56,164 bases of DNA from Oscillospiraceae bacterium (GTDB taxonomy: Bacteria; Bacillota; Clostridia; Oscillospirales; Oscillospiraceae), in assembly GCA_017937195.1 (NCBI GenBank), contig JAGBEA010000027.1, forward strand, positions 1 through 56,164. Direction: 5' to 3'. The notes below the pieces were generated by a model, which worked only from the letters and a program-made list of their open reading frames with translations, did not search any database and had not been told where the DNA came from. This document shows, one piece after another, positions 1-56,164 of this stretch (its first letter is position 1; the number at the start of each line of letters is the position of its first letter). Made by a program: the position numbers and the translations under genes.

Positions 1-33
1 ATGCTGCCATGAACCTGAAAAAGCTGGCAAATT

Positions 34-55
34 GGAGTTGGAAAAACTCCTTTTT
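34..55 (+). terminator. Intrinsic terminator, end of an upstream unit
   Basis: GGAGTT pairs with AACTCC across a 5-base loop and is followed by five T. It probably ends a transcript entering from the left. I cannot identify a gene in bases 1-33. Confidence 0.6.
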
Positions 56-92
56 ACCTGCGTTTTTCCGCTTATTTCCACAGTATACTGTT

Positions 93-132
93 AGAACCTC
101 TGTTTTCGCCTGAACGAAAACAGAGGTTCTTT
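93..132. terminator. Strong hairpin terminator
   Basis: A perfect 16-base inverted repeat (93-108 with 115-130) surrounds a 6-base loop. The arms begin AGAACCTCTG, the same core as the hairpin near 38006-38048. Confidence 0.6.
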
Positions 133-143
133 GACAATCTGCA

Positions 144-176
144 AAAAGCGACGGTCACAGACCGTCGCTTTTCTCT
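144..176 (+). terminator. Hairpin terminator upstream of recG
   Basis: GCGACGGTC pairs with GACCGTCGC over a 3-base loop, with A-rich and T-rich flanks. It is the third terminator-like hairpin before recG, so recG is insulated from upstream transcription. Confidence 0.65.
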
Positions 177-181
177 TTCGA

Positions 182-210
182 TTGTATTTTACTGTCAAAA
201 CTGCTACAAT
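182..210 (+). promoter_or_regulatory. Sigma-A promoter for recG
   Basis: TTGTAT at 182-187 and TACAAT at 205-210 are separated by 17 bases. They lie 27 bases before the recG start, after the last terminator. Confidence 0.6.
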
Positions 211-236
211 AAAGAAAAAGTGAGGGAGGTGAGGAA

Positions 237-2291
237 ATGGCCGATCTGCAGACCGATATCCGCTACATCAAGGGCATCGGCGAAACACGCGCCAAGGCGC
301 TTGCCAAACTGAATATCGCCACGCTGAAGGATCTGATCTCCTACTTCCCCCGCGGCTATGAGGATCGCACCCTCACCCGTCCCATCCGTGAGCTGATCGT
401 GGGAGAATACGCCTGCGTAAAGGCCATGCTGGCCTCTGACCCCACTGCCCACCGCATCAGCGGCGGACGCACACTGGTCAAGGCCCGCGCCGTGGACGAG
501 GGCGGCTCGCTGGAGCTGGTATTTTTCAATCAGGAGTACCGCAAAAGCTCTCTGCACAAGGGTGAGAGCTATATTTTCTACGGCAAGGTGGAGGGCAATC
601 TCCTGCGCCGCCAGATGGTCAATCCGCTGGTAGAGCGGGAGGGACAACAGCAGATCACGGGACGCATTATGCCCCTCTATCCTCTGACCGCAGGCGTCAG
701 CCAGCTGATCCTCTCCCGCGCAGTGCGGCAGGGATTGGATGCGTGCCGCGACCTGCTGACAGATGTACTGCCCGACCGTGTGCGGCAGGAGCACGGGCTG
801 TGTTATGTCAACTACGCCTATGAGAATGTCCACTTCCCCGCCTCCCCCGAGGCGCTGGATATCGCGCGGCGACGGTTGGTGTTTGAAGAGCTGTTTTTAT
901 TGACCTGCGGTCTACACCTGCTGCGCTCGCGGCGGCAGGATGTGGCAGGACCTGCGTGCCAAAGCATCGATATGGCGCCTTTCTATGACGCGCTGCCCTT
1001 TGCGCTGACCAATGCCCAAAAGCGCGCCATCGATGACGCCATCGCGGATATGTGTTCGCCTCGCCCCATGAACCGTCTTTGTCAGGGCGATGTAGGCAGC
1101 GGCAAAACCATGGTGGCGGCCGCCTGCGTGTGGTTCGCCGCGCAAAACAGATGGCAAAGTGCGCTGATGGCACCCACCGAGATTCTGGCGCGGCAGCACT
1201 ATGAGGGGTTGGCGCCGCTGTTTCAGCGCTTCGGCCTGCGCTGTGCGCTGCTGACGGGCTCCACCCGCGCAAAAGAGCGGCGGGAGATTTTGACGGCGCT
1301 GGCAGATGGCGGCATTGATCTGTGCATCGGCACCCACGCGCTGCTGACCGAGGATGTGCAGTACGCCCATCTGGGCTTGGTCATCACAGACGAGCAGCAC
1401 CGCTTCGGCGTGAATCAGCGCTCGGCGCTGGGGCAGAAGGCGGAGCATCCCCATATGCTGGTGCTGTCCGCAACCCCTATCCCCCGCACACTGGCGCTGA
1501 TCATCTACGGCGATCTGGATGTATCCATTATCAACGAACTGCCCCCCGGGCGGCAAAAGGTGGACACCTTCGCCGTGGGCGAGGGTTACCGCGCGCGGAT
1601 CAACGCCTTTATCCGCAAGCAGGTGGCGGCTGGACATCAGGTATTCATCGTCTGCCCCCTGGTGGGCGACGGCGAGGAGATCCCCGACGAGCGCAAGGCA
1701 GTGACCGCCTACGCAGGAAAGCTGCAGCAGGAGGTGTTCCCCGACCTGCGCATTTCGGTGCTGCACGGCAAAATGAAAGCCAAGGATAAAGAAGCGGTGA
1801 TGGCCGCCTTTGCCGCAGGCGAGAGTGATATTCTGGTTTCCACCACGGTAATCGAGGTGGGCGTGGATGTACCCAATGCCAACACGATGATCGTGGAAAA
1901 CGCCGACCTCTTCGGTTTGAGCCAGCTGCATCAGCTGCGCGGTCGCGTGGGACGCGGCAGCGCCAAGAGCTATTGCATTTTGCTCAGTGACACCCAAAAT
2001 GATGAAAGCAAGCAGCGCCTGAAAGTGATGACCCAAACCAACGACGGCTTCAAGATCTCGGAGGAGGATCTACGGCTGCGCGGACCCGGCGATTTCTTCG
2101 GGCAGCGGCAGCACGGTCTGCCGGCTATGAAGATCGCCGATCTCAGCTGCGATATGCGTCTGTTGGACGAGGCGCAATCCGCCGCCAAAGCGCTGTTGGC
2201 AGAGGATCCTGCACTGACGGCGGTGGCGCACCGCAGCCTGCGTCAACGGATCGGCGAGCTGTTTGAACTGAACGCGGAGGCGTTGAACTGA
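237..2291 (+). CDS. recG: ATP-dependent DNA helicase RecG
   Basis: RecG remodels stalled replication forks and branched recombination intermediates in the cytoplasm. The 684-residue product has the usual length and order: an N-terminal wedge/OB region (about 1-220), then two RecA-like helicase lobes. Walker A GDVGSGKT is near residue 285, the DEQH box near 386, LSATPIPRT near 411 and QLRGRVGRG near 565. The ATG at 237 follows GGGAGGTG with a fitting spacer. It heads a + strand run with uvrC and a pyruvate-kinase-like gene, behind its own promoter. The assignment is secure. Confidence 0.97.
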   Translation: MADLQTDIRYIKGIGETRAKALAKLNIATLKDLISYFPRGYEDRTLTRPIRELIVGEYACVKAMLASDPTAHRISGGRTLVKARAVDEGGSLELVFFNQEYRKSSLHKGESYIFYGKVEGNLLRRQMVNPLVEREGQQQITGRIMPLYPLTAGVSQLILSRAVRQGLDACRDLLTDVLPDRVRQEHGLCYVNYAYENVHFPASPEALDIARRRLVFEELFLLTCGLHLLRSRRQDVAGPACQSIDMAPFYDALPFALTNAQKRAIDDAIADMCSPRPMNRLCQGDVGSGKTMVAAACVWFAAQNRWQSALMAPTEILARQHYEGLAPLFQRFGLRCALLTGSTRAKERREILTALADGGIDLCIGTHALLTEDVQYAHLGLVITDEQHRFGVNQRSALGQKAEHPHMLVLSATPIPRTLALIIYGDLDVSIINELPPGRQKVDTFAVGEGYRARINAFIRKQVAAGHQVFIVCPLVGDGEEIPDERKAVTAYAGKLQQEVFPDLRISVLHGKMKAKDKEAVMAAFAAGESDILVSTTVIEVGVDVPNANTMIVENADLFGLSQLHQLRGRVGRGSAKSYCILLSDTQNDESKQRLKVMTQTNDGFKISEEDLRLRGPGDFFGQRQHGLPAMKIADLSCDMRLLDEAQSAAKALLAEDPALTAVAHRSLRQRIGELFELNAEALN

Positions 2292-2311
2292 TTTACAAGG
2301 AGGTGAGAACC

Positions 2312-4144
2312 GTGACACGACAGCAGCTGCTGGACAAGGCCAACGATCTGCCGCTGGCGCCGGGCGTCTATCTGATGATGGATAAGTCCGGGCAGGTGAT
2401 CTATGTAGGCAAGGCGAAAAAACTGAAAAATCGGGTCAGCCAGTATTTCCAGAGCGGCTCGACCCACAATGCCAAAACCCGCATTATGGTGTCGCAGGTG
2501 GATCGGTTCGACACCATTTTCGTGTCCTCGGAATTTGAGGCGCTGGTGCTGGAAAACTCCCTCATCAAGCGCCATCAACCCCGCTACAATATTCTCTTAA
2601 AGGATGACAAGGGCTACCCCTTCGTCCGCTTGGAGCAGGGCGTCCCCTATCCCCGATTCTCCCTTGTATCCCGCGCCGAAAATGACGGCGCGCGGTATTT
2701 TGGTCCCTTCGGTGGACGGCACGATACCCATCTGGCTATCGAGGCGGTATGCAGCGCGCTGAAGCTGCCCACCTGCTCCCGCCGTTTCCCACGGGACATC
2801 GGCAAGGACCGTCCGTGCCTGAACTATCATATTGGCAAATGCGACGGTTTCTGCCTGCAGGACGGGCCTAAGCAGCAGGAGTACCAACACCGCATTGAGC
2901 AGGCTTCGCGGCTGTTTTCCGGCAAGCTGCGCCAGCTGACGCAGGAATTGCAGACGGAGATGGAGCGCTGCGCTGAGGAGATGGCTTTTGAAAAAGCGGC
3001 GGTGCTGCGTGACCGCATCCGCGCCATCTCCGTACTGGGCAAGCAGCAGCAGGTGATTGCCGGTGTGTGCGCCGACACCGATGTGTGGGGCGTCTATCCC
3101 GGGCAGGTGCGCTGCGGCTGCGCTGTGCTGCACATCCAAAACGGCGATCTGCTGGGGCGTGAGGTAAAAGTATTCCCTGCCGCCGCCGATGAGCGTGAGG
3201 GCGAGATCCTCGGCGCCGTATTGAGTCAGTATTATCTCGACCGCGGCGTATTCCCTGCCGAGATCCTTCTGCCCTGCCCACTGGAGGATCAGGAGGTCTT
3301 CGCCCAGCTGCTGACGGAGCGGGCGGGACACCGCGTGACAGTGCGGCTGCCTCAGCGGGGCGAAAAGGCGGATCTACTGAAGATGGCACAGCGCAACGCC
3401 GCCGAGGAGGTGGAGCGCATCACCTCGGAGAGCGAGCGCATCTCCAAAACCTTGGCACAATTAGGCGAGCTGGCAGGTCTGTCCGCGCCGCCCCAGCGGT
3501 TGGAGGCATACGACATTTCTAACACCGGCAGCGCCGATATGGTAGCATCTATGGTGGTGTTCCACGATGGAAAACCCCTCAAGCGGGATTACCGCCGCTT
3601 CCAGATCAAGACGCTGACCGCGCCGGACGACTACGCCGCCATGCGCGAGGTGCTGACGCGGCGCTTCCGCCGCTATCTGGATGGGGACGAAAAGTTTCAG
3701 ACCGCCCCAGACCTTCTTTTGATCGACGGCGGTGAGACCCACGCCCGTGCGGTGCGCGAGGCGTTGGCAGAGCTGGGGCTTTCGCTGCCCATACTGGGTA
3801 TGGTGAAGGACGACCGACACCGCACCCGCGCACTGGTGACCCCCGACGGGCAGGAGCTGGGCATTCAGCAAAGCCCTCATCTGTTCGCGCTGATCGGGCG
3901 CATTCAGGAGGAGGTACACCGCTTCGCCATCACCTATCACCACGAAAAGCATAAGCGCAGCACCTTCTCCTCGCGCCTGGACGGCATTGCCGGTGTGGGC
4001 GAGGTGCGAAAAAAGGCGCTGATGAAGCATTTCAAAACCATCAAGGCCATCGCCGCGGCATCCGTGGAGGAGCTGTCTGCTGTGCTGCCCCAAAAGGCGG
4101 CGCAGGCGGTGTATGACCGTTTCCATCAGGAGAAAAACCAATGA
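2312..4144 (+). CDS. uvrC: Excinuclease ABC subunit C (UvrC)
   Basis: UvrC makes both incisions in nucleotide excision repair, working with UvrA and UvrB. The product has the GIY-YIG nuclease domain at the N terminus (GVYLMMDK, then VIYVGKAK, residues about 15-40) and a UVR helix pair near 210-235 (EKAAVLRDR). An RNase H-like domain with LLIDGGETHA follows, and a helix-hairpin-helix (IAGVGEVRKKAL) ends it. I chose GTG at 2312 because AAGGAGG (2297-2303) lies 8 bases before it. An in-frame GTG at 2303 overlaps that ribosome site. It follows recG by 20 bases and overlaps the next gene by 4. Confidence 0.96.
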   Translation: MTRQQLLDKANDLPLAPGVYLMMDKSGQVIYVGKAKKLKNRVSQYFQSGSTHNAKTRIMVSQVDRFDTIFVSSEFEALVLENSLIKRHQPRYNILLKDDKGYPFVRLEQGVPYPRFSLVSRAENDGARYFGPFGGRHDTHLAIEAVCSALKLPTCSRRFPRDIGKDRPCLNYHIGKCDGFCLQDGPKQQEYQHRIEQASRLFSGKLRQLTQELQTEMERCAEEMAFEKAAVLRDRIRAISVLGKQQQVIAGVCADTDVWGVYPGQVRCGCAVLHIQNGDLLGREVKVFPAAADEREGEILGAVLSQYYLDRGVFPAEILLPCPLEDQEVFAQLLTERAGHRVTVRLPQRGEKADLLKMAQRNAAEEVERITSESERISKTLAQLGELAGLSAPPQRLEAYDISNTGSADMVASMVVFHDGKPLKRDYRRFQIKTLTAPDDYAAMREVLTRRFRRYLDGDEKFQTAPDLLLIDGGETHARAVREALAELGLSLPILGMVKDDRHRTRALVTPDGQELGIQQSPHLFALIGRIQEEVHRFAITYHHEKHKRSTFSSRLDGIAGVGEVRKKALMKHFKTIKAIAAASVEELSAVLPQKAAQAVYDRFHQEKNQ

Positions 4145-5127
4145 TCAAAACCTATGCCACACTGGGTCCGCGCTGCTGCCACAGCCAACTGCTGCAGGCA
4201 ATGCTGCGCTTGGGGCTCACCGGCTTTCGCTTAAATCTATCCCACCGGACGCTGCAGGACTGCACCGAATGGACAGCGGCACTGCAGGCCGCCGGCCGTG
4301 CCGCCGGTGTACAGCCGGAACTGATCATCGACCTGCGGGGCGGTGAGCTGCGGCTGGGACAGCTGGATGCGCCCATCCCGCTGCAGGCAGGGCAGACGCT
4401 CACCTTCGGCGAGGGCGGTTTGCCGCTGGACGACGACATCCTTGCTGCGCTGCAGGCAGGGCAAACCGTGCTGCTGGATGACAGCGCCATTGAACTGACG
4501 GTGGAGTCCCGCACAGAGCGTGCCGCCGTGTGCCGCTGTATCCGCGGCGGCTTGGTGGAGGGGCGCAAGAGCATCACACTGCCGGGCGTGGAGATCCCCC
4601 GCCCCGCCGTCTGCACAGAGGACCGCGCCGATCTCGCCATTGCCCGCCGCCACGGCGTAACCGCGGTGATGCAGCCCTTCGTCCGCAGCCGCGACGATCT
4701 GCTGCAGGTGCGTCAGGCACTGGCGGAGCACGGTTTGGACGATCTGACTGTCTTTGCCAAGGTGGAGGATCGGGAGGGTGTGGACTCTCTGCCGCAGTGG
4801 ATCGATCTGTGCGACACTGTGACCATCGCGCGGGGGGATCTGGGCAGCAACCTGACCCTATACGAGCTGCCCCGCGCCCAAAAAGAGATCGCCGCTGTGT
4901 GCCGGAGAGCCAACAAGGATTTTTTGGTGGTAACCCACCTGCTGCAAAGTATGATCCACGCACCGGTTCCCACCCGCGCCGAGGTGACGGACATCTACAA
5001 CGCCTGCCTTGACGGCGCGGCATCGCTGATGCTCACCGGTGAAACGGCGCAGGGCAATTACGGTTTGGAGGCGGTGTCTTTCCTGCTGGAGATGGCACGG
5101 CGAGGTGAAGCCGACCGTAACGCATAA
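4141..5127 (+). CDS. Short pyruvate-kinase-like protein, barrel only
   Basis: The sequence aligns with the catalytic barrel of pyruvate kinase. FRLNLSH (R30, N32) matches the substrate loop, KVED (K207, E209) the catalytic lysine and metal ligand, ARGDLGSN near 230 the Mg/phosphate loop, and MLTGETAQG near 300 the last barrel motif. It has only 328 residues, against about 470-580 for the family, and stops where the C-terminal allosteric domain would begin. The lid domain between about 75 and 150 looks shortened. ATGA overlap with uvrC implies translational coupling. It may be an active minimal kinase or a relative with another substrate; I cannot tell which. Confidence 0.75.
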   Translation: MIKTYATLGPRCCHSQLLQAMLRLGLTGFRLNLSHRTLQDCTEWTAALQAAGRAAGVQPELIIDLRGGELRLGQLDAPIPLQAGQTLTFGEGGLPLDDDILAALQAGQTVLLDDSAIELTVESRTERAAVCRCIRGGLVEGRKSITLPGVEIPRPAVCTEDRADLAIARRHGVTAVMQPFVRSRDDLLQVRQALAEHGLDDLTVFAKVEDREGVDSLPQWIDLCDTVTIARGDLGSNLTLYELPRAQKEIAAVCRRANKDFLVVTHLLQSMIHAPVPTRAEVTDIYNACLDGAASLMLTGETAQGNYGLEAVSFLLEMARRGEADRNA

Positions 5128-5131
5128 ACGC

Positions 5132-5167
5132 AAAAAGAACCGACATCTTTCGATGTCGGTTCTTTTT
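5132..5167. terminator. Bidirectional terminator
   Basis: A 16-base arm (5132-5147) pairs perfectly across TTTC, with A and T runs on both sides. It serves the pyruvate-kinase-like gene (+) and ptsH (-), which converge here. Confidence 0.9.
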
Positions 5168-5178
5168 TGTGTGTAAAA

Positions 5179-5442
5179 TTACTCGCCAAAGTTGTTCTCG
5201 ATCAACTCGTTCAGAGCTGCGACAGCTTCCTGCTCATCGGCGCCATCAGCGATCAGGGTGATGGTAGTGCCCTTGGCGATGCCCAAAGACAGAACACCCA
5301 GCAGGCTCTTGGCATTGACGCGACGCTCTTCCTTCTCGACCCAGATGCCGCTCTTAAACTCGTTTGCCTTCTGGATAAAATAAGTGGCGGGACGTGCGTG
5401 CAGACCAACCTCGTTCTTAACGATGATTTCCTGAGTATACAT
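5179..5442 (-). CDS. ptsH: Phosphocarrier protein HPr
   Basis: HPr relays phosphate from enzyme I to sugar EII proteins of the phosphotransferase system. In Firmicutes it also signals catabolite repression when phosphorylated on Ser46. This 87-residue protein has the active-site histidine (GLHARP, His15) and the regulatory serine (NAKSLLG, Ser46), so it is a full HPr and not the Crh form that lacks the histidine. The ATG follows AAGGAG. It stands alone, with no ptsI or EII gene nearby. A promoter lies upstream. Confidence 0.96.
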   Translation of the reverse strand: MYTQEIIVKNEVGLHARPATYFIQKANEFKSGIWVEKEERRVNAKSLLGVLSLGIAKGTTITLIADGADEQEAVAALNELIENNFGE

Positions 5443-5505
5443 TAAATCAGCTCTCCTTCATACAAAGCTTTTTGTTCAACGAAGCCAAACTATTTTGGTA
5501 CTACT

Positions 5506-5535
5506 ATTATACCGAAAATGTGGAAGATAATGCAA
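5506..5535 (-). promoter_or_regulatory. Sigma-A promoter for ptsH
   Basis: On the minus strand TTGCAT (5535-5530) and TATAAT (5511-5506) are 18 bases apart. They lie about 65 bases before the HPr start, in the otherwise empty ptsH-mutS2 gap. Confidence 0.6.
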
Positions 5536-5613
5536 TTATCCATTCCCACAAAATTTCTGCCCGTTGGCTGAAAAAATGCAGGACATTTCGGCGCTTTCCA
5601 CAAAAAAGCCAAG

Positions 5614-8007
5614 TTATTTCAGCTCTACTACTGTCACACCGGCCTCTCCTTCGCCATAATGACCGAGACGGAAGCTCTTGACGGCGCGGTTACGGCGCAA
5701 AATCTCGTGTACCGCCTTACGCAGCGCGCCGGTGCCCTTACCGTGGATGATGGTAACCGTGCCCAGCTTGCCCATCACCGCGCTGTCGATATAATTCTCC
5801 ACGATGCTCTCCGCCTCCAGCGTTTCATAGCCGCGGATGTCCAGCTCCGCCGCCGCGCGGGGCGCCAGACGGATCTGGGGCGCCGCGGAGGATTTTATCG
5901 CTGTCTGCTTCTTTTTCTGCTGCGCTTCGGCGGTATCCAGCAGCCGCACCTGCGCGGCCTTGGTGGTCATCTTCATCTTGCCCGCCTGCAGCAGCAGTGT
6001 GCCGTCACTGTTGACGCTCAACACGGTAGCCGCCATCTTCACCCCGGGCAGCTCCACCAGATCACCCACCGCAAAGGGGCGGCTGGGGGTCAGCGTAGGA
6101 TCGGCGGTTTCCTCCTTTTCGTGCAGCAGCGCCTCCGCCTCTTTCAAACTGTGGCGCACAGATGCGCGGGCATCATTGAGCGCCTGATGATCCACGGCTC
6201 TTTGCTGCTGACGGCGCAGCTCGTCCAGTTCGGCAAAGATCGCCTCGCTGCGCTGTGTGGCCTCGCGGATGATGCGCTTGGCCTCCGCCTCGCCGCGGCT
6301 TTTGGCGTTGTCCTTGGCACGTTCCATCTGCTCACGGTAGGTGCGTGCCTTGCGGGCATCCTCTTCCCGCTGCCGCCACAGACGATCTGCTTCGCTCTGT
6401 GCCTTCTCCAAGCGCTGGCGTTTCTCCTCCAGCTGGGTCAGCACATCCTCAAAACGGACAGACTCGCTGTCCATCTGCGCCTTGGCGGCATCGATGACCT
6501 CCTCCGCCAAGCCGAGGCGGCGGGAGATGGCGAAGGCGTTGGACTTACCGGGGATGCCGATCAGCAGGCGATACGTGGGGCGCAGTGTCTGTACGTCAAA
6601 CTCGCAGGAGGCGTTCTCCACCCCTGCGGTGGTCATAGCAAAGGTCTTCAGCTCAGCATAGTGGGTGGTGGCGGCCGTCAGCGCGCCCTTACTGCGGGCG
6701 TGCTGGATAATGGCGATAGCCAGTGCCGCGCCCTCCACCGGATCGGTACCTGCGCCCAATTCATCAAAGAGGATCAGGCTGTTCTCGTCCGCCTCCGCCA
6801 AAATCTGCACCGTGTTGGACATATGCGCCGAGAAGGTGGAGAGGCTCTGCTCAATGCTCTGCTCGTCACCCACATCCGCCAACACCCGCTCAAACACGCG
6901 GATGGCGCTGCCGTCGTCGGCAGGGATATGCAGACCGCACTGCGCCATCAAGCTCAGCAGACCCAGCGTTTTCAGTGTGACGGTCTTGCCTCCGGTGTTG
7001 GGACCGGTGATCACCAGCGTATCAAACTGTTCGCCAAGATCCACACTGATGGGCACTGCCTTGGCGCTGTCCAGCAGCGGATGGCGTGCCTTGCGCAGCA
7101 CCACACCGCCCCGTTTGCGCACCTCCGGACGGCAGGCGTTCATCTGATAGCTCAGCTGCGCTCTGGCGAAAATGACATCAAGATGCACTAAAATGTCATA
7201 ATCCCGCAATATATTGCTCATTTGGGCGGCGCAATCGGCGGAGAGCTGGCGCAAAATGCGGTCGATCTCCTTTTCCTCCTTGGCCTGCAGCTCACGCAGT
7301 TCATTGTTGGCCTGCACCACGCCCATCGGCTCCACAAAGAGGGTGGCACCCGATGCGCTGATATCGTGGACAAGTCCGGGGAGGCTGCCTTTGTACTCCG
7401 CCTTCACCGGCACCACAAAGCGCCCGTCGCGCTGGGTGATCAGTGCCTCCTGCAGCACCTTGGCATAGGAGGGGGAGGCAATGATGCGCTGCAGAATCTG
7501 CCGACCCTTGGCAGCCGCGGCACGCATCTTGCGGCGGATATCCGCCAGCTCACTGCTGGCGGTATCGGCGATGGTCTCCTCGTCGAGGATGGAGGAGCGG
7601 ATCTTCTCCTCCAGATATTTATTGGTATGCAGAGCGGAGAACAGCCGATCGATGGCGGTGGGCTCCCCCTTGCGCTCCAAGTCATATTCATACACGCGGC
7701 GGCTGGCCGTCAGCACGCCGGCAATATCCAGCAGCTCACGGGTATTCAGCATACCGCCGTGGTCGGCGCGGCTCAGGGGCTGCGCCACATCCTTCACACC
7801 GGAAAAGGACGGACTGCCGTGGAGACCCAGCCGCTCCTTGGCGGCGTCCGTCTCGTCCAGCAGACGCAATACCTCCTCCACCTCGGTGCTGGGGGCAAGA
7901 TGGGCACAGCGCTCCTTGGCGGCATCGCTGACCGCCTTGTGGCTGAGCATCTCCAGCACCGCCGGCAGCTCCAGCGTGCGGATAGATTTTTCAAACATTT
8001 CGCTCAT
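5614..8007 (-). CDS. mutS2: Endonuclease MutS2
   Basis: MutS2 is a branched-DNA-binding ATPase with a nuclease domain. It has been linked to suppression of recombination and to rescue of collided ribosomes. The 797-residue product has the MutS-type core and ATPase (Walker A GPNTGGKT near residue 335, DELGAGTDP near 415), a long coiled coil (about 515-630) and a C-terminal Smr domain (LDIRGYE and HGKGTGALR). It lacks the mismatch-recognition domain of MutS, as expected. It lies 16 bases after recO and probably shares its transcript. Confidence 0.96.
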   Translation of the reverse strand: MSEMFEKSIRTLELPAVLEMLSHKAVSDAAKERCAHLAPSTEVEEVLRLLDETDAAKERLGLHGSPSFSGVKDVAQPLSRADHGGMLNTRELLDIAGVLTASRRVYEYDLERKGEPTAIDRLFSALHTNKYLEEKIRSSILDEETIADTASSELADIRRKMRAAAAKGRQILQRIIASPSYAKVLQEALITQRDGRFVVPVKAEYKGSLPGLVHDISASGATLFVEPMGVVQANNELRELQAKEEKEIDRILRQLSADCAAQMSNILRDYDILVHLDVIFARAQLSYQMNACRPEVRKRGGVVLRKARHPLLDSAKAVPISVDLGEQFDTLVITGPNTGGKTVTLKTLGLLSLMAQCGLHIPADDGSAIRVFERVLADVGDEQSIEQSLSTFSAHMSNTVQILAEADENSLILFDELGAGTDPVEGAALAIAIIQHARSKGALTAATTHYAELKTFAMTTAGVENASCEFDVQTLRPTYRLLIGIPGKSNAFAISRRLGLAEEVIDAAKAQMDSESVRFEDVLTQLEEKRQRLEKAQSEADRLWRQREEDARKARTYREQMERAKDNAKSRGEAEAKRIIREATQRSEAIFAELDELRRQQQRAVDHQALNDARASVRHSLKEAEALLHEKEETADPTLTPSRPFAVGDLVELPGVKMAATVLSVNSDGTLLLQAGKMKMTTKAAQVRLLDTAEAQQKKKQTAIKSSAAPQIRLAPRAAAELDIRGYETLEAESIVENYIDSAVMGKLGTVTIIHGKGTGALRKAVHEILRRNRAVKSFRLGHYGEGEAGVTVVELK

Positions 8008-8023
8008 AGTCTATTCTTTCTCA

Positions 8024-8785
8024 TCACTCCTGCGGAAGCAGGATGGATTTATAGAAGTCCAGTGTGCGGAAGCTGCGCTCCAGCTGCGTGGCAACAAAGG
8101 CCTCCGCCGCCTGACCCAGCAGCCGCAGCTGCGGTGTATCCAGTGCGAAGCTGTACAGCTTTTTGGGCGGACAGTACAAAATATGCTGCAGCGCTGCCAG
8201 CGCACCCAAGGACAGTGGCATCGCCAAGCCGCCCTCTTCGCGGCACTCGCGGCAGCAGACGACGCCGTGCACCACATCGAACACCGGCGCTTCCGGTTGT
8301 TCCGCGCCGCAGACCGCGCAGCCGTCGCACAGCGGCTCAAAGCCGCACAGCGCCAAAAGGCGCAGCTCAAAGGCGGTCTTTACCTGCAGCGGGTCTTTTT
8401 TCAGTGTGCCCAGCGCGTACAGTGCATTGAGGATCAGTGACAGCAGCTGCTGCGACTCCTCCCCCTCACCGCTGACCGCCTCGGTCAGCTCGACAAAATA
8501 GGAGGCGAGGCTCAAACACGCAAAGTCCTGCCGCACGCCGTCAAACAGCTCTCGTGTGGAGGCTTCATCCAGCATATACCAGTTGCCCTTTTTATAGACC
8601 GTCAGCTCCGAATAGGCCAGCAGCTGACTGGCAGCGGCAATGCGGCTGCTTCTGCGGCGGGCGCCACGGGCGATCAGCGCGATCTTGCCCAGATCCGGCG
8701 TCAGCACCGTCAGGATCTTGTCCGCCTCCTTGGTTTCCGTTTCGCGCAGTACCAATCCGGAGGTCACGATTTTTGCACTTTGCAT
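8024..8785 (-). CDS. recO: DNA repair protein RecO
   Basis: RecO works with RecR to load RecA on SSB-coated single-stranded DNA in gap repair. The 253-residue protein opens with the OB-fold segment (GLVLRETETKEADKIL). It has a four-cysteine zinc site: CDGCAVC near residues 160-166 and CCRECR near 177-182. AAAGGAG precedes the ATG. The position directly after yqzL and era matches the Bacillus order. Confidence 0.95.
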   Translation of the reverse strand: MQSAKIVTSGLVLRETETKEADKILTVLTPDLGKIALIARGARRRSSRIAAASQLLAYSELTVYKKGNWYMLDEASTRELFDGVRQDFACLSLASYFVELTEAVSGEGEESQQLLSLILNALYALGTLKKDPLQVKTAFELRLLALCGFEPLCDGCAVCGAEQPEAPVFDVVHGVVCCRECREEGGLAMPLSLGALAALQHILYCPPKKLYSFALDTPQLRLLGQAAEAFVATQLERSFRTLDFYKSILLPQE

Positions 8786-8818
8786 TATGTAAACTCCTTT
8801 CTGCGCTGCAGGACGGCG

Positions 8819-8911
8819 TCAGCCGTCCTGCCGGTTTTCTGCGCGGTAGATCAGATAATACTCCGGCGCACCTGTTTCACAAAACAGCTGCCAGTAGCTT
8901 GCCCCATCCAT
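8819..8911 (-). CDS. yqzL: YqzL family small protein
   Basis: This 30-codon frame lies between era and recO, the place where Bacillus carries yqzL. The peptide begins MDGASYWQLFCETGAPEYY and continues LIYRAENRQDG. The pattern of Trp, Phe, Thr-Gly and a Tyr-Leu/Ile-Tyr segment resembles the YqzL family, which has no known function. The ATG at 8911 is preceded by GGGGAGGTG at good spacing. The stop lies inside a perfect 9-base inverted repeat (8809-8830). It is somewhat shorter than the Bacillus protein. Position and pattern support the call, but the match is from memory. Confidence 0.7.
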   Translation of the reverse strand: MDGASYWQLFCETGAPEYYLIYRAENRQDG

Positions 8912-8991
8912 AAACGGCACCTCCCCCTGCGTTTATGGTGTGCAGAGGGTGCTGGGATATGGGTGGGAATTGTTAGCGCTTGCGGCAGGAT

Positions 8992-9045
8992 TTACTGCTC
9001 GTCGTAGCCCTGAGATCGGATGAAATTCATATTGTCTCGCCAGTT
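8992..9045 (-). pseudogene. Second copy of the last 18 codons of era
   Basis: These 54 bases repeat the 3' end of era (9202-9255) at a fixed offset of 210 bases. Both copies encode Asn-Trp-Arg-Asp and the following 13 residues to Gln, then a stop. The six base differences fall in five codons and all are synonymous. Similarity ends abruptly at both edges. The copy has no upstream reading frame, so it is a non-functional fragment. It probably came from another era allele rather than from simple drift of a recent duplication. Confidence 0.85.
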
Positions 9046-9201
9046 TGCCCCATTAAATTCCCATTTAATGGGGACCCCGTATTTCATCGCTTTACGGCGG
9101 AAGTGAATTCCGCCTACGCAATTCTGACGAATTGACGCCGTGTTCGGCGGCTCGCTACCGCTCGCAAGAAAACCGGCAAAAAGTTCTGCGTCTTTTGAAG
9201 A
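9046..9201. mobile_element. Possible remnant of a small element inserted at the 3' end of era
   Basis: About 156 bases lie between the two era 3' ends. They hold two clean hairpins: a 10-base perfect arm at 9048-9057 with 9064-9073, and GGCGGAA/TTCCGCC at 9096-9114. A weaker hairpin lies near 9137-9150. No reading frame of note is present. The layout (direct repeats of a gene end flanking structured filler) is what a site-specific integrative element leaves when it restores its target gene and then decays. The element class is unknown. Confidence 0.45.
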
Positions 9202-10104
9202 TTACTGCTCGTCGTAGCCCTGACTTCTGATAAAGTTCATATTGTCTCGCCAATTCTCTTTCACCTTCACCCAGGTTTCCATATAGACCTTGGTGCCCAT
9301 AAAGCGCTCGATGTCGCGGCGGGCAAGGGAGCTGATCTTCTTCATCATTTCGCCGCCCTTGCCGATGATGATGCCCTTATGGCTGGACTTTTCGCAGTAG
9401 ATAGTCACATCCAGATCGATGATACCGGTCTCGCGCTCGGTGAAACGGGTCACCTCCACCGCCGTGCCGTGGGGGATCTCCTTATCGAGACAGCGCAGCA
9501 TCTTCTCGCGCACGATCTCGGCGCAGACCTGCGCATCGGGCTGGTCGGTAGTCATACCGTCGGGGAACAGCTGAGGACCCTCCTGAGCATACTTGCTCAG
9601 CTGTGCCATCAGCTCCTCCAAACCGTCGCCGGTGCGGGCGGAGATGGGGATAATGGCGTCAAAGCCGTCATAATACTGGCTGTACGCAGCAATGACCTCC
9701 AGCAGTTCTTCCTTCTTTTCCACCGTGTCCACCTTATTGATGCACAGGATCACAGGGATCTGCTCCTCCTGCACGCGCTGCAGCAGGATCTTCTCCGGCT
9801 CGCCCACATGGGCGATGGGCTCCACCAGCAGCAGTGCCGCCTCCACATCGGCAAGGCTTTCACGCACCACCTTGACCATATAGTCGCCCAGACGGGAGCG
9901 GGGCTTATGCAGACCCGGGGTATCCAGCAGCACATACTGGGTGTCGCCGCGGTTCACCACGCCGTAAATGCGGTTGCGGGTGGTCTGGGGCTTGTTGGAC
10001 ACGATGGCGATCTTCTCGCCCACCAGCGCGTTGGTCAGGCTGGATTTGCCCACATTGGGGCGTCCGCATACGGTGATCATAGCGGTTTTGGTAACAGTGT
10101 TCAT
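9202..10104 (-). CDS. era: GTPase Era
   Basis: Era binds the 3' end of 16S rRNA and supports maturation of the 30S subunit. The 300-residue protein has the G motifs GRPNVGKSSL (residues about 13-22), DTPGLH near 60 and NKVD near 122, then a C-terminal KH domain with GKGGEMMKKI near 250. Length is normal. The ATG follows GAGGATCATCTT. The last 18 codons are duplicated 210 bases downstream, and this intact end may have been supplied by an inserted element. Confidence 0.96.
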   Translation of the reverse strand: MNTVTKTAMITVCGRPNVGKSSLTNALVGEKIAIVSNKPQTTRNRIYGVVNRGDTQYVLLDTPGLHKPRSRLGDYMVKVVRESLADVEAALLLVEPIAHVGEPEKILLQRVQEEQIPVILCINKVDTVEKKEELLEVIAAYSQYYDGFDAIIPISARTGDGLEELMAQLSKYAQEGPQLFPDGMTTDQPDAQVCAEIVREKMLRCLDKEIPHGTAVEVTRFTERETGIIDLDVTIYCEKSSHKGIIIGKGGEMMKKISSLARRDIERFMGTKVYMETWVKVKENWRDNMNFIRSQGYDEQ

Positions 10105-10136
10105 AAGATGATCCTCAACTTTCTTTGAGCAATTTA

Positions 10137-10505
10137 TTAGGATAAGTCGTATGTTGTATATTGTGCCTTATTAATGAGCTTTTGCAACTGGTAAAAACGT
10201 ACCATTCTTGTGCCTTTCAAGCAACAGTTCTTTGCCCAAGGTCCTATATATCTCCGCCTAAATGTAACCCTGCTTTTCAAGTTGCCCGTATAGAAAAGGA
10301 AATACCCCTCATCGGCCTTTCTCTCCCCTATGCACATACTTTCAGGAATATCTTTTTCCTCGCGATATTGCTGGGCACATAAAGCAAAATCAATTGTTTG
10401 TATAATGCCGTTTTCATCACGGTAAACCAAGTTTTCTCCCAAGCCGCCTTTACCGCAATTTACAGCCAGAATCGCATCGTCATTTATAGAGATAACAGAA
10501 TGCAT
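10137..10505 (-). CDS. Hypothetical protein between ybeY and era
   Basis: I do not recognise this 122-residue protein. It is cysteine- and tyrosine-rich, has no signal peptide or membrane segment, and contains NCGKGGLGENLVY near residue 20 and FRRRYIGPW near 85. The ATG at 10505 is preceded by GGAGG about 8 bases away, so translation is plausible. Its AT content is higher than that of the flanking genes. It occupies the place where Bacillus has dgkA and cdd, so it may be a lineage-specific acquisition. Confidence 0.6.
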   Translation of the reverse strand: MHSVISINDDAILAVNCGKGGLGENLVYRDENGIIQTIDFALCAQQYREEKDIPESMCIGERKADEGYFLFYTGNLKSRVTFRRRYIGPWAKNCCLKGTRMVRFYQLQKLINKAQYTTYDLS

Positions 10506-10532
10506 CGTTTCGCCTCCGGTTAACCTTTCGTT

Positions 10533-11021
10533 TTATCGTTCCAGTTTCAACTCGGACATGATCTCTTCTTCCCTCGCACGCATCTGCTGCTTCATCTCGC
10601 CCTCATCCAGATGGTCGTAGCCCAAAAGATGCAGCACCGAATGGACGGAGAGATAGCAGATCTCCCGTTCAAAGCTGTGGCCGTACTCCTGCGCCTGGGC
10701 GCGGGCGCGCTCCACACTGATGCACATATCCCCCAGCGGGATCCGCCCCGTGGCGGGGTCGGCATCCATCTCATCGGGATGCTCGCCGGGGACAAGATCA
10801 AACATAGGGAAGCTGAGCACATCGGTGGGGCGGTCGATATTGCGCATCTCGAGGTTGACCTCGTGGATGCCCTCGTCATCGGTCAGCAAAATATTGATCT
10901 CGCAGGGATCGTTCATCCCCTCAGCGGAGAGTGCCGTCTTCACCGCATTGCGCAGCAGTGCGCGCAGAGATGGCGGATTGATGCCGCGGCGGTTGCCGGT
11001 CACACTGATCTGATGGGTCAT
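10533..11021 (-). CDS. ybeY: Endoribonuclease YbeY
   Basis: YbeY is a zinc-dependent ribonuclease for 16S rRNA 3'-end maturation and ribosome quality control. The 162-residue product has the metal motif H-x3-H-x5-H, seen as HSVLHLLGYDH near residues 127-137, and the family segment RNIDRPTDVLSFP near 63. Its ATG overlaps the phoH stop by 4 bases, so the two are translationally coupled. Confidence 0.96.
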   Translation of the reverse strand: MTHQISVTGNRRGINPPSLRALLRNAVKTALSAEGMNDPCEINILLTDDEGIHEVNLEMRNIDRPTDVLSFPMFDLVPGEHPDEMDADPATGRIPLGDMCISVERARAQAQEYGHSFEREICYLSVHSVLHLLGYDHLDEGEMKQQMRAREEEIMSELKLER

Positions 11022-11986
11022 TTCCTGCCGCCTCCCTTGCGCTCTTCATACTTGGCATAGGCTTCGATGATACGCTGCACCATCACATGGCGCACCACAT
11101 CCTGCTGAGAAAGCTCGCTGATACCCACGCCTTCCACGCCACGCAGCACCTTCATAGCTTCCTTCAATCCGCTGGGCTTGTCCCCCGGCAGGTCGATCTG
11201 GGTGATATCACCGGTGATGACCACCTTGGAGCCAAAGCCCATACGGGTCAAAAACATCTTCATCTGCTCGCGGCTGGTGTTCTGTGCCTCATCGAGGATG
11301 ATGAAGCTGTCATCCAGCGTGCGGCCACGCATATAGGCGAGGGGCGCCACCTCGATATTGCCCCGCTCCAGATATTTCTGATAGGTCTCCGCGCCCAGCA
11401 TATCAAAGAGGGCGTCGTACAGCGGGCGCAGGTAGGGATCCACCTTGCTCTGCAGATCGCCGGGCAGGAAACCCAGACGCTCGCCGGCCTCCACCGCGGG
11501 ACGGGTGAGGATAATGCGGTTGATCTGCTTGTCCCGGAAGGCGGCCACCGCTGCCGCCACCGCCAGATAGGTTTTACCCGTACCGGCAGGACCGACACCG
11601 ATGGTGACCGTATTGTTCAAAATGGAGTCCACATACTGCTTTTGACCGATGGTCTTGGGCTTGACGGGACGGCCCTTGGAGGTGATGCAGATCACATCCT
11701 GCGTCAGCTCCGCCACGCGGTCACTCTGTCCGCTGCGGCAAAGACCGATCACATAGCGCACGTGCTGGGCGTTGATGACCTCGCCCTTGGCTGACAGCGT
11801 CAGCAGCGCCTCCACCGCCTTGGTGGCCAGCATCACCTGCTCCACATCGCCGGAGATCACCAGCTCGCCGCCGCGGTTCACTACCGTGACATACAGCTCC
11901 GACTCCAAAAGGCGGATATTCTCGTCAAAGGAACCAAACAGATTGATGGCTTCCTCCATTCGTTCCATACTGATGCGCTGTTCCAT
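11018..11986 (-). CDS. phoH: PhoH-like ATPase
   Basis: PhoH-like proteins are RNA-associated ATPases or helicases commonly found next to ybeY. The 322-residue protein has an N-terminal KH-like segment (about 1-60), Walker [12 protein letters not shown] near residue 136 and Walker [10 protein letters not shown] near 238. It lies 19 bases after yqfD, in one run with yqfC and yqfD. The exact substrate in Firmicutes is not established. Confidence 0.93.
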
Positions 11987-12005
11987 AGCATCCCTTCTCT
12001 CTGTA

Positions 12006-13196
12006 TCATTCCGATTGTTGCGGTAAAAGCACCTGCTGCCCGATCTGCTCGTGGCATTCCGCCGTCAGCGTAACCAGCAGGCAGCCGTCCTTCTCCGCGG
12101 CGGCAAATCGGGTTTGGGTGACGGTGCCGTTTTCGGTCATCTGCTGTTGCAAAAGCTGCAGCAGCAGTGCTTCGCCCTCCGAACGCGCCTCGGCTGCCGT
12201 GCGCTGCACCGACATCTCCGTATAGCGGACGGTCTGCTCCGTCACCACGGTGATGGGCAGGCGCAAACCGCCGGGCAGAGTAACGCCACTATAATAGATT
12301 ATTTTATCACAATCCGCCCCCAGCATGCTACCCTTTCCGTAGATTTTTATGCGATGTTTGCCAAAATCAAGGGCAATCCGCGTGGTGGTGCGCTGTGTTT
12401 CGCTGTGGAGCTGCGCCGTCAGCGGTACCATCACAGACAGATCGTACCACGTCCGCGCCCAGACATTGCCCATCCCGTGTACCAAGCGCAGCCCCGTCCG
12501 CTGGGAATCCACCACGCCGGAGATCAGCAGCTGCCCCTGCGTCACCGTACTGCCCTTGGACACCTGCGCCACTCCGTCCAGCGTCTCCACCTTGGTCACC
12601 AGGCCGGCACGCGACGCCACCACATTGGAGATGTCCTCATCACGGATCATCTCCGGCGGGCGCTGTCGCTCCACCACCTGCACGTGGGCGATGCAGCCCT
12701 TTACATTCACCACCAGCCAAGACAGCTCCGGCACCTCCAGCAGCACGTGGTTGCGCATTGCCTCCTGATCGATGTTCATCCCCCGCGAGCCAATGGTAAT
12801 GCCATACTCCTCCAATGCCCGCAAAATGGTCTCATCCGGCACGGTGGTATTGCCGGTGACCTGAAATTCCCAGATAAAGAAATTGCCGCCAAACAGCAGC
12901 AGCACAAACAGCGCCAGTCCTCCCAGCAGCACATAGCGGCGGCGAAAGGTTTGCAAAAGACGGGGCGCGCCCCGTTCTCTGCCCACCGTGATCACACATT
13001 CCGCACCCACCGCCTGCCGCAGCCGGCGCAGACCGCGCCGCGTGGTGGACATGGTAAAGGTGACGCCATCCAGCCACCGCACATCCCAAAAGGGGATCTC
13101 GTGGGCGGCGCACAGATTCATCACCCGCTCGGGGAAGGGACTTTCCACGCGGATGGACACATTCCCCCGCAGATAATTGACCACACTTCTGTACAT
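12006..13196 (-). CDS. yqfD: Sporulation protein YqfD
   Basis: YqfD is a sigma-E-controlled sporulation membrane protein of the mother cell. This 396-residue product has a short cytoplasmic N-terminal domain (about 1-90) and one strong membrane segment (about 91-112, VLLGGLALFVLLLFGGNFF). A long outer domain with a POTRA-like start (FQVTGNTTVPDETILRALEEYG) follows. It overlaps yqfC by one base (TGATG), the usual pairing. Molecular function is not known. Confidence 0.92.
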   Translation of the reverse strand: MYRSVVNYLRGNVSIRVESPFPERVMNLCAAHEIPFWDVRWLDGVTFTMSTTRRGLRRLRQAVGAECVITVGRERGAPRLLQTFRRRYVLLGGLALFVLLLFGGNFFIWEFQVTGNTTVPDETILRALEEYGITIGSRGMNIDQEAMRNHVLLEVPELSWLVVNVKGCIAHVQVVERQRPPEMIRDEDISNVVASRAGLVTKVETLDGVAQVSKGSTVTQGQLLISGVVDSQRTGLRLVHGMGNVWARTWYDLSVMVPLTAQLHSETQRTTTRIALDFGKHRIKIYGKGSMLGADCDKIIYYSGVTLPGGLRLPITVVTEQTVRYTEMSVQRTAAEARSEGEALLLQLLQQQMTENGTVTQTRFAAAEKDGCLLVTLTAECHEQIGQQVLLPQQSE

Positions 13197-13477
13197 CAGC
13201 AGATCAGCTCCATTTTCTCAATATAGCCGCCGATGCGCAGCTCCGTTTCCGTCATAGCCTGCAGCTGCAGCTCCCGTCCCAACAGCCGCACCAGCAGCGT
13301 GCCCCCGGCAATTTCGATGGTTTCCGTGCTGTACACCAGCACGCCCTTATGCTGGGACATAAAAAACTGCCGGTTGCCTACCAGCTCCATCTGCGGCACA
13401 CCGGCTGCCAGTTCCCCCGGCAGATCCAGCCGATCCACCGCCTCCAGCCCCAACTGCGCCAGTTTTCGCTTCTCCAT
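13196..13477 (-). CDS. yqfC: Sporulation protein YqfC
   Basis: This 93-residue protein belongs to the YabP/YqfC family of small sporulation proteins. It shows the family core ELVGNRQFFMSQHKGVLVY near residue 31 and ends with a leucine-rich strand pair. The ATG follows GGAGGTGGCAT. It heads the minus-strand run yqfC-yqfD-phoH-ybeY behind a sigma-E-like promoter, and faces ylbJ. Confidence 0.92.
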   Translation of the reverse strand: MEKRKLAQLGLEAVDRLDLPGELAAGVPQMELVGNRQFFMSQHKGVLVYSTETIEIAGGTLLVRLLGRELQLQAMTETELRIGGYIEKMELIC

Positions 13478-13496
13478 ATGCCACCTCCATAGTCAA

Positions 13497-13525
13497 AGAT
13501 TATGCCGACATCAGGCAGCATATGC
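13497..13525 (-). promoter_or_regulatory. Sigma-E-like promoter for yqfC-yqfD
   Basis: On the minus strand GCATATGC (13525-13518) and CATAATCT (13504-13497) are 13 bases apart, resembling the sporulation sigma-E pattern (-35 ATATT-like, -10 CATACAnT-like). The match is partial. The downstream genes are sigma-E genes in Bacillus. Confidence 0.45.
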
Positions 13526-13526
13526 G

Positions 13527-13556
13527 GTTATGACTTTGTCCGCCGCTTCATACAGT
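13527..13556 (+). promoter_or_regulatory. Sigma-E-like promoter for ylbJ
   Basis: CATACAGT at 13549-13556 fits the sigma-E -10 consensus CATACAnT. GTTATGAC at 13527-13534 is a looser -35, 14 bases away. It lies 18 bases before the ylbJ start. Confidence 0.5.
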
Positions 13557-13574
13557 AAGGTGAGGGGTGATGGT

Positions 13575-14462
13575 ATGAAGCGGTGGTTCACTTTTTTCGC
13601 ATTACTGCCGGCAATGCTGCTGATGCTGGCGCTCTCAACGCAGGCGGCAGAAGCGATGCGGCAGGGCTTGGCGCTGTGTGCCCGCTCCGTGGTGCCGGCG
13701 CTGTTCCCCTTTCTTGTGCTGTCGGGGCTGTTTGTAAATCTGGGCTGCGCCGATGTACCGGCGCGGCTCTTGGGCAGTGTGATGCAGCGGCTGTTTGGCT
13801 GCAGCGGCAGCGGCGCCAGCGCCTTCTTTTTGGGGATCTTGGGCGGCTATCCGCTGGGCGCGCGGACGATCGGCGAGCTGTACCGCACCGGCCGCATCTC
13901 CCATCAGGAGGGGGAGGATCTCCTATGCTTTTGCAACAACGCAGGGCCTGCTTTTATCCTCGGCATCGCCGGCGCAGGGATCTTCGGGGATCTTCGGGCC
14001 GGCGCGTGGCTGTATCTCATCCACGTAGCGGCCGCGACTTTAGTGGGGCTGCTGCTAAGACGCTCAAAAGCTGCTCCAACGCCGCGTTCCGCCCTGCCGC
14101 AGCCCAGCCCGTCCTTTCCTTCCGCCTTGGTCAGCAGCATCACTTCCGCCGGCACAACAATGGTGCAGATCTGCGCCTTCGTGGTGTTTTTTTACACGCT
14201 TTTGCACCTCTCGCCCCTGCATCATCCGCTGCTGCTGGGCGTTGTGGAGCTGACACGAGGCATCACCTCGCTGACGGCAGGGCGAGATGCTTTCCTCATC
14301 GCCTCGGCACTTTTGGGATGGGGCGGTATCAGTGTCCATTGCCAGACCGCGGCGGTATTGGCGGACACGCCGCTGTCGCTGCGGCGGTATCTCCTCGCCA
14401 AAACGCTGCACGCCCTCATCGCCGCCGCGCTGGCTTGGAGCGCCGCGCCGCTGCTGTTTTAG
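13575..14462 (+). CDS. ylbJ: Sporulation integral membrane protein YlbJ
   Basis: YlbJ is a mother-cell sporulation membrane protein needed for the spore coat/cortex stage. This 295-residue product has about seven to eight hydrophobic segments and the family stretches LGILGGYPLGARTIGELY (about 79-96) and CNNAGPAFILG (about 114-124), typical of the nucleoside-recognition (Gate) domain. I chose ATG 13575 (MKRWFTFFALLP), preceded by AAGGTGAGGGGTG. The frame stays open further upstream but that part overlaps yqfC. It diverges from yqfC-yqfD. Confidence 0.9.
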   Translation: MKRWFTFFALLPAMLLMLALSTQAAEAMRQGLALCARSVVPALFPFLVLSGLFVNLGCADVPARLLGSVMQRLFGCSGSGASAFFLGILGGYPLGARTIGELYRTGRISHQEGEDLLCFCNNAGPAFILGIAGAGIFGDLRAGAWLYLIHVAAATLVGLLLRRSKAAPTPRSALPQPSPSFPSALVSSITSAGTTMVQICAFVVFFYTLLHLSPLHHPLLLGVVELTRGITSLTAGRDAFLIASALLGWGGISVHCQTAAVLADTPLSLRRYLLAKTLHALIAAALAWSAAPLLF

Positions 14463-14469
14463 GGCAAAA

Positions 14470-14500
14470 AAAGACGCACTCTCGTGCGTCTTTCTTTTTG
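14470..14500. terminator. Bidirectional terminator, ylbJ/deoD
   Basis: AAAGACGCAC pairs with GTGCGTCTTT across TCTC, with A and T runs on both sides. Confidence 0.9.
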
Positions 14501-14501
14501 T

Positions 14502-15218
14502 TTACTCTTTGTCCATCTTGACCGCCACTTCCAGCGCGATCTTCATCATATCGGTAAAGGTGGTCTGCCGCGCCTCCGGAGACAGCTCCTCACCGGTGAT
14601 GAGATTGTCGGAAATGGAGCAGATGGCCAAGGCACGCTTACCGGCATAGGCGGCAGTGCAGTACAGACCTGCCGCCTCCATCTCTACCGCCATCACGCCC
14701 ATCTTCGTCCAGCGCATATTGCGCTGTGCCGCATCGTAGAATGTGTCGGAGGAATAGAGGTTGCCCACCGGCATCTTCACACCCAGCTCTTTTGCCGCTT
14801 CCACCGCAGCGGACAGCAGCTCGAAACTTGCGATGGGGGCAAACGTGCCGCCCAGCTCATACTGTTCCGGAAACGCGGAGTTGGTGCAGGCGCCCATACC
14901 TGCCACCACGCTGCCCAGCGCCAGATCTGCGCGCATAGCACCGGCGGAGCCCACGCGGATGATGTTTTCCACGCCGTAGTGATCGAAAAGCTCGCCGGAA
15001 TAGATGGCGATGGAGGGGATGCCCATACCGGATGCCATCACGGACACCTTCACACCCTTATAGGTGCCGGTATAGCCCTGCACACCGCGGACATTGTTCA
15101 CCAGCTGCGGCTCTTCCAGAAATGTTTCGGCGATAAACTTGGCGCGCAGCGGATCGCCGGGCATCAGTACGGTTTTTGCAAATGCGCCCTGCGGGGCGTG
15201 ATTATGGGGAGTAGGCAT
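14502..15218 (-). CDS. deoD: Purine-nucleoside phosphorylase, DeoD type
   Basis: The enzyme cleaves purine (deoxy)nucleosides with phosphate in nucleoside salvage. The 238-residue length and motifs fit the hexameric DeoD class: VLMPGDPLRAKFIAE near residue 18, SGMGIPSIAIY near 67, RVGSAGA near 88 and the catalytic aspartate in ICSISDN near 205. Start 15218 (MPTPHNH) follows AAAGGAGAACC. The open frame continues upstream into deoC without a ribosome site. It follows deoC by 16 bases; the products deoxyribose-1-phosphate and deoxyribose-5-phosphate connect the two. Confidence 0.95.
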   Translation of the reverse strand: MPTPHNHAPQGAFAKTVLMPGDPLRAKFIAETFLEEPQLVNNVRGVQGYTGTYKGVKVSVMASGMGIPSIAIYSGELFDHYGVENIIRVGSAGAMRADLALGSVVAGMGACTNSAFPEQYELGGTFAPIASFELLSAAVEAAKELGVKMPVGNLYSSDTFYDAAQRNMRWTKMGVMAVEMEAAGLYCTAAYAGKRALAICSISDNLITGEELSPEARQTTFTDMMKIALEVAVKMDKE

Positions 15219-15234
15219 AGACGGTTCTCCTTTC

Positions 15235-15900
15235 TTATGCTTCCATCGCCTTGACGGCCTTGACAATGCGGGAGGTGCCCAGACGGTCAGCGCCCAGTGC
15301 CATAAAGTCCGCGGCGTCCTTGAGATCGGCAATGCCGCCGGCAGCCTTGATCTTCACATGGGGTGCAATATGGGCCTTGAACAGTGCCACATCCTCACGG
15401 GTGGCGCCGCCGCCTGCAAAGCCGGTGGAGGTCTTGATATACTCCGCGCCGGACTCACTGACCACACGGCACAGTTCCTTCTTCTCCTCATCGGTCAGCA
15501 GGCAGGTTTCGATGATCACCTTCAAAAGCTTGCCGCCGCAGGCTTTCTTTACAAGACGGATCTCCTGCAGCACCTGATCGTACAAGCCGTCCTTCACCCA
15601 GCCGATGTTGATAACCATATCGATCTCCTCGGCACCGTTTGCCACCGCGTCGCGGGTCTCCGCGCACTTTGCGGCGGTGGTGGAATAGCCGTTGGGGAAG
15701 CCGATGACGGTGCAGATGGGCAGCTTGCCGGCCACATAGTCCGCCGCCTGCGCCACATAGGAGGCGGGGATGCACACACTGGCGCAGCCGTATTGGATGC
15801 CATCGTCGCACAATGCCCGGATCTCCTGCCACGTGGCGCCCTGCGCCAGCAGCGTGTGATCCACAGCCGCCAAAATCTTCTTCAGTTCCTGATCCATCAT
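15235..15900 (-). CDS. deoC: Deoxyribose-phosphate aldolase
   Basis: DeoC splits 2-deoxyribose-5-phosphate into glyceraldehyde-3-phosphate and acetaldehyde, the last step of deoxynucleoside use. The 221-residue protein shows DHTLL near residue 13 and the catalytic lysines in KVIIETCLL (about 135) and [14 protein letters not shown] (about 164). Start 15900 follows AAAGGAG by 5 bases; the next codon is also ATG (15897). It is the first gene of a deoC-deoD pair. Confidence 0.96.
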
Positions 15901-15977
15901 ACTCGCTCCTTTGCTGTTTTCCTGCTCCCATTGTACCAAAATCGGCACGGGTTGTAAACCGACTTTTCCGCAAGAGA

Positions 15978-16009
15978 AAAACGGCTGTGTCCTGCGACAC
16001 AGCCGTTTT
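15978..16009. terminator. Terminator between deoC and the yegP-like gene
   Basis: AAAACGGCTGTGTC pairs perfectly with its complement across a 4-base loop, ending in TTTT on both strands. Confidence 0.85.
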
Positions 16010-16024
16010 GGGACATATAAACGC

Positions 16025-16393
16025 TTATTCGGTGACGACCTCTGCATCGGGAGCGTTCTTGCGGATGCTCTCGATGCCGTTGAGGCAGGATGCCTTGGCC
16101 TTATAACCCTCGCCGGTGGCGACGATCTCGCCGTTGCGTGCCTTCAGGCGGAAGCGGAACTCGCCGGCCTTGTCCACATAGACCTCGAACTTGGGGTTGG
16201 TGACGGCCTCGTAATTCTCAACCGTCTGATCCTCCAGCTTGGCTTCCACAGCGTTCTTGCGGACGCTCTCGATGCCGCTGAGGCATGCCTTCTCCGTGGT
16301 ATAGACCTCGCTGGTGGCGATGACTTCGCCGTTGCCGGCCTTCAGGTCGAACTTGAAGCCGGTCTTGACTTCCTTCACTACAAACTTACCCAT
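16025..16393 (-). CDS. YegP family (DUF1508) protein, two repeats
   Basis: The 122-residue product is two copies of the DUF1508/YegP unit: [20 protein letters not shown] (about residues 11-30) and [20 protein letters not shown] (about 75-94). Each is followed by a CL-GIESxRKNA helix. In known structures this unit forms a small beta sheet with a helix. Function is unknown. GAGGTGTAACT precedes the ATG and the gene has its own terminator, so it is probably monocistronic. Confidence 0.85.
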
Positions 16394-16515
16394 AGTTACA
16401 CCTCATTTTCTTTTCCCGATGGCCGGGTCTTTGGTTCATTTTACACTATTTATCCCTTGTCTGTAAAGGCTTAATTTATTAAATTTTGACGAACAACCGG
16501 TTATTCGCTGAAAAA

Positions 16516-16544
16516 GCAGCCGCAGCGCAATGCGCCGCGGCTGC
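16516..16544 (-). terminator. Terminator of the helical-repeat gene
   Basis: GCAGCCGC pairs with GCGGCTGC around an inner GCGC pair. Five T follow on the minus strand (16515-16511). Confidence 0.75.
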
Positions 16545-16551
16545 GGTGTAA

Positions 16552-16905
16552 TCACTTCTTGTCAAACAGACCTTCCAGCTTGTCAGACAGCTTGTCGGCC
16601 ATATCATCCAGCTTATCCACCACGCTGTCCACGGTGGTCTCCGCCTTTTTCAGGTCGATCTTGGCAGCCAGCTTATCCGCCATATCGTCCAGCTTATCCA
16701 CCACACTGTCCACGGAGGTTTCGATCTTCTCGCGGTCGATCTTGGCCTTGATGGCCTCCACAGCGGCCTTGACCTGCTCATCGGGCAGATTCACGCCCAG
16801 CAGCTCCTCCACGGTCTTGACGGGGGCATCCATAAAACGGGCGGCCAGTGTATCGTCCTCTTTGATCTTCGTGATGATCTCTTCGATCTTTTCCTTGATA
16901 TTCAT
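16552..16905 (-). CDS. Hypothetical helical protein with an internal repeat
   Basis: I do not recognise this 117-residue acidic protein. Residues about 1-50 look like a compact helical start (IKEDDTLAARFMDAPVKTVE). After that the unit SVDSVVDKLDDMADKL appears twice (about 64-79 and 91-106), with KIDREKIE and KIDLKKAE before each copy, as in an amphipathic helix or coiled coil. It has no signal peptide. AAAAGGAG precedes the ATG. The repeat units are nearly identical at DNA level too, so copy number may vary between strains. Confidence 0.7.
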   Translation of the reverse strand: MNIKEKIEEIITKIKEDDTLAARFMDAPVKTVEELLGVNLPDEQVKAAVEAIKAKIDREKIETSVDSVVDKLDDMADKLAAKIDLKKAETTVDSVVDKLDDMADKLSDKLEGLFDKK

Positions 16906-16986
16906 GGTGCTGCTCCTTTTCGCTGAATTTTGCCCATTGGCAACGGGCTTTTCTGCGTTCAGTATACGCGCAAAGCAGCGGCGCTG

Positions 16987-17151
16987 TCAAGAATCGGTTT
17001 CTTCCTCTTCGGCAAGATACAGCTCCTCCGTGTCCTGCTGGGCGCGGATCAGCCGCTGCTTTGCCACGCCGAAATTGGCGCGATCCAGCTCCTCCAGTGC
17101 GTCGGTTATGGCGTTGAACAACGTGGTATACATCTTCTGATAGTTGGGCAT
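16987..17151 (-). CDS. Small conserved Clostridia protein
   Basis: This 54-residue acidic protein reads MPNYQKMYTTLFNAITDAL and continues with a glutamate-rich tail. Similar small proteins with this N terminus are widespread in Clostridia; their function is unknown. The start at 17151 follows GGGGGAGGTGATCTGT. An in-frame ATG at 17172 has no ribosome site. It is divergent from an XRE regulator, with two palindromes between them, so it may be a target of that regulator. Confidence 0.7.
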   Translation of the reverse strand: MPNYQKMYTTLFNAITDALEELDRANFGVAKQRLIRAQQDTEELYLAEEEETDS

Positions 17152-17175
17152 ACAGATCACCTCCCCCCTCAATTA

Positions 17176-17217
17176 TATCTTGAAACAAGATATAATGCAA
17201 TATCTTGTTTCAAGATA
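17176..17217. promoter_or_regulatory. Two palindromic operators between divergent genes
   Basis: TATCTTGAAACAAGATA (17176-17192) and TATCTTGTTTCAAGATA (17201-17217) are each 17-base palindromes, and each is the exact reverse complement of the other. Centres are 25 bases apart, about two and a half helical turns. They fill the gap between the small protein gene and the XRE gene and are the obvious binding sites for the XRE product. Confidence 0.7.
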
Positions 17218-17243
17218 CGCTATGGTGCAGTTAGGTGATAAAT

Positions 17244-17483
17244 ATGCGTTATGAGATTTTGAAATATGAAACGATCCGCAATCTGCGGATTGACAATGGG
17301 TACACCCAAAAACAGATTGCAGAGTACCTTCACATCAAGCAAAACACATATTCGCAGTACGAAATCGGCGTGCTGAATTATCCCGTTGATGTTATCGTCA
17401 AACTGGCAGATTTCTACGGCGTCAGCACGGATTATCTCTTGGGTCGCACCGATGTGCCCGAGCCGTACCCCAAGAAGGGCTGA
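17244..17483 (+). CDS. XRE-family transcriptional regulator
   Basis: The 79-residue protein is one helix-turn-helix domain: IRNLRIDNGYTQKQIAEYL (about 11-29), then KQNTYSQYEIG (about 32-42) as recognition helix. The C terminus DFYGVSTDYLLGRTD is typical of single-domain XRE repressors. ATG 17244 has AGGTG 7 bases before it; a GTG at 17235 is also in frame. Two palindromes upstream suggest autoregulation. No phage genes are nearby. Confidence 0.88.
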   Translation: MRYEILKYETIRNLRIDNGYTQKQIAEYLHIKQNTYSQYEIGVLNYPVDVIVKLADFYGVSTDYLLGRTDVPEPYPKKG

Positions 17484-17550
17484 GCGGCAGATTCCCTATT
17501 GACGAATCTGCCCCGATAGACTATGATAAACACAGAAGTGCATATGGAAG

Positions 17551-17668
17551 CGTCTTTGGGGCAGGGTGAAATTCCCGACCGATGGTACAGTCCATGAACC
17601 TCCGCGCTGCGGAGGCCGATCCGGTGTAATTCCGGAACCGACGGTTACAGTCCGGATGGGAAAAGACG
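17551..17668 (+). ncRNA. FMN riboswitch (RFN element)
   Basis: The conserved RFN blocks are all present: GGGGCAGGGTGAAATTCCCG, then GGTACAGTCC, GCCGATCCGGTGTAATTCCG, ACCGACGGTTACAGTCC and GGATGGGA. The outer stem closes with CGTCTT (17551-17556) against AAGACG (17663-17668). Binding of flavin mononucleotide should shut off the ribU gene that begins at 17791. Confidence 0.95.
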
Positions 17669-17732
17669 AAATGACTTCACTGCCGTGCCGCACAATGCGG
17701 CGGGGCGCTGCGCTTATTGCGTGTGGAGGGAT

Positions 17733-17771
17733 TTCCCGGGACTGCTTTCTTGGCAGCTTCGGGAATTTTTT
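17733..17771 (+). terminator. Riboswitch-controlled terminator
   Basis: TTCCCG (17733-17738) pairs with CGGGAA (17760-17765), with an inner CTGC/GCAG stem, followed by six T. It lies between the FMN aptamer and the ribU start, as expected for transcription attenuation. Confidence 0.75.
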
Positions 17772-17790
17772 ATTGCAGGAGGTACCCCCT

Positions 17791-18390
17791 ATGCGCAACA
17801 CAAGTCTGCGGCGGATGACCATGGCCGCCATGATGGGCGCCATCGCCTTCGTCCTCATCTTCTTCAATTTCGGCATCCCCGTCCTCTCCCCCGTGGCGGA
17901 GTTTGACCTCTCCGCCCTGCCGGAGCTAATCGGCGGTTTCATCCTCGGCCCCGTGGGCGCGGTGATGATCGTGGTGGTGAAGCTGGGCCTGAAGCTGGTG
18001 TTTCAGGGTACGGAATCCATGTTCACCGGTGAGCTGCAGAATCTGCTTTTGAGCCTTGCCTATGTGCTGCCGGCAGTACTGTACTACCGCCGCCACCGCA
18101 CCAAGAAGGGTGCGGCAGCCGGCTTGGTGATCGGTGCGGTCACCAGCGTTGTGGTGGCGGTGTTCACCAATCTCTACATCATTTTCCCCTTCTATATGAA
18201 GGCATACGGTATGAACTGGGAGGGCATCGTAGGGATGTTCGGCGCGGTGAATCCGTGGATCAAGAATGTGCCGACGATGGTGGCCTTCTCCGTGATCCCT
18301 TTCAACCTGCTCTCGCGCACCATTACGGCGGTGCTGGCATTTCTGACCTATAAAAAGCTCAGCGTTCCGCTGAAGAAGCTGATCCAGTAA
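17791..18390 (+). CDS. ribU: Riboflavin ECF transporter S component RibU
   Basis: RibU is the membrane substrate-binding component for riboflavin uptake and works with a shared EcfA/A'/T module, which is not in this window. The 199-residue protein has about six hydrophobic segments. It shows the family features ALPELIGGFILGPVGAVMI near residue 42, and a loop with FTGELQNL near 78. ATG 17791 follows GCAGGAGGT; the open frame upstream is riboswitch sequence. The FMN riboswitch supports the substrate assignment. Confidence 0.93.
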   Translation: MRNTSLRRMTMAAMMGAIAFVLIFFNFGIPVLSPVAEFDLSALPELIGGFILGPVGAVMIVVVKLGLKLVFQGTESMFTGELQNLLLSLAYVLPAVLYYRRHRTKKGAAAGLVIGAVTSVVVAVFTNLYIIFPFYMKAYGMNWEGIVGMFGAVNPWIKNVPTMVAFSVIPFNLLSRTITAVLAFLTYKKLSVPLKKLIQ

Positions 18391-18402
18391 GGAGGATACG
18401 AG

Positions 18403-18888
18403 ATGGATTTCAGTGTGGAAAAGAACCTGACCTTTGCCGAGGCTGTGGAGCTGATGTTCCGCAAGCTGGGTGACTGGAAAATTATGGCGCTGGCAAGCTC
18501 CGTCAATGACTATGTGATGGTGCGCAATGTCAGCTGTCTGTTTTACGACAACAAGGTGTGGTTCAAGACGGACAAGAACTTCCGCAAGACCCAGCAGCTG
18601 TATCAGAACCCGCAGGTGGCGCTGTGCTGGAGCGGCGTGCAGATCGAGGGTATCGCCCGCAACTGCGGTCTGGTGGTGGATGAGCCGGAGCGCCGGTTTG
18701 AAAAGCTGTACAAGCAGCATCTGTGGGGCAGCTACAACAAGTACTCCCACGAGGAGGATGAGATCATCATTGAGATCACCCCCAAGTTTGTGGAGGTGTG
18801 GGACACCAGCGAGGATAACTACGCCTTCCAGATTTTCATCGACTTCGAGAAGGAATCGGTGGAGGTCAAGCAGTACGACCAGCGATAA
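18403..18888 (+). CDS. Pyridoxamine 5'-phosphate oxidase family protein
   Basis: This 161-residue protein has the split-barrel flavin-binding fold of the PPOX family: MALASSVNDYVMVRNVSCLFYDNK near residues 28-51, then VWFKTDKNFRKTQQLYQNPQVALCW near 53-77. Members bind FMN, F420 or haem, and the substrate cannot be told from sequence. It follows ribU by 12 bases with AAGGAGG before its ATG, so it is cotranscribed under FMN control. That context favours a flavin cofactor. Confidence 0.85.
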   Translation: MDFSVEKNLTFAEAVELMFRKLGDWKIMALASSVNDYVMVRNVSCLFYDNKVWFKTDKNFRKTQQLYQNPQVALCWSGVQIEGIARNCGLVVDEPERRFEKLYKQHLWGSYNKYSHEEDEIIIEITPKFVEVWDTSEDNYAFQIFIDFEKESVEVKQYDQR

Positions 18889-18894
18889 AAAATG

Positions 18895-18925
18895 AAAGCG
18901 AGGAAGCAGTGCTTCCTCGCTTTTT
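18895..18925. terminator. Bidirectional terminator
   Basis: AAAGCGAGGAAGC pairs perfectly with its complement across AGT, followed by T runs. It closes the ribU unit (+) and the membrane gene (-). Confidence 0.9.
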
Positions 18926-18926
18926 C

Positions 18927-19490
18927 TTATTCGGTGCCGGGGTGCTTGGCAGGATCGTACCGCCCGCCGGTGACAAACTGGAATATCTTCTGGATGCGAT
19001 GGCGGGGCAGCAGCACATTGATGCTCACCGCGATCACCACACCCACGCCCGTATCGAAAATACGTGCCAAGGAGTAGGGGATGTAGCTCTCCACCGGCTG
19101 GTTAAAGAGGAGGATGCACAGCATCACGCCGCCGGGGTGGATAGCGCCGGGCCAGTTAAAGCGGGTAGAGAGAATAATCAGCAAGATCACGCCCACGAAC
19201 AGAAGCGGCAGCATCAAAGCGTGGTAGCCGCCATCGGGATAGACCTGAATATACAGACTGAACAGTCCCATACCCAAAAAGCCGCCGATAATGGTGCCGA
19301 ACAAACGGTTGCCGCCGTTGAGAATGGAGTGCTGTACATCCTTGCCGGTGCCGAAGATGGCGCCGATGCAGGCAAAGGTGGGGTTGCGGTCAAACAAAAA
19401 ATAAATCAGTGCGCAGAGGGTGGCGGCCGTAGCCGTCTTTACATTGCGCATACCGATATGAAACTTAAACTTCTGGCCTTTCTCGCTCAT
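18927..19490 (-). CDS. Aromatic acid exporter (FUSC) family membrane protein
   Basis: The 187-residue product has about five to six membrane segments and resembles the N-terminal half of aromatic acid exporter family proteins: IGMRNVKTATAATLCALIYF near residue 12, ACIGAIFG near 40, GNRLFGTIIGGFLGM near 59 and ARIFDTGVGVVIAVSINVLL near 142. The usual C-terminal cytoplasmic domain is missing, as in short members. I prefer ATG 19490 because AAGGA lies 9 bases upstream; ATG 19496 is only 3 bases from it. Substrate is unknown. Confidence 0.75.
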   Translation of the reverse strand: MSEKGQKFKFHIGMRNVKTATAATLCALIYFLFDRNPTFACIGAIFGTGKDVQHSILNGGNRLFGTIIGGFLGMGLFSLYIQVYPDGGYHALMLPLLFVGVILLIILSTRFNWPGAIHPGGVMLCILLFNQPVESYIPYSLARIFDTGVGVVIAVSINVLLPRHRIQKIFQFVTGGRYDPAKHPGTE

Positions 19491-19604
19491 AGCCATTCTT
19501 CCTTCTTTTTTACAGATTTTTCACGCGGAAAGTATTATATCAATCTCACAAAGAATGTCAATATTTTTTGTAAGAAACAGCAAAAGAAGTGCCGTTTTTG
19601 TCGG

Positions 19605-19633
19605 TTGCCGCGCTGCGGTGTCCGTGCTATAAT
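19605..19633 (+). promoter_or_regulatory. Sigma-A promoter
   Basis: TTGCCG (19605-19610) and TATAAT (19628-19633) are 17 bases apart, 26 bases before the small secreted protein gene. Confidence 0.6.
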
Positions 19634-19659
19634 GAGGAAACCTGCAAGGAGAATGCGCG

Positions 19660-19980
19660 ATGAAGCGTTTATTTACACTCTTTTTGTTGCTGCTTTTGCT
19701 GACCGGCGGCAGCGCAGGTGGAAACGGCGCCAAACCCATAGCGGTAGACGAGAACGCCTTCAACACCGGTGTGGGGCAGAGTACCTGCGCGGTAACGGTC
19801 ACTGTGAATCCCCAGATCAAGATTTTTCTGGACGATGCCAGAAATGTGACGACGATCCAGTGCGTCAACGAAGATGCCAAGACCCTCTTCGGCGGCATCT
19901 CCTCCAACGGCAACGCGTGGGGTGACACCTTCGATACCTACAGCGGTCCCATTCAGGGCGGCACCATCGGCGTAGGCTGA
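19660..19980 (+). CDS. Secreted protein with an RsgI-like domain
   Basis: The 106-residue protein starts with a signal peptide (KRLFTLFLLLLLLTGGSAGG, residues 2-21) without a lipobox cysteine. Residues about 43-75, CAVTVTVNPQIKIFLDDARN and then VTTIQCVNEDAKTLF, match the conserved core of the middle domain of RsgI-type anti-sigma factors (V-NP-h near a charged loop, then LNEDAK). It lacks the RsgI cytoplasmic anti-sigma segment. The lipoprotein at 20615 carries the same core. Function is unknown; the family link is my reading of the pattern. Confidence 0.65.
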   Translation: MKRLFTLFLLLLLLTGGSAGGNGAKPIAVDENAFNTGVGQSTCAVTVTVNPQIKIFLDDARNVTTIQCVNEDAKTLFGGISSNGNAWGDTFDTYSGPIQGGTIGVG

Positions 19981-19985
19981 TAACA

Positions 19986-20016
19986 AAAAAGAGCGGAGAA
20001 ACCCTCCGCTCTTTTT
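19986..20016. terminator. Terminator
   Basis: AAAAAGAGCGGAG and CTCCGCTCTTTTT flank a 5-base loop, directly after the small secreted protein gene. Confidence 0.9.
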
Positions 20017-20097
20017 GATTGTCTACAGTTCCTTCATTTTCCCTCCCTTGACAAGGGGGCGGCAGGGGTGTAACATAGGCAACAGAAAATTGATCGA

Positions 20098-20141
20098 ATG
20101 GATATGACACGCTTACAAAGGGCGTATCATATCCATTTTTA
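20098..20141 (+). terminator. Long AT-rich hairpin before the 20172 gene
   Basis: A 15-base arm (20098-20112, starting ATGGATATGACA) pairs with 20122-20136 with one mismatch and is followed by TTTTT. It lies just upstream of the next gene, so it could be an attenuator or part of a dispersed repeat. The flanking bases 20041-20090 contain CCCTCCCTTGACAAGGGGG, which looks repeat-like. Confidence 0.45.
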
Positions 20142-20171
20142 CTTTTCAACCAAGAAAGGACGGTCGATACT

Positions 20172-20513
20172 ATGAAAAAACTCAATCCCGCACAAGGATC
20201 TATCACCGCTGTCCGCGCACAGCTGCAGCAGCAGAGTGTGGAAACGGCAGAAAAGTTGCGCCGCTCTGTCAGCCGCGCCGCCTCGGTGGACAACTTCCCC
20301 TGCACCGAGTACGGTGAGGAGGTGGCGCTGCAGCACCTGCTGGCGGAGGAGCTGCTGTTTTTGCAGCACTGCCGCGGCGCACTGGAGCGCGCCATCGAAA
20401 AGGGCGCAAGCCGCCTTGTATGGCGCTGGCAAAGTGGCGAGCGCTGCGAGGTGCGCTTCCGCCGCCAGAACAACCACATCCGTATGGATGTGCGCGCTGT
20501 AAAAGCCGCATAA
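20172..20513 (+). CDS. Hypothetical protein
   Basis: I do not recognise this 113-residue basic protein. It begins MKKLNPAQGSITAVRAQLQQ, has no signal peptide, and is mostly helical (QQSVETAEKLRRSVSRAAS). Its C terminus is strand-like (RLVWRWQSGERCEVRFRRQ). AAAGGAC sits before the ATG. Codon use agrees with the neighbours. It lies between the two RsgI-domain proteins but shares no sequence with them. Confidence 0.6.
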   Translation: MKKLNPAQGSITAVRAQLQQQSVETAEKLRRSVSRAASVDNFPCTEYGEEVALQHLLAEELLFLQHCRGALERAIEKGASRLVWRWQSGERCEVRFRRQNNHIRMDVRAVKAA

Positions 20514-20550
20514 CCCCTCTTTGGTGGGGGAGCTTTCGCTCCTCCACCGA

Positions 20551-20579
20551 TTGACTTGCCGCGCCGCCAAGGATATAAT
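20551..20579 (+). promoter_or_regulatory. Sigma-A promoter for the RsgI-domain lipoprotein
   Basis: TTGACT (20551-20556) and TATAAT (20574-20579) are 17 bases apart. A G-rich hairpin (20523-20548) precedes it. Confidence 0.7.
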
Positions 20580-20614
20580 GGGAAAAACGTAAAAACACAT
20601 AAAAGGATGATTTT

Positions 20615-21937
20615 ATGATGAAAAAACTGCTGGCACTTCTGTTGGCGCTTGTGCTGACACTGTCCCTTGCCGCCTGCGGCAACAACAAAAAAGAGACCAC
20701 GGGCACCGTGGTGGTGCATCTGACCATCAACCCCGAATTTGCGCTGCATTTTGATGACCGCGGCAATGTGGCAGAAGTGGACGCGCTGAACGCCGATGCC
20801 AAAGCCATTCTTGCCAAGGTGCAGCCCACCGGCAAATCCTGCGAGGATGCCGTCGCTGCCATCGTAAGTGAAGCCATCCGCCAAAAGTATCTTACCGAGG
20901 GCGGCGAAATCAAGGTGACGGTGGAGCTTTCCGACAACATTGCCAATCAGCTGGATCAGTGGCAAAAGACGGTGATGAGCGGCGTGACACGGGCGCTCGC
21001 CACCAACAACATAAACGCAAACATCTCTTTTGACTCGCAGATCACCCACGGCCCCAATGGCGGCAGCTCCACTTCTATCTCTCAAGGCAGCAATCAGCAA
21101 AGCGGGCAGGGCAGCCAGAATCAGCCCACCATCGATTCCAACGGCAACAAGATCACTGTCGACGCGGACGGCAACACCCGCATCGAGCAGCCCGACGGCA
21201 CGGTGTCGGTGCTGACAAAGGACGGCAAGCCGCTTCTCCTCTTCTTCACCGAGGCAGACGGCACGAAGGTGACCCAGTACCACGATGCCAACGGCATTGT
21301 GGCCGAGGAGATCCGCGAGTTTGCCGACGGCTCCAAGCTGACCAACTTCTTTGACACCAACGGCAAGCTGGTGCGGGAGGTGCGCGTGGATGCCAGCGGC
21401 AAGGAGACGGTGCAGGAATTTGACAACAGTGGCACCCCCCTCCCCGAGGGCGCAAAGCTGGACGCCAACGGCGTGTACTACTATCCCGACTACGCAGGGA
21501 AGAGCCGCGTGTTCATCGACGAGAATGGCGACTCGTGGAACAACACCTATGACGCCCAAGGCTATATCGTGGAGTCCTATCGCGAGTGGACCGACCCCAT
21601 GGGCTTTGTGTGGCGCGATTATATGGAAACCCGCCCCGACGGCAGCCGCGGCGCTGTCACCTACCATCTGTGGAACGGTGCTTGGGAGCCCAAGGTGATG
21701 TACCATCCCAACGGCCTTGTTTCCAAGGAGGTGCTGGGTCAATCGGGTCACGGCCTCTCCGTGGGGTATTACAACACCAGCGGTGTGCTGACCGATGTGT
21801 ACGGCTGGGACAACTATGGCCGCCCCACCCACCTTGTGTACAGCGCGGACGGCTCTCATATCTGCTATGTCACCGAGCCCGACGGCTCTGTCTCTACCTA
21901 CTATTTCGATGCCAGTGGCAACGAGATCCATCCGTAA
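20615..21937 (+). CDS. Lipoprotein with RsgI-like domain and repeat tail
   Basis: The 440-residue protein begins with a lipoprotein signal peptide (KKLLALLLALVLTLSLAAC; lipobox LAAC). Residues about 30-125 form an RsgI-like extracellular domain: VVVHLTINPEFALHFDDRGN, then ALNADAKAIL, VKV-type strands and helices. A low-complexity Ser/Gln/Gly linker (about 150-170) follows. The tail from about 175 to the end is a series of 20-residue YD/MORN-like strands (DGTVSVLTKDGKPL, DGTKVTQYHDANGI, DGSKLTNFFDTNGK and more). It is surface-anchored and may bind wall or glycan, which is inference only. Confidence 0.75.
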   Translation: MMKKLLALLLALVLTLSLAACGNNKKETTGTVVVHLTINPEFALHFDDRGNVAEVDALNADAKAILAKVQPTGKSCEDAVAAIVSEAIRQKYLTEGGEIKVTVELSDNIANQLDQWQKTVMSGVTRALATNNINANISFDSQITHGPNGGSSTSISQGSNQQSGQGSQNQPTIDSNGNKITVDADGNTRIEQPDGTVSVLTKDGKPLLLFFTEADGTKVTQYHDANGIVAEEIREFADGSKLTNFFDTNGKLVREVRVDASGKETVQEFDNSGTPLPEGAKLDANGVYYYPDYAGKSRVFIDENGDSWNNTYDAQGYIVESYREWTDPMGFVWRDYMETRPDGSRGAVTYHLWNGAWEPKVMYHPNGLVSKEVLGQSGHGLSVGYYNTSGVLTDVYGWDNYGRPTHLVYSADGSHICYVTEPDGSVSTYYFDASGNEIHP

Positions 21938-21947
21938 GGAGTAGGAT

Positions 21948-22051
21948 ATGAAAAAACTGTTGCCGGTTCTTCTATGACGGAGGTCACAGAAAGCGACGGG
22001 TCTGTCCGCATCATCCACCGCGACGCCGCAGGCAACGAAACCTATTCATAA
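21948..22051 (+). pseudogene. Deletion remnant of a paralogue of the 20615 lipoprotein
   Basis: The start ATG-AAA-AAA-CTG-TTG-CCG with a ribosome site (GGAGTAGG) encodes MKKLLPVLL and then hits a stop overlapping the next frame. From 21974 another frame reads TEVTESDGSVRIIHRDAAGN and ETYS, then stops at 22051. That is the same kind of end as the preceding gene (VTEPDGSVSTYYFDASGNEI). So the first codons of a signal peptide and the last repeat of a related lipoprotein are joined out of frame, with the middle missing. Confidence 0.7.
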
Positions 22052-22061
22052 AACAACACGC

Positions 22062-22092
22062 AGGGCGGAGCTGTTGCTCCGCCCTTGTTCTT
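22062..22092 (+). terminator. Terminator of the lipoprotein unit
   Basis: AGGGCGGAGC pairs perfectly with GCTCCGCCCT across TGTT, followed by TGTTCTTTGTT. Confidence 0.85.
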
Positions 22093-22100
22093 TGTTGTCC

Positions 22101-22394
22101 CTAAAAAGGCTCCCTTTTCTTGTTTCTTAAATGTATCACAATCTGATGCAAAAGCAGAACATCTCCCTCAGACAGCCCATCTACAGAAATCATCGCCGTG
22201 TTTGGAACGCCTAACAAAAAATCAGTTGATACCCCGAAAATCATCGCCAATTCTACCACATATTGTGTAGAGGGCACCGAAATCCCCATTTCCCACGCGT
22301 TCACACTGGAACGGGTAATGCCCAACTGTCTTGCCAATTGAGCCTGCGTGATATTCTGCTGGTCTCTTAACTCTTTAATTCTTTCTGCTATCAT
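22101..22394 (-). CDS. XRE-family transcriptional regulator
   Basis: The 97-residue protein has an N-terminal helix-turn-helix (IKELRDQQNITQAQLARQL, about 6-24; TRSSVNAWEMG recognition helix, about 27-37) and the family end FGVSTDFLLGV. A 30-residue helical tail (GLSEGDVLLLHQIVIHLRN) may serve dimerisation. It diverges from the zinc-ribbon gene at 22533, whose promoter sits between them, so it may control that gene. Confidence 0.85.
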   Translation of the reverse strand: MIAERIKELRDQQNITQAQLARQLGITRSSVNAWEMGISVPSTQYVVELAMIFGVSTDFLLGVPNTAMISVDGLSEGDVLLLHQIVIHLRNKKREPF

Positions 22395-22461
22395 CTTACC
22401 ACCCCTAACAGTATGGTAAAGTAGCTATCGGGATGTTTCATTATCACAAAGATGTTTTTAA

Positions 22462-22489
22462 TTGACAATTTTCGATGAAGTGATATAAT
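22462..22489 (+). promoter_or_regulatory. Sigma-A promoter for the zinc-ribbon genes
   Basis: TTGACA (22462-22467) is a perfect -35 and TATAAT (22484-22489) a perfect -10, 16 bases apart. Confidence 0.8.
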
Positions 22490-22532
22490 TGGTGGCAAGA
22501 GGCTCTTAAATTGTCGAAAAGAGGATGACTTT

Positions 22533-22868
22533 ATGAAATATTGTGTCCATTGCGGCGCGGAAGTATTTGACGAGGCCGTCGTATGCGTGAAATGCGGCCG
22601 CAGCATTGCGCCTACCCAACCGCCTGCTGTTGTAACAGCAAAGTCGGATGACACTTTGGTCACCATTATCAAGGTGTTCCTGATCTTGGGCTGCATCGCA
22701 CAAGGCTGGTGCATTATACCTTTGGCATGGTGCTTACCCATCACGATTTCCATTTTTCATCGTTTCCGCGACAACCAACCCGTCAGCACCGGGTTGAAAG
22801 TGTGTTCCCTGCTGTTCGTAAATATGATTGCAGGTATTTGTCTTCTTTGTATGAACGAGAGCAAGTAA
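22533..22868 (+). CDS. Zinc-ribbon membrane protein
   Basis: The 111-residue protein has an N-terminal zinc ribbon, CVHCGAEV and CVKCGRSI (cysteines near 4, 7, 18 and 21), then two hydrophobic segments (about 44-68 and 86-105). Such short ribbon-plus-membrane proteins are common in Firmicutes and have no defined role. It is followed 39 bases later by a second protein with the same N-terminal design, and probably shares its promoter. Confidence 0.75.
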   Translation: MKYCVHCGAEVFDEAVVCVKCGRSIAPTQPPAVVTAKSDDTLVTIIKVFLILGCIAQGWCIIPLAWCLPITISIFHRFRDNQPVSTGLKVCSLLFVNMIAGICLLCMNESK

Positions 22869-22907
22869 TACTTGTTCTAAAATAATGGTAAATGAGGAGA
22901 GAGAAAA

Positions 22908-23411
22908 ATGAAGTATTGTTCTAAGTGCGGCAATCAAGTCAATGACGACGCTGTTGTCTGTCCCAACTGCGGCTGTGCCGTTGAAGCACCCGCTGTTTCC
23001 AACGCAACCCCCGTCGGTCAGCTGAAGACCAACAGAAGTCTCGTAAAGTTCATCCTGCTGTCCATCATTACTTTCGGCATTTATGGTTTGGTAGTTATGT
23101 CCGCTGTCAGCACAGACATTAACACCATCGCCAGTCGCTATGATGGCAAGAAAACCATGCATTACTGCCTTGTATTTTTTATCTTCACAGGTCTCACTTT
23201 GGGTATCGTCCCTCTGGTGTGGAGCCACAAGCTGTGCGAAAGAATCGGTGCAGAGCTGACCCGTCGCGGTATTTCCTACAAAATCGGCGCAGGTACTTTC
23301 TGGGGTTGGGGTTTCTTCGGCACATTGATCTTTGTCGGTCCCTTCATCTATATGCATAAACTGTTGACCGCAATGAATCTGCTGGCAGCAGACTATAATA
23401 CCAAGGGTTGA
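22908..23411 (+). CDS. Zinc-ribbon DUF4234 membrane protein
   Basis: The 167-residue protein starts with a zinc ribbon (CSKCGNQV, CPNCGCAV). From about residue 44 it has a DUF4234-type membrane domain: SLVKFILLSIITFGIYGLVV, a soluble loop, CLVFFIFTGLTLGIVPLVW and GAGTFWGWGFFGTLIFVGPF. Function is not known. The ATG follows GAGGAGAGAG. It is the second gene of a two-gene unit ending in a strong terminator. Confidence 0.8.
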   Translation: MKYCSKCGNQVNDDAVVCPNCGCAVEAPAVSNATPVGQLKTNRSLVKFILLSIITFGIYGLVVMSAVSTDINTIASRYDGKKTMHYCLVFFIFTGLTLGIVPLVWSHKLCERIGAELTRRGISYKIGAGTFWGWGFFGTLIFVGPFIYMHKLLTAMNLLAADYNTKG

Positions 23412-23424
23412 TTTTTATAGGTCA

Positions 23425-23465
23425 AAAAGGAAAGCGAGGAGCTGACAGCTCCTCGCTTTCCTTTT
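23425..23465. terminator. Bidirectional terminator
   Basis: A perfect 19-base arm pair (23425-23443, 23447-23465) flanks GAC, with T runs on both strands. It separates the zinc-ribbon genes from ferritin. Confidence 0.9.
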
Positions 23466-23501
23466 CGTTTATGGCATATCAGTAAGATGAGGAAAAACTT
23501 G

Positions 23502-24011
23502 TTACAGAGTCAGGCTGGGGGCGGTATAGACGCGGCCGGCATACTCCTGATCCAGCAGGTACAGACCTTTGGGATCCTGACCGAACAGCTTATAACGGCT
23601 GATCATGGTATCGGCGTTGTTCTCTTCCTCCATCTGCTCGTCCACGAACCAGTCAAGGAACTTCATGGTGCGGTAGTCCTTGGCCTGATGTGCCTCGTGG
23701 TAAATGTTGTTGATAAGGGCGGTGACATAGCGCTCGTGCTCGGCAGCCACCTCCAGCGGATCCAGCACTGTTTCAAAGGTCTTGTCGGGCTTACCGATGG
23801 CGTCCAACGTCACCTTGAGACCGTTGCTCTGCATATACTTCATAAACAGCAGTGCGTGGTCACGCTCCTCCTGCGCCTGAATGGTATAGTAGTTGGCGTA
23901 GCCGTCCAGATCCATAGCGTCATAGAAAATGGCCATATCCAAATAGAGGTATGCGCTGTAAAACTCCTTGTTGATCTGCTCATTGAGCAGGCGGGCGACG
24001 GTTTCGTTCAT
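23502..24011 (-). CDS. ftnA: Ferritin
   Basis: Non-haem ferritin oxidises Fe(II) and stores iron inside a 24-subunit shell. The 169-residue product has the ferroxidase ligands in NEQINKEFYSAYLYLDMA (about residues 10-27), EERDHALLFMKYM (about 48-60) and a later EHERYV/EQMEEE set. It lacks haem-binding and Dps features. It has its own promoter with a Fur-type box and forms an iron/peroxide block with the rubrerythrin and the PerR-like regulator. Confidence 0.94.
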   Translation of the reverse strand: MNETVARLLNEQINKEFYSAYLYLDMAIFYDAMDLDGYANYYTIQAQEERDHALLFMKYMQSNGLKVTLDAIGKPDKTFETVLDPLEVAAEHERYVTALINNIYHEAHQAKDYRTMKFLDWFVDEQMEEENNADTMISRYKLFGQDPKGLYLLDQEYAGRVYTAPSLTL

Positions 24012-24030
24012 AGTGCTGCTCCTTTCTTAA

Positions 24031-24045
24031 CAAGAATCATTCTTG
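24031..24045. promoter_or_regulatory. Fur/PerR-type box before ferritin
   Basis: CAAGAATCATTCTTG is a perfect 7-1-7 palindrome with the AATnATT core shared by PerR and Fur boxes. It sits just downstream of the ferritin -10, where a repressor would block initiation. Confidence 0.55.
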
Positions 24046-24056
24046 CTTATGTCTAT

Positions 24057-24085
24057 AATTTACCATATATTTTATGCCTTGTCAA
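24057..24085 (-). promoter_or_regulatory. Sigma-A promoter for ferritin
   Basis: On the minus strand a perfect TTGACA (24085-24080) precedes TAAATT (24062-24057) by 17 bases. A second AATGATT-containing stretch lies upstream, near 24087-24105. Confidence 0.55.
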
Positions 24086-24130
24086 TAGTAATCATTCGCA
24101 TTAATGTAAAATTTTGCAATATTGATCGCA

Positions 24131-24158
24131 AAAAAGGAGCGGAAATCCGCTCCTTTTT
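24131..24158. terminator. Terminator
   Basis: AAAAAGGAGCGGA pairs perfectly with TCCGCTCCTTTTT across AA. It ends the small gene at 24158 on the minus strand. Confidence 0.85.
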
Positions 24159-24502
24159 CAGCTTTCTGTTACAGTGGAGAACTGCGGCAGCTTTTTTCCG
24201 CGCACCACCAGCTCATCACTGATAAGCGGTGTGCCTACAGCAGACACCAACACCGCGTTAGCCTGCCCCACATCCGCAGGACGCACGGACAAATAGTATA
24301 CACGGCGGTCGATCCAGCCGTTGGGACCGTAGTTGCGGCGGTCGATCTTGGCACCGCAGCTGCAGATGGGCAGCTCGCTCTCCATAGAGCCTGCCTCCAT
24401 CACGCGGATCCCTGCGGACTTCAGCGCCGCTCTTGCTTCCTTCCAGCGCGCTTTGTCGCCCGTTGTTTTGAAAACCACTTCTCTTTTGCCAAACAGTGCC
24501 AT
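24158..24502 (-). CDS. Hypothetical protein
   Basis: I do not recognise this 114-residue protein. It begins MALFGKREVVFKTTGDKARW, followed by an amphipathic helix (KEARAALKSAGIRV). A cysteine pair in PICSCGAKIDRRNYG (about residue 50) and a hydrophobic LISDELVVRGKKL end follow; the early part recalls a small ferredoxin-like alpha/beta fold. Start 24502 follows AAAGGAGG by 6 bases. It follows rubrerythrin across a terminator, so it is probably separate. Confidence 0.65.
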   Translation of the reverse strand: MALFGKREVVFKTTGDKARWKEARAALKSAGIRVMEAGSMESELPICSCGAKIDRRNYGPNGWIDRRVYYLSVRPADVGQANAVLVSAVGTPLISDELVVRGKKLPQFSTVTES

Positions 24503-24539
24503 TGACGGCCTCCTTTCAACGATCAATCGAGATGAAAAA

Positions 24540-24565
24540 GGCGGCAGGGTTTTCACCCTGCCGCC
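24540..24565 (-). terminator. Terminator of the rubrerythrin gene
   Basis: GGCGGCAGGG pairs with CCCTGCCGCC across a 6-base loop, with TTTTT following on the minus strand. Confidence 0.85.
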
Positions 24566-24580
24566 GTTCTATCGGGGTTA

Positions 24581-25174
24581 TTAGCCGAAGTAACGCTTCA
24601 GCAGGCCTTCCAGGCCACGGCCGTGGCGGGCCTCGTCACGAGCCATCTCGTGGACGGTGTCGTGGATGGCATCCAGACCGTTCTTCTTGGCGCAGGCGGC
24701 CAGATCGAACTTGCCCTGAGTGGCGCCGTACTCGCAGTCCACGCGCCATGCCAGATTCTCCTTGGTGGTCGCCTTCATGTTGGGCTCCAGATCCTCGCCC
24801 AGCAGCTCTGCGAACTTGGCAGCGTGCTCAGCCTCTTCGTAAGCGGCCTTCTCCCAGTACAGACCGATCTCGGGATAACCCTCGCGGTGTGCGATGCGAG
24901 CCATGCACAGATACATACCAACCTCGGAGCACTCGCCGGTAAAGTTAGCCATCAGCTGCTCGAAGATATACTTCTTGTCTTCCTCAGAGATGTCGGGGTT
25001 GTTCTTCACGGTCTTGGCATAGACGCCGTACTCGTGCTCAGCAGCCAGCTTCATCTCGCCCTTCTGCTCCACGAACTTGTCAGCGCCAACCTTGCAGACG
25101 GGGCACTTGAAATCGGGATCCAGAGAGTCAGCAGTGTGAACATAACCGCAAACAGAGCATACATACTTCTTCAT
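24581..25174 (-). CDS. Reverse rubrerythrin
   Basis: Rubrerythrins reduce peroxide with a non-haem di-iron centre. In this 197-residue protein the rubredoxin domain is at the N terminus (CSVCGY near residue 5 and CPVC near 26), with the ferritin-like di-iron domain after it ([44 protein letters not shown]). That is the reversed order of the Clostridium peroxide-stress enzyme. ATG 25174 follows GGAGG; an earlier in-frame ATG (25192) overlaps that site. It follows the PerR-like gene by 80 bases. Confidence 0.93.
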
Positions 25175-25254
25175 AATTTTTTCCTCCATCATTTTACATT
25201 TATTATTGTGTATTTGTGTTTTCCCCTTACCGGTGCCATCGGCTCAGGGTCAGG

Positions 25255-25635
25255 TTAACAAATTTGCAGGCACTCGTTGCAGCAGCCGTAGTAGGTCACG
25301 CTGCACGAATCAGTTCTCCCCACACCGGAGGTATCCGGCATATCCACTGGACTGAAGGGGAGGTCTGCCACCTTGCCGCAGGTGCGGCAGATAAAGTGAC
25401 TGTGGGGTGAGAGATCTGCGTCGTACCGCTCCTCGCCGTCCACATTGCCGATGACCTGCACCGTGCCGTCCTTGCGGAACTGCGCCAGATTGCGGTACAC
25501 CGTGGCAAGCGAGAGGTCGGGGATCATCGGCTTAAGCTGGGCATACACCCACTCCGCCGCCGGATGCTCGTGTGTGGAGCGCAGACACTCCAGAATCGCA
25601 TCCCGCTTGGGGCTGTGTCTTCTTGCTCGTTCCAT
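25255..25635 (-). CDS. perR: Fur-family regulator, PerR-like
   Basis: The 126-residue protein has the Fur winged helix (AILECLRSTHEHPAAEWVYA, then LSLATVYRNLAQF near residue 42). The metal-sensing half contains ERYDADLSPHSHFICRTCGK and a second cysteine set at the end (CCNECLQIC). The two CxxC pairs fit the structural zinc site of PerR/Fur. Start 25635 (MERARRH) follows GAGGTGGTGT. Linkage to rubrerythrin and ferritin favours a PerR-type peroxide sensor over Fur or Zur, but the metal is not proven. Confidence 0.88.
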   Translation of the reverse strand: MERARRHSPKRDAILECLRSTHEHPAAEWVYAQLKPMIPDLSLATVYRNLAQFRKDGTVQVIGNVDGEERYDADLSPHSHFICRTCGKVADLPFSPVDMPDTSGVGRTDSCSVTYYGCCNECLQIC

Positions 25636-25653
25636 ACACCACCTCGTTTTCTT

Positions 25654-25672
25654 AATGATAACGATTATCGTT
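25654..25672. promoter_or_regulatory. Fur-family box before the perR-like gene
   Basis: AATGATAACGATTATCGTT contains the palindrome AACGATTATCGTT and a 7-1-7 arrangement with one mismatch. It lies just after a TATACA -10 on the minus strand (25684-25679), suggesting autoregulation. Confidence 0.55.
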
Positions 25673-25754
25673 TGCAAATGTATAGTAACATAGCCGAAAG
25701 CATTTGTAAAGAGTTTTTTCAAAAATTTTTCAAAAATTCTTGCGAGGCAAAAAA

Positions 25755-25783
25755 ACACCCCGAACCGCAGTGGTTCGGGGTGT
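25755..25783. terminator. Terminator of the EF-G-like gene region
   Basis: ACACCCCGAACC and GGTTCGGGGTGT flank a 5-base loop. On the plus strand it is 15 bases before the end of the minus-strand EF-G-like gene, and T runs follow on the minus strand. Confidence 0.8.
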
Positions 25784-25797
25784 GATATGAGGGGTGA

Positions 25798-27861
25798 TTA
25801 TTCAGCCTCAGCCAGAGCCTTAGCCTCGGCAATAGCCTTCTCCTGAGCCGCACCGGGGCAATCCTCGTAGCGGACGAAGTCGAAGGTGAAAGTGCCGCGG
25901 GACTGGGTCATAGAACGCAGATCGATGGCGTAGCTCATCATCTCGGCCATGGGGACTTCGGCGGTCAGCACCTGCTCGCCGTCGCCGGTGGGATCCATAC
26001 CCATCACGCGGCCGCGACGCTTGTTCAGGTCGCCCATGACATCGCCCAGATAGCTATCGGGGATGGTGACCTTCAGCTCGCCGATGGGCTCCATCAGCAC
26101 GGGCTTGGCCTCGGGCAGAGCGGCCTTGAAGGCCAGACCTGCCGCCAGCTTAAAGGCGATTTCGGAGGAGTCCACGGGGTGGTAAGAACCGTCCACCAGA
26201 GTGGCCTTCAGGAACACCACGGGATAGCCGGCCAGCACGCCGTGCAGGCAGCTTTCGCGCAGACCCTTTTCAACAGCGGGGAAGAAGTTCTTGGGCACGG
26301 AGCCGCCGAACACGTTCTCTTCGAAGATCATCTCTTCCTGCTCAGCCTGAGGCTCGAAGATGATATGAACATCACCGAACTGGCCGGAGCCGCCGGTCTG
26401 CTTCTTATAACGACCCTGCTTGCGCACGGTGCTGCGGATCTTCTCGCGGTATGCAACGCGGGGAGCGCTCAGCTCGCTGTCCACGCCGAAACGGCTCTTC
26501 AGCTTGGCGCACAGAACGTCGATCTGGATGTCGCCGGCGCCGGAGATCACAGTCTGGTGGGTCTCGGCGTTGTTGACCACGGTAAAGGTGGGATCTTCCT
26601 CGTTCAGCTTATGCAGGCCGGTACCCAGCTTCTCGATCTCCTGCTTGACCTTGGGGGAGATGGCGCGGCTGTAGCAGGGCTTGGCATAGTTCATACCTTC
26701 CAGCTTCACGATGTGCTTGGCGTCGCACAGAGTATCGCCGGTCTTGACCTTATCCATCTTGCCGATAGCGCCGATGTCGCCGCAGCAGATCTCCTTGGTC
26801 TCCTCGGTCTTCTTACCCTTCATAATGTACAGACGACCCAGCTTTTCGGTGTTGCCGGTGGTGGGGTTGTACAGAGCCATATCGCTGGTGACCTTACCGC
26901 GAACGACCTTGATCATGGAGTACTTGCCGTACTGGTCGGAGATGGTCTTGAACACGATTGCAGCGGTGGTGCCGTTGGGATCGATGGCCACTTCCACAGC
27001 GTTGCCGTCATCATCCTGAGCGGACTCAGCAGGCATATCGGTAGCCACGGGGACCAGATCCAGAACGGTCTGCATCAGCATATCCACGCCCAGACCGGTG
27101 ATGGCGCTGCCGCACAGCACGGGGCAGACGCTGCCGTCACGCACGCCGATCTTCAAACCCTTGGCCATTTCAGCATCAGTCAGCTCCATGGTGTCGAAGA
27201 ACTTCTCCATCAGCTCCTCATCAGCACCGGCAGCGGCTTCCATCAGCTCAGCGCGCAGGGCTTCCACATCGTCAGCGAGATCTGCGGGGATGGCGCACTC
27301 AGCAGCCTTGCCGCCCTTGACCTCATAGGCCTTGTTGTGCAGCAGGTCAACGATAGCGGTAACCTTCTTGTTGCCGTCCAGCACGGGAACGACAATGGGG
27401 GCGATGGCCTGACCGAACTTGCCCTTCAGAGCATCCAGGCAGGCGTTATAGTCGCTGTTGTCTTCATCGGTGCGGTTGACGAAGATCATACGGGGCTTCT
27501 TGCCCAGCATCTTCCAGGTACGCTCCATACCGACAGACAGACCGTCCTTGGCAGCGCCCACCAGCACAGCGCACTCAGCAGCACGGACAGCGGACACGGC
27601 TTCGCCGGTGAAGTCGAAGTTGCCGGGAGCATCCATGACATTAATCTTCACGCCCTTGTAGTTCACAGGGGCAAAAGCCAGAGAAATAGAAATCTGGCGC
27701 TTGATCTCTTCAGCATCATAGTCGCAGGTGGTGTTGCCGTCAGCGGGCTTGCCCAGACGGTCAGTACCCTTCGTCATAAAGAGCATCTGCTCAGCCAGAG
27801 AGGTCTTACCGGAGCCACCGTGGCCCAGCAGGCAGATATTACGAATGTCATTGGCGGTCAT
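25798..27861 (-). CDS. Elongation factor G-like GTPase paralogue
   Basis: The 687-residue product has all EF-G domains and follows the EF-G-like branch, not canonical FusA. G1 is GHGGSGKT (residues about 10-17, FusA has AHIDAGKT). G3 is DAPGNFDF near 75, with Asn where FusA has the catalytic His. G4 is NRTD near 130 instead of NKxD. Domains III-V are present (GSGQFGDVHIIFEP, SFKAALPEAKP-type region, KRRGRVMGMDPTGDG). Start 27861 follows AAGGGAG. It stands alone, not in a str operon, so it is unlikely to be the main translocase. Its role is unknown. Confidence 0.85.
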   Translation of the reverse strand: MTANDIRNICLLGHGGSGKTSLAEQMLFMTKGTDRLGKPADGNTTCDYDAEEIKRQISISLAFAPVNYKGVKINVMDAPGNFDFTGEAVSAVRAAECAVLVGAAKDGLSVGMERTWKMLGKKPRMIFVNRTDEDNSDYNACLDALKGKFGQAIAPIVVPVLDGNKKVTAIVDLLHNKAYEVKGGKAAECAIPADLADDVEALRAELMEAAAGADEELMEKFFDTMELTDAEMAKGLKIGVRDGSVCPVLCGSAITGLGVDMLMQTVLDLVPVATDMPAESAQDDDGNAVEVAIDPNGTTAAIVFKTISDQYGKYSMIKVVRGKVTSDMALYNPTTGNTEKLGRLYIMKGKKTEETKEICCGDIGAIGKMDKVKTGDTLCDAKHIVKLEGMNYAKPCYSRAISPKVKQEIEKLGTGLHKLNEEDPTFTVVNNAETHQTVISGAGDIQIDVLCAKLKSRFGVDSELSAPRVAYREKIRSTVRKQGRYKKQTGGSGQFGDVHIIFEPQAEQEEMIFEENVFGGSVPKNFFPAVEKGLRESCLHGVLAGYPVVFLKATLVDGSYHPVDSSEIAFKLAAGLAFKAALPEAKPVLMEPIGELKVTIPDSYLGDVMGDLNKRRGRVMGMDPTGDGEQVLTAEVPMAEMMSYAIDLRSMTQSRGTFTFDFVRYEDCPGAAQEKAIAEAKALAEAE

Positions 27862-28013
27862 ATTGTTTTCTCCCTTCATTTTGTGAAGTGCGCTCCGCTC
27901 GGCAGGCGCACAAATCGCTCAACAATCGAATTATATAACATTTTTGCTGACCTGACAACCATATTTTTCTCTTTTTTTCAGCGAAATTTACAGTTTATCG
28001 TTTGCTGCAATGA

Positions 28014-28039
28014 AAAAAGGGTGCCGCAGCACCCTTTTT
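28014..28039. terminator. Terminator
   Basis: AAAAAGGGTGC pairs with GCACCCTTTTT across a 4-base loop, right after the P-type-ATPase-like gene on the minus strand. Confidence 0.85.
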
Positions 28040-28047
28040 CTGTAACA

Positions 28048-30174
28048 TCAATATCGCCGTGTCAAATCCGAAAGCAGCACCGTAGGCAGCAGCCACAGCA
28101 GCGCGAAGATCAGCAGATAGCCTGCGTTCAGCGCGTTGTAGGCGGAGACGCTGCTCAAATAGTAGCCCAGCAGCAATCCGCACAGACTGCCCAGCCAGCA
28201 CAGCACAGCCGCGCTCTTCACCATGCGGACACAGCGCCGGCTGCCAATCAACGTTTCGGCAAAGGGCATCAACCCCTCGCGGTAGATGATGGCGTCCGCC
28301 CGCTCCGCCGGCTGCTTCATCTCCTCCGACAGCTCCACGCGGGTGTACACATCGGGATAGATGGGCTTGGCGTCGAAGCCAAACTTATTCTTCAGAACGC
28401 CGGGGGTAATGTTGCCGCTGCGCACCGCCAGCACCGGCTCGATGCGGCTGCGGCGCAGCGCACGCAGTGCCCACTCCACATTGCGCGACGGGGCGTATTT
28501 GATGGCAAAGATGGCTGCCAACTGTCCGTCCACCGCCATAAAAAGTCCACTCTTGGTCTTAAGGTCGCGGGGCAGGTCCACGCGGCGGCACTTCATAAAG
28601 TAGGCGCTGCCCATCATAACGGTTTCACCGCGGATGGTGCCGCCAAAGCCGCCCTCCTCGTAGAACTCCAGATCCTCCAGCTTGCGATACGTGCCGCCCT
28701 CACTGCTGAGCAGCTGATCAAACAGCGGCAGCAGATGGCTGCCTGCCGCCTTGCAGACGGTGGCGGCATAAGAGATCACCGTGCCGATCTCCGCGCCATA
28801 TAGCTTCAAGCCGTTCAGACTCACCGTTCCGGGCGGGAAGAGGTCCGCGTCGCTGACCACCACCTGCCGGGAAGTGCTGATAGCAGCGGCGCCGGCATAG
28901 CCCGCCACCGAGCATCCGCTGCGCCCCAGCCGCCGGTTGAGATGGCGCAGAGGCAGCGTGCCGCACAGCGGCAGCCCCAGCGGTACGCAGGCGCACAGCA
29001 GCGCCGACCACACATAGAGAAATTCTTCCATCCGCTCGCCGCCGATGCAGACCACACCGGTCAACACCGTTGCCGCGCTCAGCAGCAGCGGCAGCAGCAG
29101 ATTGCGGATCCGATCCGCAGGGGACAGCTGATGGGACGCGGTATAAAAGCCGTCCAGACGCCCCTTGCGCTTGGAGACACCTGCCTCCGTCACTTCCGCC
29201 ACATAGGGCGGGCGACCGCCCAGATCTGCCAGCCGAAACCCCTCGCGCCGCGACACGGAGGCATAGCGCTGCCCCGCCACACACAGCCAAACCATCAGCG
29301 CGGCGCAGCCTGCCAGCGGCAAACGCGGCGCATTTTGGGCGACAGCGCCAAGGATGCAATCGCCCAGCACCGCCAGTGAGGTCAGCAGCGCTGCCAGCTC
29401 GCAGGCGGTCTGTTTCTTTTTTGCCGCGGCGACAGCCTCTTTCCACACGGCAGGAGTCAGCAGCAGCGTCAGCAGCAAGCCGCCGCCCATCACACCGCAG
29501 CGTAGCAGCGGCTGCGCGTGCCAAAGCTGGGGCAGATACTGTCCGAACCAAGTATGCGCCACCGATGCCAGCAGCAGCGCCGCCACCGGCACCGCAGACA
29601 TGGTCAGCTGACGGGTCAGCCGCTTGCGGCGCCGTGTTTCCTCCCGGAACGCCTGCTCCATAGCAGGCTCCTGCGGGATCGCTTTTGCAGCTGCCGGATG
29701 GGAATGCTTGTCAAAACGGGCAGATACCGCCTCACTTACCGCCGCGGCACGATTCTTTACGCCGGCGGTCGCAGCGATCCACTGCGCCTTCAGCGAGCGC
29801 TTGGGCGGCAGCGCCGCCTCTTCGTTTTCCTCCAGCACGGATTCCACCGTGCGCGCCATCAGATCCTCCAGCGAAACCTTCTGCTCCTCTGGCGCAGGCT
29901 CCGGTGCAGGAGCCGTTTCCGGCGCTTCCTGCGGCACATCCTCGCAGACCGGCAGTTCTTCCTCCGTTGGCTCCTCCACAGCAGGCTGTACCTGCTCTGT
30001 CGGAGGCTCTTCCACCTTGAATTCCGGTTTCGGCGCAGGCTCCGCCCCACTCTGGCTGAATTCAGCCAGAATGTCCTCCAGCGAAAACGCATCATCCGCA
30101 GGCAGCTCCACACCGCCCAGCAGATCACGGGTCTCCGACAGCAGCTGTGAAATTTCGTCACGCCGATCGTTCAT
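28048..30174 (-). CDS. P-type-ATPase-like membrane protein lacking catalytic motifs
   Basis: The 708-residue protein has an acidic Pro/Glu-rich cytoplasmic N terminus (about 1-170) and hydrophobic pairs near 195-250, 275-305, 360-410 and 640-700. A soluble block with the layout of a P-type ATPase lies between. Where P-type pumps have DKTGT it has SDADLFPPGT (residues 441-450). The nucleotide-domain stretch GGFGGTIRGETVMMGSAYF is recognisable, as is AVDGQLAAIFAIKYAPSRNV, but no GDGxND follows. So it is probably unable to form the phospho-intermediate. It lies 21 bases after rlmB and shares its transcript. Confidence 0.7.
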   Translation of the reverse strand: MNDRRDEISQLLSETRDLLGGVELPADDAFSLEDILAEFSQSGAEPAPKPEFKVEEPPTEQVQPAVEEPTEEELPVCEDVPQEAPETAPAPEPAPEEQKVSLEDLMARTVESVLEENEEAALPPKRSLKAQWIAATAGVKNRAAAVSEAVSARFDKHSHPAAAKAIPQEPAMEQAFREETRRRKRLTRQLTMSAVPVAALLLASVAHTWFGQYLPQLWHAQPLLRCGVMGGGLLLTLLLTPAVWKEAVAAAKKKQTACELAALLTSLAVLGDCILGAVAQNAPRLPLAGCAALMVWLCVAGQRYASVSRREGFRLADLGGRPPYVAEVTEAGVSKRKGRLDGFYTASHQLSPADRIRNLLLPLLLSAATVLTGVVCIGGERMEEFLYVWSALLCACVPLGLPLCGTLPLRHLNRRLGRSGCSVAGYAGAAAISTSRQVVVSDADLFPPGTVSLNGLKLYGAEIGTVISYAATVCKAAGSHLLPLFDQLLSSEGGTYRKLEDLEFYEEGGFGGTIRGETVMMGSAYFMKCRRVDLPRDLKTKSGLFMAVDGQLAAIFAIKYAPSRNVEWALRALRRSRIEPVLAVRSGNITPGVLKNKFGFDAKPIYPDVYTRVELSEEMKQPAERADAIIYREGLMPFAETLIGSRRCVRMVKSAAVLCWLGSLCGLLLGYYLSSVSAYNALNAGYLLIFALLWLLPTVLLSDLTRRY

Positions 30175-30195
30175 TATGCTCCTTCTTCTCTCCTT

Positions 30196-30969
30196 TTAAC
30201 CGCGCTGGCGTACCGCCTCATACAGCAAAATGGCAGCTGCTGCCGATGCGTTCAAGGAAGAGATCTTACCTTTCATGGGAATACTGACTAAGAAATCGCA
30301 GCTTTCGCTGACCAGACGGCCCATACCGCTGCCCTCGCTGCCGATCACGATGGCGGCAGGGCCCTTCAGGTCGGCGCTGTACAGCGTGGTGTTGCCATCT
30401 GCCGCCGTGCCGAATACCCACACGCCCTGCTTCTTCAGATCCTTCAGCAGGCTGGGAATATTGGCCACACGCGCCACCGGCATATAGCTGACCGCACCGG
30501 CAGAGGTCTTGGCCACGATGGAGGTCAGACCCGCGCTGCGCCGCTTGGGAATGATGACGCCGTGGGCGCCGGCACACTCCGCTGTACGCAAAATTGCGCC
30601 CAGGTTGTGGGGGTCGGAGATCTCATCGCAGACCACCAGCAGCGGCGCTTCCCCCTTGGCTGCAGCGCTCTCCAGCAGGGATTCCACGCTGACATACTCC
30701 CGCAGTGCCGCCAGCGCGATCACGCCCTGATGGGAGTGGGTGCGGCTCATATTGTCCAGCTTCCGGCGGTCCGCCTCCACCACCACAATGCCGGCGGCAC
30801 GGGCTTTGGATGCGATGTGACCCAGCGTTTTATCGGTCTCGCCCTTGGCAAGATAAATCTTGTCGATGGCGGTGCCGCTGCGCAGCGCCTCGATCACCGC
30901 GTTACGGCCTTCGATAATACCGTCGGCCTCCGATTCGGCCATAGTTTTCTTGGTTTCGTTTTCTCTCAT
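30196..30969 (-). CDS. rlmB: 23S rRNA 2'-O-methyltransferase, RlmB/TrmH type
   Basis: The 257-residue SpoU-type enzyme methylates ribose in 23S rRNA (G2251 in E. coli). It has a substrate-binding N-terminal domain (IIEGRNAVIEAL near residue 17) and the knotted methyltransferase domain: DEISDPHNLGAILRTAECAG near 113, VIGSEGSGM near 212 and SSLNASAAAAILLYE near 236. Start 30969 has GAGGAAAATGAT before it; in-frame ATGs upstream have weaker sites. The exact target nucleotide is by family only. Confidence 0.92.
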   Translation of the reverse strand: MRENETKKTMAESEADGIIEGRNAVIEALRSGTAIDKIYLAKGETDKTLGHIASKARAAGIVVVEADRRKLDNMSRTHSHQGVIALAALREYVSVESLLESAAAKGEAPLLVVCDEISDPHNLGAILRTAECAGAHGVIIPKRRSAGLTSIVAKTSAGAVSYMPVARVANIPSLLKDLKKQGVWVFGTAADGNTTLYSADLKGPAAIVIGSEGSGMGRLVSESCDFLVSIPMKGKISSLNASAAAAILLYEAVRQRG

Positions 30970-31088
30970 ATCATTTTCCTCATATCCGGATTTGCACATT
31001 CTTTTGGATTTTATCAGTATAGCATAGGAAAGCCGCAAGATAAAGCACCATTCATAGAAATTTTACAGAAAATCCGTCTTGGGGCGAC

Positions 31089-31117
31089 TTGTGAGTTTCT
31101 TATATTTATGGTATACT
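31089..31117 (+). promoter_or_regulatory. Sigma-A promoter for ftsH
   Basis: TTGTGA (31089-31094) and TATACT (31112-31117) are 17 bases apart, in the divergent gap between rlmB and ftsH. Confidence 0.6.
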
Positions 31118-31135
31118 GCCATTCAAAGAGTTTTC

Positions 31136-31156
31136 CCGTCCGCAGGACGGTTTTTT
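31136..31156 (+). terminator. Terminator-like hairpin in the ftsH leader
   Basis: CCGTCC pairs with GGACGG across GCA, followed by six T, only about 5 bases before the ftsH ribosome site. No + strand gene lies upstream, so it may be an attenuator or a 5' stabilising hairpin. Confidence 0.5.
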
Positions 31157-31171
31157 ACGGAAGGAGACCTT

Positions 31172-33307
31172 ATGGACCCGAATAAGCAGAAAAATAACAA
31201 CAATAACAAGAAAAACGGCAAGGGCGGCAAGAATCTGCGCGGCGCGCTGATTCTGGTGCTCTGGGCAGTGGCGCTGACGGTTGCCATCAATTACCTGTCC
31301 GCCTACGCCGGCAACACCGCCAACAAATCCACCAGCCACGAGGTGCCCTACAGCGAGCTGTGGCAGCTGGTGGAGCAGGATAAGATCGATTCTGTCACCT
31401 TTGAAAACGACACGGTCTACGCCACACCCATTGCCGGCTATGTCTTCACCGATGAGGACGGCAAGAGCTACACCCACAGCGCAGACAACAAGGTGGTGCT
31501 GTTCACCACCGATCTGAACGACGGCGATCTGTTCACCCTGCTGCGTGAGCACGAGGTGGAGTATACCGAGCCCTATCAGGCGCCTATGAGCCCCATTATG
31601 GAGTTTATGCTGTCCTACCTGCTGCCTATTTTGATGATGATGGCAGTATTTATGCTGGTGATGCGCCTGATCAGCAAGAGCGGCGGCGGCATCGGCGGCA
31701 TCGGCAATGTGGGCAAGTCCAACGCCAAGGTGTATATGGAGAAGTCCACCGGTGTCACCTTCAAGGATGTTGCCGGTCAGGACGAGGCCAAGGAGTCGCT
31801 GGAGGAGATCATCGATTTCCTGCATAACCCCAGCAAGTACACCGCCATTGGCGCACGCCTCCCCAAGGGCGCGCTGCTGGTTGGCTCCCCCGGTACCGGT
31901 AAAACGCTGCTGGCCAAGGCCGTGGCAGGCGAAGCAGGCGTTCCCTTCTTCTCCATCTCCGGCTCCGACTTTGTGGAAATGTTCGTGGGCGTGGGCGCAA
32001 GCCGCGTGCGCGACCTCTTTAAGGAAGCCTCCAAGGTGGCTCCCTGCATCATCTTTATCGACGAGATCGACACCATCGGTAAGACCCGTGACGGCGGACG
32101 CTTCGGCGGCAACGACGAGCGCGAGCAGACCCTCAACCAGCTGCTGGCTGAGCTGGACGGCTTCGACCCCGGCAAGGGCGTGATCGTACTGGGCGCAACC
32201 AACCGCCCCGAGGTGCTGGATAAGGCGCTGCTGCGCCCCGGCCGTTTCGACCGCCGCATCACTGTGGATCGCCCCAATCTGGCAGGCCGCCTTGCCACGC
32301 TGCAGGTACACACCCGCAACATCCATCTGGCAGAGGATGTGGATCTGAACAAGATCGCTCAGGCCACTGCCGGCTGCGTAGGTGCTGACCTTGCCAATCT
32401 GGTGAACGAAGCCGCCCTGCGCGCCGTGCGCAAGGGCCGCAAGGCCGTCAACCAGAACGATCTGCTGGTGTCCTTTGAGGTGGTCATCGCAGGCTCCGAG
32501 AAGAAGGGCACTGTGATCACTGAAGAGGAAAAGCGCATCATCGCCTACCACGAGGTGGGTCACGCGCTGGTGGCTGCCAAGCAGAAGAACGCACAGCCCG
32601 TCTCCAAGATCACCATCGTGCCTCACACCCAGGGCGCGCTGGGCTATACGCTGCACCTGCCGGAGGAGGAGAAATTCCTTATGTCCCGCGAGGACATTCT
32701 GGCGGAGATCCGCACGCTGCTGGCCGGCCGCTCCAGCGAAGAGGTGGTGTGCAACACTATGACCTCCGGCGCCGCCAACGACATCGAGCGCGCCACGGAG
32801 CTGGCACGCAATCTGGTGGCACGCTTCGGTATGACCGAGGAGTTCGATATGATGGCGCTGGGCACGGTGCAGAACCAGTATCTGGACGGCACCTACTCTA
32901 TGGCCTGCGCGCAGGAGACTTATGCCGCGGCTGATCGCGCCACCATCGCCATCATCCGCCAGTGCCACGAGGAGGCCAAGACCATTCTACAGGAAAACCG
33001 CGAGCTGCTGGATCAGATCGCCGCGTACCTGCTGAAGAAGGAGACCATCACCGGTCAGGAAATGATGGCCATCATCGAGGGCCGCGATCCCGAGCTGGTG
33101 GACAACTACGGTGCCACCCGTGAGGACGAACCCAAGCTGTTCCGCCCCAGCGTCCCCGATGTGATCGAGGCGCCCGCCAAGCACATCTCCATCATCTCCG
33201 AGCCCATCCCCATGCCGGACTTTGACGCGGCAGAGGAAAAGAGCGATGAGAGCGCTCCCGCCGAGGAGAAATCCCCTGCTGAGGGCGAGGACAAGAGCGA
33301 GGAATAA
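31172..33307 (+). CDS. ftsH: ATP-dependent zinc metalloprotease FtsH
   Basis: FtsH is a membrane-anchored hexameric AAA+ protease that extracts and degrades membrane and regulatory proteins. The 711-residue product has an Asn/Lys-rich N terminus (about 5-20), TM1 (about 22-44), a short outer domain and TM2 (about 143-167). The AAA module follows (Walker A SPGTGKT near 237, Walker B FIDEID near 293, SRH near 350), then the peptidase HEVGH at 460-464. Family members usually have HEAGH, and zinc ligands are kept. ATG 31172 follows AAGGAG. It diverges from rlmB. Confidence 0.96.
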
Positions 33308-33316
33308 GCGCATAGC

Positions 33317-33351
33317 AAAAGACCTGCTGCAAGCTGCAGCAGGTCTTTTTT
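33317..33351 (+). terminator. Terminator of ftsH
   Basis: GACCTGCTGC and GCAGCAGGTC flank a 5-base loop, followed by six T. Confidence 0.9.
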
Positions 33352-33357
33352 GCCGTA

Positions 33358-33411
33358 ATTCTCGCCGAGTGCGTGGAGGTAGGGCGCGACGACCCAGGCA
33401 CGCCGCGAGAA
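33358..33411. repeat. Imperfect long hairpin in the ftsH-XRE gap
   Basis: ATTCTCGC (33358-33365) and GCGAGAAT (33404-33411) enclose a GC-rich, partly self-complementary core with GTAGGGCGCG and GGCACGCC. It looks like a dispersed palindromic repeat or structured RNA. Copy number elsewhere cannot be seen here. Confidence 0.35.
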
Positions 33412-33440
33412 TGCCTCCGCTCGCTTCATCTTACGCGCAA

Positions 33441-33467
33441 AAAGGCTTCCCCCTCAGGGAAGCCTTT
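33441..33467 (-). terminator. Terminator of the XRE gene
   Basis: AAAGGCTTCCC and GGGAAGCCTTT pair across a 5-base loop, directly after the minus-strand XRE gene, with T/A-rich flanks. Confidence 0.7.
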
Positions 33468-33472
33468 CGTTT

Positions 33473-33709
33473 TCATCGCTGTTCCAGCAGCTTTTCAATG
33501 GGCACACCCAACGCTTCGGAGATATCATATAGAATCCCAATATTAGGCACCACATACGCCGATTCAACTCTTTGAATTTGGTTGCGACTATACCCCGTCA
33601 TTTCTGCAAGATCCATTTGGGTCAATCCGCGTTCTTTGCGATAGCGCAGGATGTTCAACCCAATCTGCACATATTTTTTATAGTGTCTGCCGGCATAATG
33701 CTCTTTCAT
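33473..33709 (-). CDS. XRE-family transcriptional regulator
   Basis: The 78-residue protein has a short N-terminal lead (MKEHYAGRHYKKYVQIGLNI) and a helix-turn-helix (RYRKERGLTQMDLAEMTGYS, then RNQIQRVESAY), ending in SEALGVPIEKLLEQR. GGGGGGATAGT precedes ATG 33709. An in-frame start at 33724 is less likely. Two inverted repeats lie upstream, between it and the small gene at 33860. They suggest autoregulation and control of that gene. Confidence 0.85.
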   Translation of the reverse strand: MKEHYAGRHYKKYVQIGLNILRYRKERGLTQMDLAEMTGYSRNQIQRVESAYVVPNIGILYDISEALGVPIEKLLEQR

Positions 33710-33728
33710 ACTATCCCCCCGCACTCTT

Positions 33729-33748
33729 TTCTTACTTTATTGTAAGAA
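33729..33748. promoter_or_regulatory. Inverted repeat before the XRE gene
   Basis: TTCTTAC and GTAAGAA flank TTTATT, 20 bases before the XRE start. Possible operator. Confidence 0.4.
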
Positions 33749-33767
33749 GCGCGAAAGTTTCTATCGT

Positions 33768-33801
33768 CAACATAGAATGAGGTTTCGCTCATTCTATGTT
33801 G
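33768..33801. promoter_or_regulatory. Perfect 14-base inverted repeat
   Basis: CAACATAGAATGAG and its exact complement flank GTTTCG, about 60 bases before the 67-residue gene. It lacks a T run, so it reads as an operator or a leader hairpin rather than a terminator. Confidence 0.5.
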
Positions 33802-33859
33802 CATTATGCCACATAATTTGGTAAAATACTCACATCATGTGGTATTTGGAGAGCGAATT

Positions 33860-34063
33860 ATGAATGAAAAAGAAAAATACGATCTCGCTTTTGAGCAATT
33901 TTTGGAAGGGCGCACCTACGAAGCCGCTGAAGCGCTTCTGTTTTCCGTTGCAGCAAAAGCCTTTGAAGCCGGCTGGCTGGCTGCCGGCGGGCAATCTCTC
34001 TCCCACAGCAAGACGGAAGACAAATATGCCTTTTTGCGCCAGTTGATCCGGCACAACAAATAA
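33860..34063 (+). CDS. Small hypothetical protein
   Basis: I do not recognise this 67-residue protein. It reads MNEKEKYDLAFEQFLEG, then RTYEAAEALLFSVAAKAFEA and a Lys/Arg-rich end with FLRQLIRH; it is almost wholly helical and has no signal peptide. TTGGAG precedes the ATG. Its stop codon lies within the shared terminator. It is divergent from an XRE gene, an arrangement common for regulator-target pairs. Confidence 0.6.
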   Translation: MNEKEKYDLAFEQFLEGRTYEAAEALLFSVAAKAFEAGWLAAGGQSLSHSKTEDKYAFLRQLIRHNK

Positions 34064-34087
34064 AGCAGAGCCCTGCGGCTCTGCTTT
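34062..34087. terminator. Bidirectional terminator
   Basis: AAAGCAGAGCC and GGCTCTGCTTT pair across CTGC, with T-rich flanks on both sides. Confidence 0.85.
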
Positions 34088-34092
34088 ATTTG

Positions 34093-34932
34093 TTATTCTG
34101 CACTCTTCAATCTCTCACACAGCATGGGGATGGCGCGCTCGAACTCCACGCCGTACCATGTGCCGTTGGGGTCTTCCGTTGTGACACGGATGCACTCTAG
34201 CGTGTAGTCCACCGCCAGCTTCAGCGCATCCTCCATAGAAAGACCGCGCATCACCCCGCCCATCACAACGGAGGAGAAGATATCGCCGGTGCCGTGGAAG
34301 CTGGCGGGCATTTTTTCGTTGAAGTAGGTGAAATACTCGCCCGTGGCGCCGTCATAGCTCATCACGCCCAGCTTGCCCTCCTCAAAGGACACGCCGGTCA
34401 GCACCGCCCGCTTGGCGCCCAGCGCCACCAGACGCTGCAGCAGATCGCGGATATACCCCTCGTCATACTGCTCGCGGTACTCCACGCCGGTCAGCAGGCA
34501 GGCCTCGGTGATATTGGGGATCACCACATCGGCGCGGGCCGCCACCTTTGCCATCTGGGCAGGGAACTCTGGTCCGAAAGCAGGATACAGCTTGCCGTGA
34601 TCGGCCATAGCGGGATCCACGAAGATCATCGTATTCTCGCCGCCCAGCAGATCGAAGAAGGCACACACATCGCCCACCTGCTCCGCGCTGGCAAGATAGC
34701 CGGTATAGATGGCGTCAAACTGCACCTGCTCGTCCTTCCAGTGGCGGGCAATGGGCAGAATCTGATCGCTGAGATCGCAGCAGGTGAAATTTTGGAACAT
34801 CGTATGGGTGCTGAGCACAGCGGTGGGCACGATGGCACACTCCACACCCATAGCGGAAATGATGGGCAGCGCCACCGTCAGCGAGCAGCGACCCAAGCAG
34901 GAAATATCCTGAATGCTGGCAATTCGTTTCAT
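34093..34932 (-). CDS. pdxY: Pyridoxal/pyridoxamine kinase
   Basis: The enzyme phosphorylates B6 vitamers in the salvage of pyridoxal phosphate. The 279-residue ribokinase-fold protein opens MKRIASIQDISCLGRCSLTV, with the family pattern QDISCxGRCSLTVALPI. It has TGYLAS near 75, the PNITEA motif near 138 and the catalytic GTGDIFSS near 219. GAGGTG precedes the ATG. It could be annotated pdxK or pdxY; I am sure only of the kinase class. Confidence 0.88.
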   Translation of the reverse strand: MKRIASIQDISCLGRCSLTVALPIISAMGVECAIVPTAVLSTHTMFQNFTCCDLSDQILPIARHWKDEQVQFDAIYTGYLASAEQVGDVCAFFDLLGGENTMIFVDPAMADHGKLYPAFGPEFPAQMAKVAARADVVIPNITEACLLTGVEYREQYDEGYIRDLLQRLVALGAKRAVLTGVSFEEGKLGVMSYDGATGEYFTYFNEKMPASFHGTGDIFSSVVMGGVMRGLSMEDALKLAVDYTLECIRVTTEDPNGTWYGVEFERAIPMLCERLKSAE

Positions 34933-34950
34933 TGTCTTTCACCTCAAAAT

Positions 34951-34985
34951 AGAATGGTGGTATGCTGACAGCATACCACCATTCT
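34951..34985 (-). terminator. Long hairpin after the nicotinamidase-like gene
   Basis: A perfect 16-base arm (AGAATGGTGGTATGCT) pairs across GAC, followed on the minus strand by ATTTTGAG. It can end the upstream gene; it also forms the leader of the pyridoxal kinase gene. Confidence 0.55.
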
Positions 34986-35030
34986 GGGCATATGAAAATT
35001 GCCAGTTTTGTACTAAACGATAATACCAGT

Positions 35031-35561
35031 TTAGTTGTTTTCAATGACGATCTGGCAGAAAGACATCGTGGTCAGCGCCGCCTGATGACTCTCGGGCGTG
35101 ACGCCGGCGCAGCAGGCGGCATCCACCGTCATATCCGTCTCGGGGAAGGCTGCCTTCAGCAGCAGCGCATTGGACACCACACAGATATCGGTGCAAAGAC
35201 CGATCAGCTCCACGGTGAACTCCTCCTCGCCTGCCAGCTGCTGCACCACCTCCGGCAGTGTGACGGCGCCGAAGGTAGGCTTTTCCACCACCGTGTAGGC
35301 GCGCTCAGCCAGCGCGGCGGCTACCTCTGTGTTGAGCTGCCAGCCCTCCGTATCACGGATGCAGTGGGGCACCGGCAAAAACCGCCCCTCGCGGGTGGTC
35401 ATATAGTTCTGCTCGTGGGTATCGTAGGTGACGATGATCTCTCCGTCAAATGTGCGGATCTTCTCCACCACAGCCGGCACGATCTGCTGCGCCTCGCTTG
35501 TGCCCAGCGCACCGTCCACAAAGTCCTTCTGCATATCCACAACGATCAAAAAACGCTTCAT
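35031..35561 (-). CDS. pncA: Nicotinamidase-like isochorismatase family hydrolase
   Basis: This 176-residue cysteine hydrolase has the catalytic triad: Asp in VVDMQKDFVDGAL (about residues 7-19), Lys in VEKPTFGA (about 94-101) and Cys in LIGLCTDICVVSNALLL (about 121-137). The pattern is closest to nicotinamidase, which converts nicotinamide to nicotinate in NAD salvage. Other isochorismatase-fold hydrolases are possible. ATG 35561 follows AAAGGAGG. It lies 98 bases before pdxY, with a hairpin between. Confidence 0.8.
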   Translation of the reverse strand: MKRFLIVVDMQKDFVDGALGTSEAQQIVPAVVEKIRTFDGEIIVTYDTHEQNYMTTREGRFLPVPHCIRDTEGWQLNTEVAAALAERAYTVVEKPTFGAVTLPEVVQQLAGEEEFTVELIGLCTDICVVSNALLLKAAFPETDMTVDAACCAGVTPESHQAALTTMSFCQIVIENN

Positions 35562-35642
35562 CTCCGCGCCTCCTTTGCTTTGTTGCCTTGATGATACCAC
35601 ATTGCCGCCCAAAATGCACCCACTTTCTGCTGATTTGCCTCA

Positions 35643-35689
35643 TAAACCCACAAAGCAGACGCCGATTGGGCGTCTGCTTTGTGGGTTTA
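35643..35689. terminator. Perfect 21-base hairpin terminator
   Basis: The arms 35643-35663 and 35669-35689 are exact complements around GATTG, with A/T ends. It separates the mgtC gene from the nicotinamidase-like gene. Confidence 0.75.
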
Positions 35690-35733
35690 AGGGTGGTTGA
35701 GGGGTTTTCACTCCTCCGAGGAGAGCATATGTA

Positions 35734-36414
35734 TTATTGCCGCACCGGCAGCGCAATCACTACGTCCTCGCGCTGCTGCAGTTGCTCCAGAAGCGGCTGG
35801 CGCTGATGGGGATCTGCCACCACAAATTCCATGCCCACATGGTTGGCAATGCCGCTGCGGGCAGGTACCACATCCAGCTCCGTGATCTGTGGCAGGATCT
35901 CTTCGTACACCTCTTTCATCTGATGGACATCCATCAGCTCCACATAATAGGCGCCGTCTTCCTTGCTTCTTGCCACGCGCTCTATGCGCATCAGCAGCGT
36001 AATAGTGATCATCACCACCGCAAAGCCCACAAAAGCCGCAGCATAAAAACCTACGCCCAATGCAAGACCGATGCAGGCAGTGGCCCAAAGACCTGCCGCC
36101 GTGGTCAGTCCCGTGACCTGCGCACGGCTGCGCACCATAATGGTGCCGGCGCCCAAAAAGCCAATGCCGGACACCACCTGCGCGCCTACGCGCAGCGGGT
36201 CGCCGTTATAACCCAGCACGCAGGCGGAGTACATACCGATCATGGTGGTCATAGTGGCGCCCAGACACACCAGAATGTGGGTGCGCAGACCGGCCGCCCT
36301 TCCGTGCCGTCCGCGCTCACCGCCGATGCAGCCGCCAAACAGCGCCGCCAGCAATATCCGCACCAGCACCGACCAAATATTCAGTTCAGCCAAAGTCTGC
36401 CAAATGGCGTCCAA
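35734..36414 (-). CDS. MgtC/SapB family membrane protein
   Basis: The 226-residue protein has about four to five N-terminal membrane segments (LVRILLAALFGGCIGGERG near 17, IGFLGAGTIMV near 85, GLWATACIGLALGVGFY near 107). An ACT-like cytoplasmic domain (about 150-226) follows. MgtC proteins are linked to Mg2+ limitation and acid stress, and they modulate the F-type ATPase. The start codon is TTG (36414), with AAGGTGG upstream, the only initiation site that keeps the first membrane segment. It stands alone. Confidence 0.88.
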   Translation of the reverse strand: MDAIWQTLAELNIWSVLVRILLAALFGGCIGGERGRHGRAAGLRTHILVCLGATMTTMIGMYSACVLGYNGDPLRVGAQVVSGIGFLGAGTIMVRSRAQVTGLTTAAGLWATACIGLALGVGFYAAAFVGFAVVMITITLLMRIERVARSKEDGAYYVELMDVHQMKEVYEEILPQITELDVVPARSGIANHVGMEFVVADPHQRQPLLEQLQQREDVVIALPVRQ

Positions 36415-36450
36415 AGCGTTCCACCTTCCTTACATTAGGATCTATATGTT

Positions 36451-37056
36451 TTACTGCACCGACGGCTCTGCTGCCCGCGTATCCTTTGCGCGGGCGCTGG
36501 CATCCAGTCCCCACACAAGGAACCAGCCCAGCAGCACGATGCCGGTGATAAATAAGAAGAAGTAGTTGGTCAGGCTGGTGACCTTCAGCACACCGAAGCA
36601 GACCATAGAATAAAGAAAATACACAACCGCGCAGATGGCCAGCAGCTTGTGATTATAAGTTGCAAACAGCGCCATACTCAGCACTACAACAGTGATGGAC
36701 ATCAGCTCGCCGAACTCCTCACCAAGGCGCAGATGGTCACCCCAGAAAATGGACAGCAAGAAGAACACCATACCAAACAACAACGTTGCAAAGCCCACCA
36801 CCACGCGCATCGGCGGCATCTGAAAACCCTGCGGAGCGGTCTGCTCCTGCTCGGCGGCGGTGCCGCCGCCCACCAGCTCATCGATGGTCACACCGAACAG
36901 GCGGGACATGCGGATCAGCTTATCCAGCTCCGGCACGGCGGAATTGTTCTCCCATTTGGAAACGGACTGGCGGGATACCTCCAGCTCATTGGCAAGATCT
37001 CCCTGCGACAGATTTCGGCTGACGCGGCAGCGATAAATGTTTTCACCCAAATTCAT
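36451..37056 (-). CDS. XRE regulator with C-terminal membrane domain
   Basis: The 201-residue protein has an N-terminal helix-turn-helix (RVSRNLSQGDLANELEVSRQ, then SVSKWENNSAVPE; ends RLFGVTIDELV), a linker and four hydrophobic segments (about 83-107, 117-134, 140-155 and 162-183). Membrane-tethered XRE proteins of this kind are common in Firmicutes and may sense membrane or wall state. GGAGG lies before two ATGs (37059, 37056). I chose the second for spacing. No target gene is evident. Confidence 0.85.
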   Translation of the reverse strand: MNLGENIYRCRVSRNLSQGDLANELEVSRQSVSKWENNSAVPELDKLIRMSRLFGVTIDELVGGGTAAEQEQTAPQGFQMPPMRVVVGFATLLFGMVFFLLSIFWGDHLRLGEEFGELMSITVVVLSMALFATYNHKLLAICAVVYFLYSMVCFGVLKVTSLTNYFFLFITGIVLLGWFLVWGLDASARAKDTRAAEPSVQ

Positions 37057-37210
37057 CATGATACCTCCCGTATCTATCAAAAATGCAGCACGCAGGTGGC
37101 GTGCCGCTCTTAAAGTATGCCCAAATTGTACTCCAAAAAGGATGTAAAGTCTACCAACCACGCTTGAAAAAGTGGCAACCGGCAGTTGCAAGCGCCTCTT
37201 TGGGGTGCGA

Positions 37211-37250
37211 AAAAGCAGCTGCGCAAGGGCTTTTCCCCCTGCGCAGCCGC
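37211..37250 (-). terminator. Terminator of the M23 peptidase gene
   Basis: GCAGCTGCGCAAGGGC pairs with CCCCCTGCGCAGCCGC with two mismatches across TTTT. TTTT follows on the minus strand. Confidence 0.7.
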
Positions 37251-37263
37251 TTATTTTGTGCGT

Positions 37264-37935
37264 TCAGCCCACATACTCCGCCGGATCAATGATCTTGCCG
37301 TCCTTGGAAACGGCAAAGTGGAGGTGGGGTCCCATATTGTGCTCCGCCGCCGCAGTGGCGCCCACCGTGCCGATAATATCGCCGGCAGACACCGTCTGTC
37401 CCTGCCGCACGGGAGGATCGGTCTGCAAACTGCTGTACTGGGTGGTGTAGCCGCCTGCGTGCTCGATCCACACCGTGGTGCCCATCAGCTCGTCATCCAC
37501 CACCGCCACCACTGTGCCGGCGGCAGCCGTTTTTACCGCGTCACCCTCGGCGGCCTGAATGTCCAGCCCATCGTGGGTGCGCCAATCTGCCATGGTTTCG
37601 TCATACAGCAGCTCGTTCATGCTGAACACGGTGACAGTGGTGCCGTCCAGCGGCGAGATCACCTGCGGCAGAAGATCCTCCACCTCGGGGATCTCCTCCA
37701 CCGCCGTCACCGGCTCATCCGGTGTTTTATCCTCCACGGGAGGAGGCGGCACCGGATCAACAGGGGTCTGGTCCACCACGGGAGTGGGGTTTACCACCTC
37801 CTCCGCGGGCGGTTCTTCACGAAATAAGGTGTAATAGCCAAGCACGCCCACAGCCGTCAGGCCAAGGACAAGGGCTATGTAAAAGCCCCTGCCGCCCAGC
37901 AGCGCACGGATCTTGGCGCCGTTGAATCTGCTCAT
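37264..37935 (-). CDS. SpoIIQ-like M23 peptidase
   Basis: The 223-residue protein has one membrane segment (about 19-38, YIALVLGLTAVGVLGYYTLF), a Pro/Glu-rich linker (about 42-85) and a LytM/M23 domain. It keeps the zinc ligands (THDGLDI, with His and Asp, and HLHF), so it should be an active endopeptidase. Size and layout match clostridial SpoIIQ, the forespore protein that pairs with SpoIIIAH, but cell-wall hydrolases of growing cells look similar. AAAGGAAAG precedes ATG 37935. Confidence 0.75.
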   Translation of the reverse strand: MSRFNGAKIRALLGGRGFYIALVLGLTAVGVLGYYTLFREEPPAEEVVNPTPVVDQTPVDPVPPPPVEDKTPDEPVTAVEEIPEVEDLLPQVISPLDGTTVTVFSMNELLYDETMADWRTHDGLDIQAAEGDAVKTAAAGTVVAVVDDELMGTTVWIEHAGGYTTQYSSLQTDPPVRQGQTVSAGDIIGTVGATAAAEHNMGPHLHFAVSKDGKIIDPAEYVG

Positions 37936-38005
37936 AATCGCCTTTCCTTTGGGATCACGATCCCACCGCCAGTTCCGGCCGGCGGCGCGCCGTATTTTTA
38001 ACAGC

Positions 38006-38048
38006 AAAAGAACCTCTGCATCCAGTATGGACAAGCAGAGGTTCTTTT
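38006..38048. terminator. Terminator of gpsA
   Basis: AAAAGAACCTCTGC pairs perfectly with its complement across a 15-base loop, with T on both sides. The stem core recurs at 93-130. Confidence 0.8.
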
Positions 38049-38071
38049 ATACATTTTCAGGAAAAACGATT

Positions 38072-39034
38072 TTACGCGTCAAATTCACCCTTGAGATCAC
38101 GGGTAAACAGCTCCTGCAGCACCTGCGGAGGGTCTGCCTTTTCGTAGAGGATATCATATACCGCCTGACAGATGGGCAGTTCCACGCCGTACTGCTCACC
38201 CAGCTGCAGCATTGCCCGCACGGTGTAGTAACCCTCCGCCAGCTTGGTATAGCTTTCGCCGCGGATAAAGGACTCACCAAACTGGCGGTTGTGGCTCCAT
38301 TGAGAGAACACCGTCGCCTCATAGTCCCCCAGATGGCATAGACCGTAGGCCGACAGTTCGCTGCCGCCCATAGCGCGGATCAAACGCGCCACCTCCCGCG
38401 TACCGCGGCTCATCAGCGCGCCCTTGAGGGAGGACACCCCCGCGCCGTCCAGAAATCCGGCGGCGATGCCCACCACATTCTTGGCAGCGGCACCCACCTC
38501 ATTGCCCAGCAGATCCGAGCCGTAGTAAAAACGGATCAGCTCGCCGGAAAAGGCGTCCACCAACCGCCGCTTTGTCTCCTCATCCGCGCTGTCGATCACC
38601 ATACAGTTGGGGATGCCGCGGTAAAACTCCTGCACGTGGCCCGGTCCCAGCCACACCGCCACCTTGTTGGACGGATGCAGATTCTCTCCGGCGATCTGGG
38701 ACAGCCGCCGCCCTGTGCCGATCTCGATGCCCTTCATACACAGCACGAAGGTCTTATCGCGCAGCGCAAGAGGCTTCAGCTCGTCCATCAGCGATTGCAG
38801 CCCCTGCGAATTGACGGATATGATGACCGTCTCCGCCTCTCGCACCTGCTGCAGATCATTGGTCAACGCAACAGACTCCGGCAGGCGCAGCAGATCGTTT
38901 TCCCGTGTCTGCATAAAGCGCTGCATCCGCGCAGAATCCGCTCTGCCGTACAGCGTCACATCATGACCGATGCTGTCCAGATACCATGTGATCAGTGAGC
39001 CCCAGCGGCCGCAGCCGATAACAAAAACGCGCAT
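38072..39034 (-). CDS. gpsA: Glycerol-3-phosphate dehydrogenase [NAD(P)+]
   Basis: GpsA reduces dihydroxyacetone phosphate to sn-glycerol-3-phosphate for phospholipid synthesis. The 320-residue product shows the dinucleotide fold at the N terminus (VFVIGCGRWGSLI) and the catalytic lysine region in GAAAKNVVGIAAG near 190. YTKLAEGYYTVRA lies near 275. ATG 39034 follows AAGGAGG. In the first glycine motif GCGRWGS replaces the more usual GxGxWGT. It lies between terminators, so it is a single gene. Confidence 0.93.
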   Translation of the reverse strand: MRVFVIGCGRWGSLITWYLDSIGHDVTLYGRADSARMQRFMQTRENDLLRLPESVALTNDLQQVREAETVIISVNSQGLQSLMDELKPLALRDKTFVLCMKGIEIGTGRRLSQIAGENLHPSNKVAVWLGPGHVQEFYRGIPNCMVIDSADEETKRRLVDAFSGELIRFYYGSDLLGNEVGAAAKNVVGIAAGFLDGAGVSSLKGALMSRGTREVARLIRAMGGSELSAYGLCHLGDYEATVFSQWSHNRQFGESFIRGESYTKLAEGYYTVRAMLQLGEQYGVELPICQAVYDILYEKADPPQVLQELFTRDLKGEFDA

Positions 39035-39068
39035 ATTTCTTTCCTCCTTCATAGGAAGCAGCAACAAA

Positions 39069-39100
39069 AATGATCGGAACGGTTTCCCGTCCCGATCATT
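39069..39100 (-). terminator. Terminator of gpmI
   Basis: AATGATCGGAACGG pairs with CCGTCCCGATCATT with one mismatch across TTTC, followed by TTTTTG on the minus strand. Confidence 0.85.
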
Positions 39101-39129
39101 GTAGCACGAAATTGTGAACTTTTATACCC

Positions 39130-40641
39130 TTACTTGACGATCAGTGTCTGTCCGTCCATTTCCTCGGGGCAGGCCAGACCCATCACATCCAGAATGGTAG
39201 GTGCGATATCTGCCAGACGGCCGGGGCGCAGCTCGGCGCCGGCGCCGCAGAGGATGAAGGGCACCAGATTGGTGGTATGGGCAGTCATGGGGCTGCCGTC
39301 GGCCTGCTGCATCTGCTCGGCGTTGCCGTGGTCAGCGGTGACCATAGCGATACCGCCCATCTTCAGCGTTGCATCCACCACGCGGCCCACGCACTCGTCC
39401 ACCGCTTCCACTGCCTTGATGGCAGCTTCCATTACGCCGGTGTGACCCACCATATCGCAGTTGGCGAAATTGAGGATGATCACATCGTACTCGCCGGACT
39501 GGATGCGCTCGACACACTTGTCGCACACCTCGTAGGCGCTCATCTCAGGCTGCAGATCGTAGGTAGCCACCTTGGGGGAAGCCACCAGCACGCGATCCTC
39601 ACCGGGATACTGCTTTTCCACGCCGCCGTTGAAGAAGAAGGTGACATGGGCATACTTCTCGGTCTCGGCGATGCGCAGCTGGGTCAGACCCAGAGAGCTG
39701 AGGTACTCACCCAGCCCGTTCTTCACCATCAGGCGGGGCCAAGCCACCAGCACATTAGGCATCGTGGCGTCGTACTCGGTGCTGCACACATAGGTGGTGG
39801 GGAAATACTCGCGCTGGAAGCCGTCAAACTCGGGGTCCACCAGTGCGCGGGTGATCTCACGGGCGCGGTCGGGGCGATAGTTGAAGAAGATGACGCTGTC
39901 GCCGTCGGAGATGGTACCTTCGCGGTCGCAGACCACGGGCTCCACAAACTCGTCGGTGACGCCGTTGGCATAGGATGCCTCCACTGCGGCAACGGGATCG
40001 GCGTTCTGCACGCCCTCACCGTAGACCATCGCGTCGTAAGCCATCTGCACGCGCTCCCAGCGCTTGTCGCGGTCCATCACATAGTAGCGGCCCATCACCG
40101 TGGCGATCTTGCCGATACCGATCTCACCGCACTTCTTCACGCACTGCGCCACGAAATCGCGGCCGGAGGTGGGGGACACATCGCGTCCGTCCAGAAATGC
40201 GTGGATATAGACCTTCTTCAGGCCCTTTTCCTTGGCCATACGCAGCAGCGCCCACAGATGCTCCACATGGGAGTGTACGCCGCCGTCGGACAGCAGACCG
40301 TACAGGTGCAGAGCGGTGCCGTTCTTCACGCACTCGTCCATAGCCTTGTTGTAGGCCTCGTTGTGGAAGAAGGAGCCGTCTTCAATGGCGCGGCTGATGC
40401 GGGGCAGATCCTGAAACACCACACGGCCGCCGCCGATATTGGTGTGACCCACCTCGCTGTTGCCCATCTGTCCGTCGGGCAGACCCACGTCCAGACCGGA
40501 GGCGGACAGCGTAGTGTTGGCATACTCGGCAAAGAGTCTGTCCAGCACGGGGGTGTTCGCCAGCGTAACGGCATTGCTGCCGCTGGCAGCCGTGAGGCCG
40601 AAGCCGTCCATAATAATGAGCGTAGTCGGAGTTTTGTTCAT
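39130..40641 (-). CDS. gpmI: 2,3-bisphosphoglycerate-independent phosphoglycerate mutase
   Basis: GpmI interconverts 3- and 2-phosphoglycerate using two Mn2+ ions. The 503-residue protein has the alkaline-phosphatase fold with LIIMDGFGL at the start (metal Asp), the phosphorylated serine in QMGNSEVGH (about residues 58-66) and HTGVMEA near 400. VTADHGNAEQM lies near 440. It follows tpiA by 35 bases, in a tpiA-gpmI pair downstream of pgk. Confidence 0.97.
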   Translation of the reverse strand: MNKTPTTLIIMDGFGLTAASGSNAVTLANTPVLDRLFAEYANTTLSASGLDVGLPDGQMGNSEVGHTNIGGGRVVFQDLPRISRAIEDGSFFHNEAYNKAMDECVKNGTALHLYGLLSDGGVHSHVEHLWALLRMAKEKGLKKVYIHAFLDGRDVSPTSGRDFVAQCVKKCGEIGIGKIATVMGRYYVMDRDKRWERVQMAYDAMVYGEGVQNADPVAAVEASYANGVTDEFVEPVVCDREGTISDGDSVIFFNYRPDRAREITRALVDPEFDGFQREYFPTTYVCSTEYDATMPNVLVAWPRLMVKNGLGEYLSSLGLTQLRIAETEKYAHVTFFFNGGVEKQYPGEDRVLVASPKVATYDLQPEMSAYEVCDKCVERIQSGEYDVIILNFANCDMVGHTGVMEAAIKAVEAVDECVGRVVDATLKMGGIAMVTADHGNAEQMQQADGSPMTAHTTNLVPFILCGAGAELRPGRLADIAPTILDVMGLACPEEMDGQTLIVK

Positions 40642-40676
40642 AAGATCCTCGTTTCTGATCAGTTCTCGGTTAAAAA

Positions 40677-41450
40677 TCAGTCCTGATTGGCAGCGTTGAT
40701 GATATCCACAAACTCGTCAGCCTTCAGAGCGGCACCGCCGATCAGGCCGCCGTCGATATCGGGCTGTGCCAGCAGCTCAGCAGCGTTGGAGGCCTTCATG
40801 GAGCCGCCGTACTGGATGGTGATGCTGCGGGCGATACGGGCACCGTACAGATGACGCACGGTGGTGCGGATGAAGGTGCAGACCTCAGCAGCCTGCTCGG
40901 AGGTAGCGGTCTTGCCGGTGCCGATGGCCCACACGGGCTCATAGGCGATGACGCACTTGCGCAGCTTCTCTGCGGGCACGCCGGCCAGAGCGGACTTGAC
41001 CTGCAGAGCGATCAGTTCCATGGTGATGCCCAGCTCACGCTGCTCCAGGCTCTCGCCCACGCAGATGATGGGGTGCAGGCCGGCTTCCAGAGCGGCATGG
41101 ACCTTCTTGTTGACGGTGAAATCGGTCTCGCCGAAGTACTGACGGCGCTCGCTGTGACCGATGATGACATACTTCACGCCCAGATCCTTGAGCATGTCGG
41201 CGGACCACTCACCGGTGTAAGCGCCGGACTTCTCATAGAACAGATTCTCGGCACCGATGGACACGCGCATGTCCTTGAATGCCTTCATAGCGGCGGAAAT
41301 GTTGACGGCGGGGACGCACACAACCACGTCGCACCACTTGGCCTTGGGCAGCAGAGCCTTCAGCTCCTCAGCGAACTTCTTGGTCTCGGTAGCGGTCTTG
41401 TTCATCTTCCAGTTACCGGCGATGATAGTCTTGCGATATCTGCGATTCAT
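40677..41450 (-). CDS. tpiA: Triosephosphate isomerase
   Basis: TpiA interconverts dihydroxyacetone phosphate and glyceraldehyde-3-phosphate. The 257-residue barrel has NWKMNKT near residue 12 (Asn and Lys of the active site), [11 protein letters not shown] near 96 (catalytic His), [14 protein letters not shown] near 169 (catalytic Glu) and the phosphate loop [10 protein letters not shown] near 215. GAGGAG precedes the ATG. It lies between pgk and gpmI. Confidence 0.97.
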
Positions 41451-41523
41451 AATACGATTACTCCTCTGTTATTATTTGTATAAATGGATATTGTGCGCAA
41501 AGTTACAACACGAATTTCGATCT

Positions 41524-41651
41524 ATTTTCCGCCGCAGCATGTATGTGGCGGAAAATACCTCTCGCCCTGCCAGTGTGCGAGCGTGCCAGCACGCGAGTGC
41601 GCGCAGCAGGGCGCGTGGGGGTTCCTCAAGGGGGAGCCTGCTCCCCCTTGA
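41524..41651. repeat. Structured GC-rich block between pgk and tpiA
   Basis: The 210-base gap holds no gene. It has TTTTCCGCC/GGCGGAAAA (41524-41553), CCCTGC and GCAGGG around a core of GCGAG/CGAGTGCG repeats (about 41565-41615), and a perfect 11-base hairpin TCAAGGGGGAG/CTCCCCCTTGA (41626-41651). The last may terminate pgk transcripts although no T run follows. The block may be a processing site or a dispersed element. Confidence 0.45.
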
Positions 41652-41660
41652 AATATCATT

Positions 41661-42857
41661 TTACTTATCCAGCAGGCAAGCTACGCCGGGCAGCTCCTTG
41701 CCCTCCATAAACTCCAGAGAGGCGCCGCCGCCGGTGGAGATATGGGTCATCTTGTCGGCATAGCCCAGCTGCTGCACGGCTGCAGCGCTGTCGCCGCCGC
41801 CGATGATGGTGATGGCGTCGGTCTTGCTCAGAGCCTCTGCCACGGCCTCGGTGCCGGCAGCGAAGGCGGGGAACTCAAACACGCCCATAGGGCCGTTCCA
41901 AATCACAGTACCGGCGTCCTTCACAGCGGCGCAGTACAGTTCCACCGTCTTGGGGCCGATGTCCATACCTTCCCAGCCGTCGGGGATCTGGCCGGCTTCC
42001 ACAGTCAGGGTGTTGGCATCGGGGCCGAACTTGTCGCCGCAGACGGTGTCCACGGGCAGCAGCAGCTTCACGCCCTTGGCAGCAGCCTTTGCCACCATCT
42101 CGTTGGCATAGTCCTGCCAATCGGCCTCAAACAGAGAGTTGCCGATCTTGCCGCCCTGAGCGGCGGAGAAGGTGTAAGCCATACCGCCGCCGATGATGAC
42201 GGTGTCAGCGATCTCCAGCAGGTTGTTGATCACGCCGATCTTGGAAGAAACCTTGGAGCCGCCCAGAATGGCCACCAGAGGACGCTTGGGGTTAGCCAGA
42301 GCGCCGCCGATGAAATCCAGCTCCTTCTGGATCAGGAAGCCGGACACAGCGGGCAGGTAATCTGCCACGCCGGCGGTGGAGGCGTGAGCGCGGTGCACAG
42401 CGCCGAAAGCGTCGGACACATAGACCTCAGCCATAGAAGCCATAGCCTTGGCAAGCTCGGGATCGTTCTTAGTCTCGCCCTTTTCAAAACGGGTATTCTC
42501 CAGCAGCAGCACCTGACCGGCCTTGAGAGCGGCGGCCTTTGCCATCGCATCTTCGCCCACCACGTCAGCGGCCATAATGACCTCCTGACCCAGCAACTCG
42601 CTCAGGCGGGCAGCCACGGGCTTCAGGCTCAGTTCGGGCTTCACTTCGCCCTTGGGCTTTCCCATATGGGAGCAGGCGATCACGGCAGCACCCTCAGCCA
42701 GCAGATACTGGATGGTGGGCAGAGCTGCGCGGATGCGCTTATCGTCGGTGATGACACCGCTGCCGTCCTTGGCCATCGGTACGTTGAAGTCGCAGCGCAA
42801 CAGAACCTTCTTGCCGGCTACTTCCACATCTTTCACAGTTTTCTTATTATAATTCAT
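41661..42857 (-). CDS. pgk: Phosphoglycerate kinase
   Basis: Pgk makes ATP from 1,3-bisphosphoglycerate in glycolysis. The 398-residue product has RCDFNVPM near 21, SHMGKPKG near 64, [11 protein letters not shown] near 195, NGPMGVFE near 318 and GGGDSAAAV near 353, all standard. ATG 42857 follows AAGGAG; an in-frame start further up has no ribosome site. It is the first gene of a pgk-tpiA-gpmI order, with no gap or eno in the window. Confidence 0.97.
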
Positions 42858-42892
42858 ACAAACACGCTCCTTATGCGTATGGAATAACAAAA

Positions 42893-43387
42893 TCACACAT
42901 CCTGCGCCATCTCCCCCTCGCCGCTTAGCCCGGGGAACCCGTTCTGCCGCAGAGCTTCATAGGTGAGGATCGCCACAGAGTTGCTTAAATTGAGGCTGCG
43001 CGCCTCACTGCGCATAGGCAGGCGGATGCACCGCTCACGGTACTGCTGGCGCAGCTCCAGCGGCAGACCTGCCGTCTCCTTGCCGAAAAACAGCCAGCAA
43101 TCACCGGAGAATTCCGCCTCGCAGTAGGCTCTCGGCGCTTTGGTGGTGGCCAGCCACAGATCCTGCTGTGCCTCGGGATGAGCAGCAAAGAAGGCGTCCA
43201 GATTCTCATAATCCTGCACCTGCACCAGATGCCAGTAATCCAATCCGGCACGCTTGACGGCACGGTCGGAAATATCGAAGCCCAGCGGACGGATCAGGTG
43301 GAGAGATGCGCCGGTGGCGGCGCATGTGCGGGCAATGTTTCCGCAGTTCTGCGGGATCTCCGGCTCCACAAGAACGATGTGCAGCAT
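42893..43387 (-). CDS. trmL: tRNA (cytidine/uridine-2'-O-)-methyltransferase TrmL
   Basis: TrmL methylates the ribose of the wobble base 34 in certain leucine tRNAs. The 164-residue SPOUT enzyme shows [20 protein letters not shown] at the start, FGKETAGLP near 102, and [19 protein letters not shown] near 132 that forms the knot. GGGGAGGG precedes the ATG. A tRNA-Leu(TAA) gene, a plausible substrate, lies at 55855. It precedes pgk by 35 bases and may share a transcript. Confidence 0.94.
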
Positions 43388-43751
43388 ATCGATCCCTCCC
43401 CTTGCTAAACCCTCGGTTTTTCGAAAAAGTTGCCGTTTTCCGCATTATGTCACCCAAAAACAGCTATTTTGTCTGCCGTTCTGCGCGAACAGTGCCTATT
43501 GTAATGCAAACAAACAAGAAATTCAACTATAAATTAATGATTTTGCCAATTTTTTCTCAAAAACATAAAACTTTGCAGGTGGATTGTGGGAAAAACGAGC
43601 AGTTTGAACGAAGTTGACGAAAAAATCCCACCAAAAAAGCAGCGGGGAATCGGGCGAAAAAAATTATTGCCGAAAATTTCGCTGAAAATACTGGATTTTC
43701 CCACAGAGCCTGCTATAATGGTAGCAGTACTTTGAAGGGGGTCATGCTGTT
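43388..43751. other. AT-rich gap between trmL and glmU
   Basis: No gene is seen in these 364 bases. The stretch is strongly AT-rich compared with its flanks. It separates divergent genes, so it should contain both promoters. A TATAAT at 43714-43719 lies before the glmU start, and no clear -35 accompanies it. Near the trmL end a short CCTCGGTTTTTCG stretch is noted but forms no hairpin. Confidence 0.6.
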
Positions 43752-44858
43752 ATGTCCGTTTCCATCGCTGTTGTTAACCTGAAAAATATGACTGTCCCCT
43801 CGGAGAAACCGCTGATGCTGCGTGAGCTGCTGTTCTGCCCTGTATTGACTTGGGTGTGTCAGGAGCTGTCTGACCGCGGCGTGGAGCGGTTTTTTATCAT
43901 TTGCGACGAAGCTTGGCGCGAGGATGCCGTTTCCGCCGTGGCAGGTTTCGACGGCGCGCAGGTCTTCACCGACCTTGCAAACGCCCTCTGCTCTGCCGAG
44001 GGGGATGTGCTGGTGATCCCCTCCGCCGTTTTACCGGTGGACGCCTTTGCCGCGTCACCGCTGTATGTAGCCGATGCCGCCGCGCTGTGTAAGTCCGGCG
44101 ATGCGGCGCAGCGCCCCGATGGCAGCCGCGAGAGCGAGATCTCCTTCCTGCCGGTACGCAGCGCATTGGAGCTGCAGCGCGCGATGCCGCTGTGCCGCGA
44201 CTGTATCGTGCAGCGCCACACCGCAGGCGGTGTTACGATCATCGATCCTGCCAACACCTATATTGATCCCCGCTGCGTCATCGGCGAGGGCGTGACCGTT
44301 CTGCCCGGCACCATTCTGCGGGGCAAGACCGTCATCGGCCGCGGCTGTGAGATCGGGCCCAATTCTATGATCCGTGACTGCACCGTGGGCGAGTATACCA
44401 CCGTCAACGCATCGCAGCTCAACGAGAGCCGCGTAGGCAATCACACCACCGTAGGTCCTTTCACCTATGTGCGCCCCAAGTGCGTCATCGGCGACCACTG
44501 CCGCGTGGGCGACTTCGTGGAGGTGAAGAACTCGGTGATCGGCAACGGCACCAAGATCTCCCACCTGACCTATGTGGGCGACAGCGATGTGGGCGAAAAG
44601 GTGAACTTCGGGTGCGGCACCGTTACCACCAACTATGACGGACACCGCAAGTTCCGCTGCACCATCGGCGACAACGTATTTTTGGGCTGCAACACCAATC
44701 TGGTGGCGCCCGTTACGGTAGGGGACGGCGCGTACACCGCCGCCGGCTCCACCGTCACCGAGGATGTGCCTGCCGACGCGCTGGCCATTGCCCGGGAGAA
44801 GCAGACCAACAAGCCCGGCTGGGCAGCCAGCTTCCGCAAGGGCTGGGAAAAGAAGTGA
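43752..44858 (+). CDS. glmU: GlmU-like acetyltransferase with degenerate N-terminal domain
   Basis: Standard GlmU (about 456 residues) acetylates glucosamine-1-phosphate with its C-terminal left-handed beta-helix and uridylates it with its N-terminal domain. Here the beta-helix is intact: DPRCVIGEGVTVLPGTIL near 175, YVRPKCVIGDHCRVGDFVEV near 238, and the catalytic His271 in SHLTYVGDSDVG, then GTVTTNYDG. The N-terminal part is only about 160 residues and has no LAAGxGTRM nucleotide loop. So it is probably an acetyltransferase only, and uridylation would need another enzyme. prs follows, as in Bacillus. Confidence 0.8.
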   Translation: MSVSIAVVNLKNMTVPSEKPLMLRELLFCPVLTWVCQELSDRGVERFFIICDEAWREDAVSAVAGFDGAQVFTDLANALCSAEGDVLVIPSAVLPVDAFAASPLYVADAAALCKSGDAAQRPDGSRESEISFLPVRSALELQRAMPLCRDCIVQRHTAGGVTIIDPANTYIDPRCVIGEGVTVLPGTILRGKTVIGRGCEIGPNSMIRDCTVGEYTTVNASQLNESRVGNHTTVGPFTYVRPKCVIGDHCRVGDFVEVKNSVIGNGTKISHLTYVGDSDVGEKVNFGCGTVTTNYDGHRKFRCTIGDNVFLGCNTNLVAPVTVGDGAYTAAGSTVTEDVPADALAIAREKQTNKPGWAASFRKGWEKK

Positions 44859-44930
44859 GTTACAGTCAGCGACTGCTCTATATCATTACCAGGAGAGAAA
44901 ATTTTTTGAAATAAGAGAGAAAGCGAGTGT

Positions 44931-45899
44931 GTGACAAAAATGATTTCTCATGGCAAGGACATTAAGATTTTTACCGGAAGCTCCAACCCCGCTCTGGCAG
45001 CGGAGATCTGCAAGATCATCGGCACCAAGCTGGGTGAGGCAGAAGTGAAGACCTTTGCCGACGGCGAGGTTTCCGTTTCTCTGTATGAGACCGTCCGCGG
45101 CAGCGACGTGTTCCTCATCAACCCCACCTGCAACCCCGTCAACAACAGCCTGATGGAGCTGCTGATTATGATCGATGCGTGCAAGCGCGCCTCCGCAGGC
45201 CGTATCACCGCTGTGATCCCCTACTTCGGCTACGCCCGTCAGGACCGCAAGGCCAAGAGCCGCGATCCCATCTCCGCCAAGCTGGTGGCCAATATGCTGA
45301 CCGCGGCCGGCGCTGACCGTGTGCTGACTATGGATCTGCACGCTGACCAGATTCAGGGCTTCTTTGATATTCCTGTGGACAACCTGCGCGGCAATCCCAT
45401 CTTCGTGGACTACTATGCCAAGAAGTTCGGTGAGCGCTGCGAGGAGATGGTGGTGGTCTCCCCCGACGTGGGCAGCGTTGCCCGCGCCCGTATCTTCGCC
45501 CAGAAGCTGCATATGAGCCTTGCCATCGTGGACAAGCGCCGCCAGAAGGCCAACCAGTGCGAGGTGATGAACGTCATCGGCGATGTGGCCGGCAAGGAGT
45601 GCATCATCTTCGACGATATGGTGGATACCGCCGGTTCTCTGTGCAACGCCGCCAAGGCCATCGTGGAGGTGGGCGGTGCCAAGGCCGTTTACGCCTGTGC
45701 CTCTCACGGCATTCTGTCCGGTCCTGCCATTGAGCGTCTGAACAGCAGCGTGATCTCCGAGCTGGCTCTGCTGAACACTATCCCCACCAAGTTCGGCGCC
45801 GAGTGCACCAAGGCCAGATACCTGTCTGTGGGTCCTATGTTCGCCGAGGCTATCGAGCGCATCTATCAGGAAATTTCTATCGCTAAGCTGTTCAACTAA
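44931..45899 (+). CDS. prs: Ribose-phosphate pyrophosphokinase
   Basis: Prs makes PRPP from ribose-5-phosphate and ATP for nucleotide, histidine and NAD synthesis. The 322-residue product has KIFTGSSNPALA near 10, DVFLINPT near 64, DRKAKSRDPISAKLVA near 101 (flexible loop), DLHADQIQGFFDIPVDN near 132 and the PRPP loop CIIFDDMVDTAGSL near 224. GTG 44931 or ATG 44940 could start it; both have weak sites. It lies 72 bases after glmU. Confidence 0.96.
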   Translation: MTKMISHGKDIKIFTGSSNPALAAEICKIIGTKLGEAEVKTFADGEVSVSLYETVRGSDVFLINPTCNPVNNSLMELLIMIDACKRASAGRITAVIPYFGYARQDRKAKSRDPISAKLVANMLTAAGADRVLTMDLHADQIQGFFDIPVDNLRGNPIFVDYYAKKFGERCEEMVVVSPDVGSVARARIFAQKLHMSLAIVDKRRQKANQCEVMNVIGDVAGKECIIFDDMVDTAGSLCNAAKAIVEVGGAKAVYACASHGILSGPAIERLNSSVISELALLNTIPTKFGAECTKARYLSVGPMFAEAIERIYQEISIAKLFN

Positions 45900-45920
45900 A
45901 TAAATCTGTGTTATAATGAG

Positions 45921-45947
45921 GGGGCTGCCGTAGGGCAGTCCCCTTTT
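45921..45947 (+). terminator. Terminator of the glmU-prs unit
   Basis: GGGGCTGCC pairs with GGCAGTCCCC with one bulge, followed by TTTT. A TATAAT with an upstream TG (45909-45917) sits right before it; whether it is a real promoter for pth is unclear. Confidence 0.6.
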
Positions 45948-45971
45948 ACTGTAACCAAGGAGTGGATCCGT

Positions 45972-46565
45972 ATGTTTTTTAATCGCAATAAAACCGGCGG
46001 CGTAACGTGGCTGGTGGTGGGCTTGGGCAACCCCGGCTCCAAATATGAGAGCACGCGGCATAATATGGGCTTTTTGGCTGTGGATATGCTGGCGGAGAAG
46101 GAAAAATTCAAGTTCAACAAGCTGCGCTTCAAGGCATGGACCGCCACCTGCCAGCTGGGCGGGGAGAAGGTGCTGGTGATGAAGCCCCAGACCTATATGA
46201 ATCTGTCCGGTGAATCTGTGGGCGAGGCGGCGCGTTTTTATAAGATCCCCCCGGAACACGTGCTGGTCATCAGCGACGATATCGCCCTGCCTACCGGCAA
46301 GCTGCGCATCCGCGCATCCGGCAGCGCCGGCGGTCACAACGGGCTGAAGAACATCATCCAGCATCTGGGCAGCGATAAGTTCCCCCGCATCAAGGTAGGC
46401 GTAGGTTCGCCTCAGCAGGCGGGCTACGAGGTGGTGGACTGGGTCATCGGCAAGCCTATGGGCGAGGATCAGAAGGTGCTGCTGGAGGCGCTGGAAAAGG
46501 CCGCCGACGCCATCAGCGTGGTGATCGCGCAGGGTCCCGACCGCGCTATGAACCGCTTTAACTGA
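45972..46565 (+). CDS. pth: Peptidyl-tRNA hydrolase
   Basis: Pth frees tRNA from peptidyl-tRNA that drops off ribosomes. The 197-residue enzyme has VVGLGNPGSKYESTRHNMGF near residue 15 with the catalytic His, KPQTYMNLSGE near 74, DDIALPTGKLRIR near 102 and GSAGGHNGLKNII near 118. AAGGAG precedes the ATG. It lies upstream of mfd as in Bacillus. Confidence 0.96.
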   Translation: MFFNRNKTGGVTWLVVGLGNPGSKYESTRHNMGFLAVDMLAEKEKFKFNKLRFKAWTATCQLGGEKVLVMKPQTYMNLSGESVGEAARFYKIPPEHVLVISDDIALPTGKLRIRASGSAGGHNGLKNIIQHLGSDKFPRIKVGVGSPQQAGYEVVDWVIGKPMGEDQKVLLEALEKAADAISVVIAQGPDRAMNRFN

Positions 46566-46673
46566 GCAGAAAACATCCGTATGAACGGGTCTTAACATTC
46601 ATAAACTATGTGCATACCCTCCCCCATCCGCTGCGGGGAGGGCAATACCGCGTGGAGAAAGGAGGTGGCTGCG

Positions 46674-49600
46674 GTGAACGGTCTTTTGCAGGAGCTGCTG
46701 ACGCTCAAGGAAATACGGGAGCTGACCGACCATCTGGCGCAGGCCCACAGCGCCGCTATGGTGACGGGCCTCTCGCCGGTGCATCGTGCGCAGATCGCCG
46801 CAGCCGCCGTGCAGCAGCTGCGCCGCCCCCTTTTGATGCTGTGCGCCGATGAGGCGGAGTGCCGCCGCGCCGCAGGCGATCTGCAGGTGCTGCTGGGCAG
46901 CTCCCCCGTGGTGCTGCCCGGACGGGAGATCCAGCTGCGCCCCACCGCAGCCGCCAGCCGTGGCTGGGAGTACCGGCGGCTGGAGGCACTGCACAAACTG
47001 GTGCAAGGGCAGTGCGCCGTGGTGGTTGCCACCCCCGACGCCCTTGTGCAGCGGTGCATCCCGCCCCACGTTTTACGTGATACCGCTATGACACTGCGCG
47101 TAGGGGAGCGGCACGACATCGCCGCCCTTGTGCAGCATTTGACGCGGGCAGGCTACACCCGCGCCGATGCGGTGGAGGGCTGCGGTCAGTTCGCGTTACG
47201 CGGCGGTATTTTGGACATCTACTCCCCCGGTGCGGAAACCGCGGTGCGCTGCGAGTTTTTTGACGATGAGATCGACTCTATGGGCGAGTTCGATGTGGGC
47301 ACACAGCGCCGGATCCGCAACTGCAGCGAATCGCTGATCCTGCCGGCAGGCGAGGTACTGCCCTATCACAGCGCTACCGGCGCCGAACACGCGGCGCTGC
47401 GCTTGGAGGCGGCGGCCAAAAAGCTTGCGCGCAAATCCGGCACGGAGCAGCTGCAGCAATCGCTGTTGAATGACGCCGAAGCGCTGCGGCAGGGTATCGT
47501 CACCGCCAGCGACCGCTACATCGCCGCCGTATATGAAGGAAAATACTGCGCGCTGGACTATCTGTCCGGCGACACGCTGATCTGCGTCAGCGAGAGCAGC
47601 CGCGTCAGCGAGGCGCTGCGGGGTTGGCTGTGGCAGCTGAAGGAGGATCTCTCCACAGCTGTGGAAAACGGCTGGGCCGCCGGCGAACTGGCAGACCCTG
47701 CGCTGAGCGAGGAGGAACTGACAGAAAAACTGGCGCGCTTCCCCGTGTGCCAGATGGAGAGCCTGCCCACCAGCCGCTTTTTGCTGACACCTACCCTGCT
47801 TTTGCACCTCAACGCCAAGCAGCTGGCCAGCTACGGCGGCTCGCTGGAGACCGCCTGCACCGATATGGTCCACTACCTTACCTCCGGCTATCGGGTGTTG
47901 GTGCTGTGCGGCGGCAAGGTGCGCGCGGAGAATCTGCAGACACTGCTGCGGGAGAAAAATATCCCCGCCGCGCTGGATTTCGGCGGCGAGGCTATCCCCC
48001 AAAAGGGGCAGGTGGTGATCTCGCTGGGCGCATTGAGCGCAGGCAGTGAGTATCCGGGGCTGAAGCTTGCCATTTTGACAGAGGGTCAGCTGACCACCGT
48101 TTCCGCCGGCAAAAAGCCGCGGCGGCAGAGCAATGATCCTACGCGGCAGAAGCTGCAGTCCTATGCCGACCTGACCCCCGGCGATCTGGTGGTGCACACC
48201 CACCACGGCATCGGCCGCTTTGTGGGCATCATCCGTATGCCGGTGGACGGCGTAGAAAAAGACTATATCAAAATCGCCTACGCAGGCAGCGATTTTCTCT
48301 ATGTGCCTGCCACCTCGCTGGATCTGGTGAGCAAATACATCGGCGGCGGCGAGGATACGGAGCGCACCAAGCTGCACAAGCTGGGCGGCACGGAATGGGC
48401 GCGCACCACCTACAAGGCCAAAGCAGCCGCGCAGGATCTTGCCCGCGAGCTGATCCAGCTGTACGCCCAGCGCCAGCGGTTGGCAGGCTTTGCCTTCTCC
48501 CCCGATTCGCCGTGGCAGCAGGAGTTTGAGGACTCCTTTGACTACACGGAGACCGAGGATCAGCTGCGCGCCATTGCCGAGATCAAGTCCGATATGGAGC
48601 GTGCCGTGCCGATGGATCGCCTTTTGTGCGGCGATGTGGGCTACGGTAAGACGGAGGTGGCGCTGCGGGCGGTGATGAAGTGCATTATGGACGGCAAGCA
48701 GGCCGCCATTCTCGTGCCCACCACCGTGCTGGCGCAGCAGCACTATGTGACCGCTATGAGCCGGTTCCGCAGCTTCCCCGTCACCATTGAGGTGCTCAGC
48801 CGTTTCCGCAGTCCCAAGCAGGTCAAGGATATCCTGCAGCGCACCCGCGAGGGGCGAGTGGATCTGCTGATCGGCACCCACAAGCTGCTGCAAAAGAATG
48901 TGGAATTCAAGGACTTGGGTCTGCTGATTATCGACGAAGAGCAGCGCTTCGGCGTGAAGCACAAGGAGAATCTGCGTGAGCGGGCGCGGCAGGTGGATAC
49001 GCTGACGCTGTCCGCCACCCCCATCCCCCGCACGCTGAATATGGCGCTGTCCGGCATCCGCGATATGAGCGTCATTGAAGAGCCTCCCCAGAACCGGCAG
49101 GTGGTGCAGACCTACGTGCTGGAGCACGAATGGAACGTGCTGGCAGAGGCTATGCGCCGCGAGCTTGCCCGCGGTGGGCAGATCTACTATCTGCACAATC
49201 GGGTGGACAACATCGAATCCACCGCCGCACGGCTGCGGCAGATGCTGGGCGAGGACACGGTGATCGCCACCGCCCACGGCAAAATGGGCGAGCAGGAGCT
49301 CAGCCGCGTGATGCAGCAGATGGCGGACGGCGAGATCCAAATATTGGTATGCACCACCATCATCGAAACCGGCATCGACATTCCCAATGTGAACACGCTG
49401 ATCATCGAGGACGCCGACCGGATGGGGCTTGCCCAGCTCCACCAGATCCGCGGACGCATCGGGCGCAGTGCCCGCCGCGCCTACGCCTATCTCACCTACC
49501 GTCCCGGCAAGATTTTGACGGAGGTAGCTGCCAAGCGCTTGAGCGCCATCCGCGCCTATGTGGATTTCGGCTCCGGTTTCAAGATCGCTATGCGGGATCT

Positions 49601-50231
49601 GGAGATCCGCGGCGCCGGCAATCTGCTGGGTCCGGAGCAGTCCGGCTATATGATGAGCGTGGGCTACGATATGTACCTGAAGCTTTTGGGCGATGCGATG
49701 CTGGAGCAGCAGGGTCGGGCAAAGGAGATCCTCCCGGATTGCTCTGCCGACCTGACAGTGTCGGCACACATCCCCGAGCGGTATGTCTCCTCCGCTGAGC
49801 AGCGGATGGACCTCTACCGCCGCATTGCCGCCATCCGCACCGCAGAGGACTCCGCCGAGCTTCTGGATGAAATGCTGGACCGTTTCGGTGAGGCGCCCAA
49901 GGCGGTGATGGCGCTGCTGGATGTGGCGCTGCTGCGGGCAGCCGCCGCGCAGGAGGGCATCTGCGACATTACACAAAAAGAACAAAAGCTGATCATCAGC
50001 TTTACCGATGCCGTGTGCGTACCGGCGCTGATGGGGGTATGCTCCATGGGCTTCTGGTCGCGCAAGGTGCTGCTGTCCGCCGGCGAAAAGCCGAAGCTGA
50101 CAGTCCACCTGCAGCCCAAGGAAAGCGGCCTTGCCTGCGCCGTCAAGCTGGTGGAGGAGCTGCGGCTGAAGCGGCAGGAATCGGAACAGACACAAACCAA
50201 CCAAGACAATCAGAAAGGAACAACACTATGA
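46674..50231 (+). CDS. mfd: Transcription-repair coupling factor Mfd
   Basis: Mfd removes RNA polymerase stalled at DNA lesions and recruits UvrA. The 1185-residue product has the UvrB-like N-terminal module (about 1-400), the RNA-polymerase-interaction domain (GDLVVHTHHGIGRFVGI near 503), the helicase (Walker A GDVGYGKTEVALRA near 652, DEEQRFGV near 755) and the C-terminal TRCF region. I chose GTG 46674 (VNGLLQELL) because AAAGGAGG is 8 bases before it. Its last codons overlap the next gene by 4. Confidence 0.95.
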   Translation: MNGLLQELLTLKEIRELTDHLAQAHSAAMVTGLSPVHRAQIAAAAVQQLRRPLLMLCADEAECRRAAGDLQVLLGSSPVVLPGREIQLRPTAAASRGWEYRRLEALHKLVQGQCAVVVATPDALVQRCIPPHVLRDTAMTLRVGERHDIAALVQHLTRAGYTRADAVEGCGQFALRGGILDIYSPGAETAVRCEFFDDEIDSMGEFDVGTQRRIRNCSESLILPAGEVLPYHSATGAEHAALRLEAAAKKLARKSGTEQLQQSLLNDAEALRQGIVTASDRYIAAVYEGKYCALDYLSGDTLICVSESSRVSEALRGWLWQLKEDLSTAVENGWAAGELADPALSEEELTEKLARFPVCQMESLPTSRFLLTPTLLLHLNAKQLASYGGSLETACTDMVHYLTSGYRVLVLCGGKVRAENLQTLLREKNIPAALDFGGEAIPQKGQVVISLGALSAGSEYPGLKLAILTEGQLTTVSAGKKPRRQSNDPTRQKLQSYADLTPGDLVVHTHHGIGRFVGIIRMPVDGVEKDYIKIAYAGSDFLYVPATSLDLVSKYIGGGEDTERTKLHKLGGTEWARTTYKAKAAAQDLARELIQLYAQRQRLAGFAFSPDSPWQQEFEDSFDYTETEDQLRAIAEIKSDMERAVPMDRLLCGDVGYGKTEVALRAVMKCIMDGKQAAILVPTTVLAQQHYVTAMSRFRSFPVTIEVLSRFRSPKQVKDILQRTREGRVDLLIGTHKLLQKNVEFKDLGLLIIDEEQRFGVKHKENLRERARQVDTLTLSATPIPRTLNMALSGIRDMSVIEEPPQNRQVVQTYVLEHEWNVLAEAMRRELARGGQIYYLHNRVDNIESTAARLRQMLGEDTVIATAHGKMGEQELSRVMQQMADGEIQILVCTTIIETGIDIPNVNTLIIEDADRMGLAQLHQIRGRIGRSARRAYAYLTYRPGKILTEVAAKRLSAIRAYVDFGSGFKIAMRDLEIRGAGNLLGPEQSGYMMSVGYDMYLKLLGDAMLEQQGRAKEILPDCSADLTVSAHIPERYVSSAEQRMDLYRRIAAIRTAEDSAELLDEMLDRFGEAPKAVMALLDVALLRAAAAQEGICDITQKEQKLIISFTDAVCVPALMGVCSMGFWSRKVLLSAGEKPKLTVHLQPKESGLACAVKLVEELRLKRQESEQTQTNQDNQKGTTL

Positions 50232-51304
50232 AACGATTCATCGCTATGCTGGCGGCAACGATCCTGATGGTCACGCTGGTGGCCACCATCGAAACGCGCA
50301 ATGGCACGCGCAGTGACGGTCTGTACTATCAGGTCACCGGCATCCGCCCCGACGCCCGAATGGTGAAGGTCAACGGCGACGCCGTCAGCGCCGAGGAATA
50401 TCTCTACTGGCTGGCATCGGTGTGCGAGTATCTGTACTCCTATTCCGGCGGTACCATCGATTTCTCCGCCCAAATCACCGACGATATGACCTATGGCGAG
50501 TATGCCAAGGCCGACGCGCTGGAGACGGTGAAACTGTACGCTGTGACCCGCCAGTGGGCAAAGGAGGCGGGCGTCACGCTGACCGAGGCCGACCGCAAGG
50601 CACTGCAGCAGCAGCGCCAGCAGTATATCGGCTACTACGGCAGCGAGGAGGTCTATCTGCAGCAGGTGGAACTGCTGGGCATCAATGAAGAGCTGCTGCA
50701 GAGCATTGACAGTACCCCTTATCTCTACAACAATATTTACGCTCTCTTCTCCGACAAGACCAGCAGCCTCTATCCCGGCGAAAAGGCGCTGCAGGACTAT
50801 GCCGACGAGATGGGCTATGTAACGGCACAGCTGCTCTTTATTTCCACCGCCGGATTGGATGACACCGCCAAGGCGGACGCGCTGGCAAAGGCGCAGAGCT
50901 TCGCCCGGCAGATGAAGGATGCCGCCGACAAGCAGGCGATGTACGAAACACTGGCAGCCCAGCTGGGTTTTACCACCGACCCCGCCGGCTTGACCTTTGA
51001 ACCCAGCACCTCCGATGCCGCCGTTTGTCAGGCGGTGAAGGCTATGAATGTGGGCGAAGTCAGCAGCGTCATCGAAGGTGACGGTGGCTACTACATCGCG
51101 CTGCGGATGGACACAAATTATGATTCCTTAACGGAAGAACTTTTCAATATTCGCTTGCAGGAACGCATCGATAGTGCTAAAGTAGACAGTAGCGGAAAGC
51201 TCTACACCAATCTGGACGCCGCCGAGTTCTATACGGCCCTGAATGCTGCGCGGGCCGAGCTGCTGGCCAAGCAGACCGCCCAATCCCAGAGCGGCACGAA
51301 CTGA
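50228..51304 (+). CDS. Peptidyl-prolyl isomerase/foldase-like secreted protein
   Basis: The 358-residue protein has an N-terminal signal or anchor (KRFIAMLAATILMVTLVAT) and a SurA/PrsA-like helical chaperone part: VKVNGDAVSAEEYLYWLAS near 46, then helices EAGVTLTEADRKALQQQRQQ. A possible degenerate parvulin-type segment around 230-300 (AQLLFISTAG, LAAQLGFT, NVGEVSSVIEGDGGYYIAL) follows. It has no lipobox. The ATGA overlap with mfd means they are coupled. Such a gene follows mfd in many Clostridia, and its substrate is unknown. Confidence 0.8.
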   Translation: MKRFIAMLAATILMVTLVATIETRNGTRSDGLYYQVTGIRPDARMVKVNGDAVSAEEYLYWLASVCEYLYSYSGGTIDFSAQITDDMTYGEYAKADALETVKLYAVTRQWAKEAGVTLTEADRKALQQQRQQYIGYYGSEEVYLQQVELLGINEELLQSIDSTPYLYNNIYALFSDKTSSLYPGEKALQDYADEMGYVTAQLLFISTAGLDDTAKADALAKAQSFARQMKDAADKQAMYETLAAQLGFTTDPAGLTFEPSTSDAAVCQAVKAMNVGEVSSVIEGDGGYYIALRMDTNYDSLTEELFNIRLQERIDSAKVDSSGKLYTNLDAAEFYTALNAARAELLAKQTAQSQSGTN

Positions 51305-51388
51305 CCCGTTTTCTTTCGTCGATATGACGGATAGACTGCAGTTTTACTGCCCATTATCACGATTTTTTCGGAAAAAGGAAACTTTTGG

Positions 51389-51417
51389 TTGCTACTGTGA
51401 GAAAAATTGGCTATGAT
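51389..51417 (+). promoter_or_regulatory. Sigma-A promoter for thlA
   Basis: TTGCTA (51389-51394) and TATGAT (51412-51417) are 17 bases apart. Confidence 0.55.
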
Positions 51418-51430
51418 GGTGTCATCATAG
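51411..51430. promoter_or_regulatory. Palindrome over the thlA -10 region
   Basis: CTATGATG and CATCATAG are perfect complements around GTGT and overlap the -10 and start region. Likely operator for an unknown repressor. Confidence 0.45.
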
Positions 51431-51473
51431 TGATTTTTGATAGAACAAATTACATTTAGGAGGAAAAACTTTC

Positions 51474-52730
51474 ATGAAAGACCTGTATGTTGTGAATTGC
51501 TGCAGAACCGCTGTCGGTTCTTTCGGCGGCTCGCTGAAGAACACCCCCGCCACCGAGCTGGGTGCCATCGTGGTGAAGGAAGCCCTGAACCGCGCCGGTG
51601 TGAGCCCCGAAGTGGTCGATGAAGTGATGTTCGGCTGCGTGCTGACCGCCGGTCTGGGCCAGAATGTCGCCCGCCAGGTGGCTGTCAAGGCCGGCATCCC
51701 CTATGCTGTTCCCGCTTACACCGTGGGTATGGTCTGCGGCTCCGGCATGAAGTCCGTCATCGAAGGCGCACGCTCCATTCTGGCCGGTGACGCCGATGTG
51801 GTTGTCTGCGGCGGTACCGAGAATATGAGCCTGGCTCCCTATGCTGTCCCCTCCGGCCGCTACGGCGCCCGTATGGGTCACACCAAGATGATCGACACCA
51901 TGATTCAGGACGGTCTGTGGGACGCTTACAACAACTATCACATGGGCACCACCGCCGAGAACATCAACGACATCTGGGGCATCACCCGTGCCGAGCAGGA
52001 CGAGTTCGCTGCCAACTCCCAGCAGAAGACCGAGGCCGCTCAGGCTGCCGGCAAGTTCGACGATGAGATCGTCCCCGTTATGATCAAGGTGAAGAAGGAA
52101 ATGGTTCCCTTCGCCAAGGATGAGTATCCCAAGGCCGGTGTTACCGCTGCCGGTATCGCCAAGCTGCGCGGCGCATTCCCCGTCGGTCCCGAATCCCCCA
52201 ACCCCGAGGTCGTTCACACCTTCGAGGTCACCGGCGCTCAGGAGGCCGAGGACAAGGGCCAGCCCCGCGTCACCGCTGCCAACGCTTCCGGTATCAATGA
52301 CGGCGCTGCTGCCATCATTCTGGCTTCCGGTGAGGCTGTTGAGAAGTACGGCCTGAAGCCCATGGCTAAGCTGATCGGCTGGGGTCAGGGCGGCGTGGAT
52401 CCCAAGATCATGGGTGTCGGTCCCGTTCCCGCTTCCCGTCAGGCTATGGCCAAGGCCGGCGTCACCATCGACGATATCGACCTGATCGAGGCCAACGAGG
52501 CTTTCGCCGCTCAGTCCATCGCTGTGGGCCGTGAGCTGGGCTTTGATCCTGCCAAGCTGAACGTCAACGGCGGCGCTATCTCCATCGGTCACCCCGTCGG
52601 CGCTTCCGGCGCACGCATCATCGTCACCCTGCTGCACGAGATGCAGAAGCGTGAGGATGCCAAGAAGGGTCTGGCTACCTTGTGCATCGGCGGCGGCCAG
52701 GGCGTTGCCACCATCTTCGAGAAGTGCTGA
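51474..52730 (+). CDS. thlA: Acetyl-CoA C-acetyltransferase (thiolase)
   Basis: Thiolase joins two acetyl-CoA to acetoacetyl-CoA, the first step of butyrate-type fermentation. The 418-residue product keeps the catalytic Cys (VGMVCGSGM near 85; relatives have KVCGSG), NEAFAAQS near 340, the GHPVGASGARI histidine near 368, and the last cysteine in LCIGGGQG. It is about 25 residues longer than the usual 390-395 because of an insertion near 231-260 (VGPESPNPEVVHTFEV and following). AGGAGG precedes the ATG and it has its own terminator; no hbd or crt gene follows. Codon use looks adapted to high expression. Confidence 0.92.
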   Translation: MKDLYVVNCCRTAVGSFGGSLKNTPATELGAIVVKEALNRAGVSPEVVDEVMFGCVLTAGLGQNVARQVAVKAGIPYAVPAYTVGMVCGSGMKSVIEGARSILAGDADVVVCGGTENMSLAPYAVPSGRYGARMGHTKMIDTMIQDGLWDAYNNYHMGTTAENINDIWGITRAEQDEFAANSQQKTEAAQAAGKFDDEIVPVMIKVKKEMVPFAKDEYPKAGVTAAGIAKLRGAFPVGPESPNPEVVHTFEVTGAQEAEDKGQPRVTAANASGINDGAAAIILASGEAVEKYGLKPMAKLIGWGQGGVDPKIMGVGPVPASRQAMAKAGVTIDDIDLIEANEAFAAQSIAVGRELGFDPAKLNVNGGAISIGHPVGASGARIIVTLLHEMQKREDAKKGLATLCIGGGQGVATIFEKC

Positions 52731-52754
52731 GTCATTTTGGAAGAACGCTGAAAT

Positions 52755-52798
52755 AAAAAACACCCCTCCGCCATTTCCGGAGGGGTGTTTTTTTTTGC
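52755..52798 (+). terminator. Terminator of thlA
   Basis: ACACCCCTCCG and CGGAGGGGTGT pair across a short loop, with a long T run after. Confidence 0.9.
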
Positions 52799-52909
52799 GT
52801 TTCTCCTAAATTTTTACAGTTTCTTAATGGCAACCGCCCTCATTATACTGTATAATGTGTATGAAATGCGAGTATCGCCGCCTCCTGCGGTGTAAAATGA
52901 GGTGACCTT

Positions 52910-54433
52910 TTGACTGTTAAGACAAGACTGTATTCCAAATTACGGGAGGGTGTGGCCGCGGTGCTGCCCATCGCGCTGATCGTGATGGTGCTGTGCTTCT
53001 TCGTAACACCCGTCCCCACCGACCTGATGCTGGCCTTCGTGATCGGCACCGTGATGCTGATTCTGGGCCTGGGGCTTTTCACCTACGGTGCAGAGGCGTC
53101 TATGACCCCTATGGGCAACTACATCGGCGCCAAGCTGACCAAATCCCGCAAGCTTCTGCTGATCCTGTCGGTCAGTTTTTTGCTGGGCGTGATTATCACC
53201 ATCGCCGAGCCGGATCTGCAGGTGCTGGCCAACAATGTGCCCCATATTGACAGCACTGTGCTGGTGCTGGCAGTTTCGGTGGGCGTGGGCTTTTTCCTGC
53301 TGCTGTGTATGCTGCGCATCCTGCTGGGCATCCAGCTGCGCTGGCTGCTGCTGTTTTTCTATGCCATCGTCTTTATTCTGGCGGGACTGTCCGATGCGGA
53401 TTTCCTCAGCGTGGCCTTTGACTCCGGCGGTGTGACCACCGGTCCTATGACCGTGCCTTTCATTATGGCACTGGGTGTCGGTGTTGCCTCCATCCGTAGC
53501 GACAAGAACGCCGAGTCCGACAGCTTCGGTCTGGTGGCGCTGTGCTCCATCGGCCCCATCCTCTCCGTTCTGGTGCTGGGCTTCCTCTACAAGGGTGAAA
53601 GCAACGAGATCGCCGCCTCCGTGGCGGATACCTATCTCAACACCGTGGAGCTGGGCGGCGCGTATCTCCACGCCATCCCCGAATATATGGCGGAGGTAGC
53701 GGTAGCCCTTGCCCCCATCATCGTGTTTTTCCTGATTTTTCAGGTGTTCTTTTTGAAGCTGCGTCAGCTGCCGCTGATGCGTATTCTGGCAGGTTTGCTG
53801 TTCACCTATGTGGGACTGGTGCTGTTCCTCACCGGCGTGAATGTAGGCTTCTCCTCCGTGGGCGTGGTGCTGGGCGGTCAGCTGGCCGACGGCTGGACCC
53901 GCTGGCTGTTGGTCCCCATCGCAATGCTGATGGGTTGGTTCATCGTGCAGGCTGAGCCCGCCGTCCACGTGCTGACCAAGCAGGTGGAGGAGATCAGCGC
54001 AGGCGCCGTGTCGGAAAAAGCGATGCACCTGAGCCTCTCTGTGGCCATCGCAGGCGCAATGGGTCTTGCTATGGTGCGTATCCTCACCGGTATGCACATC
54101 TTCTGGCTGCTGATCCCCGGCTATCTGGTGTCGCTTGTGCTGACCTTCTTCGTGCCGCCTATGTTCACCGCCATCGCCTTCGACTCCGGCGGCGTGGCAT
54201 CCGGTCCTATGACCGCCACCTTTATGCTGCCCTTTGCTATGGGCGTGTGTGAGGCGGTAGGCGGCAACATCCTCACCGATGCCTTCGGTCTGGTGTCGCT
54301 GGTGGCGATGATGCCCCTTATCACCATTCAGATGATGGGCGCCATCTATGTCATCAAGAGTCGCCGCACCACCGAGGAACCCATCAAGTCCTTCGGCGAC
54401 GAGGAGATCATCGAACTGTGGGAGGTGGCGTAA
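52910..54433 (+). CDS. DUF1538 membrane protein, two-fold repeat
   Basis: The 507-residue protein has about a dozen hydrophobic segments and two homologous halves. Each half carries AFDSGGVxxGPMTxxF: AFDSGGVTTGPMTVPF near 167-182, and AFDSGGVASGPMTATF near 422-437. Both are followed by DSFGLVAL or DAFGLVSL. This is the DUF1538 family, presumed transporters of unknown substrate. It starts at TTG 52910 with GAGGTGACC upstream, a slower start. It overlaps the next gene by one base (TAATG), so the membrane protein and PII-like protein are made together. Confidence 0.85.
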   Translation: MTVKTRLYSKLREGVAAVLPIALIVMVLCFFVTPVPTDLMLAFVIGTVMLILGLGLFTYGAEASMTPMGNYIGAKLTKSRKLLLILSVSFLLGVIITIAEPDLQVLANNVPHIDSTVLVLAVSVGVGFFLLLCMLRILLGIQLRWLLLFFYAIVFILAGLSDADFLSVAFDSGGVTTGPMTVPFIMALGVGVASIRSDKNAESDSFGLVALCSIGPILSVLVLGFLYKGESNEIAASVADTYLNTVELGGAYLHAIPEYMAEVAVALAPIIVFFLIFQVFFLKLRQLPLMRILAGLLFTYVGLVLFLTGVNVGFSSVGVVLGGQLADGWTRWLLVPIAMLMGWFIVQAEPAVHVLTKQVEEISAGAVSEKAMHLSLSVAIAGAMGLAMVRILTGMHIFWLLIPGYLVSLVLTFFVPPMFTAIAFDSGGVASGPMTATFMLPFAMGVCEAVGGNILTDAFGLVSLVAMMPLITIQMMGAIYVIKSRRTTEEPIKSFGDEEIIELWEVA

Positions 54434-55104
54434 TGGAACTGAATTTTGTACTGTCTGTGCTGGACCGTGACCGCGCCGACCAGATGACCGCCATCTACCG
54501 CGAGCACGGCTCGCCGATGATTTTGACCTTTATGGGTCGCGGCACCGCCAAGAGTGAGCACCTGGATCTCTACGGTCTGCAGCCTACGGAGAAGGCGGTG
54601 GTCGCCACCGTGGCAGACGGCGAGAAAACCAAGCTGCTGATGAAAAGCGCCAAGCGCAAACTGTTTATCGATATTCCCGGCAACGGCGTAATGATGGCCG
54701 TGCCGATCAAGAGTGTGGGAGGAGGAAGAACTTTGGCCTATCTGACTGACAATACCGCTGCTGCCGGCGGCGCCCCCGAGATGAAATTTGACCACGAGCT
54801 GCTGCTGGTGATTTTGAACCAGAGCTATATGGACGATGTGATGAATGCTGCACGCAATGCCGGCGCATTCGGCGGCACGGTGCTGCACGCCAAGGGCACC
54901 GGAGCCAAGTACGCCGAAAAGTTCTTCGGCGTGTCTCTGGCCAACGAGAAGGAAGTGCTGCTGATCGCCGTGCGCGCAGAGGAAAAGAACGACATCATGC
55001 GCGCCATTATGGAGCAGGCCGGGCCCCAGACCCCTGCCGGTGCCATCAGCTTCTCGCTGCCCATCTCTTCCGTGGCAGGTCTGCGCTACGTGGACAAGGA
55101 CTGA
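54433..55104 (+). CDS. Tandem PII-like regulatory protein
   Basis: The 223-residue protein consists of two PII-like units. Unit one (about 1-110) has LSVLDRDRADQM, GLQPTEKAVVATV and VPIKSVGGG. Unit two (about 115-223) has LNQSYMDDVMNAARNAGAFG, GVSLANEKEVLLIAV, MRAIMEQAG and LPISSVAG. Unit two looks closer to P-II (HAKGTG where PII has a G-rich T-loop start). PII proteins sense ATP/ADP, 2-oxoglutarate or other small ligands and gate transporters. GGAGG precedes ATG 54433, which overlaps the DUF1538 stop. The transporter is the likely partner. Confidence 0.8.
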   Translation: MELNFVLSVLDRDRADQMTAIYREHGSPMILTFMGRGTAKSEHLDLYGLQPTEKAVVATVADGEKTKLLMKSAKRKLFIDIPGNGVMMAVPIKSVGGGRTLAYLTDNTAAAGGAPEMKFDHELLLVILNQSYMDDVMNAARNAGAFGGTVLHAKGTGAKYAEKFFGVSLANEKEVLLIAVRAEEKNDIMRAIMEQAGPQTPAGAISFSLPISSVAGLRYVDKD

Positions 55105-55111
55105 TGCAACA

Positions 55112-55143
55112 AAAAATGCCGCTCCCGAAGGAGCGGCATTTTT
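55112..55143. terminator. Bidirectional terminator
   Basis: AAAAATGCCGCTCC and GGAGCGGCATTTTT pair perfectly across CGAA, between the PII-like gene and ppa. Confidence 0.9.
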
Positions 55144-55150
55144 CTTTCGC

Positions 55151-55681
55151 TTATTTGCAGTATTTTTCGATGTAATCGCTCTGGCACTTGGTGATGATCT
55201 CTACCGCTTCGGCGCGGCCCAGCACATCGCTGACCACCGTCTCCTTGCCCTCCAGACTCTTATACACGCGGAAGAAGTGGCGGATCTCGCTGGCGATATG
55301 GGCAGGCAGCTCCGCAATATCCGTGTAGAGGTGATAGGTGGGATCCTCAAAGGGGATGGCGATGATCTTTTCATCCAGAGAGCCGCTGTCCTCCATAGTG
55401 ATAACGCCGATGGGGAAGCAGCGCACCAGACTCAGGGGGCGGATGCTCTCGCTGCACAGCACCAGCACATCCAGCGGGTCGCCGTCATCCGCCCAGGTGC
55501 GGGGGATGAAGCCGTAGTTGGCGGGATAGTGGGTGGAGGTATAGAGGATGCGGTCCAGACGCAGCAGGCCCGTCTCCTTGTCCAGCTCATACTTGTTCTT
55601 CGAGCCCTTCTCAATCTCGATCACGGCCCAGAAATCTTCAGGTTTTACGCGCGCAGGGGCAATGTCATGCCAAATATTCAT
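55151..55681 (-). CDS. ppa: Inorganic pyrophosphatase, family I
   Basis: Soluble pyrophosphatase hydrolyses PPi and pulls biosynthetic reactions forward. The 176-residue product has the family core: VIEIEKGSKNKYELDKETG near 20, YPANYGFIPRTWADDGDPLD near 52 with the acidic metal ligands, and an acidic middle. Start 55681 follows GAGGAGG. It converges with the PII-like gene and is a single gene. Confidence 0.95.
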   Translation of the reverse strand: MNIWHDIAPARVKPEDFWAVIEIEKGSKNKYELDKETGLLRLDRILYTSTHYPANYGFIPRTWADDGDPLDVLVLCSESIRPLSLVRCFPIGVITMEDSGSLDEKIIAIPFEDPTYHLYTDIAELPAHIASEIRHFFRVYKSLEGKETVVSDVLGRAEAVEIITKCQSDYIEKYCK

Positions 55682-55854
55682 AGGAAGTCCTCCTCTGTTC
55701 TTTTCTTGTCCGCTTCTATTATAGCGTGGGTTTCGTTGGTGTGCAAGGTGGAAAACAGATTTTTGCACCGCCTTCATAGGAAATATTCCGGCTTTTCAAA
55801 ATTAGGGGTTGACACAAGGGCACATCTGTGGTATTCTATCCCTTGCCAATCTCC

Positions 55855-55940
55855 GCCGGTGTGGTGGAATGGTAGACACAGGAGACTTAAAATCTCCCGG
55901 TAGCAATACCGTACCGGTTCGAGTCCGGTCACCGGCACCA
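55855..55940 (+). tRNA. tRNA-Leu(TAA)
   Basis: The acceptor stem GCCGGTG (55855-55861) pairs with CACCGGC (55930-55936), followed by A and encoded CCA. The anticodon loop CTTAAAA gives TAA. A long variable arm with CCGGTAGCAATACCG fits leucine. Confidence 0.95.
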
Positions 55941-55958
55941 ATCCGGTCAACTAAATAT

Positions 55959-56034
<76 letters not shown>

Positions 56035-56042
56035 GAAACGAA

Positions 56043-56070
56043 ACAGTCGCCTTTGGGCGGCTGTTTTTGT
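56043..56070 (+). terminator. Terminator of the tRNA genes
   Basis: ACAGTCGCC pairs with GGCGGCTGT (one G-T pair) across TTTG, followed by TTTTTG. Confidence 0.85.
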
Positions 56071-56072
56071 TT

Positions 56073-56164
56073 TTACTCCGAAAGCAGAGCTTCTGCGGCA
56101 CAAAGGTAAATAGAGTGTTTCTTGTCCTGCCCGAAAGTGTATCTGCCTTCATCCCCCTCGATCC
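56073..56164 (-). CDS. 3' end of an unknown minus-strand gene (partial)
   Basis: From the window edge to a TAA at 56073-56075 one minus-strand frame stays open. It encodes IEGDEGRYTFGQDKKHSIYL and CAAEALLSE. The codon pattern is gene-like, but 30 codons are too few to name it. It converges with the tRNA genes, whose terminator precedes it. Confidence 0.4.
   Translation of the reverse strand, partial: IEGDEGRYTFGQDKKHSIYLCAAEALLSE

What the first reader, a model, noticed from the sequence alone, without database searches (positions are those of the whole stretch)
8992..9255. Duplicated 3' end of era with only synonymous differences
The last 18 codons of era occur twice, 210 bases apart. Six base changes affect five codons (both Asn, Phe, Arg, Ser) and none changes an amino acid. 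That means both copies evolved under coding selection, so the outer copy is a stranded end of another era allele and not a decaying local duplicate. A small element that inserts in the last codons of era and carries its own replacement end would create this, with the filler 9046-9201 as its decayed body. I know of no described element with this target.
Basis: partly seen in the sequence, partly recalled or inferred. Interest (0 to 1): 0.7.

Follow-up and report, generated by a model that had tools for sequence, protein, structure and literature searches.

The report
Guide-carrying mobile element in gene ends
The doubled end of era looks like one copy of a widespread, tiny, protein-free mobile element of Clostridia that seems to find the ends of essential genes by a built-in complementary guide and brings a spare copy of the gene end with it, so that the gene is not broken.

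Summary
In detail: 48 of 54 bases, six changes, five codons, all synonymous. The filler is not decayed. It is a copy of a dispersed structured element: about 120 nt of scaffold in a unit of about 215 bp. 12 of 32 genus genomes have strong matches and 43 of 394 order genomes match at E 1e-6; one genome holds 46 copies, one 63. In 62 of 73 copies (62 of 78 with five left out) the element lies between two copies of one sequence, mostly a gene end; in a further sample, 19 of 20. Targets include era, asnS, aspS, infB, lepA and uvrB. For duplicates up to 80 nt, unit length does not follow duplicate length, against a plain target-site duplication. Most units hold about 12 nt complementary to their own target across the insertion point (42 of 57 above the 99% null; forward control 2). 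Tail differences are mainly synonymous (113:13). asnS is filled in 2 genus genomes, empty in 25. Best reading: a guide-directed, non-coding mobile unit carrying its own replacement gene end. The enzyme is unknown.

The parts
9202..10104 (-). era, intact; its last 54 bases lie inside the mobile unit
   Evidence: ORF; GTPase Era in NCBIfam; tail
9046..9255 (-). mobile unit as read here (210 bp): replacement era tail, linker, guide remnant, four hairpins, two end bases; inserted between 9256 and 9045
   Evidence: spacing 210 against a mean of 214 (sd 20) in 89 copies with duplicates up to 80 nt
9202..9255 (-). copy 1: era tail carried by the unit, now the working end of era
   Evidence: that it came with the unit is inferred
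9178..9201 (-). linker between the stop codon and the guide, unlike the native downstream DNA
9166..9177 (-). guide position; degenerate here (best own-target score only 5, elsewhere in the unit). Clear guides stand at this place in G005, G012, G013 and G016
9136..9151 (-). hairpin H1
9119..9134 (-). hairpin H2 (short era-subtype form)
9096..9114 (-). hairpin H3 with the conserved GAATTCAYTTC core
9048..9073 (-). hairpin H4, right end of the unit, two bases before copy 2
9047..9151 (-). covariance-model match (55.2 bits) to the element scaffold
8992..9045 (-). copy 2: displaced original era tail, followed by native downstream DNA

Best explanation
The era tail duplication is the mark of a non-coding mobile unit of about 215 bp. 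Its 5' part is a replacement copy of the target gene's end (about 30 to 160 bp, commonly 40 to 85), then a linker, then a guide of about 12 nt complementary to the target across the insertion point J, then four hairpins, the last of which ends a few nt from the right border. The unit inserts at J, often just after GA. The old gene end is displaced behind the unit and the gene continues with the end the unit brought. Shown: the anatomy, the near-constant unit length for duplicates up to 80 nt, the guide match, the fold of one strand, empty and filled sites, and a coding past of both tails. Inferred: that the guide directs insertion, that units spread between related lineages at the same gene (a homing-like habit), and that an enzyme supplied in trans acts on the folded strand as ssDNA (IS200/IS605-like) or as RNA. 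How a unit takes up the tail of a new gene is not known.
For: Repeat beside the element in 62 of 73 copies, 54 of 102 new ones and 19 of 20 in one genome (null maximum 27 against a threshold of 36). Spacing independent of duplicate length: slope -0.04 +- 0.25 in 23 copies with at least 97% identity and duplicates up to 80 nt. Guide: 42 of 57 above the 99% null, forward control 2 of 57; replicate 32 of 54, forward 1 of 54; in the 87 of 111 copies with a guide score of at least 8.5, over 60% are paired at each of J-5..J+7. At era, G013 has the AAT codon and a guide with the matching change. Scaffold: 28 of 30 pairs with two-sided changes, 97.9% of cells paired; G.U 56 against A.C 9. asnS: filled in 2 genus genomes with core and second tail together, neither in 25 genomes, 26 loci. 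Tails synonymous:nonsynonymous 113:13 and 78:29 in sense cases. Where tails differ the guide fits copy 1 at 28 positions, copy 2 at 12, neither at 8. Nine queries besides era, eight further genes, named by NCBIfam (some below full-length cut-offs because only part of the gene was given).
Against: No enzyme found: RVT_1 in 4 of 12 genus genomes with strong element hits and 3 of 20 without, Y1_Tnp in 5 of 12 and 7 of 20. The window's own guide fits era poorly. 48 of 102 elements of the second set have no repeat above the threshold, partly subfamilies with other right ends or beside tRNA genes. Five further copies of 45 to 57 bits (L143 to L147) had no adjacent repeat and were not in the 73. At G000:C37 the intact gene (mutL-like) lies on the wrong side of the element. 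Over all 124 copies the slope of spacing on duplicate length is 0.40 +- 0.07. Guide mismatches show no wobble bias (16 G.T, 24 A.C, 114 others). Some second copies decay (G241, G230; L229, L327), and the antisense synonymous excess is not significant under the half-neutral model. In dtd the two tails of one genome share species-specific bases, which points to gene conversion. Copies at one gene in related genomes are not independent.
Confidence: 0.7

Rival explanations
1. An ordinary non-autonomous transposon of about 130 bp that makes long target-site duplications of 30 to 100 bp; the noncoding part of copy 1 then decays.
For: The final layout is the same. Duplicates of 74 to 84 bp that end near the guide exist (lepA 78/79, aspS 74/74 and 83/84). 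The slope over all 124 copies is 0.40, between the two models.
Against: Predicts slope 1 of spacing on duplicate length; observed -0.04 +- 0.25 in well-preserved copies up to 80 nt. In identical tails (asnS 40/40, G012 55/55, efp 42/42) similarity stops at or within 2 nt of the stop codon and the linker is unlike native DNA. Differences are mostly synonymous. Does not explain the guide.
Confidence: 0.13
2. A self-splicing RNA: the guide and the J region form the helix that holds the 5' splice site, so unspliced and spliced messages end in copy 1 and copy 2 and encode the same protein end.
For: Guide pairing on both sides of J, a structured 3' domain on one strand, mostly synonymous differences in sense copies.
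Against: 14 of 57 copies lie antisense to the gene, where splicing of the gene's message cannot act. No Rfam match over the scaffold. The scaffold is only about 120 nt. J-1 is T in 20 of 111, unlike the U at a group I 5' splice site (recalled).
Confidence: 0.08
3. One reading: an integrase-bearing element specific for era, decayed to its ends.
For: A replacement gene end with synonymous changes is what integrase-type elements in protein genes can bring (icd case, recalled).
Against: The unit is of normal family size, covaries and sits at many genes; no larger form was seen.
Confidence: 0.04
4. A conserved regulatory RNA or terminator, with gene-end copies made by replication slippage around its hairpins.
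For: Strong hairpins; tandem arrays exist (G008).
Against: Patchy presence at orthologous sites, antisense copies and target-matched guides.
Confidence: 0.05

Closest known systems
IS200/IS605 family (IS608) single-strand transposition and its non-autonomous derivatives
   Same: Subterminal hairpins, a guide placed 5' of a hairpin base that pairs with the target, insertion 3' of the recognised target bases; engineering extended IS608 pairing to 12-17 nt (PMC5934647, passages). Absence of a target duplication there is recalled.
   Different: Natural guide of about 12 nt pairing on both sides of J, no transposase gene, a replacement gene end of 30 to 160 bp, and no association with Y1_Tnp in the genus.
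IS110 bridge RNA systems
   Same: Structured non-coding guide that names the target (PMC11208160, passages).
   Different: There two guides pair with different strands and a recombinase is encoded in the element; here one continuous guide pairs with one strand and the unit has room for no such gene.
Integrase elements in gene ends (e14 and phage 21 in icd, SpyCI in mutL)
   Same: Element sits at a gene end; replacement end with synonymous changes for icd (recalled). For SpyCI only the site, the 5' end of mutL, is taken from the listed abstract.
   Different: Kilobase elements with an integrase and no guide (recalled); here about 215 bp and many targets.
Mobile group II introns
   Same: Intron RNA pairs with the DNA target (start of the abstract of PMC3898094, listing; detail recalled).
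   Different: No reverse transcriptase in the unit, no known ribozyme core found, carries a coding tail, and lies antisense as well.
REP/BIME palindromes with TnpA-REP
   Same: Dispersed palindromes that may be non-autonomous (PMC8266576, abstract and outline).
   Different: No target-matched guide and no gene-end duplication known to me (recalled).

Membership tests
IS200/IS605 non-autonomous element | guide 5' of a hairpin pairs with the target, no target-site duplication | tested here: met
   Guide mostly 0-3 or about 14-18 nt before the model start; unit length independent of duplicates up to 80 nt
IS200/IS605 non-autonomous element | ends shared with a resident IS200/IS605 element | tested here: not met
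   No model match at the Y1 loci among the hits; no element-like ends by eye in the flanks printed for G000, G019, G003 and G027
IS200/IS605 non-autonomous element | Y1 transposase present where the element is present | tested here: inconclusive
   Y1_Tnp in 5 of 12 genus genomes with strong hits and 7 of 20 without; many genomes incomplete
Group II intron | known ribozyme core | tested here: not met
   No Rfam match over the scaffold at E up to 1 in 13 loci; one sub-cut-off hit (AsrC, E 4e-5) falls on the lepA tail of L096
Group II intron | reverse transcriptase in cis or in the genome | tested here: not met
   RVT_1 not found in G000 (92% complete), which holds 8 copies
Group I intron | known core; U before the 5' splice site | tested here: not met
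   No Rfam match over the scaffold; J-1 is T in 20 of 111
IS110 bridge RNA element | DEDD recombinase beside the RNA | not tested
   The IS110 family was not searched
MITE with target-site duplication | spacing grows with the length of the target-site duplication | tested here: not met
   Slope -0.04 +- 0.25 for well-preserved duplicates up to 80 nt; 0.40 +- 0.07 over all 124 copies
Integrase-type element at a gene end | replacement gene end | tested here: met
Integrase-type element at a gene end | integrase gene | tested here: not met
   No larger form for the 11 copies without an adjacent repeat; longest tail spacing 430; none inside an element in the six loci

The most novel reading that the evidence does not exclude
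A naturally programmable insertion system: a folded RNA that names its site by a guide across the cut and is copied into DNA from the nicked target strand, whose end can anneal to the gene tail that follows the last hairpin. The order guide, scaffold, priming site resembles a natural prime-editing RNA, used by a retroelement without its own enzyme to home into the ends of essential genes.
Probability: 0.2. Interest if true: 0.97.

Novelty: categorically new. Interest (0 to 1): 0.87.

Why it matters
A protein-free element of about 215 bp that names its target by a 12-nt guide and repairs the gene it enters would be a new way of being a mobile element. It would be a new nucleic-acid-guided insertion system, present in tens of copies in some Clostridia genomes. 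It would also explain gene-end duplications beside housekeeping genes, and it makes a direct question testable: which enzyme reads these guides.

Tried and rejected
Rejected: chance repeat. Rfam family: searches gave six hits below the curators' cut-offs, none on the scaffold; one (AsrC, E 4e-5) lies on the lepA tail of L096. Reverse transcriptase or Y1 transposase as the obvious partner. Autonomous form: the 11 copies without an adjacent repeat; a segmental duplication in G008 and an unrelated serine-recombinase ORF in G005. First gene-strand calling by longest open frame was wrong for many copies and was replaced by codon usage. In one search several cross-species pairs were not aligned in frame (for example aspS, uvrB, truB), so its totals are not used.

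Rows dropped. The 73 copies are top hits for which stretches were fetched; the eight model-building sequences are among them, and many further hits were not examined. Left out of the 73 though seen: L143 to L147 (45 to 57 bits, no adjacent repeat; 62 of 78 with them), L158 (cut by a contig end) and the hits under 31 bits (L148 to L156). Of the 62, five with tandem spacing over 300 were dropped, leaving 57. One search took 108 of 138 elements with enough flank, less 6 already seen, and did not check each repeat for being a gene end; one search dropped 2 of 57 and 20 of 54 for unclear strand. The 20 copies are the best-scoring unexamined ones of G271, not random.

Literature: ten searches of an open-access library, nine with listings and one with no paper; read as passages PMC5934647 and PMC11208160, as abstract and outline PMC8266576, all else as listings. 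No listing showed this element; subscription papers were not searched.

Full report
Observation. The last 18 codons of era occur twice, at 9202-9255 and 8992-9045, starts 210 bases apart, 48 of 54 bases equal. The six changes lie in five codons and are all synonymous. No 54-nt pair in 200 shuffles of the region came near it (33 against 48 matches).

The filler is a family. A 19-base palindrome of the filler (9096-9114) recurs in other contigs and genomes. A covariance model of eight copies matches 17 of 32 genus genomes at E 0.01, five of them only by hits of about 30 bits or less; 12 of 32 have hits over 45 bits. It matches 43 of 394 order genomes at E 1e-6, in 24 of 168 genera, with nine candidates scored per genome. 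With up to 150 candidates scored, single genomes hold up to 46 (G271) and 63 (G089) copies. Own genome G000 holds eight. On 76 aligned copies (72 distinct) 97.9% of cells pair and 28 of 30 pairs show two-sided changes; covariation is 0.537 against 0.141 in shuffles, with the caution that the alignment was fitted to the model. G.U pairs (56) exceed A.C (9), so the strand with H4 at its 3' end is the one that folds; without one pair the counts are 22 and 9. Rfam has no match over the scaffold in 13 loci. Ten viral contigs have it too.

Gene ends are doubled. Of 73 copies examined, 62 have a repeat scoring 36 or more; the second copy starts -2 to +6 nt from the model end in 61 and 17 nt away in one. 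Counting five copies that I had left out, it is 62 of 78. In new loci from named genomes and viral contigs it was 54 of 102, and in 20 further copies of one genome 19. By codon usage 43 of 57 lie at gene 3' ends in sense and 14 antisense, mostly at gene 5' ends. In one of the 57 (G000:C37) the intact gene lies on the other side of the element, against the rule. NCBIfam names era, asnS, infB, aspS, uvrB, lepA (both ends), efp, groEL and dtd among the targets (partial genes, some under the full-length cut-off). Others (uvrC, truB, hisS, upp, mutL, argH) are my recognition of printed protein ends.

Fixed unit. If this were target-site duplication, spacing would grow one for one with duplicate length. 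In 23 copies with at least 97% identity and duplicates up to 80 nt the slope is -0.04 +- 0.25; in 89 copies up to 80 nt it is 0.00 +- 0.14; over 124 copies, long ones included, it is 0.40 +- 0.07. 46 of 57 spacings lie between 200 and 235. Identical tails of 40, 55 and 42 bases end at or within 2 nt of the stop codon, with unrelated linker behind. So the tail is best read as part of a unit of about 215 bp.

Guide. Inside most units, usually at unit position 74-85 and close to H1, lies a stretch complementary to the target across the insertion point. Own-target scores average 11.2 against 5.7 in 3120 mismatched pairs; 42 of 57 exceed the 99% null and 2 of 57 do so on the forward strand. The second set gave 32 of 54 and 1 of 54. 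In the 87 of 111 copies with a clear guide, pairing covers J-5 to J+7. G stands at -2 in 67 of 111 and A at -1 in 53 of 111. Where the tails differ the guide fits copy 1 28 times, copy 2 12 times, neither 8 times. At era the guide reads GCCAGTTTTCC in G005, G012 and G016, and GCCAATTTTCC in G013, whose own era has the matching codon change; the window's copy is degenerate. Guide mismatches show no wobble bias (16 G.T, 24 A.C, 114 others).

Coding past of both tails. In set 1, sense copies show 113 synonymous and 13 nonsynonymous codon changes; even if only half the changes fell in an unconstrained copy, p is 8e-12. In set 2 it is 78 and 29, p 0.02. Antisense copies show 20:7 and 13:6, not significant under the half-neutral model. 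Copies at one gene in related genomes are not independent. So the two tails mostly behave as alleles with separate coding pasts, though some second copies decay. Scaffolds at the same gene in different genomes are more alike (mean 0.856, 32 pairs) than at different genes (0.80-0.81), but the nearest scaffold was at the same gene in only 14 of 32 copies. In 26 of 79 same-gene pairs the element is more alike than the gene body, mostly in distant pairs where conserved structure alone might do it; truB units of two genera share 0.89 where the body shares 0.72. In dtd, gene conversion between tails is visible.

Mobility. asnS is filled in G000 and G029 (core and second tail together) and has neither in the other 26 loci, 25 genomes, including the close relatives G010 and G024. 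Era shows the same patchiness. Tandem units exist.

Mechanism. Insertion at J by a guide that reads the target strand is the simplest reading. The enzyme is unknown. RVT_1 occurs in 4 of 12 genus genomes with strong hits and 3 of 20 without, Y1_Tnp in 5 of 12 and 7 of 20, and RVT_1 was not found in G000. The nearest working model in print that I saw is IS608, whose guide sits 5' of a hairpin, pairs with the target and was engineered to 12-17 nt (PMC5934647, passages). Antisense copies speak against splicing as the reason for the layout. How a unit changes gene is open.

Limits. Most genomes are drafts or MAGs, many incomplete; J is known to about two bases; gene strands rest on codon usage; 48 of 102 elements of the second set had no repeat above threshold; the literature library holds open papers only.

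Noticed in passing
window 8829-8840 and 9167-9178: The degenerate guide of the window's element is a perfect 12-nt complement (pair I5) of a site in the last codons of the small ORF between era and recO (8819-8911, minus; my reading, YqzL-like from memory): drift, retargeting or chance.
   Followed up: no
L240, L243, L244, L252, L266, L276, L280, L323, L330, L342, L346: Copies of the core without adjacent duplicate and with another right hairpin seem to lie beside tRNA genes. ARAGORN places a tRNA within about 100 nt in L240, L244, L252, L266 and L276; L323, L342 and L346 hold one tRNA each (distance not checked); none near the core in L243, none in L280 or L330.
   Followed up: partly
L230, L245, L247, L251, L257, L259, L260, L281, L282, L288, L292, L299, L338 and others: A subfamily with a conserved right extension after H4 (ACACGGCTGGTTCC), some with repeats about 80 nt further out.
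   Followed up: no
L127 (G008:C1:1916206-1916977): Four tandem units at the end of lepA, spacing about 217, nearly identical: repeated insertion or amplification.
   Followed up: partly
L349, L352, L353, L354: Units on viral contigs carry long tails (95-160 nt) with the guide further from J (108-141 nt where it scores 11 or more), so the unit length is not absolute.
   Followed up: partly
L144 857-2506 and 2874-2958 (G005): An ORF that looks like a serine recombinase (by eye) and an 85-bp match to L143 lie right beside an element copy without duplicate; another mobile element may use the spot.
   Followed up: no
L010 and L044 (G016, G031, era): Element remnants after era without the second tail; in G016 H4 is missing as well.
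   Followed up: no
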